Positions 1-64,000 of a stretch of 64,000 nt of DNA are shown here, piece by piece. The DNA is from Vicingaceae bacterium (GTDB lineage Bacteria > Bacteroidota > Bacteroidia > Flavobacteriales_E > Vicingaceae), in NCBI GenBank assembly GCA_019429185.1, contig JAHYJH010000001.1, positions 1 to 64,000 of the forward strand. The letters are read 5' to 3'. Under the pieces are notes generated by a model. That model did not search any database. It saw nothing but the letters and a program-made list of their open reading frames with translations, and had not been told where the DNA came from. Positions within the stretch are counted from its first letter, which is position 1, and each line of letters opens with the position of its first letter. Made by a program: the position numbers and the translations under genes.

Positions 1-197
1 AAGTTATTTTGTTTGCTAATAAGACGAAAAACACAGACATAGCAACGCTATGGCGAGTATTTTCAACGCAATTAGCGAGCAAAAGAGCAAGGCTAAATGT
101 ATAGTTTATTTCATTACAGACCCTAAGTAAAAAATAGTAGTAAAAAATCTGCGTAAATCTGCGTTATCTGCGGGAAAAAAATGTTAAAAACAATAAA

Positions 198-1709
198 ATG
201 AACCACCATCATATCAATAAAAACTGGATAGATTTAACAGTAGTTAATGAAATCATTAATCAACAGAAAAAATTACAACTTTCTGAAGATGCAGCAACAG
301 CTATAGAAAAATGCAGAACTTATTTAGATGAAAAGCTAAGCAGACACGATAAGCCAATTTATGGTATTAACACAGGTTTTGGTTCATTGTGTGACACACC
401 TATTTCTAACAACAAATTGGAGCAATTGCAACGAAACTTAGTAATGTCGCACGCTTGCGGATTGGGTGAAGAAGTGCCTCAAGAAGTGGTACAGCTCATG
501 TTGTTACTCAAAATTCAAGGGTTAAGTTATGGTAATTCAGGTGTTCAGTTAGCAACCGTTCAGCGATTAATCGATTTTTATAACAATGGCGTTTATCCAG
601 TAGTTTATCAGCAAGGTTCGTTAGGTGCTTCGGGCGATTTAGCTCCCTTGGCTCATTTGTCCTTACCTTTATTAGGTTTAGGTGAAGTTAATTTTGAGGG
701 CAAAAAATATCCAGCAACTGAAATCAACAAAAAATTTAATTGGGAGCCTATTCAATTGAAATCTAAAGAAGGATTGGCTTTGCTTAACGGAACACAGTTT
801 ATGAGTGCTTATGGTGTTTATTCGTTGCTGAAAGCTAAAAAAATGTCCACTTTTATGGATGTGGTTGCCGCCATTTCGTTAGAAGCGTATGATGGCAGAA
901 TAGAACCCTTTAATGCGTTAATTCATAAAGTAAGACCACACAATGGGCAATTTATTACTTCAAGAAACATATTAAAAATTATTGAAGGAAGTGAAATTGC
1001 TGCTCAAGATAAAAAACACGTGCAAGATCCTTATTCTTTCAGGTGTATTCCGCAAGTGCATGGAGCTTCAAAAGATGTAATTACGCACGTTCAAAAAGTG
1101 TTTGAAACAGAAATTAACTCCGTAACCGATAATCCAACTATTTTTCCTGAAGAAGATGAAATTATTTCAGCAGGGAATTTTCACGGACAACCGTTGGCTA
1201 TGGCGTTAGATTATTTAGGAATTGCCATAGCAGAGTTAGGAAGTATTTCGGAAAGAAGAATTTATAAACTCATTAGCGGAACGAGGAGTTTACCTCCATT
1301 TTTAGTAGCCAATCCTGGGTTAAACAGTGGTTTTATGATTCCTCAATATGCAGCAGCATCAGTAGTAAGTCAGAATAAACAATTGGCTACACCTTGTTCT
1401 GTAGATACGATAGATTCTTCCAACGGACAAGAAGATCACGTAAGTATGGGAGCTAATGCAGCTACAAAAGTTGCCCGAATGATGGATAATTTAGAAAAAA
1501 TTGTAGGTATAGAATTGCTAAATGCAGCCCAAGCCTTAACATTTAGAAAACCATTAAAATCATCTGATTACATAGAAAATTTAATTTCCGAATACCGAAA
1601 AGAAGTGCCATTTGTTGAGCAAGATATAGAAATGCAACCAGTTATTCAAAAAAGTATCGCTTTTGTGAAAGCAAAATGTGCTGAAATGACTATGAAAGAT
1701 TTTGTTTAA
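198..1709 (+). CDS. hutH: histidine ammonia-lyase (aromatic amino acid lyase family)
   Basis: 503-aa ORF with the ASG MIO-forming motif in GSLGASGDLAPLAHL and the conserved YGINTGFG and QVHGASKD blocks. Confidence 0.93.
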   Translation: MNHHHINKNWIDLTVVNEIINQQKKLQLSEDAATAIEKCRTYLDEKLSRHDKPIYGINTGFGSLCDTPISNNKLEQLQRNLVMSHACGLGEEVPQEVVQLMLLLKIQGLSYGNSGVQLATVQRLIDFYNNGVYPVVYQQGSLGASGDLAPLAHLSLPLLGLGEVNFEGKKYPATEINKKFNWEPIQLKSKEGLALLNGTQFMSAYGVYSLLKAKKMSTFMDVVAAISLEAYDGRIEPFNALIHKVRPHNGQFITSRNILKIIEGSEIAAQDKKHVQDPYSFRCIPQVHGASKDVITHVQKVFETEINSVTDNPTIFPEEDEIISAGNFHGQPLAMALDYLGIAIAELGSISERRIYKLISGTRSLPPFLVANPGLNSGFMIPQYAAASVVSQNKQLATPCSVDTIDSSNGQEDHVSMGANAATKVARMMDNLEKIVGIELLNAAQALTFRKPLKSSDYIENLISEYRKEVPFVEQDIEMQPVIQKSIAFVKAKCAEMTMKDFV

Positions 1710-1713
1710 AGCA

Positions 1714-2133
1714 ATGAAAAATACCATTTATATTTTATTAATTTTCTTAACGATGGCTTGTACCCAACAATTTGAAGAGAAAGAAGCTATTTTACAAGTG
1801 ATGAGCCAACAAGAGCAAGATTGGAACAATGGAAATATTGATGCTTTTATGCAAGGCTATTGGCAGTCGGATTCGCTGATGTTTGTTGGTAAAAACGGTA
1901 TTAAATATGGTTGGCAAACTACTTTAGAAAACTACAAAAAATCCTATCCTGACAAATCTACCATGGGCAACCTTTCTTTTGCAATAGAAAAATTGGAAGT
2001 GGAAAACCAAACCGCTTTTATGCTAGGTAAATGGAACATTACAAGAGAAAGTGATAATATTGGTGGTTATTTCACGCTTTATTGGAAAAAAATAGATGGA
2101 AAGTGGGTTATTGTATTGGATCATACCAGCTGA
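1714..2133 (+). CDS. small lipoprotein, SnoaL/DUF4440-like (NTF2 fold)
   Basis: ORF track starts at a TTG (1702); ATG at 1714 gives MKNTIYILLIFLTMAC, a lipoprotein signal. Body resembles the DUF4440 pattern (WNNGNIDAFMQGYW...GKWVIVLDHTS). Confidence 0.75.
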   Translation: MKNTIYILLIFLTMACTQQFEEKEAILQVMSQQEQDWNNGNIDAFMQGYWQSDSLMFVGKNGIKYGWQTTLENYKKSYPDKSTMGNLSFAIEKLEVENQTAFMLGKWNITRESDNIGGYFTLYWKKIDGKWVIVLDHTS

Positions 2134-2260
2134 TATAAAAATAAAGACATTCATTTAGCTACTTATTTTATGTTTTTGACAATCAATTGTTTGATGTATA
2201 AAATAGTTGCATTAAGATTTTTCTTTTATTTGTGATGACACAAACAAAGGCAACAAAGTT

Positions 2261-2290
2261 AAAAATCCCTCGAAAGAGGGATTTTTTTTA
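2261..2290 (+). terminator. rho-independent terminator-like hairpin
   Basis: AAATCCCTC-GAAA-GAGGGATTTTTTTT. Confidence 0.7.
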
Positions 2291-2459
2291 TACATTAACA
2301 TTCTAACCGATTGCATTTTTAAATGTTGTACAAATGCACACCAATCTATTCTTTCAACCTATCGAAAAAGTTTTTTATTTTACCACTTTCTTTTATCGTG
2401 TCAATTTGTCAGAAGCATACTTATTTTTAATTAATTTTGTTGCCTTAATAAAATAAATA

Positions 2460-3902
2460 ATGGAATTTCAAAACAAAGTAATTGATGAAGCTGTGCAAGG
2501 CACAGCAACTGTTTTAGAAAGCAAAAACAACGAGGGAAGAAAAGTTTACATTGAAAGTTATGGTTGTCAAATGAATTTCTCTGACAGTGAAATTGTTGCT
2601 TCTATTTTAACTGGAAAAGGATACCAAACTACTCAACATTTAGAAGAAGCTGACGTTGTCCTAGTAAATACGTGTTCGATTAGAGATAAAGCTGAACAAA
2701 CTATTCGCCAACGATTAACCGTTTTTAATAAAGAAAAAAAGAAAAAGCCTGAATTGATTATTGGCGTATTGGGTTGTATGGCAGAACGCTTAAAAACGCA
2801 ATTGCTTGAAGAAGAAAAAATTGTGGATATTGTTGCCGGACCAGATGCTTACCGAGATTTACCCAATTTAGTGGCTCAAGTAGATGAAGGAAAACGAGCA
2901 GTAAATGTGATTCTTTCAAAAGAAGAAACCTATGCCGACATTAGTCCTGTTCGGTTATTGAGTAATGGTGTAACTGCTTTTATTTCCATAACAAGAGGTT
3001 GTGATAATATGTGTACGTTTTGCGTAGTTCCTTTTACTAGAGGTAGAGAACGAAGCAGAAATCCAGAAAGTATTTTAGCCGAAGCACAAGATTTATTCAA
3101 CAAAGGTTTTAGAGAAGTTACCCTTTTAGGACAAAATGTAGATTCCTACTTATGGTATGGAGAAGATGGGTTGAAAAAAAATTATGAAACCCTTTCGGAA
3201 GAAGAAAAAGCCCAAAGCACAACTTTTGCTAAATTGATGGAAAAAGTAGCACTAATTAGCCCTCAACTTAGAGTACGTTTTTCCACCTCGCACCCTAAAG
3301 ACATTACCGATGAATTTTTAGAAGTAATGGCAAAATATGACAACATTTGCAAATACATTCATTTGCCTGTGCAAAGTGGAAGTAATTGCATATTGGAGTT
3401 GATGAACAGAGGCTATACCCGAGAATGGTACATGAACCGAATTGATAAAATAAAAGAAATAATGCCCGATTGTGCTATTTCATCGGATATTATTGCTGGA
3501 TTTTGCACCGAAACCGAAGAAGATCATCAAGATACATTAGCAATGATGGATTATGTAAAGTATGATTTTGGCTATATGTTTAACTATTCCGAAAGACCAA
3601 ACACCTTGGCTCAACGCAAATTTAAAGATGATGTTCCACAAGAAGTAAAAAGCCGCAGGTTAGCCGAAATAATTGCCAAACAAAACCAACATTCATTGGA
3701 GCGAAACAAAGCGTATGTTGGTAAAACTTTTGAAGTGTTGGTAGAAAAAACATCAAAACGCTCCGAAAATGAATTAGCAGGAAGAACATCACAAAATACC
3801 GTAGTTGTTTTTCCAAAAGAAAACTACAACATTGGCGACTATGTTACTGTTTTTATCACAGATTGCACAGGAGGAACATTGTTAGGAAAAGCGGTGGGTT
3901 GA
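2460..3902 (+). CDS. miaB: tRNA-2-methylthio-N6-dimethylallyladenosine synthase
   Basis: [16 protein letters not shown]-terminus, radical [27 protein letters not shown]-like C-terminus. Confidence 0.95.
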
Positions 3903-3950
3903 TGTGCTGATGTGCTGATGTGCAAATGTGTGAATGTGTTGATGTATGAA
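3901..3950. repeat. degenerate short tandem repeat (TGATGTGC-like) right after the miaB stop
   Basis: tgatgtgctgatgtgctgatgtgcaaatgtgtgaatgtgttgatgta. Confidence 0.7.
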
Positions 3951-4192
3951 TTAGTAGTTATGTGTTAGTGTCATTCTGAACAAAATTTTATAAACTGAGG
4001 CACGAAGTTTAATAAAATGAAGTGATGACCACGAAGTAGCATTAATACCGATTAAAAACAATAAAAATGATATTAATAATCTTTTAATTACTTAAAAAAC
4101 GAAAATGAATTTTTATAATAGTTTAAAAACATTAAACTTAAATTTTAATTTATGCAATTATTTATTATAGCATTATTAAAGTAGAAAACAAT

Positions 4193-4993
4193 ATGAAGAG
4201 AAATAGAATAACTATATTGTCTATACTTATATTCATCTACTCCTGTTCAAATAATGTGGAGAAAGCTGAAAAAGATACCGAATTATTAAACTTAATTGGA
4301 GATGTAAAGTCGATAACATCAAAAACAATTAGTGATTCTATTATAACTGAACAAACAAAAGTATATTTTGATAAATATGGTTACGTGCTATCTAAAGAGT
4401 ACTATCAAGAAGATACAATTGTAAAGATTGAATCAAACAAAAGAGACAAGAATCATAAAATAATTTCCAAAAAGACTGAATTGGCAAACGGAACTTCCCA
4501 AGTACAGACTTATGATTACGGTAATAATGGTTTAAAAATGATAATTCAAAAATTGAATGGTACTCAAAACACAATTTGGAGATATGAAAATGATGACAAT
4601 GGCAGGAAAGTAAAAGAAACAATTATCATTGATGATAAAATTGTCCGTGTAATCAAATATCAACATATAAATGATTCATTATCCAGAACTGTCATATATA
4701 ATGAAGATGGTAAAAAAGAAAATATGATTGAATATATCGTAACGGAAGACAAGGTAGAAACTACTTTCCAAACATATTTCTCAAAAAATATTACAGCGAC
4801 TTCAAAAATTGTAATGTTATTAGACAGCTTAAGTAACCCAATCAAAGAAGTACATTACAGAGAAGATGAAAAATCTGATTTGCTTACCTATTGGTATAAC
4901 TTTGATGAAAAAATGAACTGGAATAAAAAATTTACTTATTCAAATGAAGAGCTTATTCAGTCTATACAGAGAGAAATTGAATATTATGAATAA
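4193..4993 (+). CDS. hypothetical lipoprotein with YD/RHS-like text
   Basis: 266-aa ORF, lipobox-like SILIFIYSCS, repeated Y-x-D-x-G segments. Confidence 0.6.
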   Translation: MKRNRITILSILIFIYSCSNNVEKAEKDTELLNLIGDVKSITSKTISDSIITEQTKVYFDKYGYVLSKEYYQEDTIVKIESNKRDKNHKIISKKTELANGTSQVQTYDYGNNGLKMIIQKLNGTQNTIWRYENDDNGRKVKETIIIDDKIVRVIKYQHINDSLSRTVIYNEDGKKENMIEYIVTEDKVETTFQTYFSKNITATSKIVMLLDSLSNPIKEVHYREDEKSDLLTYWYNFDEKMNWNKKFTYSNEELIQSIQREIEYYE

Positions 4994-5138
4994 AATACTT
5001 TTACCAACAACAGCTAAGAAACCATAGGGCAGATTGGGCTTTCCGAAAGATTCGTTCTTTTCTTAGCCGAGCTCTTTGAGAACTAGATACAAAGACAAAA
5101 AAATGTTGAAATTATAACCTCAAACCTGAAACCAAAAA

Positions 5139-6380
5139 ATGGATACCCAACAAATAAAACAACGCTTCGGCATCATTGGTAGTTCACCAATGTTAGACAG
5201 AGCCATAAACATTGCAGCTCAAGTTGCATTGACTGATTTATCGGTATTAATTACTGGTGAAAGCGGTGTAGGAAAAGAAGTAATGCCGCAAATTATTCAT
5301 CAATTGGGAAGTCGGAAACACAACAAATACATTCCCGTTAATTGTGGAGCTATTCCAGAAGGAACAATAGATTCAGAGCTTTTTGGACACGAAAAAGGAG
5401 CTTTTACTGGAGCTCACGAAGCACGAAAAGGTTATTTTGAAGTTGCTGATGGAGGAACTATTTTTTTAGATGAAGTTGGAGAACTTCCTTTATCAACTCA
5501 AGCTCGATTATTACGGATACTTGAAACAGGTGAATTTATTAAAGTAGGTTCATCAAAAGTACAAAAAACCGATGTGCGTATCGTTGCTGCAACGAATGTA
5601 AAACTTGCTGAAGCAGTTAAGAAAAATAAATTCCGTGAAGATTTATTTTATCGGTTAAATACCGTTCCTATTGTTTTACCATCATTGCGCGAACGCAAAG
5701 AAGACATTCATTTGTTGTTTAGAAAATTTGCTTCTGATTTTGCTTCAAAATACAGAATGCCTTCCATTCAACTTACTCCAGAAGCAACGGAAATGCTTAT
5801 CAAATACCCTTGGCCTGGAAATATCCGTCAGTTAAAAAATGTAGCCGAACAGATTTCTGTTATAGAAAATAACCGAGAAATTTCTGCATCCATACTTTCT
5901 CATTATTTACCAATTGATTCTACCCAAACACTACCAGCACTTTATAAAGGAGCTGAAAATTCAGACTTATCGGAAAGAGAAATTTTATATAAAGTACTTT
6001 TTGATTTGAAAGACGATGTAAATGAATTGAAAAAACTAGTTTTTGGAATTTTGAACAGTAATAAATCTAATCTTACTGAAAATGATGGGAGTGATTCCCT
6101 TATAAAAAGTATTCAACATTTATATGCAAAATCAACAACAGAAACGGAAGAAAATGCAAAATCAGAAGTATATAAGCCTAAAATCATCACTCCTGAAGAA
6201 GCTTTTGATGCACACGAAGAGATAGAAGAAGAATCCTTATCTTTGGCTGATAAAGAAAAGGAAATGATTTTGAAATCCTTACAAAAACACAACAACAGAA
6301 GACGAAAAGCAGCTGAAGAATTAGGAATTTCTGAACGTACTTTATACAGAAAAATAAAAGAATACGACATCAATGAATAA
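5139..6380 (+). CDS. sigma-54 interacting transcriptional regulator (AAA+, Fis-type HTH)
   Basis: GESGVGKE Walker A, GAFTGA loop, DEVGELP Walker B, C-terminal RRKAAEELGISERTLYRKIKEY HTH. Confidence 0.93.
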   Translation: MDTQQIKQRFGIIGSSPMLDRAINIAAQVALTDLSVLITGESGVGKEVMPQIIHQLGSRKHNKYIPVNCGAIPEGTIDSELFGHEKGAFTGAHEARKGYFEVADGGTIFLDEVGELPLSTQARLLRILETGEFIKVGSSKVQKTDVRIVAATNVKLAEAVKKNKFREDLFYRLNTVPIVLPSLRERKEDIHLLFRKFASDFASKYRMPSIQLTPEATEMLIKYPWPGNIRQLKNVAEQISVIENNREISASILSHYLPIDSTQTLPALYKGAENSDLSEREILYKVLFDLKDDVNELKKLVFGILNSNKSNLTENDGSDSLIKSIQHLYAKSTTETEENAKSEVYKPKIITPEEAFDAHEEIEEESLSLADKEKEMILKSLQKHNNRRRKAAEELGISERTLYRKIKEYDINE

Positions 6381-6876
6381 ACAAAGCCTATCTCTGATTT
6401 TTCTTTTTGCACTAATTTTTTCTTGCAAAATAGATTATTCATTTACTGGTGCATCTATTGCTCCTGATGTGAAAACATTTTCTATTAAAACATTTCAAAA
6501 TTTTGCTCCGTTGGCAAGTGCCAATTTAAGCCAAACTTTTACAGAAGCACTAAAAGATGTTTTTATATCGCAAACCAGTTTAAAATTATTGCCTTCAAAT
6601 GGCGATTTAACATTAGAGGGAAGTATTACAGGATATACCATTACTCCTAATGCGATTCAAGGCGACCAAACTGCTGCCACCAACCGACTTACAATTACTG
6701 TTGATGTAAAATTTATCAATACTAAAAACGAAAAACAAAATTTTGAAAGTAGTTTTTCTCGCTTTGCCGACTATGAAACTAACCTTAATTTAACAAGCAT
6801 TGAAGACAATCTTATAAAAACTATCAACGAACAACTTACACAAGATATTTTCAATAGAGCAGTTAGTAATTGGTAA
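6373..6876 (+). CDS. lptE: LPS assembly lipoprotein LptE family
   Basis: Lipobox ALIFSCKIDYSFTGASI, size, and position after the sigma-54 regulator, as commonly seen in Bacteroidota. Confidence 0.8.
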   Translation: MNKQSLSLIFLFALIFSCKIDYSFTGASIAPDVKTFSIKTFQNFAPLASANLSQTFTEALKDVFISQTSLKLLPSNGDLTLEGSITGYTITPNAIQGDQTAATNRLTITVDVKFINTKNEKQNFESSFSRFADYETNLNLTSIEDNLIKTINEQLTQDIFNRAVSNW

Positions 6877-7797
6877 TCAAATTATCCTTTCAACTTTATG
6901 TCTTTCAACTAAGATTCTATCTAACACTATCGCAATAAGGTAACCAATTACTGTAAGAACAAGAACAAACGCTACTACTTTCCAAGCATCGGTTGACATG
7001 GTTGATGGTTGAACAAATCCACCAAAAATAAGTTGGTAAAAATAAAGTGAAATGGGCATAGATAATCCAAAAAATAATCCATGCCTAAAGAAAAAATCCT
7101 TCCAAACACGTTTGAATTCCCAATTATGTTTTTTCCATCTAAATAAGCAAGCCAACAATATTAAACCTCCTAAAACCAATGAAATATAAGGGCTATCGCC
7201 TTCAATTACCCCTATAGATCGCTCTAAACCATGTAGCATTCCTGTAAAAATGGCTATTTTTCCTGCATGTGTTCTATCAAGCCTATCAAAAACAATAAAC
7301 CATGCAAAAAGCATAAAAAAGAAACTAAATTGAATCCAATGGCTTAATTGCTCATCAACCCAGTAAACTTGTTCGTATAAAGCACCTGATGTAATACCTA
7401 ATTCTTCTCTTGAATATATTTCTATCGTATTGGTGAAATGAATTCCTATTCCATAAATGTACATTGCTAACATGAATAGTGCAATAGTTTTTAAATTTCT
7501 TACACGTTTACCCAATATTTCATTTTCGGAAGGACCGAATACAATTACAGTTACTTTATATAAGGCATACCAAAGTATTGGAGCATAAACTAACTGTTCA
7601 AACCAATGGTTAGTTGTAACTCCATGTATGGTTGTGAAACATATCCATTCAAAACCCAATATTTTACCAATAAACCCACAAAAAACTACTTTATAATGAT
7701 AGGCAAAACAAATATAAATTAACCAGCCCACTAATGTCTTATTTTCAGATGCTTGGGTTGAAGTGGTAGAAATAATTTTAATGTTTTCGAGTTGCAT
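6877..7797 (-). CDS. hypothetical multi-pass membrane protein
   Basis: 306-aa ORF with multiple hydrophobic segments; family not recognised. Confidence 0.6.
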   Translation of the reverse strand: MQLENIKIISTTSTQASENKTLVGWLIYICFAYHYKVVFCGFIGKILGFEWICFTTIHGVTTNHWFEQLVYAPILWYALYKVTVIVFGPSENEILGKRVRNLKTIALFMLAMYIYGIGIHFTNTIEIYSREELGITSGALYEQVYWVDEQLSHWIQFSFFFMLFAWFIVFDRLDRTHAGKIAIFTGMLHGLERSIGVIEGDSPYISLVLGGLILLACLFRWKKHNWEFKRVWKDFFFRHGLFFGLSMPISLYFYQLIFGGFVQPSTMSTDAWKVVAFVLVLTVIGYLIAIVLDRILVERHKVERII

Positions 7798-7941
7798 GGA
7801 ATACTAGTTTGGGAATACTAGTTAGAGTTTATAAGATTAATACAAATGAATGCTTTTAAATTAATAAAAGTTGTATAAAATACGACAAAGTTGAACTTAA
7901 AAACAGCATAATAACCTTTAGGTAAAAGCGTTTTAGGTAAA

Positions 7942-8922
7942 TTATCCTTTCAACTGAAAAGAAATACTATCTAATACTCGAAAAATTTCAGCAGGATTCA
8001 TTTCTGTAACGAGTTTTATTTTGTATTCTTTAAGATGAGGAATTCCTTTAAAATAGTTGGAATAATGCCTACGCATTTCTACTACACCTAACTTTTCTCC
8101 TTTCCATTGCAACGACATTTTCAAGTGTTTTTTTGCTGCTTCCACACGCATTGCTATTGTTGGAGGAGGCAAATGTTCGCCTGTTTTCATGTAATGTTTA
8201 ATCTCATTAAAAATCCATGGATAGCCTATACTTGCTCTTCCTATCATTACCCCATCTACTCCAAAACGATTTTTATTTTCTAATGCTTTTTCAGGTGTAT
8301 CCACATCCCCATTTCCAAAAATGGGAATATGCATTCGTGCATTGTTTTTTACATCTGCAATTAAACTCCAATCGGCTTCACCCTTATACATTTGTTTTCG
8401 GGTTCGTCCATGAATTGAAATGGCTTTAATACCAACATCTTGTAATCTTTCGGCAACTTCAACAATGTATTTGGTGCTTTCATCCCAACCTAAGCGTGTT
8501 TTTACTGTAACAGGCAAATGAGTGGATTTCACAATTTCGGCAGTCATGCTAACCATTTTAGGAATATCTTGTAAAATTCCTGCGCCAGAACCTTTGCACG
8601 CTACTTTTTTAACAGGGCAACCGTAGTTAATATCAATAATATCAGGATTGGCTTGTGTTGTAACTTCTGTTGCCAAACGCATAGACTCAATGTCATTTCC
8701 AAAAATTTGAATTCCTATGGGGCGTTCGTATTCAAAAATATCTAACTTTTGAATACTTTTGGCTGCATCTCTAATTAATCCTTCGGACGAAATAAATTCG
8801 GTGTACATTAAATCGGCTCCATTTTCTTTGCATAACGCTCTGAAAGGAGGATCACTAACATCTTCCATAGGAGCTAACAACAAAGGAAATTCGCCTAATT
8901 CTATATCACCAATTTTTACCAT
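7942..8922 (-). CDS. dusB: tRNA-dihydrouridine synthase
   Basis: LAPMEDVSDPPFR, DINYGCPVKKV and GDVDTPEKA motifs. Confidence 0.92.
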   Translation of the reverse strand: MVKIGDIELGEFPLLLAPMEDVSDPPFRALCKENGADLMYTEFISSEGLIRDAAKSIQKLDIFEYERPIGIQIFGNDIESMRLATEVTTQANPDIIDINYGCPVKKVACKGSGAGILQDIPKMVSMTAEIVKSTHLPVTVKTRLGWDESTKYIVEVAERLQDVGIKAISIHGRTRKQMYKGEADWSLIADVKNNARMHIPIFGNGDVDTPEKALENKNRFGVDGVMIGRASIGYPWIFNEIKHYMKTGEHLPPPTIAMRVEAAKKHLKMSLQWKGEKLGVVEMRRHYSNYFKGIPHLKEYKIKLVTEMNPAEIFRVLDSISFQLKG

Positions 8923-8980
8923 ATCCTAAAAAAGTGATGCAAAATTACGTAAAGAATAAACTAAAATTGATTTAATTTTT

Positions 8981-9102
8981 GCCACAAAGACACAAAAACA
9001 CACCAACGAAGTTAGCAGCGAAACAATTAAAAAAATAAAAAAAAGAGCTAAAGTTTCACTAAGTTTTTTTTGTGTTTCTTAGTAACTTTGAGCCTTAGTG
9101 GC
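8981..9102. repeat. imperfect inverted repeat (GCCACAAAGACAC... / ...GCCTTAGTGGC)
   Basis: gccacaaagacacaaaa ... ttgagccttagtggc; related copy at 39157-39250. Confidence 0.7.
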
Positions 9103-9164
9103 AAATTTTTGTTTTTTACAATCAATGCTGAATAGTTAAAAAAATCTAAATGTGTTTGCCCTGT

Positions 9165-9755
9165 TTAAAACCCTGATTTTTTCATATAAATCCTAATTTT
9201 TTCGTATTCTGGCGAGTATTTTCTGTAAAAATCCAGTGGAACTTCAAAAAAATTTTCATTTGCTTGATGTTCCTTGATAAAAGAAGTTAATTCATTAACT
9301 GTAAGAGAATCGGAGGTTATTTTTTGTTCTGCAAAATCATTTTCAATAAATCGAACAGAAAATTCATTTTTACTGTCCCAGTTTAATTTAGCGAACATAA
9401 AAAATCCATCTTTGCTTTCAAGATTATAAATAACATCTTCTCCGATTGCTGCTCCAAAGACTCTAAAATCAGATGCATCTTTTACTCTATTGGTTTTGTC
9501 GTAAGATTTTATATTTACCTGCACCACTTTATTATTTAATTTACTGATTATAAGCTCGTCTCTGTTTCCATCCTCATGAAATGCGACCCATTCTCCCACC
9601 ATATTTTTATCGTATTTTATGGCGTTTTCATAATCGGTTAAGGCAATTTTTGTTTGGTAAGGACATGCCATCAATAGTAATGGTAATAAAAAAAATAAAA
9701 AGTAGCGTTTAGTTAATTTAATCATCGTGCAAGTTTTAAAAGTTTTTAGAAACAA
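9165..9755 (-). CDS. hypothetical lipoprotein
   Basis: ORF with lipobox LLLMAC; true start probably the internal MIKLTKRYFLFFLLPLLLMAC. Confidence 0.6.
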   Translation of the reverse strand: MFLKTFKTCTMIKLTKRYFLFFLLPLLLMACPYQTKIALTDYENAIKYDKNMVGEWVAFHEDGNRDELIISKLNNKVVQVNIKSYDKTNRVKDASDFRVFGAAIGEDVIYNLESKDGFFMFAKLNWDSKNEFSVRFIENDFAEQKITSDSLTVNELTSFIKEHQANENFFEVPLDFYRKYSPEYEKIRIYMKKSGF

Positions 9756-9915
9756 AGTTAATTCTAAAAAAGTTCCTTTGATTGTTAATGGGTTACAATT
9801 TGAAAGGATAAATGTATCACTTTTTTTTTAGTTTAAAAAGATGAAAGATAAAAATTTAAGTAATACTATTTACTATCTTTGTTGCGTTTGAAAATCGCAC
9901 CTAAATTATCCTATT

Positions 9916-11064
9916 TTGAATTTTGAAGATATAAGAGCTTACAACGATGAAGAATACCAATCTGTAATAAAAAAACTTACACAGATTGACTTGTTGATGA
10001 AAGCTATTCAATTTTATTTACCCGAATTAACGCTCGCACAAATAAAAGAAACCCTACTCTCCTTTAAAACCATACAAGATTTTCAGAGTGAAATGGTATG
10101 TATGGTTATCGGAAAGATGGTAAATCACTCGGCTAAATCACTTACTTTTAAAGGAATAAAAGATATTGATTCAAAAAAAAATTACTTATTTATTTCTAAT
10201 CATAGAGATATAGTGTTGGATTCGGCTTTAATTAATTATGGGCTAAACCTCAACAATTATAACACTAGTGAAATTGCAATTGGAAGTAATTTATTATCGA
10301 TGCCTTGGATAAAAGATTTAGTTCGACTAAACAAAAGTTTCATCGTAAAAAGAAACATTCCCAAACAAGAAATTTTAGAAGCATCAAAAGCACTTTCTGC
10401 TTATATTAATTACACGCTCAAAGAAAAAAAACAATCCATTTGGATAGCTCAGCGAGAAGGAAGAGCTAAAGATGGTTTTGATAAAACCAATCCAGGTTTA
10501 TTAAAAATGTTTGGTTTATGTTCTTCCGAAGATTTATTAACCCATTTAATGGGATTAAACATAACGCCTGTTGCAATTTCTTATGAATATGACCCTTGCG
10601 ACTACCTTAAAATCAATGAACTGATTAAAAAGCACAATGGAGAAAGTTATATCAAATCTGAAAATGAAGACAATCAACACATGGTATTGGGAATGAAAGG
10701 TTATAAAGGAAATATAAACATTCATTTTGCAGCACCCATCAACGATAAAATAGCTTCACTTTCTTACATTAAAAATAGAAATGATTTATTGAAAGAAATT
10801 GCTGATATTATTGATAATGAAATTTACAATAATTACTATTTATTTGCTTCTCACTATGTTGCGTATGATTTATTGCATCATTCAACTAAATTTGAAAACG
10901 AATATACAGCAGAAGAAAAACAAACATTTGTTGATTATGTTGAAAAAAGAACAGCCGATTTTAAAGGAAGTGAGTTGGCGAAAGAAATTTTCTTAAAGAT
11001 GTATGCAAATCCAGTGATTAATAAGTTGAAGGTCAGAAATCAGAAATCAGAAGTTGGAAGTTAA
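9916..11064 (+). CDS. 1-acyl-sn-glycerol-3-phosphate acyltransferase-like protein
   Basis: LFISNHRDIVLDSALI (NHxxxxD-type acyltransferase motif), QREGRAKDG; starts at a TTG in the track. Confidence 0.8.
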   Translation: MNFEDIRAYNDEEYQSVIKKLTQIDLLMKAIQFYLPELTLAQIKETLLSFKTIQDFQSEMVCMVIGKMVNHSAKSLTFKGIKDIDSKKNYLFISNHRDIVLDSALINYGLNLNNYNTSEIAIGSNLLSMPWIKDLVRLNKSFIVKRNIPKQEILEASKALSAYINYTLKEKKQSIWIAQREGRAKDGFDKTNPGLLKMFGLCSSEDLLTHLMGLNITPVAISYEYDPCDYLKINELIKKHNGESYIKSENEDNQHMVLGMKGYKGNINIHFAAPINDKIASLSYIKNRNDLLKEIADIIDNEIYNNYYLFASHYVAYDLLHHSTKFENEYTAEEKQTFVDYVEKRTADFKGSELAKEIFLKMYANPVINKLKVRNQKSEVGS

Positions 11065-11150
11065 ATAAACAATAGGCAAATAGAATTAAAAAATCTGCGG
11101 AATCTGCGGGAAACAAACAAAACAATTAACAGATAATAAATACATACATT

Positions 11151-12038
11151 ATGAAAAACATAGCAGTAATAGGTGCAGGAACTATGGGAAATGGAATCGC
11201 TCATACCTTTGCACAATCAGGATTCAAGGTAAATTTAATAGATATTTCTCAAACAGCATTAGACAAAGCAATAGCAACCATATCAAAGAACTTAGATAGG
11301 ATGGTGGCGAAAGAAAAAATTACAGAAAGTGATAAAACAAACACATTAAGTAATATTTCTACATTTACCGATATTGCAACAGGAGTCAAAAATGTTGAAT
11401 TAGTTGTTGAAGCAGCAACCGAAAACATTGATTTAAAGCTTAAAATTTTTAAAACCATTGATGAAGCAACAAGTTCTGAGGTAATATTGGCATCAAACAC
11501 TTCTTCCATTTCAATTACAAAAATAGCATCAGTAACATCTCGTCCCGACAAGGTAATTGGTATGCACTTTATGAACCCAGTTCCTGTAATGAAATTGGTA
11601 GAAATAATTAGAGGATATTCTACTTCTGATGAAGTAACCTCAATCGTTATGGAGCTTTCTAAAAAATTAGGTAAAGAACCTGTAGAAGTGAATGATTACC
11701 CCGGTTTTGTAGCTAACCGAATTTTAATGCCTATGATTAATGAAGCCATCATTACACTACATGAAAGCGTTGCTGGTGTGGAAGAAATTGACACTGTTAT
11801 GAAATTAGGTATGGCTCACCCAATGGGACCGCTTCAACTGGCTGATTTTATTGGTTTAGACGTATGTTTATCTATCCTAAACGTGCTTTACGAAGGTTTT
11901 GGAAATCCGAAATATGCACCTTGTCCGTTATTGGTAAATATGGTTACTGCTGGAAAATTAGGCGTAAAATCGGGAGAAGGTTTTTATTCTTGGACGCACG
12001 GAACAAAAGATTTAATTGTATCTTCACAGTTTAAATAA
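11151..12038 (+). CDS. 3-hydroxybutyryl-CoA dehydrogenase
   Basis: Rossmann GAGTMGNGIAHTFAQSG, HFMNPVPVMKLVE, DYPGFVANRIL. Confidence 0.93.
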   Translation: MKNIAVIGAGTMGNGIAHTFAQSGFKVNLIDISQTALDKAIATISKNLDRMVAKEKITESDKTNTLSNISTFTDIATGVKNVELVVEAATENIDLKLKIFKTIDEATSSEVILASNTSSISITKIASVTSRPDKVIGMHFMNPVPVMKLVEIIRGYSTSDEVTSIVMELSKKLGKEPVEVNDYPGFVANRILMPMINEAIITLHESVAGVEEIDTVMKLGMAHPMGPLQLADFIGLDVCLSILNVLYEGFGNPKYAPCPLLVNMVTAGKLGVKSGEGFYSWTHGTKDLIVSSQFK

Positions 12039-12126
12039 CATATATTATACATAATTGATTGGAAATTTTGAATTAACTTTCTAAATTTCCAATTATTTTA
12101 ATGTCTCGGCAATAAAAATTGCTAAA

Positions 12127-13560
12127 ATGAAAAAAGCATACAAATTCATATTGTTTTCTTTTATCGGTCCGCTGGTAATGACTTTTTTCATTGCTGTTTT
12201 TGTGTTGGTAATGCAATTTATTTGGCTCTACATTGACGAAATGTTAGGCAAAGGATTAGAGTGGTACGTGCTTGCTGAACTTTTTTTCTATGCTACGGCA
12301 AATGTTGTTCCTATGGCAATGCCGTTGGCAATTCTGTTGGCTTCCATTATGACATTTGGAAACTTAGGCGAACATTTTGAGCTGGTAGCTTTTAAATCGG
12401 CTGGAATTTCATTACAACAAATAATGAAACCTCTTATTTTCTTTGTAATCATTATTAGTATTGGAGCATTCTATTTTGCTAATAATGTAATTCCAGTAGC
12501 CAATCTGAAATTTTACTCACTTTTGTATGATATTAGAAGTCAAAAACCAGCCATCAACATCATGCCCAATGTTTTTTATAACGAAATTGATGGTTACACC
12601 ATTCGTGTAAAAAGCAAAAAAGCAATGGATGATGGCAGAGAAATGCTAAAAGATGTGATGATTTATAATCATACAGACAACAATGGAAATTTACAAGTAA
12701 CTGTTGCTGATTCTGGAATTATGAGTCTATCGAAAGATAAAACATATTTTTCAATTAAACTTTTTAATGGTGTTGATTATCAAGACAAACCCGATGGAAA
12801 AGCAACTAAAATTTATCCACTATCCCGATTTTATTTTGAAGAAAATGAAATGCAAATTGATTTAAGCGGATTTCAATTTAAACGAACAGATGAAGATGCT
12901 TTTAAACACGACTACAGACTTCTAAATCTTAGACAGTTAGAAAACCAAACTGACACCTTACTTAAATTTACTAATCAAGAAATTACTGCTCTACACAACT
13001 ATACTTTTAATAACTTTTTAATTAATGACACCTTACCAAAAAAAGTAGTTGAAACTGATAGTGTCATTGCTTTTTCTCCTATTGATTTAAAAAAATTAAC
13101 CAACATAGAAATTAGCCAAGTGTTTGGAGTTGCTATTAACAATGCACGCACAATGAGAGGAAGAGCTGCTTCAACCAAAATGGAAGTAGATATGATGAAA
13201 GATACATTGGCAAGAGTTAAAATTGAATGGCATCGAAAATTTACCTTTTCTATAGCTTGTTTAATTATGTTCTTTATAGGAGCCCCCTTGGGAGCTATTG
13301 TTAGAAAAGGTGGATTAGGTATGCCTGTTGTAATTTCTATTATTTTCTTTTTAATTTATTATGTCTTGTCTATTACTGGTGAAAAAATGGCAAAAGAATT
13401 AGTGATTTTACCAGTTTATGGAATGTGGTTTGCGTCAGTAGTATTGTTTCCGTTGGGCTTCTTTTTTACCTACAAAGCCACAACAGATTCTGCTTTGTTT
13501 AATATTGATGCTTATTTCGGATTTTTTAAAACTATTTTTAACAGGAAGAAAACTACTTAA
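12127..13560 (+). CDS. LptF/LptG (YjgP/YjgQ) family permease
   Basis: N-terminal TM helices and C-terminal FIGAPLGAIVRKGGLGMPVV motif. Confidence 0.88.
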   Translation: MKKAYKFILFSFIGPLVMTFFIAVFVLVMQFIWLYIDEMLGKGLEWYVLAELFFYATANVVPMAMPLAILLASIMTFGNLGEHFELVAFKSAGISLQQIMKPLIFFVIIISIGAFYFANNVIPVANLKFYSLLYDIRSQKPAINIMPNVFYNEIDGYTIRVKSKKAMDDGREMLKDVMIYNHTDNNGNLQVTVADSGIMSLSKDKTYFSIKLFNGVDYQDKPDGKATKIYPLSRFYFEENEMQIDLSGFQFKRTDEDAFKHDYRLLNLRQLENQTDTLLKFTNQEITALHNYTFNNFLINDTLPKKVVETDSVIAFSPIDLKKLTNIEISQVFGVAINNARTMRGRAASTKMEVDMMKDTLARVKIEWHRKFTFSIACLIMFFIGAPLGAIVRKGGLGMPVVISIIFFLIYYVLSITGEKMAKELVILPVYGMWFASVVLFPLGFFFTYKATTDSALFNIDAYFGFFKTIFNRKKTT

Positions 13561-13561
13561 T

Positions 13562-13915
13562 ATGACCAATCAAAACATTAAATTATTTGAAAGTAAAAAA
13601 GTAAGAAGTCATTGGGATGCCGAAAAAGAAATATGGTATTTTTCAATCATTGATGTAGTTGAAATATTAACCAATAGTATTAATCCAAGAGATTATTGGT
13701 TTAAAATGAAAGTAAGGGTAAAAACTGAAGACGGACTTGAACTGTCGACAATTTGTCGACAGTTGAAACTACAAGCAACAGATGGAAAAATGCGAGAAAC
13801 AGATGTGGCAGATACTGAAATCTTACTCCGTATTATCCAATCCATTCCATCGCCTAAAGCCGAACCCTTTAAACAATGGTTGGCAAAAGAAAAAGCTGAA
13901 GTAATTAAAAATTAA
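13562..13915 (+). CDS. BRO-N domain protein (short or truncated, antirepressor-like)
   Basis: SHWDAEKEIWYFSIIDVVEILT...PRDYWFKMK...LKLQATDGKMRETDVADTE...PSPKAEPFKQWLA; stops shortly after the BRO-N core. Confidence 0.7.
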   Translation: MTNQNIKLFESKKVRSHWDAEKEIWYFSIIDVVEILTNSINPRDYWFKMKVRVKTEDGLELSTICRQLKLQATDGKMRETDVADTEILLRIIQSIPSPKAEPFKQWLAKEKAEVIKN

Positions 13916-13935
13916 TTAGATAAGAAAAAATCTAT

Positions 13936-15129
13936 ATGAAAATCCTTCAAATCTGTCATAAACCTCCACTTCCCGCTCTTGATGGCGGATGCAAGGCTAT
14001 GCACGCTTTAACAGAAGGTTTTTTGGCTAATGCTATTTCCGTTAAAATCTTAACCATTTCCACTAAAAAACATCCTTTTCAGCCCGAGTTTTTTCCAACA
14101 GCTTATTTAGAGCAAACCAACATAGCACACGTTTTTATTGATACTGCCATTAAGAAAAAAAATGCCTTGGCTAACTTGTTTAGCGATAAATCATACAATA
14201 TCAGTCGGTTTTACAATAAAAATTTTGAAGCATTGATAACTGCAACACTTCAAAAAGAAAAATTTGATGTCATTTTATTAGAAAGCCTTTATACCACGCC
14301 CTACATTGCTGCTATTCGTAAAAACAGTAATGCCAACATTATTTATCGTTCGCACAACATTGAGTTTGAAATTTGGCAGCGAACAGGCAATCAGGAAAAT
14401 AATGCTATCAAAAAAAAGTACCTGCATTTTTTAGCCAAACGCCTCAAAAAATACGAACAATCCATGCTCAATTTAGTTGACGGTATTGCTGCTATTACCA
14501 AAAAAGATGAAGAACAATTAGTAGCATTGGGTTGCAACAAACCAATCACTACTGTACCTTTTGGCATCAATCTTCATGATTATCAGCTAAAAGAAAATCC
14601 ACAAGAAAAAAAACTTTTTCATATTGGCAGTATGGATTGGATGCCTAATCAAGAAGCCATAAAATGGTTTTTGAATGAAGTTTGGTCGGCAATTATTACC
14701 AAAGAACCAACGGCTACTTTTCACCTTGCTGGAAAAAATATGCCTGATGAAATTATAAATTTAGCTGCCTCCATGCAAGGAATAATTAATGAAGGAGAAG
14801 TGGAAAATGCCAATGATTTCATCAATAATAATAACATTATGGTTGTTCCCTTGTTTTCAGGCAGTGGCATGCGAATTAAAATTATTGAAGCAATGGCAAT
14901 GGGGAAATTGGTAATCGGAACATCCATCGCATTTGAAGGAATTGCTGTTCAACATAATAAAAATGGCATTATTGCTAATACAGCCAATGAATTTAAAGAA
15001 GCCATTTTAATGTGTTTACAACATCCCGAAGTTGTAGTTAGCATTGGACAAAAAGCAAGAAAAACAATTGAAGAACAGTATAACAATACCGTTATCGTAA
15101 AGCAATTAATTAATTTTATAAAAAATTAG
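13936..15129 (+). CDS. glycosyltransferase (GT4-like)
   Basis: PPLPALDGGCKAMHAL N-term, GSGMRIKIIEAMAMGKLVIGT donor-binding motif. Confidence 0.85.
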   Translation: MKILQICHKPPLPALDGGCKAMHALTEGFLANAISVKILTISTKKHPFQPEFFPTAYLEQTNIAHVFIDTAIKKKNALANLFSDKSYNISRFYNKNFEALITATLQKEKFDVILLESLYTTPYIAAIRKNSNANIIYRSHNIEFEIWQRTGNQENNAIKKKYLHFLAKRLKKYEQSMLNLVDGIAAITKKDEEQLVALGCNKPITTVPFGINLHDYQLKENPQEKKLFHIGSMDWMPNQEAIKWFLNEVWSAIITKEPTATFHLAGKNMPDEIINLAASMQGIINEGEVENANDFINNNNIMVVPLFSGSGMRIKIIEAMAMGKLVIGTSIAFEGIAVQHNKNGIIANTANEFKEAILMCLQHPEVVVSIGQKARKTIEEQYNNTVIVKQLINFIKN

Positions 15130-15138
15130 AAATGAAAC

Positions 15139-15320
15139 AAAACCTTGAAGGTTTAATAAACTGATAGGTTATAAACCTTCAAGGTTTAAATAACTAAAAA
15201 ATAATCTAAGCTCCAACGGAGCGAAATTTAAAAGCGATGACTATAGGTCATCGCAAAGGAAAAGAGCCAAAACCTTCAAGGTTTGATGACATAATTTGAT
15301 ATAAACCTTGAAGGTTTAAA
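15139..15320. repeat. cluster of four AAACCTT(G/C)AAGGTTT palindromes flanking other small palindromes
   Basis: Copies at about 15139, 15172, 15269 and 15301; internal gctccaacggagc and gatgactataggtcatc hairpins. Confidence 0.85.
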
Positions 15321-15334
15321 CAAAAAATAAAATA

Positions 15335-16513
15335 ATGAAACTATTTGTACTACTTTCTCGCTTTCCGTATCCTCTAGAAAAGGGAGATAAGTTACGTGCA
15401 TTTCATCAAATAAAAGAATTAGCTAAACACCACGAAATAGTTTTATGTGCATTGTCCGACCAAAAAGTGGAGCAAAGGGCTATTGACAAACTTCAAGAAT
15501 ATTGTAAAGCCATTCACATTATTAGACTTCCTAAGTGGAAAATCTATTGGAATTTGTTTTGGCAGTTATTATTTACTGAAAAATCCTTACAAGTAGTTTA
15601 TTTTTATAATAAATCGGCTCAAAAAAAGATTAACCGCATTATAGCAGAACATCAACCCGACCATATTTATTGTCAATTAATTAGAGTTGCCGAATACATT
15701 AAAAATATTCCCATTCCAAAAACATTAGATTATATGGATGCCTTGGCTCGTGGAATGGAAAGAAGAATAGCACTATCACCTTTTTACATCAAGTGGTTTT
15801 TAACTACCGAAACTACCCGATTAAAACGCTACGAACACCAAATTTTTGATGCTTTTGATAACCTAATTATAATTTCTGAGCAAGATAAAAATTTAATCGT
15901 CCACATAAAAAATGATGCGATACAAATAATCCCTAATGGTGTAGATTATGAGCTATTTAAATTTCAGGAAAATACCGAAAAAAAATACGACCTTATATTT
16001 ACAGGCAATATGGCTTACCCACCCAACATTGACAGTGTGATTTATTTGGTAAATGAAATTATGCCGTTGGTTTGGGAGAAATATCCGAATATAAAATTAG
16101 TGATTGCAGGTGCCGAACCAGACAAAAAAGTATTGCAATTAGCTTCCAAAAATGTGGAAGTAACAGGTTGGGTAAAAGATATTACCACTTATTATGCAGC
16201 GGCTAAAATATTTGTAGCTCCAATGCAAATTGGTACAGGTTTACAAAATAAACTTTTGGAAGCGATGGCTATGAAACTACCTTGTGTAACTTCTCAGTTG
16301 GCTAATAATGCGTTGGGAGCAGCACATCAAAACTCCATATTAATTGGAAATGAACCCGAAGAATATTACGAACATATTATATCTTTGTTGGAAAATAAAA
16401 ACTTATATAATAACATTGCAACTTCAGGTTATGATTTTGTGAAAAAGAATTATACTTGGGATGGGACAACACAAAAATTGAATGAATTGATTATAAATAC
16501 TAAAAAACAATGA
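15335..16513 (+). CDS. glycosyltransferase (GT4-like, TIGR03087-like)
   Basis: SRFPYPLEKGDKLRAFHQI, FTGNMAYPPNIDSV, TGLQNKLLEAMAMKLPCVTS. Confidence 0.85.
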   Translation: MKLFVLLSRFPYPLEKGDKLRAFHQIKELAKHHEIVLCALSDQKVEQRAIDKLQEYCKAIHIIRLPKWKIYWNLFWQLLFTEKSLQVVYFYNKSAQKKINRIIAEHQPDHIYCQLIRVAEYIKNIPIPKTLDYMDALARGMERRIALSPFYIKWFLTTETTRLKRYEHQIFDAFDNLIIISEQDKNLIVHIKNDAIQIIPNGVDYELFKFQENTEKKYDLIFTGNMAYPPNIDSVIYLVNEIMPLVWEKYPNIKLVIAGAEPDKKVLQLASKNVEVTGWVKDITTYYAAAKIFVAPMQIGTGLQNKLLEAMAMKLPCVTSQLANNALGAAHQNSILIGNEPEEYYEHIISLLENKNLYNNIATSGYDFVKKNYTWDGTTQKLNELIINTKKQ

Positions 16514-17325
16514 GCGAATTACAACAACAAATAGAAGCAGCTTGGGAAAATAGAGATTTATTGAAAGATGAGGCGACAAAAATTGCTATCCGACAAGTAA
16601 TAGAACATTTGGACAAAGGAACATTGAGAGTTGCCGAACCAAAAGGTAATGATTGGCAAGTAAACGAATGGGTTAAAAAAGCGGTAGTACTTTATTTTCC
16701 TATTCAGCAAATGAAAACCATAGCCATTGGCCCATTTGAGTTTCATGATAAAATGGAGTTGAAAAAAGATTACGAAGCGTTGGGAGTTCGTGTGGTTCCT
16801 CATGCTGTAGCTCGTTATGGAGCTTTTTTAGCCAAAGGGGTAATAATGATGCCTTCTTATGTAAATATTGGTGCTTTTGTAGATAGTGGGACAATGGTTG
16901 ACACATGGGCTACTGTTGGTTCTTGTGCTCAAATTGGCAAAGATGTACATTTAAGTGGTGGAGTTGGTATTGGTGGTGTGTTGGAACCTTTGCAAGCTGC
17001 TCCAGTAGTAATAGAAGATGGTTGTTTTATAGGTTCCAGATGTATAGTGGTAGAAGGCGTTAGAGTAAGAAAAGAAGCAGTTTTAGGGGCAAACGTAGTA
17101 CTCACAAAATCAACAAAAATTATTGATGTAAGCGGAGATACTCCTATTGAATATAAAGGCGAAGTACCAGAAAGGGCTGTGGTAATTCCAGGATCTTACA
17201 CCAAAGAATTTCCTGCCGGAAAATTTAACGTACCTTGTGCCTTAATTATAGGGCAACGAAAAGCCAGTACAGATTTAAAAACATCTTTGAACAATGCGTT
17301 GAGAGAATACGATGTAGCAGTTTAG
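16510..17325 (+). CDS. dapD: 2,3,4,5-tetrahydropyridine-2,6-dicarboxylate N-succinyltransferase
   Basis: Left-handed beta-helix hexapeptides, GAFVDSGTMVDTWATVGSCAQIG, GGVGIGGVLEPLQA. Confidence 0.94.
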   Translation: MSELQQQIEAAWENRDLLKDEATKIAIRQVIEHLDKGTLRVAEPKGNDWQVNEWVKKAVVLYFPIQQMKTIAIGPFEFHDKMELKKDYEALGVRVVPHAVARYGAFLAKGVIMMPSYVNIGAFVDSGTMVDTWATVGSCAQIGKDVHLSGGVGIGGVLEPLQAAPVVIEDGCFIGSRCIVVEGVRVRKEAVLGANVVLTKSTKIIDVSGDTPIEYKGEVPERAVVIPGSYTKEFPAGKFNVPCALIIGQRKASTDLKTSLNNALREYDVAV

Positions 17326-17512
17326 TCTTTGCAAGAAAACGCCAAATACTGCGTTACTCTCGTTTTTGAAACAGTCATTTACTATAAGTAAACTCCTTAA
17401 TTTCAAAAACTTCGAAAGCCTTGTCTTTGACTTTTTCTTATCAAAGACTCTGAAAAAAGCGGTTTTCTTACAATGATTTTTGAATAGTTTAATTGAATAA
17501 AACATTGATATT

Positions 17513-18484
17513 TTGAAAAAATTTTTAATTATACAAACCGCTTTTTTAGGAGATGTTATTTTAGCTACTTCCATAGTAGAAAAATTGCACCAAGCGTTGC
17601 CTGATAGTCAAATAGATTTTTTGTTACGTAAAGGCAATGAAAGTTTATTAAGCAATCATCCTATTATCAACGAAGTAATTGTTTGGAACAAACACGATAA
17701 AAAATACGATAGCCTGAAAAGAATAACCAAGCAGATTCATCAGCATAAATACGATGTAGTTATTAATTTACAACGATTTGCTTCTAGCGGATTAATTACT
17801 GCTTTTTCGGGAGCTAAACTTAAAATAGGTTTTGCTAAAAATCCGTTGTCTTTTTCTTTTAGTCAAAAATTTCCGCATAAAATTGGTGATGGTACCCACG
17901 AAATTGAGCGTAATCATCAATTGATAAAAGCTTTTACGAATAATACTCCAGCTATGCCCAAACTTTATCCGAGCAATAATGATTATTTGGCAGTAGAGGA
18001 TTATAAAAAAGAAAAGTACGTTTGCATGTCACCAACTTCGGTGTGGTTTACAAAACAATTACCAAAAGAAAAATGGGCAGAATTAATAAACAGTATTTCA
18101 GATAATCACCAAATTTATTTGTTAGGAAGTCCTGCCGATGCAGCAGCTTGCGAAGAAATAAAAACACTATCCAACAACAAAAAAGTAGTGAATTTAGCAG
18201 GTAAACTTTCGTTGTTAGCATCTGCCGCCTTGATGCAAAACGCTCAAATGAATTATGTAAACGATTCTGCACCGTTGCATATTGCTTCAGCTATGAATGC
18301 CCCTACTACGGCTTTTTTCTGTTCTACTATTCCTGCTTTTGGATTTGGTCCTTTAGCCAAAAATGCAAAAATTATTGAGGTAAAAGAAAAACTCCCTTGC
18401 CGACCTTGTGGTTTACACGGTAAAATTGAATGTCCCGAAAAGCATTTTAAATGTGGTTATGATATTGAAATAAAAAAACCTTGA
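17513..18484 (+). CDS. glycosyltransferase family 9 (heptosyltransferase-like)
   Basis: LIIQTAFLGDVILAT N-term, YVNDSAPLHIASAMNAPTTAFF, CRPCGLHG; starts with an alternative codon. Confidence 0.88.
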   Translation: MKKFLIIQTAFLGDVILATSIVEKLHQALPDSQIDFLLRKGNESLLSNHPIINEVIVWNKHDKKYDSLKRITKQIHQHKYDVVINLQRFASSGLITAFSGAKLKIGFAKNPLSFSFSQKFPHKIGDGTHEIERNHQLIKAFTNNTPAMPKLYPSNNDYLAVEDYKKEKYVCMSPTSVWFTKQLPKEKWAELINSISDNHQIYLLGSPADAAACEEIKTLSNNKKVVNLAGKLSLLASAALMQNAQMNYVNDSAPLHIASAMNAPTTAFFCSTIPAFGFGPLAKNAKIIEVKEKLPCRPCGLHGKIECPEKHFKCGYDIEIKKP

Positions 18485-18579
18485 AAATTTTTAAATTTAG
18501 ATACTAAAACTCAAAAAAAATCGAGTGAAGCGAACTCATAAGTTCATTAATTTAATTAAAACATAAAAGAATGAATAAT

Positions 18580-18603
18580 AAATCGGACATTATGGACAAA
18601 CTT
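18580..18603 (-). repeat. partial copy of the TTTGTCCATAATGTCCGATTT repeat family, reverse orientation
   Basis: aaatcggacattatggacaaac is the exact reverse complement of the ends at 40184 and 53095. Confidence 0.75.
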
Positions 18604-18794
18604 TAATCAAATTATTATTACTCAGTAGATATAAAGCATAAAAATACAACTACTTGCCACATAATCAATGATTAAACTATAAAATTTTATTAGATTTTCA
18701 CTAATAAACAACCTTTGATTGTTTTAATCTGTGAATCTGTGGCTATTTTATTGAGTGGCTATTTTATTGATAAATTAATTGCTGAGTAGTTATA

Positions 18795-19862
18795 TCAAAT
18801 TCTGTCTATCCAATTATGTGTATCAGCAACTCTTCCTCTTTTAATGTTTTGAATAAGTGTTGAAATTTGGTTGGAAACGGTTCTTTGCTCTAAAGGAGCT
18901 AATTCAAAACGCTCATCATTAAAAGTAATTGAGGCTATTTGAGCAATAGTTGCCGCAGTTCCAGTTCCAAAAGCATCTTGAAGTAGATTTTTACGAGCTG
19001 CATCAACCACTTCTTTAACAGAAACCCTTCGTTCTTCCACTGTTATTCCCATTTCTTTAGCCAAGGTTAAAATACTATCTCTTGTAATTCCAGCTAAAGT
19101 AGTATAAAGTGAAATTGAAGGTGTAATTAAAACATCATTAATTAAAAACATAACATTCATAGTACCAGATTCTTCAATATACTCATGTGTGTTTGCATCC
19201 GTCCAAATAAGTTGTTTGTAGCCTTGATCTTGACCTAATTTTGCTGGATATAATGCCGCAGCATAATTTCCTGCTGCTTTAGCAAAACCAACACCGCCTT
19301 CAGATGCTCGTGTATAATGCGTTTCAATTTTCACATCCACTGGGCCAGTATAATAAGAAGAAACGGGAGATGTAATAATCATAAATTTATATTCTTCGGC
19401 TGGTCTAACACCCAATAGCTCTTCACTTGCAAAAATAAATGGGCGAATATATAGCGAACTATCTTCTGCTTTTGGAACCCAATCGGCATCTAATTCAACT
19501 AATTGATGTATTGCATCCATAAATAATGCCTCTGGAATTTCGGGCATACACATTCTTTTGGCTGATATATTTATTCTTTTGGCATTTTCAATAGGACGAA
19601 ACAACAATACATTTCCATCACTATCTTTATAGGCTTTCATTCCTTCAAAAACAGATTGTCCATAATGAATTGCTGCACATGAAGGACTAATTGAAATGGG
19701 AGCGTAAGGAACAATTTTTAAGTTTTTCCATTCACCATTTTTATAATCGGCAACAAACATGTGATCTGAAAACTGTTTCCCAAATTGTATGTTTTTAAAG
19801 TCAACCGACTGGATTTTAGAGTTTTTAATTTTTTCGATTTGTATATTGCTAACTGTATCCAT
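18795..19862 (-). CDS. ilvE: branched-chain amino acid aminotransferase
   Basis: SCAAIHYGQSVFEGMKAY, YIEESGTMNVMF, GTGTAATIAQI; start chosen at MDTVSN (ORF track extends to 19895). Confidence 0.93.
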   Translation of the reverse strand: MDTVSNIQIEKIKNSKIQSVDFKNIQFGKQFSDHMFVADYKNGEWKNLKIVPYAPISISPSCAAIHYGQSVFEGMKAYKDSDGNVLLFRPIENAKRINISAKRMCMPEIPEALFMDAIHQLVELDADWVPKAEDSSLYIRPFIFASEELLGVRPAEEYKFMIITSPVSSYYTGPVDVKIETHYTRASEGGVGFAKAAGNYAAALYPAKLGQDQGYKQLIWTDANTHEYIEESGTMNVMFLINDVLITPSISLYTTLAGITRDSILTLAKEMGITVEERRVSVKEVVDAARKNLLQDAFGTGTAATIAQIASITFNDERFELAPLEQRTVSNQISTLIQNIKRGRVADTHNWIDRI

Positions 19863-19989
19863 CATTATTCTTTTTCTTTTTAATAATGGTATCAAATTTA
19901 CAATTATTTATGGTAAAGTAAAATGATTTTGATGTCTTTATGATGACTTTTGATAACCTATTAAAGGTTAAAAAGTTAGAATTGTTTGG

Positions 19990-20679
19990 CTATGATTTTA
20001 ATTTTTCATTAACCAAATTCATCACTATAAGAAATTGTTCTTCCTGATTAATGTTGGAATTATCAAGAACAACAGCATCAGGTGCTTTTATTAATGGGTT
20101 TTCTGTTCTGCTGGTATCATCATCATCTCTCGAAACAATATTTTTTAAAACGGCTTCATAGGAAGTGTTGTCGCCTTTAGCTTTGAGTTCTTCAAATCTT
20201 CGTTTTGCTCTAATTTCAAAAGCTGCGGTCATAAAAATTTTTAATTCAGCATCAGGAAAAACTACTGAACCAATATCTCTTCCGTCCATAACTAACCCTT
20301 TTTTCTTGCCCATTTCTCGTTGAAGCTCTACCATTTTAGCACGTACTTCTTTTATTTTTGCTATTTTGCTTACTAAATTGGAAATAATAATTCCTCTAAT
20401 TTCTTTTTCTATGTTTTTTCCATTCAAAAAAGTTTCAGAAGTATTAAGTTCTGCATTGAATGAGAAGGATACATTTATTTTATCTAAGTGTTGAATCAGT
20501 GCTTTTTCATCAAAAAAATCGACATCAATAAATCCATTTTGCAATGCAAATAGTGCAACGGCTCTATACATTGCGCCTGTATCGATATAAACATAATTAA
20601 GTTTTTTAGCCAATTGTTTTGCTAAGGTGCTTTTTCCACAAGACGAATATCCATCAATTGCAATTATTATTTTTTTCAT
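19990..20679 (-). CDS. cmk: (d)CMP kinase
   Basis: AIDGYSSCGKSTLAKQLA P-loop, YIDTGAMYRAV, MDGRDIGSVVFP. Confidence 0.94.
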   Translation of the reverse strand: MKKIIIAIDGYSSCGKSTLAKQLAKKLNYVYIDTGAMYRAVALFALQNGFIDVDFFDEKALIQHLDKINVSFSFNAELNTSETFLNGKNIEKEIRGIIISNLVSKIAKIKEVRAKMVELQREMGKKKGLVMDGRDIGSVVFPDAELKIFMTAAFEIRAKRRFEELKAKGDNTSYEAVLKNIVSRDDDDTSRTENPLIKAPDAVVLDNSNINQEEQFLIVMNLVNEKLKS

Positions 20680-21788
20680 TCTGTGGAAGTTTTTTTGTTT
20701 CGGATTTTTCTTTCTTTTTTAGGTTTTTCGGCAATCACTTGATTTTTCTTATAATAATCCGAAATATTGGTTGTAATTGTAAAATGATTGGAAGAACCTG
20801 CTAAATGATAACTTGCACTTCCATAACTGATGTGAATTTTTTTAATTCGAAAACCTACTCCCCAACTAAACCCGACCAATTTCCCTCTATTATCAAAAGC
20901 AAGTTCTGAACGTCTTTTGAAATTATAGCCAAATCGTATCATAAAATTTTTTGATGGTAAAAATTCCACTCCGGCAACAATATGTCTAAAAAACTCGCTT
21001 GTAATTCCTGTTTTGTTTCGTTCGTTTTTTTCTTCTTGAGTTAAATCCGTGTTTTGATTAGTGACAATGGTAGAATCATTAAAAGCTAAGTTCCAATTTT
21101 GTAAGTGAATAAAATCAACATTAAGACGAATGGGTGTGTGTGCTAATTTTTTTGAAATTCCTGCTTGGATTTGAAAGGGTAAGGCTTCTCTTTTAGCATC
21201 TTCGGTATAAGTTGTTAGTTGCCTGCCTATGTTTTTGATTAATAGTGATGTGGTAAAGTTTTTTTTAGCATTATGATAGGTACCAACTACATCAAGAGCT
21301 AAGGCTACGGATGAATTAAAATAAAGTCTCGAATAAATGGGTTTTAAATTTGCTCCAACCGAAAAAGAGGAGTCTATGTTTTTTCCCCAACCGAGAATAA
21401 ATGCATATTCCGCTGCCGAAAAACTTCCTAATTCATTACCTCCTTCGTCTGTTTCCAAAAATTTTCCATAATCAATGTATTTAATTCCAGCTGAAAATGT
21501 TCCATATTTTTTAAAATCATTGATGTAGGAAAAATATCCATAATTAATATCTGAAAAATAGTTTAAGTAAGTAAATGTAAGTGAACTGTGCATGTCAGCA
21601 GTTAGTAAGGATGGGGTGTCTATGGATAAGTTTGGGTCATCATCTTTTATGGCAATAACACTTCCGCCAAGAGCTCCTTGCCTGGCTGAAACAGGTATAT
21701 CGAGAAAGTTAAATACTTTTTCTCCTCCTATTTGAGCATTTATAATGCTATAGGTAAATAAAAAAAACAGAAATATTACTATTCTCAT
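20676..21788 (-). CDS. porQ: type IX secretion system protein PorQ
   Basis: FNFLDIPVSARQGALGGSVIAIKDDDPN N-term, beta-barrel pattern, 4-bp overlap with cmk. Confidence 0.88.
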   Translation of the reverse strand: MRIVIFLFFLFTYSIINAQIGGEKVFNFLDIPVSARQGALGGSVIAIKDDDPNLSIDTPSLLTADMHSSLTFTYLNYFSDINYGYFSYINDFKKYGTFSAGIKYIDYGKFLETDEGGNELGSFSAAEYAFILGWGKNIDSSFSVGANLKPIYSRLYFNSSVALALDVVGTYHNAKKNFTTSLLIKNIGRQLTTYTEDAKREALPFQIQAGISKKLAHTPIRLNVDFIHLQNWNLAFNDSTIVTNQNTDLTQEEKNERNKTGITSEFFRHIVAGVEFLPSKNFMIRFGYNFKRRSELAFDNRGKLVGFSWGVGFRIKKIHISYGSASYHLAGSSNHFTITTNISDYYKKNQVIAEKPKKERKIRNKKTSTE

Positions 21789-21890
21789 TTAGTTCGATGT
21801 GCTTTAGTCTTTCAATGGTTGGCTAAATTACGTAATAATAGAATAAATATTGTACGCACTACTAATTTCTGTCTGTAATGCTTCAAGTTG

Positions 21891-22040
21891 GATGTACGAC
21901 ACCACGAAGCACCGTAGGTAAATTTCCTTTTTACTATTTTTCATCAATGAATAGGAACAGCGAGGCTTTAAACTTTTTCTTTTTGCTTAATCAAAAAGAA
22001 ACAAAAAAAATCAAGACTGCTGATAAATTTCTTGTTTAAT
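21891..22040. repeat. dispersed repeat family B, copy 1
   Basis: GTACGAC...CTTTTTACTATTTTTCATC...TTAATCAAAAAGAAACAAAA..ATCAAGACTGCTGATAAA, shared with 42511-42640. Confidence 0.75.
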
Positions 22041-22061
22041 TCGTTCTATGTTCTAATACTT

Positions 22062-22130
22062 CTTTTGCATATGACTGATTTGCCAACGATGGGAGTTATG
22101 CTTCGTTGGCAAATCAGTCATATACAAAAG
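22062..22130. repeat. 28-bp inverted repeat, 13-nt loop
   Basis: cttttgcatatgactgatttgccaacga / tcgttggcaaatcagtcatatacaaaag, one mismatch. Confidence 0.9.
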
Positions 22131-22384
22131 AAAAAGGTGTCGCAAATATTGTGTTCAACAAAATTGTCGGTAGCCTGCAAAATATAGTTAGCAGCAAAAA
22201 CATGGAAACCAGACTAAAAAAGTGGCGTAGTGGTGCAGAAGCAATAATATCCAACATAAAACGGGGCTTCAACTTGGTACGCTGCACATGGAAAGGTTGG
22301 AACCGTTTTGTAGCAAAAGTACTATGGAGCGTGATTGCATACAATATCAGGGTAATGACAGCCCATATAGTGAAACTGGTTTAA
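22106..22384 (+). pseudogene. C-terminal fragment of a DDE-type IS transposase (ISNCY/IS1182-like)
   Basis: KKWRSGAEAIISNIKRGFNLVRCTWKGWNRFVAKVLWSVIAYNIRVM matches the pattern of DDE transposase C-termini; catalytic N-terminal part absent. Confidence 0.7.
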
Positions 22385-22639
22385 ATATACCAGTTCACAT
22401 AAACCATATACAAGCGTGTATGGTATGGGAAAGATATGTTCAATAATTTTAAAATGAGAGAAAAAAACAGATAAAAATGATAAAAACAAAAAAAATGGAC
22501 TAATAGAAAAAAATTACAGAAATTAGCCCCAAAAAACTGGCTGGAATAAAATTCCAAAAGGAAAAAATTGAAAAAAAATCGGACTTTACAGACTCACTCT
22601 AATTAGAGTCTTCTATGTTGTAATCCAAGTTTCAGGACA

Positions 22640-23040
22640 CTTTTTTTAATAATTATTTTTAACTTTACCATTGTAAATCTGAAGAGGAATTGAGCTCTGC
22701 TGGAGAGCAACTCAACAGCAATAAGGTTTATGACGTGGAATGTTTAGATAAAGCCCTTTAATCGGGGCTTTATTTTTTTAAACATTCTATGTCAAATATG
22801 GCTAATAAAAACTCATTCCTCTTTCAAAGATTTACTATACTATTGTAATGTAATGTAATGAACCAAATCTATAAAAACATCCTTCTATCAGCAGAACCGT
22901 ATTAATTGCGGGCTGCATTGCCGTGCTTTAATTTTTATAGTAAGTGAGCTGCGGCCTGTCAGAAGCAGATTCCAAAATAGTTGGAACTGCAAGACACTAA
23001 TAGCAGTCTCACTTTTGAAGGTGTTTTTTATAGAGGTTCA
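22640..23040 (-). ncRNA. candidate bridge-RNA region of the IS110/IS1111-type element
   Basis: About 400 nt non-coding segment 3' of the recombinase and inside the element, with several imperfect hairpins (e.g. tgacgtggaatgttta...ataaagccc...gggctttat...taaacattctatgtca). Confidence 0.45.
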
Positions 23041-23042
23041 TT

Positions 23043-24119
23043 TTATTTAACCACTGCGGATACATAATTTTTTTTATTTTTTAATACATATCTAACTCTA
23101 TTCAGTAATTTTTTTGCTATCCTTACTATTGCTTTAGTGGGTTCCATTCGTTTACAATAATCATGATAGCTTTTTGTTAATGCCGGATCAAGACGTGCTG
23201 CTATCCAAGCACTTTCAATAATTGCACCACGCAAAACACTGTGACCTCTGCGTGTGATATTGCCCACAACATCGTTCTCCCCACTTGAATGGATCGATGG
23301 AATTAAACCGATAAACCCACATAGTTTGTCAAAACTTTCAAAACGATTTATTGTTTCAAGTTCTGTTAATATTATCATTGCTGTCAATAAACCAATTCCT
23401 GGAACACTTCGTAATAATGTTACTTGCTCCAAATATTCTTTTGTTTTTGACAATGCTGTAATTTGTTTTGTAACACGTAAAACAGATGCTCTTAAATCTA
23501 TACTCGCTCCAACTATTGCATTCAGAGCGTCTTTTCCACTTTGCTCAGTCATTTCAATAGCGTTCAGCCAGTTTATAAATTTCTTTGACCAAACAGTTTG
23601 TTTTGAAAAAGATTCAGGTATCTCAATTCCATGAAAGTATAAAAAAGATTTTGTGCGGTTTTTATTTCGAACTAAATCCTTTACCAACGCTGACCTTGTT
23701 CGCAGTAAACTCCTATCATCAAGTGTCTTTAGGCATGGAACGTGAATAGCAACCAAATCTCCACTCCTTAATGATCTTGCTATTTTCCTACTATCTCTAG
23801 CATCTTCTTTTTGAACCTTTTCCTTATCCGTTGTTGGTATATCTGCCGGGTTCACTACGATGGAATTAATCCCATAAGATTTTAATTTATTATGTATCCA
23901 ATAACCACAAAAGCCTGCCTCATAAGCTGAATGATAAGTCCCTCCGGGAAAATTTTTTACCAAATAGTCCTTTAACAATTCCGGTTTAGGAGATTGTGAA
24001 AATGTTTTATGAGTAAGTTTTTCTGTCATAATTGTTACTTTCCAACTTTTCAAATGTACGTCAAAACCTACATAAATGTTTTGTCCTTTAAAATCTAATT
24101 TGTTACTTTGTGTTTGCAT
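23043..24119 (-). CDS. IS110 family RNA-guided recombinase/transposase
   Basis: N-terminal DEDD residues in VGFDVH, YEAGFCGYWI, KEDARDSRK; C-terminal SVPGIGLLTAMIILTE and TRRGHSVLRGAIIESAW. Confidence 0.93.
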   Translation of the reverse strand: MQTQSNKLDFKGQNIYVGFDVHLKSWKVTIMTEKLTHKTFSQSPKPELLKDYLVKNFPGGTYHSAYEAGFCGYWIHNKLKSYGINSIVVNPADIPTTDKEKVQKEDARDSRKIARSLRSGDLVAIHVPCLKTLDDRSLLRTRSALVKDLVRNKNRTKSFLYFHGIEIPESFSKQTVWSKKFINWLNAIEMTEQSGKDALNAIVGASIDLRASVLRVTKQITALSKTKEYLEQVTLLRSVPGIGLLTAMIILTELETINRFESFDKLCGFIGLIPSIHSSGENDVVGNITRRGHSVLRGAIIESAWIAARLDPALTKSYHDYCKRMEPTKAIVRIAKKLLNRVRYVLKNKKNYVSAVVK

Positions 24120-24210
24120 AAGTTTCTAGTTTTTATAGTTTATAGAATTGATATCATAAAACTAATAATTTCCTGAAACTTGTGCTTTATTTTACAAACA
24201 TACGGCCTGT

Positions 24211-25215
24211 ATGGAAGTCACTGGAGTATATCACGAAAATTGTGCCTTATTTCTTTATCAGCAAGGTTTTTCTGTGTCTATTATTCTTGCGAATAAAGCA
24301 AAAAGATATTTACAATCTTTAGGGCTTAAATCAAAAACTGATTCGATTGATGCAAAAGGACTTGCACAAATGGGAGCGGAACAATGTCTTAAAAAGTGGC
24401 AACCATTAGGGGCGTTTTTTTACAAACTTCGTTCTTTAACTAGACAGCACCAAAATTTGCAAGAAATGAAAACCTCTGTAAGAAATCAAATTCACGCACT
24501 CGAACACGGAATGTATTTAGAAAAAACCGTTTTAAAGCAGCTAAAAGCAAGTGTAAAATTGATTGAAAAACAATTAACAGAACTAGAAACAGATATAAAA
24601 AAAGCACTACATTCAGAGCCGTCTATATTTCAAAAAGTAGAGCATATTTGTAAAATTAAAGGCGTAGGCATCTTAACTGTAGCTACTATTTTAGTTGAAA
24701 CCAATGGGTTTGAATTGTTTGAGAACAATAAACAATTAGTGAGTTATGCAGGATATGACGTAGTAGCAAATCAATCGGGAAAACATACTGGCAAAACAAG
24801 AATATCTAAAAAAGGAAACAGCAGAATTAGACGTTGTTTATTTATGCCTGCTTTTTGTGTTGTAACTGCTAAAACAAAAGTGTTTTTTAACTTATATCAA
24901 AGAACATTTGAAAAACACGGCATAAAAATGAAAAGTTATGTTGCTGTACAAAAAAAATTACTAACAACCATTTATGCTTTATGGAAAAAGAACGAAGCCT
25001 TTGACGAAAATTATTGTCAAAAAGAAAAAGTTAATATCCAAGTGAAGGAACAGGAGCTTACCTCTCTGCTCGGCTCTGAAAGAGCCGAAAAAAATAGCCA
25101 AACTAAAAGTCTGGCTACACAAGGTAAACATCCAGTGAGTGATCACAGTTTGCTTCCTCTCTGCAAGGGCAAAGATAAGAAAAAAATAAAAATTAAGGTA
25201 CTTGAAAAAAATTGA
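24211..25215 (+). pseudogene. 5'-truncated second IS110 family transposase
   Basis: Begins at CMEVTGVYHENCALFLYQQGF; lacks the N-terminal GxDVSK-type block; retains KSKTDSIDAKGLAQ and ISKKGNSRIRRCLFMPA. Confidence 0.85.
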
Positions 25216-25301
25216 ATTTTTAATGTTCTTATAAAATCAATTTTTTTCTAAAATTTATTATTACTTTTCGGAAATGAAACGAGCCATGAGTAAAAATTTC
25301 T

Positions 25302-25370
25302 CACACAGGGAGATGATTATAGGCTTTGTGTGATGGAAATTCTCCCCCTTTTGGGGAGTTAGAGGGGGTT
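25302..25370. repeat. dispersed repeat family C, copy 1
   Basis: cacacagggagatgattataggctttgtgtgatggaaattctccccc; reverse-complement relatives at 39718-39809 and 44121-44175. Confidence 0.7.
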
Positions 25371-25394
25371 AACAATAAATATAAACACGTGAAA

Positions 25395-26957
25395 ATGAGA
25401 TTATTATTTTTCCTTTTATTTGTAGTTCAATTTGCTTTTTCCCAAAAGCTACATTACGAATTACCTGAAAATGCAAGCAAAATGTATAACAATGGTAATT
25501 TCCTCAAAGCAAAAGAATTATACAGAGAATTATACAAAAAAAATCAAAAAAATTTAGAATATAAATTTCGTTTTGGAGTGAGTTTAATCAATACCTATGA
25601 ATGGGATGATGGAGTTGCGATGTTAGAACAAGTTTCTAAAAAAGTGGAAGCTCCAAAAGAAGTTTGGTTTCATTTAGGAAGAGGTTATCACCTAACCAAT
25701 AGATATGATTTAGCCATAAAAACATTAAAGAAATACATACAATTCAAAGATAATTCTTCTTTAACAGCACAAAGCAACAAAATAATCGAAATGTGCGAAA
25801 ATGCTAAAGAACTGGTTAAGAAACCATTGAATGTGTCTTTTGAAAACCTTGGTAAAAGTGTAAATTCGAAAGGAAAAGAATATTTGCCCTTTGTTTCACC
25901 AAATGAAGATCAGGTTATTTTTTCAACACGAAGAGAAGGCACAACAGGGAAAATTTATGACTTAGAAGGGTATTACACCGCTGATATTTATGTTTCATCT
26001 TTTAAAAGTACAAAATGGAGTAAAACTAGGAGTTATGGTTATCCCAATTCTTATGGAAATGAGCAAGTAGCTGGTTATTCTGAAAATGGAAAATATATTT
26101 TCTTTTATTTAGATAATCCTAAAGATAAAAACCAATTACATTTGGCTGAAAGAGGGAAAAAGTCCTTTGGAAAATCACAGAAAATAGAAAACAAACACAT
26201 TAATGAAAAAAGTTCAAAACAACCAACAGCAACAATTTCTAATGATGGTATGGCAATGATTTTTACAAGCGATAGAAGCGGAGGAAAAGGAGGCTTTGAT
26301 TTATACCTTGTAAAAAAACTACCTAATGGAAAATGGGCAGAGCCTACTAATTTAGGTGATGAAATTAATACCTCAGAAGATGAAAACTATCCTTATCTTA
26401 CTGATGATGGAAATACGCTCTATTTTGCATCAAAAGGGCATAAAAGCATTGGTGGATATGATATTTTTAAATCAGAATGGAATGAAGATAGTCAAAAATG
26501 GTCAACTCCTAAAAACTTAGGTTACCCAATAAATACTCCAGATGATAATATGAGTATATGCTTCACCGACAACAAAAAAATAGCCTATGTTTCTGCTTAT
26601 AGGAAAGATTCTGAAGGCGATTTAGACATTTATAGAGTGCATTTTAAAGATGATGATGAACAACTAACTACTGTAAAAGGAATTGTTTTTAGTAAAGACT
26701 CAACGGTTGTAAATTTTCCATTAACCATTGAAGCATTCAATGAAACAACAGGTGATTTACAAGGAATTTTTGAAGTTAATAAAACAAAAGGTTCTTATAT
26801 CATGATATTACCTCCAAATAAATATGTGTTGAAAATTGCAACACCAACGGGAGAAACTATTGAAAGAAAAATTTGGATAAAAGATGATAAAAGCTATAAA
26901 AATGAAATAGAACAAAATTTTATAATTGAAAAACTGAAACTACTAAATGAAAAATAA
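25395..26957 (+). CDS. TPR and PD40 (WD40-like beta-propeller) protein
   Basis: Signal peptide MRLLFFLLFVVQFAFSQ, TPR-like region, repeated IFTSDRSGGKGGFDLYL / LYFASKGHKSIGGYDIF motifs; ORF track start 25326 is upstream of the signal peptide. Confidence 0.8.
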   Translation: MRLLFFLLFVVQFAFSQKLHYELPENASKMYNNGNFLKAKELYRELYKKNQKNLEYKFRFGVSLINTYEWDDGVAMLEQVSKKVEAPKEVWFHLGRGYHLTNRYDLAIKTLKKYIQFKDNSSLTAQSNKIIEMCENAKELVKKPLNVSFENLGKSVNSKGKEYLPFVSPNEDQVIFSTRREGTTGKIYDLEGYYTADIYVSSFKSTKWSKTRSYGYPNSYGNEQVAGYSENGKYIFFYLDNPKDKNQLHLAERGKKSFGKSQKIENKHINEKSSKQPTATISNDGMAMIFTSDRSGGKGGFDLYLVKKLPNGKWAEPTNLGDEINTSEDENYPYLTDDGNTLYFASKGHKSIGGYDIFKSEWNEDSQKWSTPKNLGYPINTPDDNMSICFTDNKKIAYVSAYRKDSEGDLDIYRVHFKDDDEQLTTVKGIVFSKDSTVVNFPLTIEAFNETTGDLQGIFEVNKTKGSYIMILPPNKYVLKIATPTGETIERKIWIKDDKSYKNEIEQNFIIEKLKLLNEK

Positions 26958-27657
26958 CGCAACCCAACATATTGAAATACTATTTGAAGACAACCACATT
27001 ATAGCCGTTAATAAAAAATCGGGAGATATTGTTCAAGGAGATAAAACAGGCGATAAACCATTGAGTGATTATGTGAAAGCATACATCAAAGAAGTTTACA
27101 ATAAACCCAGTGAAGTATTTTTGGGGACAGTTCATAGAATTGACAGACCAACAAGCGGCATTGTGCTTTTTGCAAAAACAAGCAAAGCATTAGCTCGATT
27201 AAATCAACTATTTCAGGATAAAGAAGTGCAGAAAACCTATTGGGCAATAGTTAAAAACAAACCAGCAAAAAATGAAGATACTCTTGTTCATTTTTTAATT
27301 AAAAATGAACAAAAAAATAAAGCAACAGCTAAATTAACTGATTTTAATGGAGCAAAAAGGGCTGAATTAACCTATAAAGTGATTCATCAATTTGAAAATT
27401 ATTTTTTATTAGAAATTCATCCAAAAACAGGCAGACATCATCAAATTAGAGTGCAGTTAGCATCAATAGGATGTCCAATTAAAGGAGATTTAAAATATGG
27501 TTCTCCTCGTTCAAACCCCGATGCATCCATAAGTTTACACGCTCGAAAAATAAATTTCATCCATCCAGTTAAAAATGAACCAGTAGAAATTATTGCTCCT
27601 GCTCCAAATGCCGATGGATTATGGCGAGAAGCTAATGAACTATTTGCTATAAAATAA
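26947..27657 (+). CDS. RluA family pseudouridine synthase
   Basis: VHRIDRPTSGIVLFAKTSKALARL, KTGRHHQIRVQLA. Confidence 0.92.
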   Translation: MKNNATQHIEILFEDNHIIAVNKKSGDIVQGDKTGDKPLSDYVKAYIKEVYNKPSEVFLGTVHRIDRPTSGIVLFAKTSKALARLNQLFQDKEVQKTYWAIVKNKPAKNEDTLVHFLIKNEQKNKATAKLTDFNGAKRAELTYKVIHQFENYFLLEIHPKTGRHHQIRVQLASIGCPIKGDLKYGSPRSNPDASISLHARKINFIHPVKNEPVEIIAPAPNADGLWREANELFAIK

Positions 27658-27765
27658 TTTATCTTAGGAAATCAATTTTAAACAGTATTATTTTAGTTAA
27701 AATTTTATTGTATTAACACTATTAATTGTATCTTTAAACTTAATTATTAATTAAAAAATTATTTT

Positions 27766-29022
27766 ATGAAAAAAATTTACCTTCTATTGGGTTTGATATC
27801 CATAATATCTATTCAGTTAATGGCTCAATGCAACAGCCGATATCAAACCAATATTTTTACTAATGTTGATGTAACTACCGTTCAATATGGCAGTAATATG
27901 AACTTAAATAATGCAAATGTTGATTTGTATATGGATATTTATCAACCTCAAGGTGATGTTGAAACCAATCGTCCGTTAGTTATTTTTGCACATGGAGGCT
28001 CTTTTTCTGGAGGCTCAAGAAATTCACCTGAAATTGTTTTTATGGCAACTGAATTAGCCAAAAAGGGATATGTATGTGCTTCTATATCTTATCGATTGGC
28101 TCCAAGTGCCTTTTCATTGATAGCAGAAGAAACAACCATTAAAGTTGTTTTTATGGCAATTCAAGATGGCAAAGCTGCAATTCGATTTTTTAAACAAGAT
28201 GCAGCTAATGCAAATACATATAAAATTAATCCTGAACAAATTTTTATGGGAGGAACTTCTGCAGGAGGTATTTTAGCTTATAATTTAGCTTATGGAGATA
28301 CAATCACTAAATTAAGTTCACAATGGCAAACATGGGTAAACCAAGTTGGTGGAATTGAAGGCAATAGTGGTAATCCAGGATATTGTTCAAGAGTAAATGG
28401 AACTTTTGGATTTGCTGGGGGCGTTGCAGATACAGTTTGGATAAATGACAACGATGTACCTTTATATGCCACTCATTCTTATGATGATCAAACTGTTAAA
28501 TTTGGATATGGAAAACCATTAAATGGATTTACTCCTGTTTTTCTTTATGGAAGTGGTCCTATTAATATTCGTATGGACAATTTAAATACGTATAATGAAT
28601 TAGATGATTATGCTGGTTCAGACCATCCTCCTTTTGTTAATTCTACTCCAATTCTTAATACAACTAACGATAATTTAACAACCTTTCTTTTTAATATTTT
28701 AGATTGCAATCCATCCAATTTCAAAAAACCGAATCAAAAAGATTGTAGCACATTTACAGTAGGAATAGCTGAAAATAAATTAACTTCTACTTTTTCTGCT
28801 TATCCAAATCCAGCAGAAGATTTTATAACGATTGATTTATCAGAAAATCTAACAGAAATTGTAAAGATTTCAGTAATTAATTCTGTTGGTCAGCTTGTTA
28901 TTTCTGAGCAAACTCAAAACCGTTTTCATAAGTTAGACTTGCTTCATCTTCCAAAAGGAGCTTATGTTGTTCAGGTAATAGGTTCAAAAAAATACACGAA
29001 TAAATTGATTATTAAGAAGTAA
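27766..29022 (+). CDS. alpha/beta hydrolase with T9SS type A sorting domain
   Basis: VIFAHGGSFSGGSR, GGTSAGG nucleophile elbow, C-terminal FSAYPNPAEDFITIDL...KGAYVVQVIGSKKYTNKLIIKK. Confidence 0.87.
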   Translation: MKKIYLLLGLISIISIQLMAQCNSRYQTNIFTNVDVTTVQYGSNMNLNNANVDLYMDIYQPQGDVETNRPLVIFAHGGSFSGGSRNSPEIVFMATELAKKGYVCASISYRLAPSAFSLIAEETTIKVVFMAIQDGKAAIRFFKQDAANANTYKINPEQIFMGGTSAGGILAYNLAYGDTITKLSSQWQTWVNQVGGIEGNSGNPGYCSRVNGTFGFAGGVADTVWINDNDVPLYATHSYDDQTVKFGYGKPLNGFTPVFLYGSGPINIRMDNLNTYNELDDYAGSDHPPFVNSTPILNTTNDNLTTFLFNILDCNPSNFKKPNQKDCSTFTVGIAENKLTSTFSAYPNPAEDFITIDLSENLTEIVKISVINSVGQLVISEQTQNRFHKLDLLHLPKGAYVVQVIGSKKYTNKLIIKK

Positions 29023-29136
29023 TACCATTTTAACTTTTTAATGCCGCTTAGGTATTTCCTAAAGTATAATGCCGATGTAGATTTTAAGGAGCTTTTATGC
29101 TACATTTAAAATCACATCGATATAAGAAATTTAGAT

Positions 29137-29176
29137 AAAAAAAGCCTTGAATTTTTAATTTCAAGGCTTTTTTATT
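29137..29176. terminator. bidirectional terminator between convergent genes
   Basis: AAAAAAAGCCTTGAA-TTTTTAA-TTTCAAGGCTTTTTT. Confidence 0.8.
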
Positions 29177-29219
29177 AAGTTAGGATGAGTTAGTAAAATT
29201 TCTATAAACTTCCTAAACC

Positions 29220-32200
29220 TTACTTTTTCACCATTTTTTTGGTAGCAATGAGTTTGCCATCAGCAATAAGCGAATAAGTATAAATCCCTTTTTCAAGGTT
29301 TTCGCCATATACAGTAAGTGTTCCATTACCACGCTCGTTGATGTTTACTTCATTGATGATACGTCCGTTCATATCATAGAACAACATTTTAGCATTCAAC
29401 ACATCCTCAGGTAGCACATAGTTAATTTGTGTACTTTCCGCAAAAGGATTTGGAAGATTTTGCTGAAGAATGATTGCGTTTATGTTTTCTAATTTAACGC
29501 TTTGGGTTGTTCTGTCATTATTGGACTCGTTATTCATTGTTCTATTGTTTCCAGTACAAATATTGGCACTTTCTATACAAGCTTCTAAATAAGCCAATCT
29601 TGCTTCAAGGTTATTGATAATAGAATCTTTTGCTATAATTTTATCATCCAATTCTTTCACACTTTCAACCAAAAGAGGAGCAACACGATCATAATTTACG
29701 TGTACTAAATTAGAATCATCAACAAAAGTTAACAAAGGTTCTACGGCAGCAACTTCCTGAGCAATAAAACCAATGTGTTCTAAACTATCCAACTCCATGT
29801 TGTTTTGAGCAGAAGTACTCCAAGCGTAAGAAACGCCACGCATTTGTTTTACTTTTGCCAACGAACCATTTAATGTTTGCACGTTGGTTTTTACTGTTTG
29901 GTCGGATAAAGTAGATTTATCAATTTTTGCATTAATTTCATTCACAGCCTGAACTGTAATAGGAATTAACGAGTTGTAGTTTAATGATTTATAATCAACA
30001 GCAGGATAAATGATGTTTCCTAAACTATCTAATTTTTCAGGCATATGTGATTGATGTATTAATTCGGGCAATACCTGTTCTACTTCTTGAGCGATAAAAC
30101 CATATTGCAATCTTTCTTCAAAATTAAATTGAGGGAAATTGGCAGTATCCATTTGGTAAGTATGTGGTCTTAGTTTTCTTAAAATATCTGTTGCACCTTT
30201 AATATTTTCAACATCGGTTTTAAACATTTGGTCGGAGATTAGAACACCATTAATAATTTCTACATTACCGTTAAAAAAACCAGCTCTATTTGTAGCAGAA
30301 CCTCCAGAAGCACTAGCATAGATTCCATAACTATTAACAGTAGTACCTGCTGACATAAACAAACCTGCAATGTTTTGATTAGATGGTGTAAAAGCTGAAA
30401 AAGCGATGCCTTGAACTCCAGTATTTGTAGAAGTGGCATTACTTGCCTGAGAGATGATGCCTTGATTTGCACCAGAAGGACCGTTAGCAAGAAAATCACC
30501 AGCAGTTGAACTAGCAGAAATGTTTGATATGGAGTTAATAACTCTTGCCCTAACACCAATATTAATTGTTGAGTTTCTAGCTCTAAATTCACCACCGATA
30601 TTTGTTGTTTTTAATGTGGGATCCTGAATACCTATCGCTTCAGCAAAAATTCCACGAAAAGTTAAGAAAGGTACACTAGCAACATCTTCGTTTGAAAAAC
30701 CACCAGCAATGGTATTTACTCCAACGAGAGCTCCTGCATTTTGATAACTATTAAATTTAGCAGGTAATATAGTTGAACAAGGTGTACCTACAGAAACACT
30801 ATTCGTATTAGGCAAGCCATTTCCACTAAAATAATAGTTAAAGTTGTTTAAAGGTACTTCATAACTACCTATTAAAGGATTTTGAGGGTCGGAACAATAA
30901 TTACCAACACCACCACCAAAATCACTAATAGACCTCCAATGCACCCGATTATGGTCGTTGCTGTCAATAACCAATACTTGCAATAAGGTAGTATCTTCGG
31001 TTACGTGTCTGATTCTCAAATCTCCATCAATATCTAATTTAGCATCTACCACATCGGCAGGAGCGGTGTTGGGTCCCGTAGGAGAGAAATTACCTATGCC
31101 CATCATACCATAATTTGGAGTTGGAAGTGTGCTGGCTTTTTTTGGGTCGAAACGAGCTACTTCTAACCCACTGGCTACAGCTCCACCATTCGGATTAGAT
31201 GAGGCTAAATTTTCAGTAAAAATAAATCGTAGGTTATCAAGTGAGTCGCTACCCCAGTTTACAACAGCATCTTGAGTTGATCCTTCATTTTTTAAGCCAA
31301 CATATATGTTGTCGATATCATCACTTGTAAAAGTACCTACATTCATCCAATCCCTCCAACCATCGTTGTTTGTATTTACGGTATTATGCCCCAAATGCAA
31401 TAAACTTAATGGGCGAGTAATTGGATTGTTAGGGTCAAGGCTAATGGCTACTCGAGTAATCTCGCCATTTAAACCAGCAGGATTGTTTACACCATAACCA
31501 CCACTTGCCAAATTGGTTGGTGCCGAAATGGAGGTAATACGCATACGCTCTAAGGTGTTACCTGTTGCAATGTTTATGTTGTTGGTGTTGACATCGGTAG
31601 AAAACAATAAATGTCTGGTTTCTTGGTTATACATCAAGGCATTTCCATTCATAAAAGGATTTTGTTCACCTCTAATTCCTATTCTTAATCCATCATTAAC
31701 TGTTTCTTCTGTTCCTGTGTTTATTAAATCATCTCTATTGGTATATTGCGTATAAACCGAGCGTAATTTCATTAAACTAAGATGTTGTAAAGAAGCTGGT
31801 CTTACATAGTTGGGATTGGATTGAACTACACCAAATACGGGTCCTAAACCAAAATCTCCTGAACCAGTAAACCGAGCAAGATGACGACCATCTAAATCGT
31901 TATAAACATCAAAATCATCGTCAATAGTTGTGTTCCCATTTCCAGTAACTGTAAAACGAAAAACAATATCATCTGGACCAAAACTTGCTAGAGGGTCATT
32001 GCTCATATTAATAACCATCTCGTTGATGTTTCCAGGTGGAAAAACAGAGCGTAGCCCAACATAACCCAAATCTATTTGGTCGCTAAAAGTTATCCCTGTT
32101 CGCATCCACGGACGATAACCTCCTGCAAATACAAAAGAATTGAAACCAGTTCTACCGTTTAAGTGTAACAAAGAGAAAGGACCTCTTTGATCCCAAAGAC

Positions 32201-32819
32201 CAGGGTTTAAACCTCCTTGGGAGGGATTTCCAATTCCTACAAAACCATTTGTTGGCACATTATATCCATCAAGAGTAACAGTTCGGTCAGCATTAACATG
32301 GATGCGTTCTCTGTTTGTAGTAAAAAACTTCATAGGGGTATTTTCTCTGTTTCGAAGCTGAGCAAATGTTGAAAACGGAATAGTGGAACTGGAAGAGTAG
32401 CCTACTTCAAAACCATCATTGGCATTAAAACCTGTTGAAAGGTCGGTGTATTTAGTTGTAGTATTAACCAACCCTAATGTTGGCTCTGTTTGATGTAAAT
32501 GTAGGCGAGCTGTTGGCGTGAAACCAAGAGGTAGGTCATTTCCCATAGCTATTCTTCCATCGGTATTTAGTGGTCCATTTCCGAAAACGGTCATTCTGTT
32601 TATCCCATTCGTATAAGTATAAATTGGGCTGTTCCACATTGTGCCGAAGATGTTGTTGGTACCAGCAAAACCAATGGGATTATTGCCACCTCTATACCAT
32701 GCACTCTGTGAAGTTTGACTTGTATTGTTAATATTTGGAGGAGGTGTTCCTGTTGGAGGTTGAGCATAAGAATAACTACTTATAAGTAGTAAACCTAAAA
32801 GAATTTTTAAATTTTTCAT
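29220..32819 (-). CDS. tail-fibre-like secreted protein with two S74-like chaperone segments and T9SS C-terminal domain
   Basis: SDQMFKTDVENI...YGFIAQEVEQVLPELI and LSDQTVKTNVQTL...IGFIAQEVAAVEPLL; C-term KGIYTYSLIADGKLIATKKMVKK. Confidence 0.82.
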   Translation of the reverse strand: MKNLKILLGLLLISSYSYAQPPTGTPPPNINNTSQTSQSAWYRGGNNPIGFAGTNNIFGTMWNSPIYTYTNGINRMTVFGNGPLNTDGRIAMGNDLPLGFTPTARLHLHQTEPTLGLVNTTTKYTDLSTGFNANDGFEVGYSSSSTIPFSTFAQLRNRENTPMKFFTTNRERIHVNADRTVTLDGYNVPTNGFVGIGNPSQGGLNPGLWDQRGPFSLLHLNGRTGFNSFVFAGGYRPWMRTGITFSDQIDLGYVGLRSVFPPGNINEMVINMSNDPLASFGPDDIVFRFTVTGNGNTTIDDDFDVYNDLDGRHLARFTGSGDFGLGPVFGVVQSNPNYVRPASLQHLSLMKLRSVYTQYTNRDDLINTGTEETVNDGLRIGIRGEQNPFMNGNALMYNQETRHLLFSTDVNTNNINIATGNTLERMRITSISAPTNLASGGYGVNNPAGLNGEITRVAISLDPNNPITRPLSLLHLGHNTVNTNNDGWRDWMNVGTFTSDDIDNIYVGLKNEGSTQDAVVNWGSDSLDNLRFIFTENLASSNPNGGAVASGLEVARFDPKKASTLPTPNYGMMGIGNFSPTGPNTAPADVVDAKLDIDGDLRIRHVTEDTTLLQVLVIDSNDHNRVHWRSISDFGGGVGNYCSDPQNPLIGSYEVPLNNFNYYFSGNGLPNTNSVSVGTPCSTILPAKFNSYQNAGALVGVNTIAGGFSNEDVASVPFLTFRGIFAEAIGIQDPTLKTTNIGGEFRARNSTINIGVRARVINSISNISASSTAGDFLANGPSGANQGIISQASNATSTNTGVQGIAFSAFTPSNQNIAGLFMSAGTTVNSYGIYASASGGSATNRAGFFNGNVEIINGVLISDQMFKTDVENIKGATDILRKLRPHTYQMDTANFPQFNFEERLQYGFIAQEVEQVLPELIHQSHMPEKLDSLGNIIYPAVDYKSLNYNSLIPITVQAVNEINAKIDKSTLSDQTVKTNVQTLNGSLAKVKQMRGVSYAWSTSAQNNMELDSLEHIGFIAQEVAAVEPLLTFVDDSNLVHVNYDRVAPLLVESVKELDDKIIAKDSIINNLEARLAYLEACIESANICTGNNRTMNNESNNDRTTQSVKLENINAIILQQNLPNPFAESTQINYVLPEDVLNAKMLFYDMNGRIINEVNINERGNGTLTVYGENLEKGIYTYSLIADGKLIATKKMVKK

Positions 32820-32834
32820 GTTGTTAAAGTTTAA

Positions 32835-33869
32835 TTACCTTAACAATTGTATAAAACCTTTATATGTATTTTCTTTTGTTGTGATAATGTAATAGTAAGT
32901 TCCTTCTGAGGCTATATTTCCACTTGTGGTTTTACCATCCCAAAAAGATTCATTATTGTTGCTTTCAAATAGTTTTTGCCCCCAACGATTATATATTTCT
33001 ACTTTCTCATAAGGGAAATTCAATACAAATAAGTCATTCATCCCATCAGCATTTGGAGTAAAAATATTTGGAATTATTACTTCAAATTCTACTTCAACTA
33101 ATTCAACTCCATCTACATAATAATAACTCATCGGAGCTACAAGAATGCTGTCAGGTGAAGTGTTTAGTGTATCATTCGTAAAAAGAAATGTGGTATCTAC
33201 AAAATAGCCAATAGTTAAAAATTGTTCATTTCCATCAGCTACAAATTCTCCCTCAATTTTTATCCAATTTAAGGTGTCTGTTAAAAATCCACTAGTATTA
33301 ATAACTTGTGGTTGGTCAACAATAGCAGCATACGTATTGGAATTAAAATCATTTGCACTAAATAATGCACCAATTTTTGAAACAGTGTATCCCACAAAAG
33401 GTGTTACTACGTAAAAAGATAAACGATAATTTTTGCCTGTTTCTAATGGATTTATTAACTTAGTTTGTAAGTATTCTCTATAATGAGTTCCAAAAGTTGC
33501 ATCAAATGCCAAAAAACCACAATACCCATTTCCATTTAAAGGTTGTTGATAACCTAATAGATTTTGAGGTACACCAGCAAATTGCCAAGTTGTAGCATTA
33601 TTGCACACATTAAAATAGTCAGAAGTCCCCAACTTAGTTGGAGCAGTCCAACCCGTGCAATGTTCTATTTGTAAATCACCAGGGGTAGATATATTTGTCG
33701 GACACGTATCATAAATTTCAAAATCGCCATTAAAAACGAGGTTTTGGGCGGAGGAAATGTTAAATGTTAAATTTTGAATTATAAATAAAAGAAAAAATTT
33801 AATAAAAGGTTTATACTCCCGAGTTTTCGGGAACTGAACACATAACAATATGTTTTTAAAGTTCAGCAA
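32835..33869 (-). CDS. secreted protein with gliding motility-associated (T9SS type B) C-terminal domain
   Basis: NIFTPNADGMNDLFVLNFPYEKVEIYNRWGQKLFES...GTYYYIITTKENTYKGFIQLLR. Confidence 0.85.
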   Translation of the reverse strand: MLNFKNILLCVQFPKTREYKPFIKFFLLFIIQNLTFNISSAQNLVFNGDFEIYDTCPTNISTPGDLQIEHCTGWTAPTKLGTSDYFNVCNNATTWQFAGVPQNLLGYQQPLNGNGYCGFLAFDATFGTHYREYLQTKLINPLETGKNYRLSFYVVTPFVGYTVSKIGALFSANDFNSNTYAAIVDQPQVINTSGFLTDTLNWIKIEGEFVADGNEQFLTIGYFVDTTFLFTNDTLNTSPDSILVAPMSYYYVDGVELVEVEFEVIIPNIFTPNADGMNDLFVLNFPYEKVEIYNRWGQKLFESNNNESFWDGKTTSGNIASEGTYYYIITTKENTYKGFIQLLR

Positions 33870-34056
33870 TTGTTAAAAGTTTGGTTTAAATAATTAAAGT
33901 TAGTTACGCTTATTATTTATAAACTCAAAAATAAGCAAAAAAGTTGCTTTTGGTTTTGCTTGGCAAAAGGATAAAGCAATAAAAGGTTGGACTATCTAAT
34001 CATAGGCAGCCCTCCTAAACTTATTAAATGAACTAATAAAAAGTGTGTAAGATTTA

Positions 34057-34084
34057 CTCTCTCTCTCTCTCTCTCTCTCTCTCT
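34057..34084. repeat. (CT)14 microsatellite
   Basis: 28 nt of perfect CT dinucleotides. Confidence 0.97.
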
Positions 34085-34269
34085 ACGGCTGTAAGAGTTG
34101 TAGCGTTTTGGTGGGTGTTATGAATTAAAAGTTGAAACATAAGAAAAGTAATTTTAATGTGGCTAAGATAAAAACAAAAAATTAAAAAACAAAATTAATT
34201 TACTGGTAATTAGTGGTCTAGGTGCTTTTACTTAGGTGTGCTACGTAGTTTTACGCAAAGGGTATTTTT

Positions 34270-34392
34270 TGTCAGTTCGAGTAGGTTCAACGGAGCTTTA
34301 GCGGAGTTGAATCGTATCGAGAACAGTTATTTAGTTATAAAACTATCAACTTCTCGATACGCCCTCATGCTTCGGACTACTCGAAGTGACAG
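34270..34392. repeat. imperfect inverted-repeat element (TGTCAGTTCGAGTAG ... CTACTCGAAGTGACAG)
   Basis: Outer arms plus inner cgtatcgagaa / ttctcgatacg arms. Confidence 0.8.
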
Positions 34393-34419
34393 TTTTTTTG
34401 AGTTTTTAGTTTACTTACT

Positions 34420-37400
34420 TTATCTAACCAATGTAACGGTTCCAAGCATTTCTCCATAAGTTTTCAGCACATCTTTATAGGTTACTTTCCAAACATACAC
34501 ATCGTTTTTAACCAAAGTACCTTTGTATAAACCATCCCAGCCATTTTTCATATCGTTTGAATAGAATATTTTTTCACCCCATCGGTCAAAAATATACATT
34601 TCAAATTCAATAATATCAACACCATAAGCAAAAAAGATATCATTTATACCATCACCATCAGGAGTGAATGAATTAGGAACATAAATAGCTCCATCGAAAA
34701 AAATTGAAATTGTATCGTAATTATAACAGCCATTTTTTCCTAAAACAGTTACCATAAAAGTGGATGATTGGTTTACATTAACTATTGGGTTAGGGCAGTC
34801 GGAACAGCTTAATCCTTGAGTTGGCGACCAACTAAAAACAAGTCCGTTGGAAACGGCATTTAATTGAACAGGGCTACCCCAATTGGTTTTTATATCTAAA
34901 CCTAAATCAATCAATGGTTTGGTAAGTGTATCTACAAAAACGGAAAGCATAGTTGTGCAACTGTTGGTGTCTGTAATTGCAACACTAAAAGTAATTGGGG
35001 CGAATATAGTTGCAGAAGGATTACTGATGTTCGGATTATTCATTCCAACTGTCGGAGACCATAAATAGGTTTCACCTCCTGTTGCCCATAAATTAACTCT
35101 ATCGCCAACGCAAACACTGGTATCATCAACAATGGTTGCATACACTTCAAAAATAGAAACAAGTATGGTGTCAAAATCAGACCCACATCCGTTTATTACT
35201 TCCATAATATAAGTGGTATTTTGAGATGGAAATGCGAATGGATTAGAATCGGTAGGATTAATTAATGTGGCTGTTGGAGTCCAATTATAAGTTCTTCCCC
35301 ATGTTCCTGATCCATAAATTTGAATGGTATCACCTTTGCAAATAGTTGTGTCGTTCATAGTTATAGCTATAGGAACAATGCTGTCAACAGAAACAGTAAC
35401 AGAGGTATCCCAAACACAGGAATTGGCATCCGTTATTTCAACTGTGTACGTTGTGCTAGTTGTTGGAGATGCAATAGGGTTAGCAATAGTAGCATTATTG
35501 AGTGATGCAGCAGGTTGCCAAGCATAAGAAACTCCACTAGAAGCGGTGAGTTGCGTGCTTTGTCCTAAGCAAATTACAGTGTCGGGAGAAATGGAAATGT
35601 TTTTTTGAAAAACGGTTACTAATAGTTGAGCAGTGTCTGTTCCACAAGTATCAAAAACAATAACGGTATAAAGTGTTGTGGTATCTGGAAAAACAAAAGG
35701 GTTATCAATACTATCGTTAGTAATGTTGTAATTTGGACTCCAAACATAAGAAGTGCCACCTGAAGCATTAAGTTGAACAGAATCACCCCTACAAATACCA
35801 TTAACAGGATTAGTTATGGCTATTGGTGGACCACCAACAATAATATCTACATAATCAGAATCTACTAACATGCAGAAAATGGAGTCGATAGCAATGAGCA
35901 AAACTTGGTAAGTGCCAATAGAATCAAAAATATGGGAAGGTTGAAAGTTGGTGGAGGTGTTGCCATCCTGAAAATCCCAAAAATAGGAAAAAGCGTTAGT
36001 ACTTAAATTTTGAAAATGAATAGTATCACCTAAACAAATAATAGTGTCATTCATTGTTAAAGCTATAGGAACGATAGTGTCAACAGAAACAGTAACAGAG
36101 GTATCCCAAACACAGGAATTGGCATCCGTTATTTCAACTGTGTACGTTGTGCTGGTTGTTGGAGATGCAATAGGGTTAGCAATAGTAGTGTCGTTGAGTG
36201 ATGTTGCTGGTTGCCAAGTGTAGGCAACTCCACCAGAAGCACTTATTTGTATGCTTAGACCAATACAGATTAATGTATCAGGAGAAATGGAAATGTTTTT
36301 TTGAAAAACGGTTACTAATAGTTGAGAAGTGTCAATTCCACAACTATCAAAAACAATAACGGTATAGAGTGTTGTGGTATCTGGAAAAACGAAAGGGTTA
36401 TCAATACTATCGTTAGTAATATTATAATTTGGACTCCAAAAATAAGAAGTGCCGCCTGATGCATTGAGCTGAACGGAATCACCTCTACAAATAGCATTAA
36501 CAGGGTTAGTTATGGCTGTAGGTGGACCACCAACAAAAACATCTACATAATCGGTATCCACTAATATACAAGAGATAGAATCAAGGGCAATTAACATCAC
36601 ATGATATACTCCAACAGAGTCAAAAACATGGGAAGGCTGAAAGTCGGTGGAGGTATTTCCGTCTTGAAAATCCCAAAAATAGGAAACACCGCCATTACTT
36701 AGGTTTTGAAAATGAACGGTATCACCAATACAGTAAAAAGGTGTAGTAAATACTTCAGCATCGGCAGTTAAATTGGTTAAATCCATTTTAAAAACACCCA
36801 AATTACAATTTGGACCATTGTCTGTGTTTGACCAAGCTCCAGGAGTAGTAGGAAAATCGGAAGTTGCACCAAAGCAAGAAGCACAAACCGCTTGATAAAC
36901 AATCCCTCTTTTATCGAACCTGCTTGTTCCTCCATCCACATGGTCGAAACTGGCATTTCCTCCAAAAAAGGTGGCATATATAATGGTGTTGGCATCTTCA
37001 GAAAACATAACTAAATAATAATCACTTCCATCGGTTGTCGGTTGAATTGCTCCAAGAGTAATAGGTAATCCATTGGTCGTACTATTTGTTGCTAAAGCAC
37101 TTCCATTTACAGCTCCTCCCCAACCAGAAATAAGAATATAATTACACTCATTCACTAAGAATGCAGAAAGAGCAATATCAATTTGTCCAGAACTTGTTCC
37201 GAAAGTAGTTGAGAAAACGGTGGTTGATAAATCGGGAGTGAGTTTATGGATAAACTGACCACTATTAGGATTGTTGTAAACTGTTGCAGGAAATATGGGA
37301 TAACCACCAACTGTTTGCCCAACAACAAAAACATTATCTGCTGTGTCTAATTGGACAAAATAGCATTGGTTGTAAGAGCTTGCTGTTCCTATGTAAGTGG

Positions 37401-38964
37401 AAGCAATAAGGTTGGTAGCTGAGTTATTTATTTTGGCAACCCAACCGTCAGTATTTCCTAAACTTGTCGGGTTTAATGTTGTTGGAGTTGTCGGAAAATT
37501 AGAACTTGTTGTTCCTCCTGCAACTAAAATATCGCCCGTAGTAGAAAATTGAAGGGAATAGGCAGCATCTAAGCCAGTACCACCAATGTAAGTAGAAAAA
37601 AGTAATGTATTTAAATTGGGTGATAATTTGAATACGCAACCATCACTAGATCCAGCATTGTTTGTTTGAATAACTCCAGCAGTTACAGGAAAATCGGTTG
37701 AATTAGTTACAGTAGCAACATATACATTGTCATTTGCATCTACAATAATTTCTCCTCTGTGGTCATCTGCATAATTGTATTTTAGAGGTGCAGCACTGTT
37801 AAGTCCGTCATTTGAGGATCCTCCAACAAAAGTGGAAGCCAACAAGACTTGTCCGTTAGCACTAAATTTGGAAACATAAATATCATAACCACTATTTTTA
37901 ACGGTGGAATAAGCTCCAGCAGTTGTTGGAAAATTGGGAGAATTGGTTGTACCAAAAACAAGCAATTCATCGTTGCTGTTCACAATTAAACTATGAGGAT
38001 AATCGGCACCAGCCCCTCCTAAGTAGGTTGAATATTCCAAAAGAGAACCATTGGTTGAAAATTTACTTATAGAAATATCGGTATAACCTCCTCCAAAGAG
38101 TACTTGAATGGCTCCTAAAGTTAGCGGATAACCAGTACCGAAACTTACTCCTCCACCAAATAAGTTTCCAGCATCGTTAAATGTGGAAGTAAATCCCCAA
38201 TTATCAACTGTTGCCCCAGAGTAGGAAGCAAAAATAAGTGCAGGATCAATAATTAACGGATATGCTTTGTTATATCCTTTTGGAAACTTGAAGGAGAGTG
38301 TTTTATTTTCTAATACGAAACTGCATTTAACTTCTTTTTCGATGCCATTAATGAGTTGATAAGCGTAAGGTTTTTGTTCAATAATTTCATTTACAGATGT
38401 TTTTATATGTAAGTTTCCGTTTTTTAAAAATAATTCATCAACACCTTTATAGTCTAATTGAATTTGATTAGGATTCCCTTCAGGGAGAACAATAAAATCA
38501 TATTTTAAAATTCCTTTATTTAGATAGAATTTTAAATCAATGTTTTTGTAGAGTTCTTGATAAGCAACTTCTTCATATTTTTTCACATTGGAAGCCCATT
38601 TTGATTGGTCATTTCCTACAAAATAATTTTCATAATCGGGACGAACTTTTGATGTTTTAAAGGTAGGAGTGAGGGCATTTTTAAATTCTACTTTAAAAGC
38701 GTGCATATTAATAATAGAATCTTGATGTGTTGGATTTTTGATAAATTGATGGTGTAATTCATCAATTCTATTCAAATCTTCTTCCTTATAAAAACGGTAG
38801 GTTAGGGCATTTTCTTCAATAAATAAATCACCAGCAGGTATTCGGGCACGAAACATTACATTTTCTTCCCATTGTCCTTTATTTTCACGAAACTCTATAT
38901 AAGGTCGCTGAGCAAGAGCTAACATACTTACTAATAAAAACAATATGAGTATGAGTTTTCTCAA
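34420..38964 (-). CDS. large secreted SBBP-repeat/PKD protein with gliding motility-associated C-terminal domain
   Basis: N-term YIEFRENKGQWEENVMFRA, SBBP-like repeats, PKD-like segments, C-term VPNSFTPDGDGINDIFFAYGVDIIEFEMYIFDRWGEKIF. Confidence 0.87.
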   Translation of the reverse strand: MRKLILILFLLVSMLALAQRPYIEFRENKGQWEENVMFRARIPAGDLFIEENALTYRFYKEEDLNRIDELHHQFIKNPTHQDSIINMHAFKVEFKNALTPTFKTSKVRPDYENYFVGNDQSKWASNVKKYEEVAYQELYKNIDLKFYLNKGILKYDFIVLPEGNPNQIQLDYKGVDELFLKNGNLHIKTSVNEIIEQKPYAYQLINGIEKEVKCSFVLENKTLSFKFPKGYNKAYPLIIDPALIFASYSGATVDNWGFTSTFNDAGNLFGGGVSFGTGYPLTLGAIQVLFGGGYTDISISKFSTNGSLLEYSTYLGGAGADYPHSLIVNSNDELLVFGTTNSPNFPTTAGAYSTVKNSGYDIYVSKFSANGQVLLASTFVGGSSNDGLNSAAPLKYNYADDHRGEIIVDANDNVYVATVTNSTDFPVTAGVIQTNNAGSSDGCVFKLSPNLNTLLFSTYIGGTGLDAAYSLQFSTTGDILVAGGTTSSNFPTTPTTLNPTSLGNTDGWVAKINNSATNLIASTYIGTASSYNQCYFVQLDTADNVFVVGQTVGGYPIFPATVYNNPNSGQFIHKLTPDLSTTVFSTTFGTSSGQIDIALSAFLVNECNYILISGWGGAVNGSALATNSTTNGLPITLGAIQPTTDGSDYYLVMFSEDANTIIYATFFGGNASFDHVDGGTSRFDKRGIVYQAVCASCFGATSDFPTTPGAWSNTDNGPNCNLGVFKMDLTNLTADAEVFTTPFYCIGDTVHFQNLSNGGVSYFWDFQDGNTSTDFQPSHVFDSVGVYHVMLIALDSISCILVDTDYVDVFVGGPPTAITNPVNAICRGDSVQLNASGGTSYFWSPNYNITNDSIDNPFVFPDTTTLYTVIVFDSCGIDTSQLLVTVFQKNISISPDTLICIGLSIQISASGGVAYTWQPATSLNDTTIANPIASPTTSTTYTVEITDANSCVWDTSVTVSVDTIVPIALTMNDTIICLGDTIHFQNLSTNAFSYFWDFQDGNTSTNFQPSHIFDSIGTYQVLLIAIDSIFCMLVDSDYVDIIVGGPPIAITNPVNGICRGDSVQLNASGGTSYVWSPNYNITNDSIDNPFVFPDTTTLYTVIVFDTCGTDTAQLLVTVFQKNISISPDTVICLGQSTQLTASSGVSYAWQPAASLNNATIANPIASPTTSTTYTVEITDANSCVWDTSVTVSVDSIVPIAITMNDTTICKGDTIQIYGSGTWGRTYNWTPTATLINPTDSNPFAFPSQNTTYIMEVINGCGSDFDTILVSIFEVYATIVDDTSVCVGDRVNLWATGGETYLWSPTVGMNNPNISNPSATIFAPITFSVAITDTNSCTTMLSVFVDTLTKPLIDLGLDIKTNWGSPVQLNAVSNGLVFSWSPTQGLSCSDCPNPIVNVNQSSTFMVTVLGKNGCYNYDTISIFFDGAIYVPNSFTPDGDGINDIFFAYGVDIIEFEMYIFDRWGEKIFYSNDMKNGWDGLYKGTLVKNDVYVWKVTYKDVLKTYGEMLGTVTLVR
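35383..36774 (-). repeat. 696-bp (232-codon) internal tandem duplication inside the PKD protein gene
   Basis: GDTVHFQNLS...VTVSVD and its near-identical second copy; aligned DNA offset of 696 bp (35383 vs 36079). Confidence 0.9.
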
Positions 38965-39124
38965 GATTAAGGTTTTTTGTATCTAATTGCAATATACAAT
39001 ATTAAGCAATCATAATTGATTACTTAGACTTAATTTTTTAATATTGGTTGCTTTATTAACAAATTGTTATAATTAAAGAGAATCCAATTATAGTACTAAT
39101 TTTTACCTTTTAATAGAACTAATG

Positions 39125-39275
39125 AGTCCAGTCTAAAAAGTTAAAAAAATAAAAAATGCCACAAAGTCATTAAGTCACTAAGATGCACAAAGAACTGAAT
39201 TTTAATATTTTAAACTTCGTGGTACTTTGAGCCTTTGTGTCTTAGTGGCAAAAAAATGACTTTTTAGACTGCACT
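39125..39275. repeat. MITE-like element with 17-bp terminal inverted repeats (one mismatch)
   Basis: agtccagtctaaaaagt (39125-39141) / actttttagactgcact (39259-39275), enclosing a gccacaaag...cttagtggc inverted repeat. Confidence 0.75.
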
Positions 39276-39277
39276 CA

Positions 39278-39694
39278 CTAATTAAAAATACGTAGTGTCG
39301 CTCCATCAAATGATGTATTGTATTCTCGAAGTGGAAGTACAGCTGGACCATTTAAAACGCTGCCATCTGTAACTAAAAAACGAGATCCACAACAAGCATC
39401 TAATCCTGAAATGTTATTGGTTTCAATACTTACTAATGCACACGTATTTTGAGGCTGAAAGGTACAATGTCTGTCAAAAGCTCTAAATTGGTCGTTAGAT
39501 ACTTTATAAACAATAATTCCTCTTGAACCGCCAACTATGTAAATCCAACTGTTAACGGCATTTAAACCAATAAACTGAGGGTCTGTGGTTTGCATAAAAA
39601 TATTTACATGCACAAAAGGAATATTACTATTATCGTCTTTGTTGCATCCTAAAATAAGTAAGAGTATAATAATAAATAATTTATTTTTTTTCAC
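39278..39694 (-). CDS. small lipoprotein, degenerate Rieske-like
   Basis: Lipobox LLILGC; FRAFDRHCTFQPQNTCALV...DACCGSRFLVTDGSVLNGPAVLPLREY resembles the Rieske fold pattern. Confidence 0.65.
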   Translation of the reverse strand: MKKNKLFIIILLLILGCNKDDNSNIPFVHVNIFMQTTDPQFIGLNAVNSWIYIVGGSRGIIVYKVSNDQFRAFDRHCTFQPQNTCALVSIETNNISGLDACCGSRFLVTDGSVLNGPAVLPLREYNTSFDGATLRIFN

Positions 39695-39717
39695 GTGTTT
39701 ATATTTTTATAGTTACA

Positions 39718-39809
39718 CACCCCTGCCTCTCTCATCCCGATTCCGATAGCTATCGGAACTATTGGGAGGGGAATCCAACGCACAAAGCCAGTAATCATTC
39801 TCCTGTGTG
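39718..39809. repeat. dispersed repeat family C, copy 2 (reverse)
   Basis: gggaggggaatccaacgcacaaagccagtaatcattctcctgtgtg; contains ccgatagctatcgg palindrome. Confidence 0.7.
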
Positions 39810-40183
39810 TTAAACTTTTTAGCGTGGTTTTCTAAGTATGTTACTACAAAGTTAACAATATATACTTATTTATACTCAACACAGATAGCTTTTCGGTTTT
39901 TTCACTTTTTCTTTTTCTCTGCGTTAAAATTTTAAACCGTAACTAAGTTATGCTTACAGCTTACACGTAAACTCACTCATTTAACTCCTATACAACTAAT
40001 TTTTAACTTACTTATTATCAATATTTTAAAAATATTGATGTAGAAAATTTAAAGGATCACGCACACCCCTAATCCCTAAAGGGAGTCTACGCACGTGGTA
40101 GTGTTGGCACTCTCCACCTCAGGCGGATTCGGGGATAGCGGAGGGAGTAAATCCTTAATTTCCTTACCGTCTCCTATATAATT

Positions 40184-40517
40184 AGAGTTTGTCCATAATG
40201 TCCGATTTATTCAAAGTATCTATTGTTTTTAAAGGTTTTACTCATTGTTGTTTATTTTTTTTATAGGTATTACTCACTTTTGCTTATTTTTTTTATAAGT
40301 GTGAGTGAACTCACTTTGTTCGGTTCGTGAGCTCACTTCGCTCGGTTCTTCGTTATTCTCGTTTTTTAAATCAGTCATTTACACAAGTAAACTCCTGAAT
40401 TTAAAAAACTTCGAAACCTCGAACTCGAACATTACTCACAATATTAAATTGTTTTTTAGTTGTGTTCGTGAGTTCGCTTCGCTCAGTTCTGAACCAAACT
40501 CTCGACTTTATGGACAG
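40184..40517. repeat. MITE-like element family A, composite copy
   Basis: Starts agagtttgtccataatgtccgattt, ends ctcgactttatggacagg; 40346-40433 identical to 53118-53205 (88 bp). Confidence 0.8.
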
Positions 40518-40751
40518 GCACTAATTAATTTTAATACAATGCATTTTCCAAATTATCTATTTTGAGGTTGGAATTTTTCCATTCCCGCTAACTACTAGCT
40601 AAATGCCATGTCTTGATAAAGAAAAAAAGGGACTACAGGATTAAGATTGAAGTTCTTTTATAAAAACAAATATGCTTTTAAACATAAATTGACATAAAAA
40701 ATCACTACATACATACTAATGTGACTAAAACCATAGGAGTTGATTACGATT

Positions 40752-40780
40752 TATAGCCCCGACCTTAAGGTTGGGGCTAT
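40752..40780. terminator. hairpin downstream of recA
   Basis: atagccccgaccttaaggttggggctat. Confidence 0.6.
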
Positions 40781-40906
40781 TAAAAACAAATAACAAAAGG
40801 GCTTTAGCCACATTGTATTATTTTATTCTATTATTAGTAAAAAAAATGTTCACAATAAATCCTGTAATGCCGAAAAAAATAAATTCGTCAAAACTCCCAA
40901 AAAGTA

Positions 40907-41914
40907 TTACTTATCTTCTAAAATAGCAATAATTTTTTGTTCTAATTCATCCATTAATTCCGGGTTGTCTTGGATTAATGTTTTTACTGCATCTCTTCCT
41001 TGTCCGAGTTTGGTATCGCCATAGCTAAACCAACTACCAGATTTTTTAATGATTTCGTGATCCACTGCTAAATCAATAATTTCGCCTACTTTAGAAATTC
41101 CTTGACCATACATAATGTCAAATTCGGCTTTACGGAAAGGAGGAGCCACTTTATTTTTTACGATTTTCACCTTTGTTCGGTTTCCAGTAATTTCTTCACC
41201 GTCTTTAATTTGCGTAGCTCTTCGAATATCAATTCTGATAGAAGCATAAAATTTAAGGGCATTTCCACCTGAGGTAGTTTCTGGGTTTCCGAACATTACT
41301 CCAATTTTTTCTCTCAATTGATTGATGAAGATGGTACAGCAATTGGCTTTTTGGATAGAAGAAGTTAATTTACGCAATGCCTTAGACATCAAACGTGCTT
41401 GTAAACCCATTTGAGAATCGCCCATTTCGCCTTCAATTTCTGCTTTTGGTGTAAGTGCAGCTACAGAGTCAATAATTAACAAATCAACAGCTCCCGAACG
41501 AATAAGGTTGTCTGCAATTTCCAAAGCTTGTTCGCCATTGTCGGGCTGAGAGATGATTAAATCATCAATGTTTACACCTAAAGCCGTAGCATACGTAGGA
41601 TCAAAAGCGTGTTCAGCATCAATAAAAGCAGCAATTCCACCTTGTTTCTGACATTCGGCAATAGCATGAATGGTAAGGGTAGTTTTCCCAGATGATTCTG
41701 GTCCATAAATTTCAACTACTCGTCCTTTTGGATAGCCTTTAATTCCAAGGGCTAAGTCGAGTGTTAATGAACCTGTAGGGATAACATCTACATTTTGAGC
41801 GGGAGAATCTCCTAATTTCATTACGATGCCTTTTCCATACGACTTTTCAAGTCTGTCCATGGTTAATTGAAGGGCTTTTAATTTTTCTGCATTTACTTCT
41901 TTTACTGCTGCCAT
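40907..41914 (-). CDS. recA: recombinase RecA
   Basis: [23 protein letters not shown] Walker [41 protein letters not shown]. Confidence 0.98.
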
Positions 41915-41933
41915 TGTTCTATATTTTTGGAGT

Positions 41934-42389
41934 TTAGTTATTTATTATTTGATTGGTGTGATCTTTAGTTTTTACATCGGTTATTATTTTTTCAATTATT
42001 CCTTTCTCATCAATAACAAAAGTTGTTCGGTGAATTCCATTGTAGGTTTTACCCATAAATTTTTTTTCACCCCAAACGCCATAACGGTTTAGTACTTCTT
42101 TGGTTACATCTGCCAACAACGTAAAATTTAGCTGTTTCTTTTCAATAAATTTTTGATGTGATTTTTCGCTATCTGCACTAATGCCTATTACTTCATATCC
42201 TTGTTTTTGTAAGGTGCTATAATTATCTCTTAAATTACATGCTTGAACCGTACAACCTGGGGTAGCATCTTTTGGATAAAAATAAATGATTACTTTTTTA
42301 CCTAAATAATCTGCAATAGCATGGGGCTTTCCGTTTTGGTCGTTGATGTTTAATTCTGGCGCTTTATCGCCTTCTTTTAGGTGTGTCAT
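41934..42389 (-). CDS. bcp: thioredoxin-dependent thiol peroxidase (peroxiredoxin Q/BCP)
   Basis: [20 protein letters not shown] active site. Confidence 0.93.
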
Positions 42390-42510
42390 ACTTACTTTTT
42401 TTTCAGATTTACAAAGTATAGGAATCTTTTGTGTTTTGACAAGGGAAGGAGGATAAATTTATTAACAAAATTGAGGATTAGTTAATGGTTAATTGTTATT
42501 CTTTAATTGC

Positions 42511-42888
42511 GGTGTACGACAAATTTCTCTTTTACTATTTTTCATCGGTTAACAGGAAGTGTGAGGATTTTAACTTTTTCTTTTTGCTTAATCAAAAAGA
42601 AACAAAAAATCAAGACTGCTGATAAAACTCTTGTTTTTTTACTGATAAAATTGCCGCACAACCCAAGCCCTATTGCATTTGTTCTTCGTTGTTGATTTAT
42701 CAAAGGAATATGCCTACTCTCTCTTTTGTTTATAAGCAGTTCAAGGATTGCTTTCTTTTGCCATCGCTAATTTTAACAGTTAAAAAAACTAACGAATTTT
42801 ATCAGAGGTCGCTCCCTTACTTAATTCTTGTAATGTTCCAAAACTTTCATTATAATTTTTTTACTGAAAGTGAAATTTGTCGTACACC
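42511..42888. mobile_element. MITE-like element family B with 17-bp perfect terminal inverted repeats
   Basis: ggtgtacgacaaatttc (42511-42527) / gaaatttgtcgtacacc (42872-42888); left part shared with 21891-22040. Confidence 0.75.
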
Positions 42889-42890
42889 CG

Positions 42891-44087
42891 TTAATGGTTA
42901 TTAATTATTGGTTTGTTTCGGTTTTGTTGAATCACATAAAATGCACCGACAACTCCAATTAAAAATAATATTATAGCTATAATTTCTGCTTGTGTGGCTT
43001 TCATACCAAAAATGTTATAATCGGGATTTATTCTTATTTTTTCAATAAAAAACCGTTCTATTCCATTAAAAATAAGATAAATAGAAAACATTAAACCGGG
43101 AATGGTTATTTTTTTTCTAAAAAGCCACAGTCCACCAAAAATGATGAATGCCATGATGGTTTCATAAAAAGGAGTGGGCCAAACGGGTTTTTCTAAGGCA
43201 TAGCAATAGCCTTTTCTACATAGTTCTTCGCAATAATTTTCTTCACAAGCAGCAATTAAAATTCCATCTGCATTTACATTGTGCGGATAGGTAAAAGACC
43301 ACATCCATTCGGGTAAAAAACTTAATGCTTCGGGCATGGGCAGTTCGTTAGTTGTCCCCCAATCTCCATCGCCCGAAAGCTGACAACCTATCCTGCCAAT
43401 TCCGTAAGCCAACATCAATCCCGGTGCACAAGCATCAATAACATGAACTAATTTTAATCCTTTTTTGTAAGCATAATAAATCACAGCTCCACCGCCAATA
43501 ATTAAACCTCCATAAATACTTAGTCCTGATCCAGAAAAAAGCACCCCAATTGGATCTGCAAGAAAGCGTTCTAAATCTTCTATGGCATCAAAAAGTTTTG
43601 CTCCTAAAATACCTCCAACGGCAGCAATAAAAGTCATGTTGCCCACATGTTGGTAAGGGTGCATTTTTTCTTCTACTTCTTTGGGTTCGGGCAAACGCTG
43701 TTTTTCGGCATCTCTATATTTTAAATAAGCAAGTGCAATTGCTCCAACAATTCCTGCAATTAAATTTCCTTTTAAAGAAAGCACAAAATCGGGTAAATCG
43801 GCTGTAGCTTCAGCATAATTAAATAGTATTCCTCCAATTTTGTAGCCTACCACAAATCCAAAAATTCCGTTACCAATCAATTCATTTATACTGGCTTTTT
43901 CTCCTTTCACAACTTTTATAATGGAGTAGGAGAGAAGTCCTTCGTTTTCTTTTCGTTTCATTTCACGAACAAAAAGTAAGTTGGCTGCAATAAATGCCAA
44001 CGCTACCATAAATCCAAACATAGGTAATGGAAAGGAAAAAGAAATTCCAAATAAATAGTTCAATAAATCAGATAGAAATGGGAACAT
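42891..44087 (-). CDS. lgt: prolipoprotein diacylglyceryl transferase
   Basis: GRIGCQLSGDGDWG signature and multi-pass membrane topology. Confidence 0.92.
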   Translation of the reverse strand: MFPFLSDLLNYLFGISFSFPLPMFGFMVALAFIAANLLFVREMKRKENEGLLSYSIIKVVKGEKASINELIGNGIFGFVVGYKIGGILFNYAEATADLPDFVLSLKGNLIAGIVGAIALAYLKYRDAEKQRLPEPKEVEEKMHPYQHVGNMTFIAAVGGILGAKLFDAIEDLERFLADPIGVLFSGSGLSIYGGLIIGGGAVIYYAYKKGLKLVHVIDACAPGLMLAYGIGRIGCQLSGDGDWGTTNELPMPEALSFLPEWMWSFTYPHNVNADGILIAACEENYCEELCRKGYCYALEKPVWPTPFYETIMAFIIFGGLWLFRKKITIPGLMFSIYLIFNGIERFFIEKIRINPDYNIFGMKATQAEIIAIILFLIGVVGAFYVIQQNRNKPIINNH

Positions 44088-44120
44088 GAAATAAGTTGTT
44101 TGTTAATTGTTAATTGTTAT

Positions 44121-44175
44121 TAGCCCCACCCAACCTCCCCTAAGGGGAGGGGTTTCCAACACGCAAAGCCTTTAC
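44121..44175. repeat. dispersed repeat family C, copy 3 (reverse)
   Basis: ccaacctcccctaaggggaggggtttccaacacgcaaagcc. Confidence 0.65.
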
Positions 44176-44188
44176 TATTTGTTATTTG

Positions 44189-45556
44189 TTATTTGTTAAT
44201 TGTCATTTGTAAGTATTCCATCTTTCCACTTCCAACTTCCAGCTTCTGTATTCCATCTACCAACTCCCCAATCATTGTATTTTCATTATCAATAGCAATT
44301 AATTTTATGGATTGTATGGTATTTTCAAGGGTTGAATCATAAGGTACTTTCACTTTTATATAATTTTCCGTAAATCCACTTAAAAAGCCTTCATGTTGTT
44401 CCGTTTCGAGCAATACATTGAATTTTTTATGGAGGTGTTGTTCGTAGAAAAAGCGTTTTTTCTTTTCGGAAAGGATGTGCAGCATTTTGCTTCTGTCGCT
44501 ACGTACTTCTTTAGGAACAGGATTTTCTAATTTAACGGCAGTGGTATTTTGTCTTTCAGAGTAGGTAAAAACGTGCAAATAGGAGATGGGAAGCTCATTT
44601 AGAAATTGATAGGTTTCTAAAAAATCATCGTTTGTTTCGTCAGGAAAACCTACAATAACATCAACTCCTATGCACGCATGAGGCATTTTTTCTTTGATGC
44701 GATATACCCGGTCTGCAAAAAGTTCTTTTTCATATTTTCTTCGCATCATTTTCAATAATTTGTTTGAGCCAGATTGCAAAGGAATGTGAAAGTGCGGCAT
44801 AAATTTAGTTGATTGTGCTACAAAATCTATGGTTGCATTTGTTAGTAAGTTGGGTTCGATGGATGATATTCTATAGCGATTAATTTTTTGAATTTTATTG
44901 AGTTCAATAACCAATTGATGAAAGCTTTCATTGTCATTTCCTTGTCCGAAATCGCCAATGTTTACACCTGTTAGCACAACTTCATTCACGTTGGTTAACG
45001 CAATTTCTTGAGCTACTTTTATGGTTTCGGCTATGGAATTGTTTCTGCTTTTCCCACGAGCCAACGGAATGGTGCAGAACGAACAAAAATAATCGCAACC
45101 ATCTTGTATTTTCAGAAAAGAACGAGTTCGGTCTCCCTGCGAAAAAGAAGGAATAAATTGGTTTACTTCTTTGATTTTAGATGCAAAAATTTGAGCGGTT
45201 TCGTTCTTTTCAATTTGAGTTAGATGTTCAATGATTTTAAACTTTTCGGAAGCACCCAACACCAAATCAACACCATAAATTTTTGCAATTTCTTCGGGTT
45301 TCAATTGAGCATAACAACCAATAATGGCAACAAATGCATTAGGATTTATTTTTAATGCTTTATTTACAAGTTGCTTACATTTTTTATCTGCATTTTCGGT
45401 AACGGAACAGGTGTTTATCACATACACATCGGGTGTATCATCAAAATCAACACGAGCAAATCCTTCATCCTCAAACATACGTGCTATGGAAGATGTTTCT
45501 GAAAAATTCAGTTTACAACCAAGTGTATATAAAGAGACTTTTTTATTTGGATTCAT
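44189..45556 (-). CDS. mtaB: tRNA (N6-threonylcarbamoyladenosine(37)-C2)-methylthiotransferase
   Basis: YTLGCKLNFSETS, QDGCDYFCSFCTIPLARGKSRN radical SAM motif. Confidence 0.92.
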   Translation of the reverse strand: MNPNKKVSLYTLGCKLNFSETSSIARMFEDEGFARVDFDDTPDVYVINTCSVTENADKKCKQLVNKALKINPNAFVAIIGCYAQLKPEEIAKIYGVDLVLGASEKFKIIEHLTQIEKNETAQIFASKIKEVNQFIPSFSQGDRTRSFLKIQDGCDYFCSFCTIPLARGKSRNNSIAETIKVAQEIALTNVNEVVLTGVNIGDFGQGNDNESFHQLVIELNKIQKINRYRISSIEPNLLTNATIDFVAQSTKFMPHFHIPLQSGSNKLLKMMRRKYEKELFADRVYRIKEKMPHACIGVDVIVGFPDETNDDFLETYQFLNELPISYLHVFTYSERQNTTAVKLENPVPKEVRSDRSKMLHILSEKKKRFFYEQHLHKKFNVLLETEQHEGFLSGFTENYIKVKVPYDSTLENTIQSIKLIAIDNENTMIGELVDGIQKLEVGSGKMEYLQMTINK

Positions 45557-45590
45557 AAGGTTGCAAAAGTACTAAATATACTTTATAACA

Positions 45591-45725
45591 GATGTAGAAC
45601 AAATATCCCTTTTATTATTTTTGTTAGGCATTTTATTCAAAAGAAAAATTTGTCATTATCACAGCAAGACCTTCAAGGTCTAAATAAGAGAAATTTACCT
45701 ACGGTGCTTCGTGGTGTCGTTACGC
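45591..45725. repeat. dispersed repeat family B, copy 3
   Basis: Right end aaatttacctacggtgcttcgtggtgtcgt is the reverse complement of 21897-21925; contains gaccttcaaggtc palindrome. Confidence 0.65.
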
Positions 45726-45731
45726 CTTTTT

Positions 45732-46685
45732 TTAGAAAAGAAGGTTTTTAATAGCGGCTGATTTTTGCATCACACTCTCTTTTTGGGAGTTTATTTTAAT
45801 CAAATAAATTCCTTTTGGATGGGTGGATAAATTTACTATTAGCTTTGAGCTATTCATTTTGGTTGCATAAACCAATTCTCCTAAAAGACTAAATACTTCA
45901 ATTTCAAAATAGGATTTATTGGTGTTGAATTCAATGTTAATAAGACTGTTAGTTGGATTGGGGTATATCGAAAAGTTAGAGAATGAAGTTAGATGATTAA
46001 TATTTACTATACATGGATTTGAGCAATTGGTACTAAATGTGACTGATGGATCTATATCTGTCCAATTTGTGGCAGACCACGAAGCATTATCTACTTCTAT
46101 ACAAGTTAAGTTGGGATTATTTGTAGCATAAAAAGATTGCATATTGGTATTGTTTCCATTTTTAATATTTAAACAAGTGAGTTGATTATTTTCACAATCC
46201 AAATACTCTAAATTACTGTTTTGAGATAGATCTAAACTAGTTAATTGATTATCAAAACAAAACAAAGCATTCAAATTAGTATTAACTATAAGATTGATAA
46301 GTTGATTACCACCGCACCATAAACCAGTTAATACTGCATTTTGCGAAACATCTAAGTTTACTAAACTGTTGTCTGTACAATACAATTGAACTAATGCTCC
46401 ATTTTGTGAAACATTCAAATTGGTTAAATTATTATCAGAGCAATACAATACCGTTAATGCACTAAAATCTTCTATTCCAGTTAAATCACTGATGTTTTTT
46501 TGGTTAAGATAGATAGAACTAATGGTATCAATATTAGCGGTTGAAATAGTTCCGTCAGGTACACCCAAATCATATCCTAAATTAATTAATGCCTGTTCAA
46601 AATTTACATCAGGAATTAAGGTGTTTTGTCCTAAGAAACTAGTTAAAAAAATAAACTTTAATAGAACTAAGAGAAGTATTTTCAT
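45732..46685 (-). CDS. LRR-like secreted protein with T9SS type A sorting domain
   Basis: Repeated NLTNLNVSQN/LTSLDLSQN units; C-term FSIYPNPTNSLINIEF...KGIYLIKINSQKESVMQK. Confidence 0.85.
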   Translation of the reverse strand: MKILLLVLLKFIFLTSFLGQNTLIPDVNFEQALINLGYDLGVPDGTISTANIDTISSIYLNQKNISDLTGIEDFSALTVLYCSDNNLTNLNVSQNGALVQLYCTDNSLVNLDVSQNAVLTGLWCGGNQLINLIVNTNLNALFCFDNQLTSLDLSQNSNLEYLDCENNQLTCLNIKNGNNTNMQSFYATNNPNLTCIEVDNASWSATNWTDIDPSVTFSTNCSNPCIVNINHLTSFSNFSIYPNPTNSLINIEFNTNKSYFEIEVFSLLGELVYATKMNSSKLIVNLSTHPKGIYLIKINSQKESVMQKSAAIKNLLF

Positions 46686-46739
46686 AGGTGATATGCTTTT
46701 TAGTTAATGCAAGTACTCTTAACTCCTAAGTACTTTTTC

Positions 46740-48761
46740 CTACTCTACAACTACTTTTTGCACCACACTTTCTTTTTGGGAGTTTATTCTTACCAAATAA
46801 ATTCCTTTGGGTTGATTAGCAAGGTTGATATTTAGTGTTGACACATTAATTTGTTGCTCCAACACCACTTGCCCCATAAGGTTTGTAATTGTGATGTTGC
46901 CACCAGCAAATTGTTCTAATTGGGTAATGGTAAAATTGCCTGAGGTGGGGTTGGGGAAGATATGTACTTTATCATTTATGGGTGCAATAGAATTTTCATC
47001 TATAACTTCAAACTCTTTATCAGATTGATAATATAAAGAGTTGTTAGATATACCTTTTGAATAGGTTTCATTATTTGGAACGTCAACTCTCAAAAAGCTA
47101 TTACAATTTAATCCTTCATCAATTCTATATGTGCCTAAATTTAAAGTTGAATTAGGTAAAATTACAATAGATTCACTTGCTACAACTTCTATGGGTTGGC
47201 TTACTGTAGAATTTGATATAGTGATGTTTTTACCATATACATTGCTTGTGATATTCTGCCCAGTAATAGTTCGGTTATTAGTAAAAAAATGAATATAATT
47301 AGTATATTCAGACCATCCATTAAAATCAGAATTAGCAATTTTTATTCTGTAGGTTTGTCCACTTTGAAAAATAATATAAGGTGAAGGGAGATAATTTCTT
47401 AAATCAATAGGATTTAAGTAAAATTCTCCATTTATTCCACCCACATTAATTAAATCGGGGCTTTTAAAATTTTGCCATTTTGTAAATTCAGGACCAACAG
47501 GAGTTAAGTTGTCATTAACTAATGTAACAGATATAAAAAGACTTGAAAACCAACAAATGCATGATATAATATTTGAATTACACTGAAACGCATCATTATC
47601 ACTGCAACTCCCAAAAATAGACCTATTTTCAGGATGTATATTTGGAGAAATTAATTGAGGGCAAGATGGATTAGGATGAACTCCTGATAATATAATAGGA
47701 TCGTTTAAGCAAATTTCTATAACTTTATCTCTTTTGCCATTAATTAAAAAACCGTTAGCTAATTTCCTAGTATTAGGCACTAAACATGGAGGAGTTTGCA
47801 CAGGTTCTTGACGCCAATAACGAACATAATCTATTTCGAAAACACCTGGAAATGTTTGTGAATTAGGAGGGTTGCCTGTTTTACTTGTTTCAATAGCCAT
47901 ATTTAGTACAATATTCATATAAGATCTTGGCCATGCTACTTGCTCCATTGCTTGAGTTTGATAAGTGTTTGATTTACATAATTTATATTCAGCATTTGTA
48001 TTAATATATCTGAATTTACGATGAATAAAAATATTGTCAATATAAAAATCAATTCTATCACTTGTGAAATAACAAGTAAAAGTGTGCCAATTGTTAAGAT
48101 CGTTTCTCGCCATCTCGAAAGAACATTTTTCATTTGTAGTATTTCCATCATTATTTAAATCAAAATGAATATTATTTGTATATTTAAAGCTATTATGGTA
48201 TGAATCTTTATCATAATATAATTCAAAAAAATCAAGTTCACTCCAATGAGAACCACCTGGAGAACTATCTCCGTCAAATAACCAAAATGCAGGCCATAAG
48301 CCCTTTCCCTTAGTAACTCTACATTTTATTTCATACTTACCCTCTCTATAAAAATTGTGAGACCAAATGGCAGAAGAAGAATATTGATATGTTCTTAGGT
48401 TAGGTAGCCCATCTTCTAATATCTGATTATGAGGTTTGTAAGGAATGGCAGGTCTGGTCTTAGCAGTATTATTAGCAATTATTTTTAATGTGCCTCCAGA
48501 AACTTCAACATTATCAGATTCAAGAGTATATATTTGGTATGAATCACCTCCAATTAAAGCCCCTGGTTGATTGGTTAATCGCCATTCATTTAAATCTAAT
48601 GAATTTCCATTAAAATTATCTTCAAAAGTAAGGATATATGGATTAGGGTTACACATGGGAATACCAATAATGTATGGGGGAATTAAAGAACATTGGGAAT
48701 ATAAATTGACGTAACTTATATAATAAAAAATAAGCAGAAGTAAGATATTCTTTGTTTTCAT
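46740..48761 (-). CDS. glycoside hydrolase family 16-like secreted protein with T9SS type A sorting domain
   Basis: FEDNFNGNSLDLNEW, GKGLWPAFWLFDG, ELDFFE (ExDxxE catalytic pattern); C-term IFPNPTSGNFTI...KGIYLVRINSQKESVVQKVVVE. Confidence 0.85.
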   Translation of the reverse strand: MKTKNILLLLIFYYISYVNLYSQCSLIPPYIIGIPMCNPNPYILTFEDNFNGNSLDLNEWRLTNQPGALIGGDSYQIYTLESDNVEVSGGTLKIIANNTAKTRPAIPYKPHNQILEDGLPNLRTYQYSSSAIWSHNFYREGKYEIKCRVTKGKGLWPAFWLFDGDSSPGGSHWSELDFFELYYDKDSYHNSFKYTNNIHFDLNNDGNTTNEKCSFEMARNDLNNWHTFTCYFTSDRIDFYIDNIFIHRKFRYINTNAEYKLCKSNTYQTQAMEQVAWPRSYMNIVLNMAIETSKTGNPPNSQTFPGVFEIDYVRYWRQEPVQTPPCLVPNTRKLANGFLINGKRDKVIEICLNDPIILSGVHPNPSCPQLISPNIHPENRSIFGSCSDNDAFQCNSNIISCICWFSSLFISVTLVNDNLTPVGPEFTKWQNFKSPDLINVGGINGEFYLNPIDLRNYLPSPYIIFQSGQTYRIKIANSDFNGWSEYTNYIHFFTNNRTITGQNITSNVYGKNITISNSTVSQPIEVVASESIVILPNSTLNLGTYRIDEGLNCNSFLRVDVPNNETYSKGISNNSLYYQSDKEFEVIDENSIAPINDKVHIFPNPTSGNFTITQLEQFAGGNITITNLMGQVVLEQQINVSTLNINLANQPKGIYLVRINSQKESVVQKVVVE

Positions 48762-48791
48762 AATATTACTAATATATTGTTTTTGATAACT

Positions 48792-49592
48792 TTAATTAAA
48801 CCTAATTCCTAAAATTAATCTAAGTGTGTTTATCCGAAAAAAATCATCATAAATATTAACTCCACTAAAACTATATTTATATTCAACTTTCATAATAAAC
48901 TTAATATTTTTAATTAGCAAGTTGATTCCAATTCCAAATTTTCCTCCATGGTATAAATCACTTTCGAAACTATCTTTATTGTAATAACTATAATATTGTT
49001 GTGTAAGATTGTTATAAGTTACTATTTCACCTTTAGACTGACCTTTAAAAATTGATGTGATAAAAAATCCTGTTTCAATAAAAACTTTTGAACTTCTACT
49101 AATATTAAATCGTAAATTAATGGGGAGAGATAGAGAATGTGATTTAAGAGCAACATCATTATAGCTGGAAAATCTATCTATAAATATTTTATCTTTAATA
49201 AAATTAATATTATTATATTCCATTCCTGACAAAAATTCAAAATGTTGCTTACTATAAAGTAGATATAACAAACTGATGCCAAAACCATATTGATTTTTAA
49301 TACCTTTTTGCGATAAGATTGCTTTATTTAAATTAAAATTTATTTCGTAAGAAGGAGGTTTTTTTATATTTTGAGAGTTATTATTCCTAATTAAATCCAA
49401 CTGATTATTATTGAAATTATCTTCAAATTCTAATATCCATGGGTTGGGGTTACAGATTTGGTTATCGTTAAATTGGACAGTAGTCACTTCACAGTCATTA
49501 CAACAACCTTTGCAAGTACAGTCTATCTGTGCATTTAATACTATATGCATAATTAAAAATGATATCAATAAAATTTTCTTAATATGTATCAT
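48792..49592 (-). CDS. outer-membrane beta-barrel-like protein with a GH16-derived N-terminal leader (chimeric)
   Basis: N-term CNPNPWILEFEDNFNNNQLDL parallels CNPNPYILTFEDNFNGNSLDL of the neighbouring GH16 gene; remainder is barrel-like. Confidence 0.65.
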   Translation of the reverse strand: MIHIKKILLISFLIMHIVLNAQIDCTCKGCCNDCEVTTVQFNDNQICNPNPWILEFEDNFNNNQLDLIRNNNSQNIKKPPSYEINFNLNKAILSQKGIKNQYGFGISLLYLLYSKQHFEFLSGMEYNNINFIKDKIFIDRFSSYNDVALKSHSLSLPINLRFNISRSSKVFIETGFFITSIFKGQSKGEIVTYNNLTQQYYSYYNKDSFESDLYHGGKFGIGINLLIKNIKFIMKVEYKYSFSGVNIYDDFFRINTLRLILGIRFN

Positions 49593-49606
49593 AGGTTTTT
49601 TTAAAT

Positions 49607-50239
49607 TTAGTCAAACGAATAAATAAATTTTAAGAGGATTAAGCTATCATAATATTTCTTGGGAATTTCTTCTGATGATGATGAGTGGTAATAACGAATT
49701 TCATTGTATACACCTGTAATCCCATTATTTTTTTGATACATTAATCCTACTCTTTTATTAGATGAAATTTTCACATTCAATCCGAGATTGTACTCGAAAA
49801 GTAAACTGTAATTTTTCTTTGTTTCCTTATAATCGCTAGATGTTACATCATCTGCCAACGTGAATACATTAAGTAAGCCAAAACCAGCCATGAATTGAAC
49901 TTTTTTACCAAAAAAGAAATCACCTCCAATAGGAACAGTAAGACTTGTTGTTTTAAAATGTGAAGCAGAGCGTTGTATATTTCTATGGTTTATTTCAATT
50001 CCTGTTTTGAATCTGGTAATGGCATATTTTGGGGTATAGTAATAATCGAAACTTGCTAATAAATGTTGTTTGTTTTTTATGTTAAAGGGATTCATCCATG
50101 TAGTTTGTTCATCAAGATTTTGATTAATTAGGACTTGCCCAAATCCAATACTTCCACCTATTTCATGTCGCTGAGCTTTTAACTTAACTGCCGAAACACT
50201 CAAAATAAAAATAATGCTATATTTTAGTATTTTATTCAT
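49607..50239 (-). CDS. hypothetical outer-membrane beta-barrel-like protein
   Basis: Signal peptide ending in KAQ and alternating beta-strand pattern. Confidence 0.6.
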   Translation of the reverse strand: MNKILKYSIIFILSVSAVKLKAQRHEIGGSIGFGQVLINQNLDEQTTWMNPFNIKNKQHLLASFDYYYTPKYAITRFKTGIEINHRNIQRSASHFKTTSLTVPIGGDFFFGKKVQFMAGFGLLNVFTLADDVTSSDYKETKKNYSLLFEYNLGLNVKISSNKRVGLMYQKNNGITGVYNEIRYYHSSSSEEIPKKYYDSLILLKFIYSFD

Positions 50240-50241
50240 AC

Positions 50242-51459
50242 TTATTTACCTTCCAACTCGTTAATTCTTTTATCTTGTTCTATAATATAAAGTGTCAATT
50301 CCTCTATTTTTTGTAATAAAATAGCATCCATTTGAGCAAGGTCTATGCCTTTTTCTTTCACTTCAGTAGCAGAAGGCACATCGGGTAAGTGTTTGTTTTT
50401 AACTATGAAATTTTCTAATTGAATTAAAGACATTAAATTATAATTGGGTTCAAAAACAAAGTCAGACCAAACAATACTTGCAGCATCTACATTTACTCTC
50501 CTTGCTCTAATAACTCCTTCCACCGAAAGTTTAGCACCATTAACTGCGGTTGTGCCTATGCCTACATTTCCATTGCCCAACACTACGAAACTTTCTTCTT
50601 GTGTTTCAGCATTATAAACAGCAAATGCTTTGGTTTTATTTTTTGCTACCATACTTCGTATTCCATATCCGTAATCTCCTGTATGATTAGTTGCAACTGT
50701 TAAACCTGTTTCATTTTGTGCAACAACATTTAATTTTGAGAAATTCAGGTTATCCGTTCCTATGCCTACACTTCCATCTCCTTTTACTACAAACACATCT
50801 TGATTGGTACTGTGATTGGTTACCGAATAGGCAATTATATTTGTTGTAATAACCCTATTTTGAAAAGCATATTTTGTTGATGATGTTGCTGTAGAAGGAA
50901 TAGTGAGTAATCGAAATCCGACTTCTTTTCCTACGCTTCGCATATTTAGCTGAATTTCATTATCAGCAGCAACGCCTATTGCTGTGGTGTTTAACCTAGT
51001 TATTCCTCCTATGGTTAAATCTCCTGCTATGGTTACGCTTTTAAAATTTGGGCATAATGCGATATCATCATCAGTAGTAGTGCCATTAGCAAATACCCAT
51101 GGGGTAACATAACTACAAACATAAGTGTCATCTTGGGGGATTGTTAAATTTGAAAGTGCTATTCGACCAACAGGATTAATGGTTAATATTCTTGCTTCCT
51201 GAATCGGTCCAGAGGAAGGAGGAGGTGTTGGGTGAATCCTAAATTTATCTAAATACACATTTCCAAAAAACTTGGCAGCCGTATCTTCCAACAATCTAAA
51301 ACTTTCAACATTGTTTCGTTTAAAAACTAAGTCAACATTATTGATAGTACCAACAAACTGAGTGGTATCGACTTGACTACCGTTTAATTTCCATGGTGCT
51401 TGTGCATTGGGGTTGCTATTCGGATTTTGGGCTATAGCTATAGAACTCAGCCAACCCAT
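50242..51459 (-). CDS. tail-fibre-like secreted protein, 5' end frameshifted by a heptamer repeat
   Basis: VWSDFVFEPNYNLMSLIQLENFIVKNKHLPDVPSATEVKEKGIDLAQMDAILLQKIEELTLYIIEQ C-term; open frame continues 5' through KFSILIFS into the repeat without a start codon. Confidence 0.75.
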   Translation of the reverse strand: MGWLSSIAIAQNPNSNPNAQAPWKLNGSQVDTTQFVGTINNVDLVFKRNNVESFRLLEDTAAKFFGNVYLDKFRIHPTPPPSSGPIQEARILTINPVGRIALSNLTIPQDDTYVCSYVTPWVFANGTTTDDDIALCPNFKSVTIAGDLTIGGITRLNTTAIGVAADNEIQLNMRSVGKEVGFRLLTIPSTATSSTKYAFQNRVITTNIIAYSVTNHSTNQDVFVVKGDGSVGIGTDNLNFSKLNVVAQNETGLTVATNHTGDYGYGIRSMVAKNKTKAFAVYNAETQEESFVVLGNGNVGIGTTAVNGAKLSVEGVIRARRVNVDAASIVWSDFVFEPNYNLMSLIQLENFIVKNKHLPDVPSATEVKEKGIDLAQMDAILLQKIEELTLYIIEQDKRINELEGK

Positions 51460-51483
51460 ACTAAAAATTAAAATTGAAAATTT

Positions 51484-51560
51484 GACGATTGACGATTGAC
51501 GATTGACGATTGACGATTGACGATTGACGATTGACGATTGACGATTGACGATTGACGATT
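51484..51560 (-). repeat. perfect heptanucleotide tandem repeat, (GACGATT)11 on + / (AATCGTC)11 on -
   Basis: 77 nt, 11 identical units, between ATG (51566-51568, - strand) and the body of the 50242-51459 gene. Confidence 0.97.
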
Positions 51561-51696
51561 GAATTCATAATTAAAAATTTATAAATGAGAAACAAATGTA
51601 AAACAGTTTTTTGAGAGAAGCAAATTTATTTTCAATTATTCTTCCTAAGCAAGAGTAATTAACTACTTGATTGGTTATGAATTACCTTTTAATTCC

Positions 51697-52893
51697 TTAA
51701 CAAAGCAACGCCAACGTATTTTTTATGCGTTTTATGGCTTCTGTTAATACTTCTTCTGAAGCGGCATAGGATAAACGAATACACTCAGGATTTCCAAAAG
51801 CATCACCACTAACTAAGGCAATTAAACCTTCATCGAGCAAAAACATACATAAATCACTAGAATTAGTGATGGTGGTATTTTTATAGGATTTTCCAACATA
51901 GGCAGACACATCAGGGAAAAAATAAAAAGCTCCTTTTGGTTCATTTAAAACAAGACCAGGGATTTCGCTTAATAAGGAAAAAACTAAGTTTCTTCTTTTT
52001 TCAAAGGCAATAACCATTTCACTAACCACAGAGGCATCGGCTTCAAGGGCTGCTTGAGCTGCCTTTTGGGCAATGCTGCAAGTTCCAGAAGTAAATTGTC
52101 CTTGCATTTTTGTGCAGGCATCAGCAATCCATTTGGGAGCACCAATGTAGCCAATTCTCCAACCCGTCATGGCAAATCCTTTAGAAACGCCATTTACAGT
52201 TACTACCTGCTCATTTATAAAGTCAAATTGAGCAATGCTTTCATGTTTTCCAATAAAGTTGATGTGTTCGTAAATTTCGTCAGAAACAATAATGATATCA
52301 GGGTAATTTTTAAGCAGTTGAGCAATTTCAAAAAGTTCTTCTTTGGTATAAACAGAACCACTCGGATTGCAAGGAGAGCTAAACCAAAGCATTCTGGTTT
52401 TAGGAGTAATGGCAGCTTCTATTTGAGCAGGAGTAACTTTAAAATCGGTTGAAATGGAAGAAGCAATTAACACAGGGGTTGCTTCAGCAATTTTTATCAT
52501 TTCAATGTAACTTACCCAATATGGAGCTAACAATATGACTTCATCACCAGGGTTTAATATGCTTAATGCTAAATTGGTAAGGGCGTGTTTTGCTCCAGTG
52601 GAAACAACAATTTGCTCAGGGGAATAATCTAAATTATTATCTCGTTTAAATTTTTTTGAAATGGCTTGTCTTAACTCTAAATAACCGGGAACGGGTGTGT
52701 AGTGTGTATAATTTTCATCCAACGCTTTTTTTGCAGCATTTTTAATGAAATCGGGGGTGTTAAAATCGGGTTCTCCAATGCTAAGGCTAATAACGTCTTT
52801 TCCTTCGGCTTGTAATTCTCTACTTAACCTTGCCATAGCTAATGTTTGTGATTCGCTAAGGTTGTTAATTCTGTTAGATAATGTTTTGTTCAT
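51697..52893 (-). CDS. pyridoxal phosphate-dependent aminotransferase (AspC-like)
   Basis: ISLSIGEPDFNTPDFIK, NPSGSVYTKEEL, SKGFAMTGWRIGY PLP lysine region. Confidence 0.92.
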   Translation of the reverse strand: MNKTLSNRINNLSESQTLAMARLSRELQAEGKDVISLSIGEPDFNTPDFIKNAAKKALDENYTHYTPVPGYLELRQAISKKFKRDNNLDYSPEQIVVSTGAKHALTNLALSILNPGDEVILLAPYWVSYIEMIKIAEATPVLIASSISTDFKVTPAQIEAAITPKTRMLWFSSPCNPSGSVYTKEELFEIAQLLKNYPDIIIVSDEIYEHINFIGKHESIAQFDFINEQVVTVNGVSKGFAMTGWRIGYIGAPKWIADACTKMQGQFTSGTCSIAQKAAQAALEADASVVSEMVIAFEKRRNLVFSLLSEIPGLVLNEPKGAFYFFPDVSAYVGKSYKNTTITNSSDLCMFLLDEGLIALVSGDAFGNPECIRLSYAASEEVLTEAIKRIKNTLALLC

Positions 52894-53096
52894 GCAATGA
52901 AATTGTATATATAAAAGGCGAAGTTAATAAAATTGATATTCCAATTGATAGATATATAAAGATTTATTCTTTGAAAGATTTATGGTTTATAATTCATGCA
53001 AAATAGCAGATTGTAGCATATTAACAATCATTTTATATTAAATACTAAGTTTTGAAATTTGTGTATGAATTAGATGTGAAAATATAGACTAAATAG

Positions 53097-53236
53097 AGTT
53101 TGTCCATAATGTCCGATTTCTTCGTTATTCTCGTTTTTTAAATCAGTCATTTACACAAGTAAACTCCTGAATTTAAAAAACTTCGAAACCTCGAACTCGA
53201 ACATTCTGAATCAAACTCTCGACTAAATGGACAGAT
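53097..53236. mobile_element. MITE-like element family A, with 9-bp flanking direct repeat
   Basis: agtttgtccataatgtcc ... ctaaatggacagat; flanked by actaaatag at 53088-53096 and 53237-53245. Confidence 0.75.
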
Positions 53237-53267
53237 ACTAAATAGACTAACATATAAATATAAGGAC

Positions 53268-56200
53268 ATGAAAACAAAATTAAAAAAAATCGGACTGCTT
53301 TTATTGGTTTGCTTTCTATTTTTTGGAAAAACCATAAATGCTCAAATTACAAAACTACCTGAATGTAATAATGGTGTGCCTCATTTTAACATTGACTTGT
53401 CTGCCAAACCAGATAGTATGTATATAACTCCTGAAGTTACAAGGGCGGAGCAATGTTGTGGTAATCCTAATGGAAACCAAAATTATGTTTCTTTCTATGT
53501 AAAAGCTCATCCACAAGTAGCCATGATAGAAGTGGATATTTTTACAGGAGCAAATCCTCCTGGAGATGCTGCCAAATACAATGTTGTTACTGGTGGAGAT
53601 TCTATTGTTCCAGGTACTTGCGGAGGTCTTATTGATGCTGGGTTTCCTACCTGTGTTACATTAGATCCATCAGGTTATTTAAAAGTAACTTATTATAAAC
53701 CAGGAAAAAATAAAAACACCTATTATTTTAAGCAAATCCCAAAACCTATTTTCCCTGCTGATGATACAACCAGATCAGGTTGTTCACTTCCTCTGAATAT
53801 TTATGGATTAAATTCAATAGTTATAACATCAATAAATTCATCCACTGGTAATACCACTCCTGGAGCATATAACTCACTGTTAAGTTGTACCAATTGTGAT
53901 GAACCTATTTTTTCGCCAGGTTTAAGTACTCCTGCATGGATAGACTATCAAATTAGTGGAACTCCTCAAGCATCTTCTTGTGGAGCTTATACTTCTGTAG
54001 ATACAGTTCGGTTATATACTTTTGGAGAGTTAACACTTTCAGTTAATCCTAACCCTGCTTCATTTTGTGTGGGAGGAAGTGGTGTAACTCTAACAGCTAC
54101 TGCAAATGGTGGAGATGGAAATTTTTCTTACCAATGGAAAAATAGTATAGGCACAGTAGTTTCTTCATCAAACACTTATTTGGCAACTGCAGCAGGTACA
54201 TATACTGCTTTTGTTACTGATGGATTAACAACTCCTTACTGTCCAGGTGAATATGTTTCAGTATCTGTTACAGTTGGTAACCCACCTGTTGTTGATGCAG
54301 GAATAGACCAAACGGTATGTGCAACTAATCCTTCAGTTTTGTTAAGCGGTTCTGTTCAATATGCTACTGGTGGTCAATGGAGTGGTGGAGCAGGCTCATA
54401 TAATCCTTCAGCAGACTCTTTGCTAACAACATATACACCTACTGCTGTAGAAATTAGTAGTGGCTCTATTACATTAACTTTGACAAGCGTAGGAGCTGGA
54501 GGCGGTTGTGTGAATGCTAATGCACAAGTTGTTATTGGCTTTTCAGATACTATATTTGTAAATCCAGTTGCTCCACCAATTGTCTGTTATGGTGATGTTA
54601 CAACTATACAAGCAAATGCTACAGGCGGCACACCTCCATTAAATTATCAGTGGAGTAACAATTCAACAAGTTCATCCATTTCAACATCAGCAGGAACATA
54701 CAGTGTAATGGTAAGAGATATATATGGTTGTGCTTCAGCTTCAACAATTACGATTTCAAATCCAGCACCTTTAGCATTAGTAATGTCTAGCACCAGTATT
54801 AGTGCAGACCCACTATGTGATGGAAGTGCTTCTGTAAGCATAATAGGAGGGAATCCTCCTTATTCAATTCTCTGGAGCAATTCAGAAACAACATTAACAA
54901 CATCAAATACATTGTGTTATGGAATAGCATCTGTAAATGTTACAGATGCTAATGGTTGCACTGTTAGTGGTAGTGTTGTAGTAAATAAACCAACATGCTC
55001 TGCGTTTGATGTAACAACAACTTCTACAGATGTTGATTGTTATGGGGGAAGTAATGGAACAGCTGCATCTTTTCCAGCGGGTGGTATTCCTCCTTATTTG
55101 TATGTTTGGAATTCAATTCCTGCACAAACTACTCAAAATGCTACAAATTTATCAGCAGGAAATTATACAGTTACAGTAACTGATAGTGTGGATTGTATCC
55201 ATGTTGCAAGTACAACAATTTTTCAACCTACAATAATGACAAACACAATTGTACATACTGATGTAACTACTATTGGTGGTTCTGATGGAAGTGCAACAGC
55301 GAACCCTTTAGGAGGAACTCCTAATTATCAATATCTATGGACACCAGGAGGACAAACAACACAATCTGCTACTAATTTAAATTCTGCTGTTGGAGGATTA
55401 GTATATTATTTAACGATTACAGATGATAATTCATGTACACTCAATGATAGTGTGTTAATTAATCAACCTCCTTGTAATAATTTTATTTTAGCTGTAAATA
55501 CTAGAGATATTTCTTGCAATGGATTAAATAACGGTAGTGCATATATAGTTATAGCTCATGGAACTCCTCCATACAATATCGTATGGTCACATGGACCAAC
55601 AAATGTAACAAGCGTTTCTGGACTAGCTCAAGGTATTTATACAGTTACTGTTACAGATGCATCTAATTGTACTACATTTAAAACATTTACAATTACAGAA
55701 CCTAATCCTCTTTCTTTAGCATTAGTTCCTACAAATATATCATGTTTTGGTGCAGGTGATGGTACCATAGATTTAACTGTTTCTGGAGGAACTTTTCCTT
55801 TCAGTTATACTTGGGTTACAGGTTCAACTACAATTGCTAATCATGAAGATATAGTAGGTCTTTTACCAGGGACATATTCCGTAACTGTTATGGATGAAAA
55901 TAAATGTCTGGCTTCTGGGAGTGTAGGAATCACACAACCCAATAAACTAAATGCAACTTATACTTATGTTGATAATTCTTGTAATGGGTCTAATGATGGA
56001 TCAATAGATATTACACCAACGGGAGGGGTCTTACCTTATTATTATTCATGGACTGGACCCTCAGGCTTTGTTAGTTTTTCTCAAGATATTTCAGGATTAA
56101 TGCCAGGGCTTTATGAGTTAATTATTAGCGATGGAAGTGCTTGTCAATCATCACTTATTCAGATATTTATAGGTAATCCAAGTGTGGTTTCTATTGAAAA

Positions 56201-59200
56201 TATTAAAGTGCCATGTCCTTCTCCTGGAGCTTCATCAGTAATTGTTAATGTCGATTCTATTATTGGAGGTACAGGCGGACCATATCAAGTTTCTTTTGAC
56301 AATCAAGTAACTTTTCAACCAATTGGAATTTATACATTTAGTTTAAATGTTGGAGCTTCTTATCAAATTTGGGCAAAAGATACAAACGGCTGTACGTCTC
56401 TTTCTCCTTATGTTTTAACTATTGATACCAATGTTACAGTCGCATCTGTTTCTTTCAATCCTTGCATCTCTTTAGGAGCAACAACTATTCCTGTCACTGT
56501 TAATCCAATTGGAGGAGATGGAGGTCCTTATCAGGTTTCTACTGACGGAGGTTTAACATGGAATGCTTCGGGTACTTATGTGATTAACTTACCTGTTAAC
56601 AACAATTATTCTATTTCTATCAAAGATGCTAAAGGATGTATTTCAACAAACTATCCTATTACAATCCCAGCTGAGATAACTTCAAGTATTGTGATGACAA
56701 ATGAGGTAAGTTGTTTAGGAGCAAATGATGGAACTTTGAATTTAACTGTAAATGGTGGTTCACCAACCTATCTTTATGCATGGACTGGTTCTTCATCTTT
56801 TACTTCATCAAATGAAGATTTATCCAATCTTTATGCTGGAACTTATTATATTACTATCACTGATAATGAAGGTTGTATTAAATTAGATTCTATAGATATA
56901 ACAACTGTTTTAGATACAACTAAACCTGTTATTTCTTGTGTGGCTAATCAAACAGTAAACACAACATCTTTAACTTGTGATTATATTGTGTCAGGAACTG
57001 CATGGGATGCTGTCGCTACTGATAATTGTGTTATTACTTCTGTTTCGTATGTATTATCTGGTGCTACATCAGGAACAGGAACTTCATTAAATAATGTTGC
57101 CTTTAATTCAGGTATCACATTTATAACTTGGACTGCTATTGATAGTTTAGGCAACACCGAAACATGTACTTACACCATAACCGTAATAGACAACATCAAC
57201 CCAACTATTGTAGCTTGTGGAGCAGGCAATCAAACAGTGAATGTAGATGCAGGACAATGTAGCTTTACGCAAACAGCGAATGTGTGGGATGCAACAGCTA
57301 CAGACAACTGTACCGTAGCAAGTATCACAGCAACCTTAACAGGAGTAACTACCGCCACAGGCTTAACCACCTTGAATGGCGTAAGCTTCAACACAGGCGT
57401 AACCAATGTAGTATGGACAGTAACCGATACCGTTGGCAACACCGAAACATGTACTTACACCATAACCGTAATAGACAATGAATTTCCAATAGTATATAAT
57501 TGTCCTTCAGATATTACAGTAAGTAATGATATTAGTATGTGTGGAGCTGTTGTAAATTGGATTCCTCCAACATATACAGATAATTGTGTAGCTTCAATGA
57601 CAAGCTCTCATAATCCTGGAGATTATTTTGTAGTAGGAACAACAACAGTTACATATACTGTAACAGATTCAGTAAATAATGTATCAACTTGTACTTTTGA
57701 TGTTACAGTAAATGATACAGAATTACCTGCCATCAGTTGTTCTCCATTAATAGCATCTTGTGATTCGTTGGTTAATTATAATGCACCAACAGCTACAGAT
57801 AATTGTGGAGTACTTTCAATTACTCAAATAGCAGGTTTACCAAGTGGATCAACCTTTCCTATTGGAACAACTACCAATACATTTGAAGTTGTAGATATTC
57901 ATAATAATGTTGCACAATGTTCATTTGATGTTGTAATACATCCAACACCAATAATAACATCAGTTTCAACAGATGTAAGTTGTAATGGATTTAATGATGG
58001 AAGTATTGATATTACAGTAACAAATGGAACAACACCTTTTGTTTATGTTTGGAGTAATTCGGCAATCACTGAAGATGTTATGAATTTAGCTCCAGGTATA
58101 TATTCAGTTACAGTTACGGATTCTAATTCTTGCATGTCAACCGCTCAAGATACAATCGTAGAACCTACTTTATTAACCATTTTTGCAAATAATACTCATG
58201 TTAGTTGCTACGGAGGTTCTAATGGTGCTATTGATATTACTGTGTCAGGGGGAGTTTTACCATATACTTATAGTTGGAATAATAGTGCAATTTCAGAAGA
58301 TATAACAAACTTATCAGTTGGATATTATGAGGTAACTGTTACAGATGTTAATGGATGTGCAATTGGCTATTCAACAACGATTACATCTCCTGATTCCATA
58401 GCAATACAAACAACAGTGAATAATGCAACATGTTCAGCTGCAAACGGAAGTATTCAAACTCAGGTGGTAGGAGGAGTAATGCCATATACGTTTGCATGGT
58501 CTAATAGCGCAACAACTATGAATTTATACAATGTAGTTACAGGCTCTTATACATTAGTAGTAACTGATGCAAATGGTTGTTCATCTGAAGTTACAGATTC
58601 TATTGGTTCTGTTTCAAATTTAGTAGCATCTTTAGCAACAACAGATATATCTTGTTATAACAAAGAAGATGGAGAAATTAGGGTAGTGATAAGCAGTGGA
58701 AATCCTCCTTATTTGTATGATTGGTCAACAGGTGGTGTAACTTCAGTTGTTTCAGGTTTAGGAATAGGAACATTTTCTGTGCTGCTAACAGATTCATTTG
58801 GCTGTCAGGTTAATTTGATTACAACTATTTATCAACCAGATCCTTTGGTGGTTGAATTAGATGCAACAGAGTATCCTTCAGGAACGAATATAAGTGTTTA
58901 TGGTGGAAATGATGGATATATTAATTCGATAGTATATGGAGGAACTCCATCCTATGTTTACTTATGGTCAAATGGTGAAAATACAATTGATATTAGTGAT
59001 TTGATAGCTGGAGAATATTCATTGATTGTTACAGATGAAAATGGGTGTACTGGTTATGCAAGAATAACCTTAGTTCAACCTAACATTTTAGAAATGCCTA
59101 GTGGTTATTCTCCGAATGGAGATGGAAGTAATGATTATTTTGTAATAAAAGGAGTTGAATCTTATCCAGATAACGAAATTGTAGTGTTTAATCGTTGGGG

Positions 59201-59354
59201 AAATATTGTTTTTGAAGCCAAAGGATATAAAAACGAATGGAATGGAGAAAATACAAAAGGAGAAGTTTTACCTGAAGGAACTTACTTTGTAATATTCACC
59301 GCTTTTTCTGATAAAGATATTACCTTAAAAGGATATGTTGACTTAAGAAGATAA
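53268..59354 (+). CDS. giant adhesin with SprB repeats, HYR domains and gliding motility-associated (T9SS type B) C-terminal domain
   Basis: Many DVSCNGFNDGSIDITVTNGTTPFVYVWSNSAITEDVMNLAPGIYSVTVTDSNSC-type repeats; HYR blocks; C-term MPSGYSPNGDGSNDYFVIKGVESYPDNEIVVFNRWGNIVFEAKGY. Confidence 0.92.
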   Translation: MKTKLKKIGLLLLVCFLFFGKTINAQITKLPECNNGVPHFNIDLSAKPDSMYITPEVTRAEQCCGNPNGNQNYVSFYVKAHPQVAMIEVDIFTGANPPGDAAKYNVVTGGDSIVPGTCGGLIDAGFPTCVTLDPSGYLKVTYYKPGKNKNTYYFKQIPKPIFPADDTTRSGCSLPLNIYGLNSIVITSINSSTGNTTPGAYNSLLSCTNCDEPIFSPGLSTPAWIDYQISGTPQASSCGAYTSVDTVRLYTFGELTLSVNPNPASFCVGGSGVTLTATANGGDGNFSYQWKNSIGTVVSSSNTYLATAAGTYTAFVTDGLTTPYCPGEYVSVSVTVGNPPVVDAGIDQTVCATNPSVLLSGSVQYATGGQWSGGAGSYNPSADSLLTTYTPTAVEISSGSITLTLTSVGAGGGCVNANAQVVIGFSDTIFVNPVAPPIVCYGDVTTIQANATGGTPPLNYQWSNNSTSSSISTSAGTYSVMVRDIYGCASASTITISNPAPLALVMSSTSISADPLCDGSASVSIIGGNPPYSILWSNSETTLTTSNTLCYGIASVNVTDANGCTVSGSVVVNKPTCSAFDVTTTSTDVDCYGGSNGTAASFPAGGIPPYLYVWNSIPAQTTQNATNLSAGNYTVTVTDSVDCIHVASTTIFQPTIMTNTIVHTDVTTIGGSDGSATANPLGGTPNYQYLWTPGGQTTQSATNLNSAVGGLVYYLTITDDNSCTLNDSVLINQPPCNNFILAVNTRDISCNGLNNGSAYIVIAHGTPPYNIVWSHGPTNVTSVSGLAQGIYTVTVTDASNCTTFKTFTITEPNPLSLALVPTNISCFGAGDGTIDLTVSGGTFPFSYTWVTGSTTIANHEDIVGLLPGTYSVTVMDENKCLASGSVGITQPNKLNATYTYVDNSCNGSNDGSIDITPTGGVLPYYYSWTGPSGFVSFSQDISGLMPGLYELIISDGSACQSSLIQIFIGNPSVVSIENIKVPCPSPGASSVIVNVDSIIGGTGGPYQVSFDNQVTFQPIGIYTFSLNVGASYQIWAKDTNGCTSLSPYVLTIDTNVTVASVSFNPCISLGATTIPVTVNPIGGDGGPYQVSTDGGLTWNASGTYVINLPVNNNYSISIKDAKGCISTNYPITIPAEITSSIVMTNEVSCLGANDGTLNLTVNGGSPTYLYAWTGSSSFTSSNEDLSNLYAGTYYITITDNEGCIKLDSIDITTVLDTTKPVISCVANQTVNTTSLTCDYIVSGTAWDAVATDNCVITSVSYVLSGATSGTGTSLNNVAFNSGITFITWTAIDSLGNTETCTYTITVIDNINPTIVACGAGNQTVNVDAGQCSFTQTANVWDATATDNCTVASITATLTGVTTATGLTTLNGVSFNTGVTNVVWTVTDTVGNTETCTYTITVIDNEFPIVYNCPSDITVSNDISMCGAVVNWIPPTYTDNCVASMTSSHNPGDYFVVGTTTVTYTVTDSVNNVSTCTFDVTVNDTELPAISCSPLIASCDSLVNYNAPTATDNCGVLSITQIAGLPSGSTFPIGTTTNTFEVVDIHNNVAQCSFDVVIHPTPIITSVSTDVSCNGFNDGSIDITVTNGTTPFVYVWSNSAITEDVMNLAPGIYSVTVTDSNSCMSTAQDTIVEPTLLTIFANNTHVSCYGGSNGAIDITVSGGVLPYTYSWNNSAISEDITNLSVGYYEVTVTDVNGCAIGYSTTITSPDSIAIQTTVNNATCSAANGSIQTQVVGGVMPYTFAWSNSATTMNLYNVVTGSYTLVVTDANGCSSEVTDSIGSVSNLVASLATTDISCYNKEDGEIRVVISSGNPPYLYDWSTGGVTSVVSGLGIGTFSVLLTDSFGCQVNLITTIYQPDPLVVELDATEYPSGTNISVYGGNDGYINSIVYGGTPSYVYLWSNGENTIDISDLIAGEYSLIVTDENGCTGYARITLVQPNILEMPSGYSPNGDGSNDYFVIKGVESYPDNEIVVFNRWGNIVFEAKGYKNEWNGENTKGEVLPEGTYFVIFTAFSDKDITLKGYVDLRR

Positions 59355-59387
59355 TAAAATAATATTAATATACTAAAACCAAAAATC

Positions 59388-60311
59388 ATGAAAAAATTAT
59401 TAATAATCATAGCTTTTACACTTCTATATAATATAGAATCAAAAGCACAACAAGATCCATTAGTAACACAATACATGTTTAATGGCTTGTTTTTAAATCC
59501 AGCTTATGCAGGTTCGCATCCATATTGGTCATCAACTTTAACCTATAGAAATCAATGGGTAGGTCTTGAGGGAGCTCCAGAAACAGCTATAGCATCAGTT
59601 GATGGTTCTTTGCCAAATGAAAATATGGGACTTGGTCTTGTTCTTTTTCATGATAGAATTGGAGTTACAAGACAGAACACTATGGTTCTCAATTATTCAT
59701 ACAGTATTAGAATTAATCAAAAATCTAAACTTGCTTTAGGTATTAATGCTGGATTTTCCCAATTCAGTGCACGACTTACTGAATTAACAGTTTGGGATGA
59801 AGATGTTGTTTTTGAGAATAATATGTCGGGCAAGGTGTTGCCAAAATTTGGAGCTGGAGCCTATTATTATGGGGAGCGACATTATGTTGGATTTTCTGTG
59901 CCAACTTTGTTTGCCTATCAAGATAATATGGATTTTAGTTTTAACTTAACTCAATCATCTTTTTTAAGACGACATTATTTGCTAACTGCTGGTTATGTGT
60001 TTAATGTAGGTGCAGATTTCAAATTAAAACCATCATTTTTAGCTAAATATGTTCAAAATGCTCCGTTCGAAGTAGATTTAAATCTAAGCTTACTTTATAA
60101 AGATACCTATTGGTTTGGAGTATCATACCGTTCATATGATGCATTAGCATTTATTTTAGAATATCAAACCAACTTAAATTTTAGAATAGGATATTCTTAT
60201 GATGTTACGTTAACCAAACTGAATGATCACTCACATGGTTCGCATGAAATTATGTTAGGGGTCGATTTAGGTAAAGATTTAGCTAAGGTAAAAACACCAC
60301 GTTTCTTTTAA
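59388..60311 (+). CDS. type IX secretion system membrane protein, PorP/SprF family
   Basis: QQDPLVTQYMFNGLFLNPAYAGSHPYWSSTLTYRNQWVGLEGAPET. Confidence 0.93.
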   Translation: MKKLLIIIAFTLLYNIESKAQQDPLVTQYMFNGLFLNPAYAGSHPYWSSTLTYRNQWVGLEGAPETAIASVDGSLPNENMGLGLVLFHDRIGVTRQNTMVLNYSYSIRINQKSKLALGINAGFSQFSARLTELTVWDEDVVFENNMSGKVLPKFGAGAYYYGERHYVGFSVPTLFAYQDNMDFSFNLTQSSFLRRHYLLTAGYVFNVGADFKLKPSFLAKYVQNAPFEVDLNLSLLYKDTYWFGVSYRSYDALAFILEYQTNLNFRIGYSYDVTLTKLNDHSHGSHEIMLGVDLGKDLAKVKTPRFF

Positions 60312-60332
60312 ACTATTTAAAAACATTTAATT

Positions 60333-62222
60333 ATGAAAACTAATTTAATAATAAACGCAGCAAGTGTTGCAATTTTAATTGGAATGTTAGGATGTTCAAC
60401 ACAATATCATATTAAAAAAGGAGATAATTATTATGATAAAATAGCCTATTCTTCAGCAATAATACATTATGAAAAAGCCTATTCAAAAACGAATGAGGTT
60501 GAGGAGAAACTTGCAGAGACGTATTATAAAATGAATAACTTGAATGTTGCTGGTAGTATATATGAAAAAGCAGTTCAACGAGAAAATCATTCTCCCAAAA
60601 TTTATTTTAATTACGCAAAAATATTAATGAGCAATGGTAACTACGATGAAGCCATAATTTATTTTAAAAAGTATTTAGAAGTCTATAAAGACGATGTTGT
60701 TGCTGAAATGCTGTTAAAATCTTGTTTTTCTATTGGAGATAGATACAGGGATACTACTTTATATGAATTACATCCAATTAAATATGATGAATTTACCAAT
60801 GCATTTAGTGTTTTAGAATATCAAGAAGGAGCTGTTTTTGTTGCCGACAAAGAAGTTTTTTCTGGCAGAAAGAAAAGTCAATGGACAGGCAATAGTTATT
60901 TAGATTTATATGAAATTAAAAAAGATGGTGATGGCTCATGGATGGATCCTCAATTGTTAAAAGGAGATATTAATGGACGTTTTCATGAAGGACCAGCTTC
61001 GTTTTCTAAGGATGGAAATATGGTTTATTTTACTCGAAGTAATTATCTAAAAAGAAAAATGAAAACAAATCTTAATAAGGAAAATAATCTAAAAATTTTT
61101 TCGGCAACATTAGTTGATGATAAGTGGAAAAATTTAAAAGAGTTTCCTTTTAACAGCGATGATTACTCAGTAGGTCATCCTACCTTGTCTGATGATGAGA
61201 AAACAATTTATTTTGTTTCAGATATGCCTGGAGGTTATGGCGGAACGGATTTATATTTATCTAGATGGGAAAATGAGGGGTGGTCTAAACCAGAAAATTT
61301 AGGTGCAATTGTAAATACTGCTGGAAATGAAATGTTTCCTTATATTCATACGGACGATGCCTTATATTTTTCTTCTGATGCACACAATTCCATGGGAGGG
61401 TTAGATGTATTTATTTCTTACTTTAATGGTGAAGTGTGGGCTCAACCAGAAAATTTAAATTATCCACTAAATTCATCAAAAGATGATTTTGGCTTCAACA
61501 TAAGTAAGAATAATAGCAGTGTAGGTTTTGTATCTTCTTCAAGAGCTGATGCTGATAAAATGTATATCTATGATAAGCACCCTCCAAAGTTTAATTTATT
61601 TGGTGTAGCTCGTGAAAAAGGAAAACAAAAACGTGTTCAAGGGGTTACTGTTGAAATAATCAATGCTAAAACAGGAAAAATAATAAGTATGGTAAGTAAT
61701 AAATATGGTGAATTTAAACTCAGTTTAGAGCCTGAATCAAATTATGACTTGTATTGCACAAAAATAGGTTGTTTTACTCGAACTGATAAAATTTCTACGC
61801 TAGGATTAAAGTATTCACAAAATTTTTATGCCGATTTTGAAGTTGAACAAATCGTAATTGATAAACCAATTGTGTTAGAAAATATTTATTATGATTTCGA
61901 TAAATGGGAAATTAGACCTGATGCAGCTCTTGAATTAGATAAATTAGTGAAATTATTGAAAGACAATCCATCAATAGAAATTGAAATGAGTTCACATACT
62001 GATTCTAGAGGGAATGACCAATATAATTTAGTTTTATCAAACAAAAGAGCAATCGCAGCGGTTAAATATTTAATTGCTAGTGGAATCGATGAAAATAGAT
62101 TGACTTATAAAGGTTATGGCGAAAAACAATTGGTAAATCATTGTGCAAATGATGTTGAGTGTACAAGAAAAGAGCACCAACTGAACAGAAGAACAGAGTT
62201 TAAGGTTACTAAAATCAGATGA
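60333..62222 (+). CDS. OmpA family protein with TPR and PD40 repeats
   Basis: TPR N-term, FVSDMPGGYGGTDLYLSRW PD40 motif, C-term IYYDFDKWEIRPDAALELDKLVKLLKDNPSIEIEMSSHTDSRGNDQYNLVLSNKRA. Confidence 0.93.
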   Translation: MKTNLIINAASVAILIGMLGCSTQYHIKKGDNYYDKIAYSSAIIHYEKAYSKTNEVEEKLAETYYKMNNLNVAGSIYEKAVQRENHSPKIYFNYAKILMSNGNYDEAIIYFKKYLEVYKDDVVAEMLLKSCFSIGDRYRDTTLYELHPIKYDEFTNAFSVLEYQEGAVFVADKEVFSGRKKSQWTGNSYLDLYEIKKDGDGSWMDPQLLKGDINGRFHEGPASFSKDGNMVYFTRSNYLKRKMKTNLNKENNLKIFSATLVDDKWKNLKEFPFNSDDYSVGHPTLSDDEKTIYFVSDMPGGYGGTDLYLSRWENEGWSKPENLGAIVNTAGNEMFPYIHTDDALYFSSDAHNSMGGLDVFISYFNGEVWAQPENLNYPLNSSKDDFGFNISKNNSSVGFVSSSRADADKMYIYDKHPPKFNLFGVAREKGKQKRVQGVTVEIINAKTGKIISMVSNKYGEFKLSLEPESNYDLYCTKIGCFTRTDKISTLGLKYSQNFYADFEVEQIVIDKPIVLENIYYDFDKWEIRPDAALELDKLVKLLKDNPSIEIEMSSHTDSRGNDQYNLVLSNKRAIAAVKYLIASGIDENRLTYKGYGEKQLVNHCANDVECTRKEHQLNRRTEFKVTKIR

Positions 62223-62283
62223 TAATGAAGAAAGGAAGGGAGGAATTGTCAATAAATCTACCAAACAAAAACTAATCATTAAT

Positions 62284-62442
62284 AACCTGAGTTCGGGATA
62301 ACGACAAAGTTTCTGTATTTTGTCACATTGAGTGATTTTTTGAAAAAAAATTGTATCGAAATGGGCAAAATACTTAGTTTTCGATACAAAATTATTACAT
62401 AATTTCAAACTGACAGTATTTTGCTTAACCCGAACTCAGGTT
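62284..62442. mobile_element. MITE-like element with 14-bp perfect terminal inverted repeats
   Basis: aacctgagttcggg (62284-62297) / cccgaactcaggtt (62429-62442); internal ttgtatcgaaa...ttttcgatacaa hairpin. Confidence 0.8.
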
Positions 62443-62483
62443 AATAGTTTGTATATTACAATTGGCTTTTTTAAGAAAAAAAT

Positions 62484-62509
62484 AAAACCCACTGTTTAGT
62501 GGGTTTTTT
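62484..62509. terminator. rho-independent terminator-like hairpin, downstream of nqrF
   Basis: AAAACCCACTGTTTAGTGGGTTTTTT. Confidence 0.75.
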
Positions 62510-62527
62510 CATTAGAATAGGTATGAG

Positions 62528-63838
62528 TTACCCTCCAAAGTCATCAAAACGCACGTTTTCTGGTGGAACGCCCCACTCATCACACATTTTAACAACAGCA
62601 TTGTTCATCATGGGAGGACCACAGAAATAAAATTCGATGTCTTCTGGCGAATCATGTTTACTTAGGTAATTATCTATAACAACTTGATGAATAAATCCAA
62701 CAAAACCATCACCAGATTCATCATTAATGTCTTTTTTTATTTTCCAATTGTCAGATTCCATAGGCTCTGAAAGTGCTAAATAAAATTTGAAGTTTGGAAA
62801 ATCTTTTTCTAAATCTCTGAAATAGTGAATGTAGAACAATTCAGCTTTAGAACGTCCACCATACCAATAAGATACTTTTCTACCTGTTTTAAGTGTTTTA
62901 AATAATTCGTATAAGTGTGATCGCATAGGAGCCATTCCAGCACCTCCACCAATGTAAAGCATTTCAGAATCAGACGGATTGATAAAAAACTCACCATAAG
63001 GACCTGAAATTTTTACTTTATCACCTACTTTTTGGTTAAAAATAAAAGAAGAAGCAATACCAGGGTTTACATCCATCCATCCACCTTTTACTCTATCAAA
63101 AGGAGGTGTTGCACAACGTACATTCAACATAATTCGTCTTCCTTCAGCAGGGTAGGAGGCCATTGAATAGGCTCTTACCACTTCCTCATTATTTTTCATA
63201 ACTAAGGGCCATAATCCAAATTTATCCCAATCGGGTTTAAATTTATCAGGATCTCCTGGATGGTCTTGAGGATGAGCAGTAATATCCATATCAGCATATT
63301 TTACTGTGCATGCTGGTATTTTTATTTGAATATATCCTCCAGCTTTGTAGTTCATGTCTGTTGGGATTTCTACAATAAACTCTTTAATAAAAGTAGCTAC
63401 ATTATAGTTGGAAACAACAGTTGCTTCAAATTCTTTGATACCAAGCACTTCATTCTCCACCTCAATGTGCATATCTTCTTTTACTTTTACTTGACATCCC
63501 AAACGCATTCCTTCAGCAATTTCTTTACGAGAAAAATGAGGTTCTTCAGTTGGCAAAATACTTCCACCACCACTTTTTACATGGCATTTACATTGAAGAC
63601 AAGTTCCACCACCACCACAAGCAGAGGGAAGATAAATTCCAGCATTACCTAATGTTGTTAATAAAGTTGAGCCTGCAGCAACTTCTATTACTTTTTCTTC
63701 GTTTATGGTAATTTTTACAGGACCTGAGCTTGTTAATTTAGATTTTGCCCAAAGTAATATTGTTACCAATGATAAAGTAACAATTGCAAAAACAATGATG
63801 GCAACTACTATGGTTGCAGTACTTATTGCTAATAACAT
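62528..63838 (-). CDS. nqrF: Na+-translocating NADH:quinone reductase subunit F
   Basis: 2Fe-2S motif [18 protein letters not shown] domain [25 protein letters not shown]. Confidence 0.95.
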
Positions 63839-63877
63839 ATTTGTTCGTGTTAGTTTCTATTAATTAATATTGTTTTA

Positions 63878-64000
63878 TTATAGTTTAATCCCCATAAAGC
63901 TCATAAAAGCTATTCCCATTAACCCACAAATGATAAATGTGATACCTAAACCTCTTAAAGGAGCAGGAACATGAGAGTATTTAATTTTTTCTCTTATTGC
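63878..64000 (-). CDS. nqrE: Na+-translocating NADH:quinone reductase subunit E, C-terminal 40 codons (runs off the window)
   Basis: [40 protein letters not shown] read from the - strand; 5' part outside the window. Confidence 0.85.

What the first reader, a model, noticed from the sequence alone, without database searches (positions are those of the whole stretch)
22626..24182. Intact IS110/IS1111-type element with a candidate bridge RNA
A complete recombinase with the N-terminal acidic residues and the C-terminal serine-containing RRGHSVLRGAI block is bounded by 12-bp subterminal inverted repeats. About 400 nt of structured non-coding sequence sits 3' of the gene, where IS1111-type elements are reported to encode the bridge RNA (IS110-family bridge RNAs are established knowledge). 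It could be a programmable recombinase from a Bacteroidota host.
Basis: partly seen in the sequence, partly recalled or inferred. Interest (0 to 1): 0.6.

Follow-up and report, generated by a model that had tools for sequence, protein, structure and literature searches.

The report
RNA-guided jumping gene carrying two RNAs
This is a small bacterial jumping gene that makes its own guide RNA matching the DNA on either side of it, and next to that guide it carries a second conserved RNA element, not in Rfam, that turns up beside the transposase genes of several unrelated jumping-gene families in the same bacterial phylum.

Summary
The element is real: an intact IS1111-type (IS110-family) insertion sequence on the minus strand. 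Its ends lie outside the reported inverted repeats, at about 22610-24206 with an AG core, as relatives show. The ~415-nt region 3' of the transposase gene holds two separate structured RNAs. (1) Next to the gene (22866-23033, minus) is a bridge/seekRNA of two hairpins. Its 34 pairs include 22 with compensatory changes. In 17-20 relatives the target guides match each element's own flanks far better than swapped flanks (p<5e-6 for both sides), and the donor guide covaries with the left end (p~1e-5). The window's right guide matches its right flank at 7 of 9 positions, best of 20. Guide order (top-strand complement first) is the IS1111 order. (2) Between this RNA and the right end lies a second RNA (core 22669-22745), probably transcribed from the plus strand with its own -7 box and terminator. 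A covariance model finds it in 57 of 385 Bacteroidia genomes, near transposases of the IS3, IS256, IS256-Zn, IS481 and IS110 families and in one microvirus. It is not in Rfam and its function is unknown. The bridge-RNA part is a new member of a known kind; the shared second RNA is the surprising part.

The parts
22610..24206 (-). Whole IS1111-type element (1597 bp, one copy of the AG core counted in the right end)
   Evidence: Ends from conserved LE AG|NYC(C/G)TATGTTTG and RE AACATAGA|AG shared by relatives in unrelated flanks
23043..24119 (-). DEDD recombinase gene, 358 aa; D20, E67, D106, D109 and S279 (GLIPSIHSSG) as expected active-site residues
24169..24182 (-). Left inner subterminal inverted repeat (CAAGTTTCAGGAAA)
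22626..22640 (-). Right inner subterminal inverted repeat (GTGTCCTGAAACTTG)
24195..24202 (-). TATGTTTG in the left end: part of the outer inverted repeat and a Bacteroidota -7 box (TAnnTTTG)
   Evidence: joined right and left ends give TTG-N20-TATGTTT in 15 of 19 elements (19 in two; two not properly joined by the script)
22612..22628 (-). Right outer extension TTGGATTACAACATAGA before the AG core; its TTG would be the -33 element of the circle-junction promoter
   Evidence: TTG present in all 19 aligned right ends
22610..22611 (-). AG core at the right end; the second copy at the left-target junction is 24207-24208
   Evidence: AG invariant in the left-target guides and in all left flanks; read from relatives, no empty site available
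22866..23033 (-). Bridge RNA/seekRNA: target-binding hairpin then donor-binding hairpin
   Evidence: Structure; present in all full-length relatives including L007 and L017
22991..23002 (-). Right target guide TATTAGTGTCTT (complement of the top strand of core plus right target)
   Evidence: 7/9 match to its own right flank beyond the core, best of 20, no tie
22956..22964 (-). Left target guide TTCTGACAG (same sense as the left target plus core)
   Evidence: 4/7 match to its own left flank, rank 1 with one tie; weaker than in many relatives
22920..22925 (-). Right donor guide CACGGC (pairs with left end GCCGT)
   Evidence: 5/5; covaries with the left end across relatives
22881..22888 (-). Left donor guide ATAGAAGG (same sense as right end CATAGAAG)
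   Evidence: Match seen directly; both partners nearly invariant, so no covariation test
22660..22667 (+). Weak -7-like box TAACTTTA of the second RNA; exact TAnnTTTG at this place in many relatives
   Evidence: 23 of 51 exact, background 0.0007 per position
22669..22745 (+). Core of the second conserved RNA (inferred transcribed strand is plus)
   Evidence: CM R1 90 bits; structure
22746..22782 (+). Terminator-like hairpin of the second RNA
   Evidence: 38 of 45 relatives versus 1.6 in shuffles on this strand
22799..22815 (+). Conserved box TGGCTAATAAAAACTCA after the terminator; in other IS families it sits near the transposase stop codon
   Evidence: 37 of 45 relatives match the box pattern
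24207..24225 (-). Left target flank (...CCATACAG), inside a 5'-truncated IS110-family gene 24211-25215
22590..22609 (-). Right target flank (ACTCTAATTAGAG...), a palindrome

Best explanation
This is an intact, probably functional IS1111-group element. Shown by sequence comparison: (1) the 3' non-coding region encodes a two-hairpin bridge RNA; in the first hairpin a top-strand-complementary right guide comes 5' of a left guide; the second hairpin holds guides for the element's own joined ends; an AG core is read by the target guides. (2) The guides have been re-specified along with the target, so that relatives 95% identical in protein (window and L003) differ in their right guide and each matches its own flank. 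Inferred from the IS1111/IS621 literature: the excised ends join into a circle; the junction makes a promoter (TTG-N20-TATGTTTG, a Bacteroidota sigma-A type) that drives the recombinase and the RNA; the recombinase-RNA complex bridges circle and target, and DEDD+Ser chemistry inserts it at AG without target duplication. Separately, the distal half of the region is a second structured RNA, most likely transcribed from the opposite (plus) strand with its own terminator, a module that IS families of Bacteroidota share. My best guess is that it is an IS-borne small RNA (or 3'-end RNA) that acts on transposase mRNA or through a host factor; that step is not shown.
For: Protein. Ends and junction promoter; promoter consensus from PMC7366714. 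Bridge RNA structure: (95.1% of cells paired, 63 double-changed cells versus 15.8 shuffled, 0/500). Guides: RTG-RT own mean 6.85 of 9 versus 3.97 permuted and LTG-LT 4.29 of 7 versus 1.83, both p<5e-6, RTG also p<5e-6 on 15 non-redundant targets; RDG-LE p~1e-5 on 12 distinct combinations. IS1111 guide order and catalytic motif. Second RNA: structure (covariation score 0.641 versus 0.202 shuffled); distribution; neighbouring transposase families; promoter box; terminator.
Against: No expression or activity data. Single copy in the own genome and no empty site: the nearest relative has different sequence upstream of the neighbouring gene. The window's left flank fits its guide only 4/7, and the interrupted IS110-like gene has no recognisable 5' part beyond the right end, so the two flanks may not have been contiguous. 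Guide segments were first located by eye before the permutation tests. The outer stem of the bridge RNA has two alternative 5' partners that the data do not separate cleanly. Function of the second RNA is unknown, and three loci (L041, L064, L080) carry it on the same strand as the transposase gene.
Confidence: 0.9

Rival explanations
1. An inactive relic: a correctly built IS1111 element that no longer moves in this host.
For: Single copy; weak left-flank match; surrounded by fragments of other IS elements.
Against: Open reading frame, active-site residues, both ends, bridge RNA and guides intact; the close relative L003 (95%) has a different right guide matching its own flank, so recent transposition of this lineage is likely.
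Confidence: 0.2
2. The whole ~415-nt 3' region is one long bridge RNA, and the distal half is just a structural extension of it.
For: Both halves are structured and lie in one non-coding region of most relatives.
Against: Distal half absent from L007 and L017, which keep the gene and the proximal RNA; found without IS1111 next to other transposase families; its terminator and promoter box point to the opposite strand.
Confidence: 0.05
3. The second module is only an insulating transcription terminator that stops outside transcription from entering the element.
For: Terminator-like hairpin on the plus strand in 38 of 45 copies; in the classified copies it lies between transposase gene and element end.
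Against: A 77-nt core with strong covariation and near-invariant loops, and a -7 promoter box just upstream in 23 of 51, go beyond a terminator; opposite orientation in IS481 and two IS3 copies.
Confidence: 0.3
4. The second module is a host regulatory RNA that mobile elements have captured, not an IS invention.
For: Also found at the 3' end of a microvirus gene and in a few loci where no transposase was recognised (L058, L066, L074, L048).
Against: Most classified copies sit 7-100 nt from a transposase gene and many are multi-copy or at contig ends; several unclassified loci retain what look like IS terminal repeats.
Confidence: 0.25

Closest known systems
IS1111-group insertion sequences with seekRNA (ISEc11, ISKpn4, ISPa11; Siddiquee et al. 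2024, PMC11187229)
   Same: Downstream non-coding region, guide order top-strand complement then bottom-strand match, subterminal repeats, GL-P----SG motif, promoter at the circle junction, in some members palindromic or repeat targets
   Different: Here the inverted repeat is bipartite (outer CTATGTT, inner CAAGTTTCAGG), the junction promoter has the Bacteroidota form, and the region carries a second RNA module
IS621 bridge RNA (IS110 group; Durrant et al. 2024, PMC11208160)
   Same: Two-loop RNA with left/right target and donor guides, DEDD+Ser recombinase
   Different: IS621 RNA is in the left end and its guides are in the reverse order; distant protein (only a C-terminal stretch aligns, E 3e-6)
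ISPpu9 with small RNAs Asr9 and Ssr9 (PMC8450116)
   Same: An IS of Pseudomonas putida, inserted in REP palindromes, with two small RNAs that regulate transposase expression
   Different: Asr9 is antisense to the transposase 5' UTR; the second RNA here is at the 3' side, convergent, with a core shared by unrelated IS families
RNA-OUT of IS10 (general knowledge)
   Same: IS-encoded antisense-strand RNA
   Different: RNA-OUT overlaps the translation start of one family's transposase; the module here lies 3' and has a cross-family conserved core

Membership tests
IS110 family (DEDD RuvC + Tnp_20 recombinases) | DEDD domain plus PF02371 domain | tested here: met
   PF01548 5.9e-12, PF02371 8.3e-21, NF033542 1.3e-53, above cut-off
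IS110 family (DEDD RuvC + Tnp_20 recombinases) | Catalytic Ser in G--P----SG | tested here: met
   GLIPSIHSSG, S279
IS1111 group | Subterminal inverted repeats | tested here: met
   bipartite, the inner repeat farther from the ends than the usual 7 and 3 bp
IS1111 group | Long non-coding region downstream of tnp | tested here: met
   About 415 nt downstream versus about 87 nt upstream
IS1111 group | Guide order: top-strand complement 5' of bottom-strand match | tested here: met
   RTG 23002-22991 precedes LTG 22964-22956 on the minus strand (order from PMC11187229)
IS1111 group | Transposase clusters with IS1111 rather than IS110 reference proteins | not tested
   No tree with ISfinder reference proteins was built
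IS1111 group | No target-site duplication; fixed orientation in the target | tested here: inconclusive
   Flanks of relatives fit a single AG core, but no empty site was available
Bridge RNA/seekRNA | Conserved secondary structure with internal loops | tested here: met
Bridge RNA/seekRNA | Loops complementary to both sides of the target | tested here: met
   p<5e-6 for each side across relatives; window left side only 4/7
Bridge RNA/seekRNA | Loops complementary to the element's own ends | tested here: met
   RDG-LE; LDG-RE match seen but invariant
Bridge RNA/seekRNA | RNA is made and bound by the recombinase | not testable with these tools
   Needs RNA-seq or co-purification
Known Rfam RNA family (for the second module) | Match to any of 4227 Rfam 15 models | tested here: not met
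   no match at the core even at E<=1

The most novel reading that the evidence does not exclude
The distal half of the region is a previously undescribed structured small RNA, with its own promoter and terminator, that has spread as a module among unrelated transposon families (IS1111, IS3, IS256, IS256-Zn, IS481) and at least one microvirus of Bacteroidota: a shared regulatory or host-exploiting RNA of mobile elements.
Probability: 0.5. Interest if true: 0.75.

Novelty: new variant of a known kind. Interest (0 to 1): 0.58.

Why it matters
The bridge-RNA half adds a Bacteroidota lineage whose guides and targets can be read from natural copies: in relatives, insertions fall in repeat or hairpin sequences, and the guides change with the target. 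It gives ready RNA and target pairs for testing a programmable recombinase suited to gut and environmental Bacteroidota. The second RNA matters more if real: several unrelated IS families carry the same structured core beside their transposase genes, which suggests a common way of controlling transposition or exploiting the host that has not been annotated, and makes that question directly testable by RNA-seq and deletion.

Tried and rejected
Rfam scans of the region and of six module-bearing loci: only weak hits below gathering scores, none at the modules. Looking for more copies in the own genome or family: none. Empty site in the closest relatives: different sequence upstream of the neighbouring gene. 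Idea that left and right flanks came from two copies joined by recombination: left open but not adopted, since the left guide still prefers its own left flank over nearly all those of the other elements. Idea that the second RNA's core is protein-coding (its strand can read GSAGEQ): rejected because third codon positions of most of these codons hardly vary in an alignment spanning the phylum while the stems covary. Consensus promoter/terminator scan found no terminator-like site, probably because the stem runs into the T run. Searches of plasmid and phage records for the second RNA: nothing in plasmids beyond a 29-nt match; in phages one microvirus and a weak 23-nt match. Outer stem of the bridge RNA: two CTATAAAAA copies compete for the same 3' strand, unresolved.

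Full report
What is there. A 358-aa DEDD recombinase gene lies on the minus strand at 24119-23043. It matches PF01548, PF02371 and NF033542 above cut-off and aligns in a C-terminal stretch with the solved ISCro4 and IS621 transposases. Candidate active-site residues are D20, E67, D106 and D109, and S279 in GLIPSIHSSG, which fits the IS1111 motif GL-P----SG (motif from PMC11187229).

Ends. The reported repeats are real but inner. In 15 or more relatives with unrelated flanks, sequence conservation runs outwards to AG|NYC(C/G)TATGTTTG on the left and AACATAGA|AG on the right. This puts the element at about 22610-24206 (1597 bp with one AG). When right and left ends are joined in silico, as in the known circular intermediate, they form TTG-N20-TATGTTT in 15 of 19 elements and N19 in two more; in the remaining two the script did not join the ends properly. 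TAnnTTTG at -7 and TTTG at about -33 is the Bacteroidota sigma-A promoter (PMC7366714), so the junction promoter known for this family is here in Bacteroidota form. This is inference from sequence.

Relatives. The own genome holds one copy and 45 other genomes of the family none at the cut-off used. One genome scan gave 26 relatives at 36-95% protein identity, nearly all in Bacteroidota MAGs; further ones came from phylum and class samples.

Bridge RNA. The gene-proximal RNA (22866-23033) is present in all the aligned relatives whose right end is complete, including L007 and L017 which lack the distal half. Its consensus has a target hairpin and a donor hairpin; 34 pairs, 95.1% of cells paired, 22 pairs with changes on both sides, 63 double-changed cells against 15.8 in shuffles (0/500), and sliding the partners destroys it. 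The window's RNA folds 4.6 sd below shuffles. The outer stem has two possible 5' strands.

Guides. The 5' side of the target loop is the reverse complement of core plus right flank, the 3' side equals left flank plus core, as in IS1111 seekRNAs. For 20 elements the right guide matches its own flank at 6.85 of 9 positions beyond the core against 3.97 with permuted flanks; for 17 elements the left guide matches 4.29 of 7 against 1.83; both p<5e-6, and the right-guide test also holds on 15 non-redundant targets. The right donor guide follows changes in the left end (for example L031 TCGCT with AGCGA, L018 GTCGT with GTGAC), p~1e-5 on 12 distinct combinations. The window: right guide ATTAGTGTCTT against ATTAGAGTCTT, best of 20; left guide TTCTGACAG against CCATACAG, weaker. 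L003, 95% identical in protein, has ATTAAAACCTT and a flank GGTTTTAAAACC: natural re-targeting. The guide segments were located by eye first; the permutation compares own with foreign flanks in the same register, so this should not favour own pairs much.

Targets. Targets of several relatives lie in repeat-like or hairpin sequence (CCTCTCTTCGTGAAGAGAGG|GGG type in L006, L008 and L014; CCGCAG|GGCAGCGG in L012, L013 and L015). The window's right flank is a palindrome ACTCTAATTAGAGT, and its left flank is inside a 5'-truncated IS110-family gene. No empty site could be found.

Second RNA. Between the bridge RNA and the right end lies a 77-nt core (22669-22745). A covariance model built from IS1111 copies finds it in 13 of 396 Bacteroidota genomes at E<=0.01 and in 57 of 385 Bacteroidia genomes at E<=0.001, often many copies and at contig ends. 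Neighbouring transposases by NCBIfam: IS110, IS3 (L064, L067, L080, L083, L084), IS256 (L056), IS256-Zn/IS1249-like (L052, L060, L062, L065, L073, L079, L082), IS481 (L041), an IS30 remnant (L046); it mostly lies 7-100 nt from the transposase stop. On 52 aligned copies the structure scores 0.641 covariation against 0.202 shuffled, with 216 double-changed cells against 68 (the alignment was fitted to the model).

Strand of the second RNA. A terminator-like hairpin follows the core on the strand opposite to the IS1111 gene in 38 of 45 copies, 1.6 expected, against 13 (1.0 expected) on the other strand. A TAnnTTTG box starts 7-10 nt before the core in most of the 23 of 51 copies that have one within the searched interval (background 0.0007 per position); the window copy has TAACTTTA. 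Off-consensus A-C pairs on the model strand, which are G-U on the other, outnumber G-U 33 to 20 when the near-invariant pair is left out. I infer an RNA read from the window's plus strand towards the transposase stop codon, followed by a conserved box TGGCTAAnAAAACTCA. In L041, L064 and L080 it is on the transposase strand. It also occurs at the 3' end of a microvirus gene (64 bits). Rfam has no match and the literature searches found no description, but only open-licence papers were searched.

Verdict. As a bridge-RNA IS this is an expected find: bridge RNAs are predicted for 93% of IS1111 elements in ISfinder (PMC11208160). The unexpected part is the shared second RNA, whose function is unknown; ISPpu9 with two small RNAs (PMC8450116) is a precedent for extra RNAs in an IS.

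Noticed in passing
window 22669-22815 (+ strand) and loci L041, L052, L056, L060, L064, L067, L073, L079-L084: A structured RNA core with terminator and downstream box TGGCTAAnAAAACTCA shared by IS1111, IS3, IS256, IS256-Zn and IS481 elements of Bacteroidota; no Rfam family.
   Followed up: partly
L095 (PQ006462.1, microvirus) 1630-1706: The same RNA core overlaps the 3' end of a hypothetical gene in a 4.7-kb microvirus, followed by a terminator-like hairpin.
   Followed up: partly
L007 3577-3810, L017 1149-1410: Close relatives that lack the second RNA module but keep gene, bridge RNA and ends: natural deletions.
   Followed up: partly
L016 3733-3935; L020 and L021 right ends: Different sequence in place of the second RNA module, partly hairpin-rich; not identified.
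   Followed up: no
L018 about 4018-4075: A second, inverted copy of the left end lies just beyond the right end (57 bp almost perfect).
   Followed up: no
window 24211-25215: A 5'-truncated gene of another IS110-family recombinase directly abuts the left end; its missing first part is not found on the other side.
   Followed up: partly
window 22052-22143: Long near-perfect inverted repeat (weak false microRNA hits in Rfam) next to an ISNCY/DDE transposase fragment at 22106-22384.
   Followed up: no
window 22866-23033: CTATAAAAA occurs twice in the bridge RNA, and both copies can pair with the same 3' strand; a possible switch between long and short forms.
   Followed up: partly
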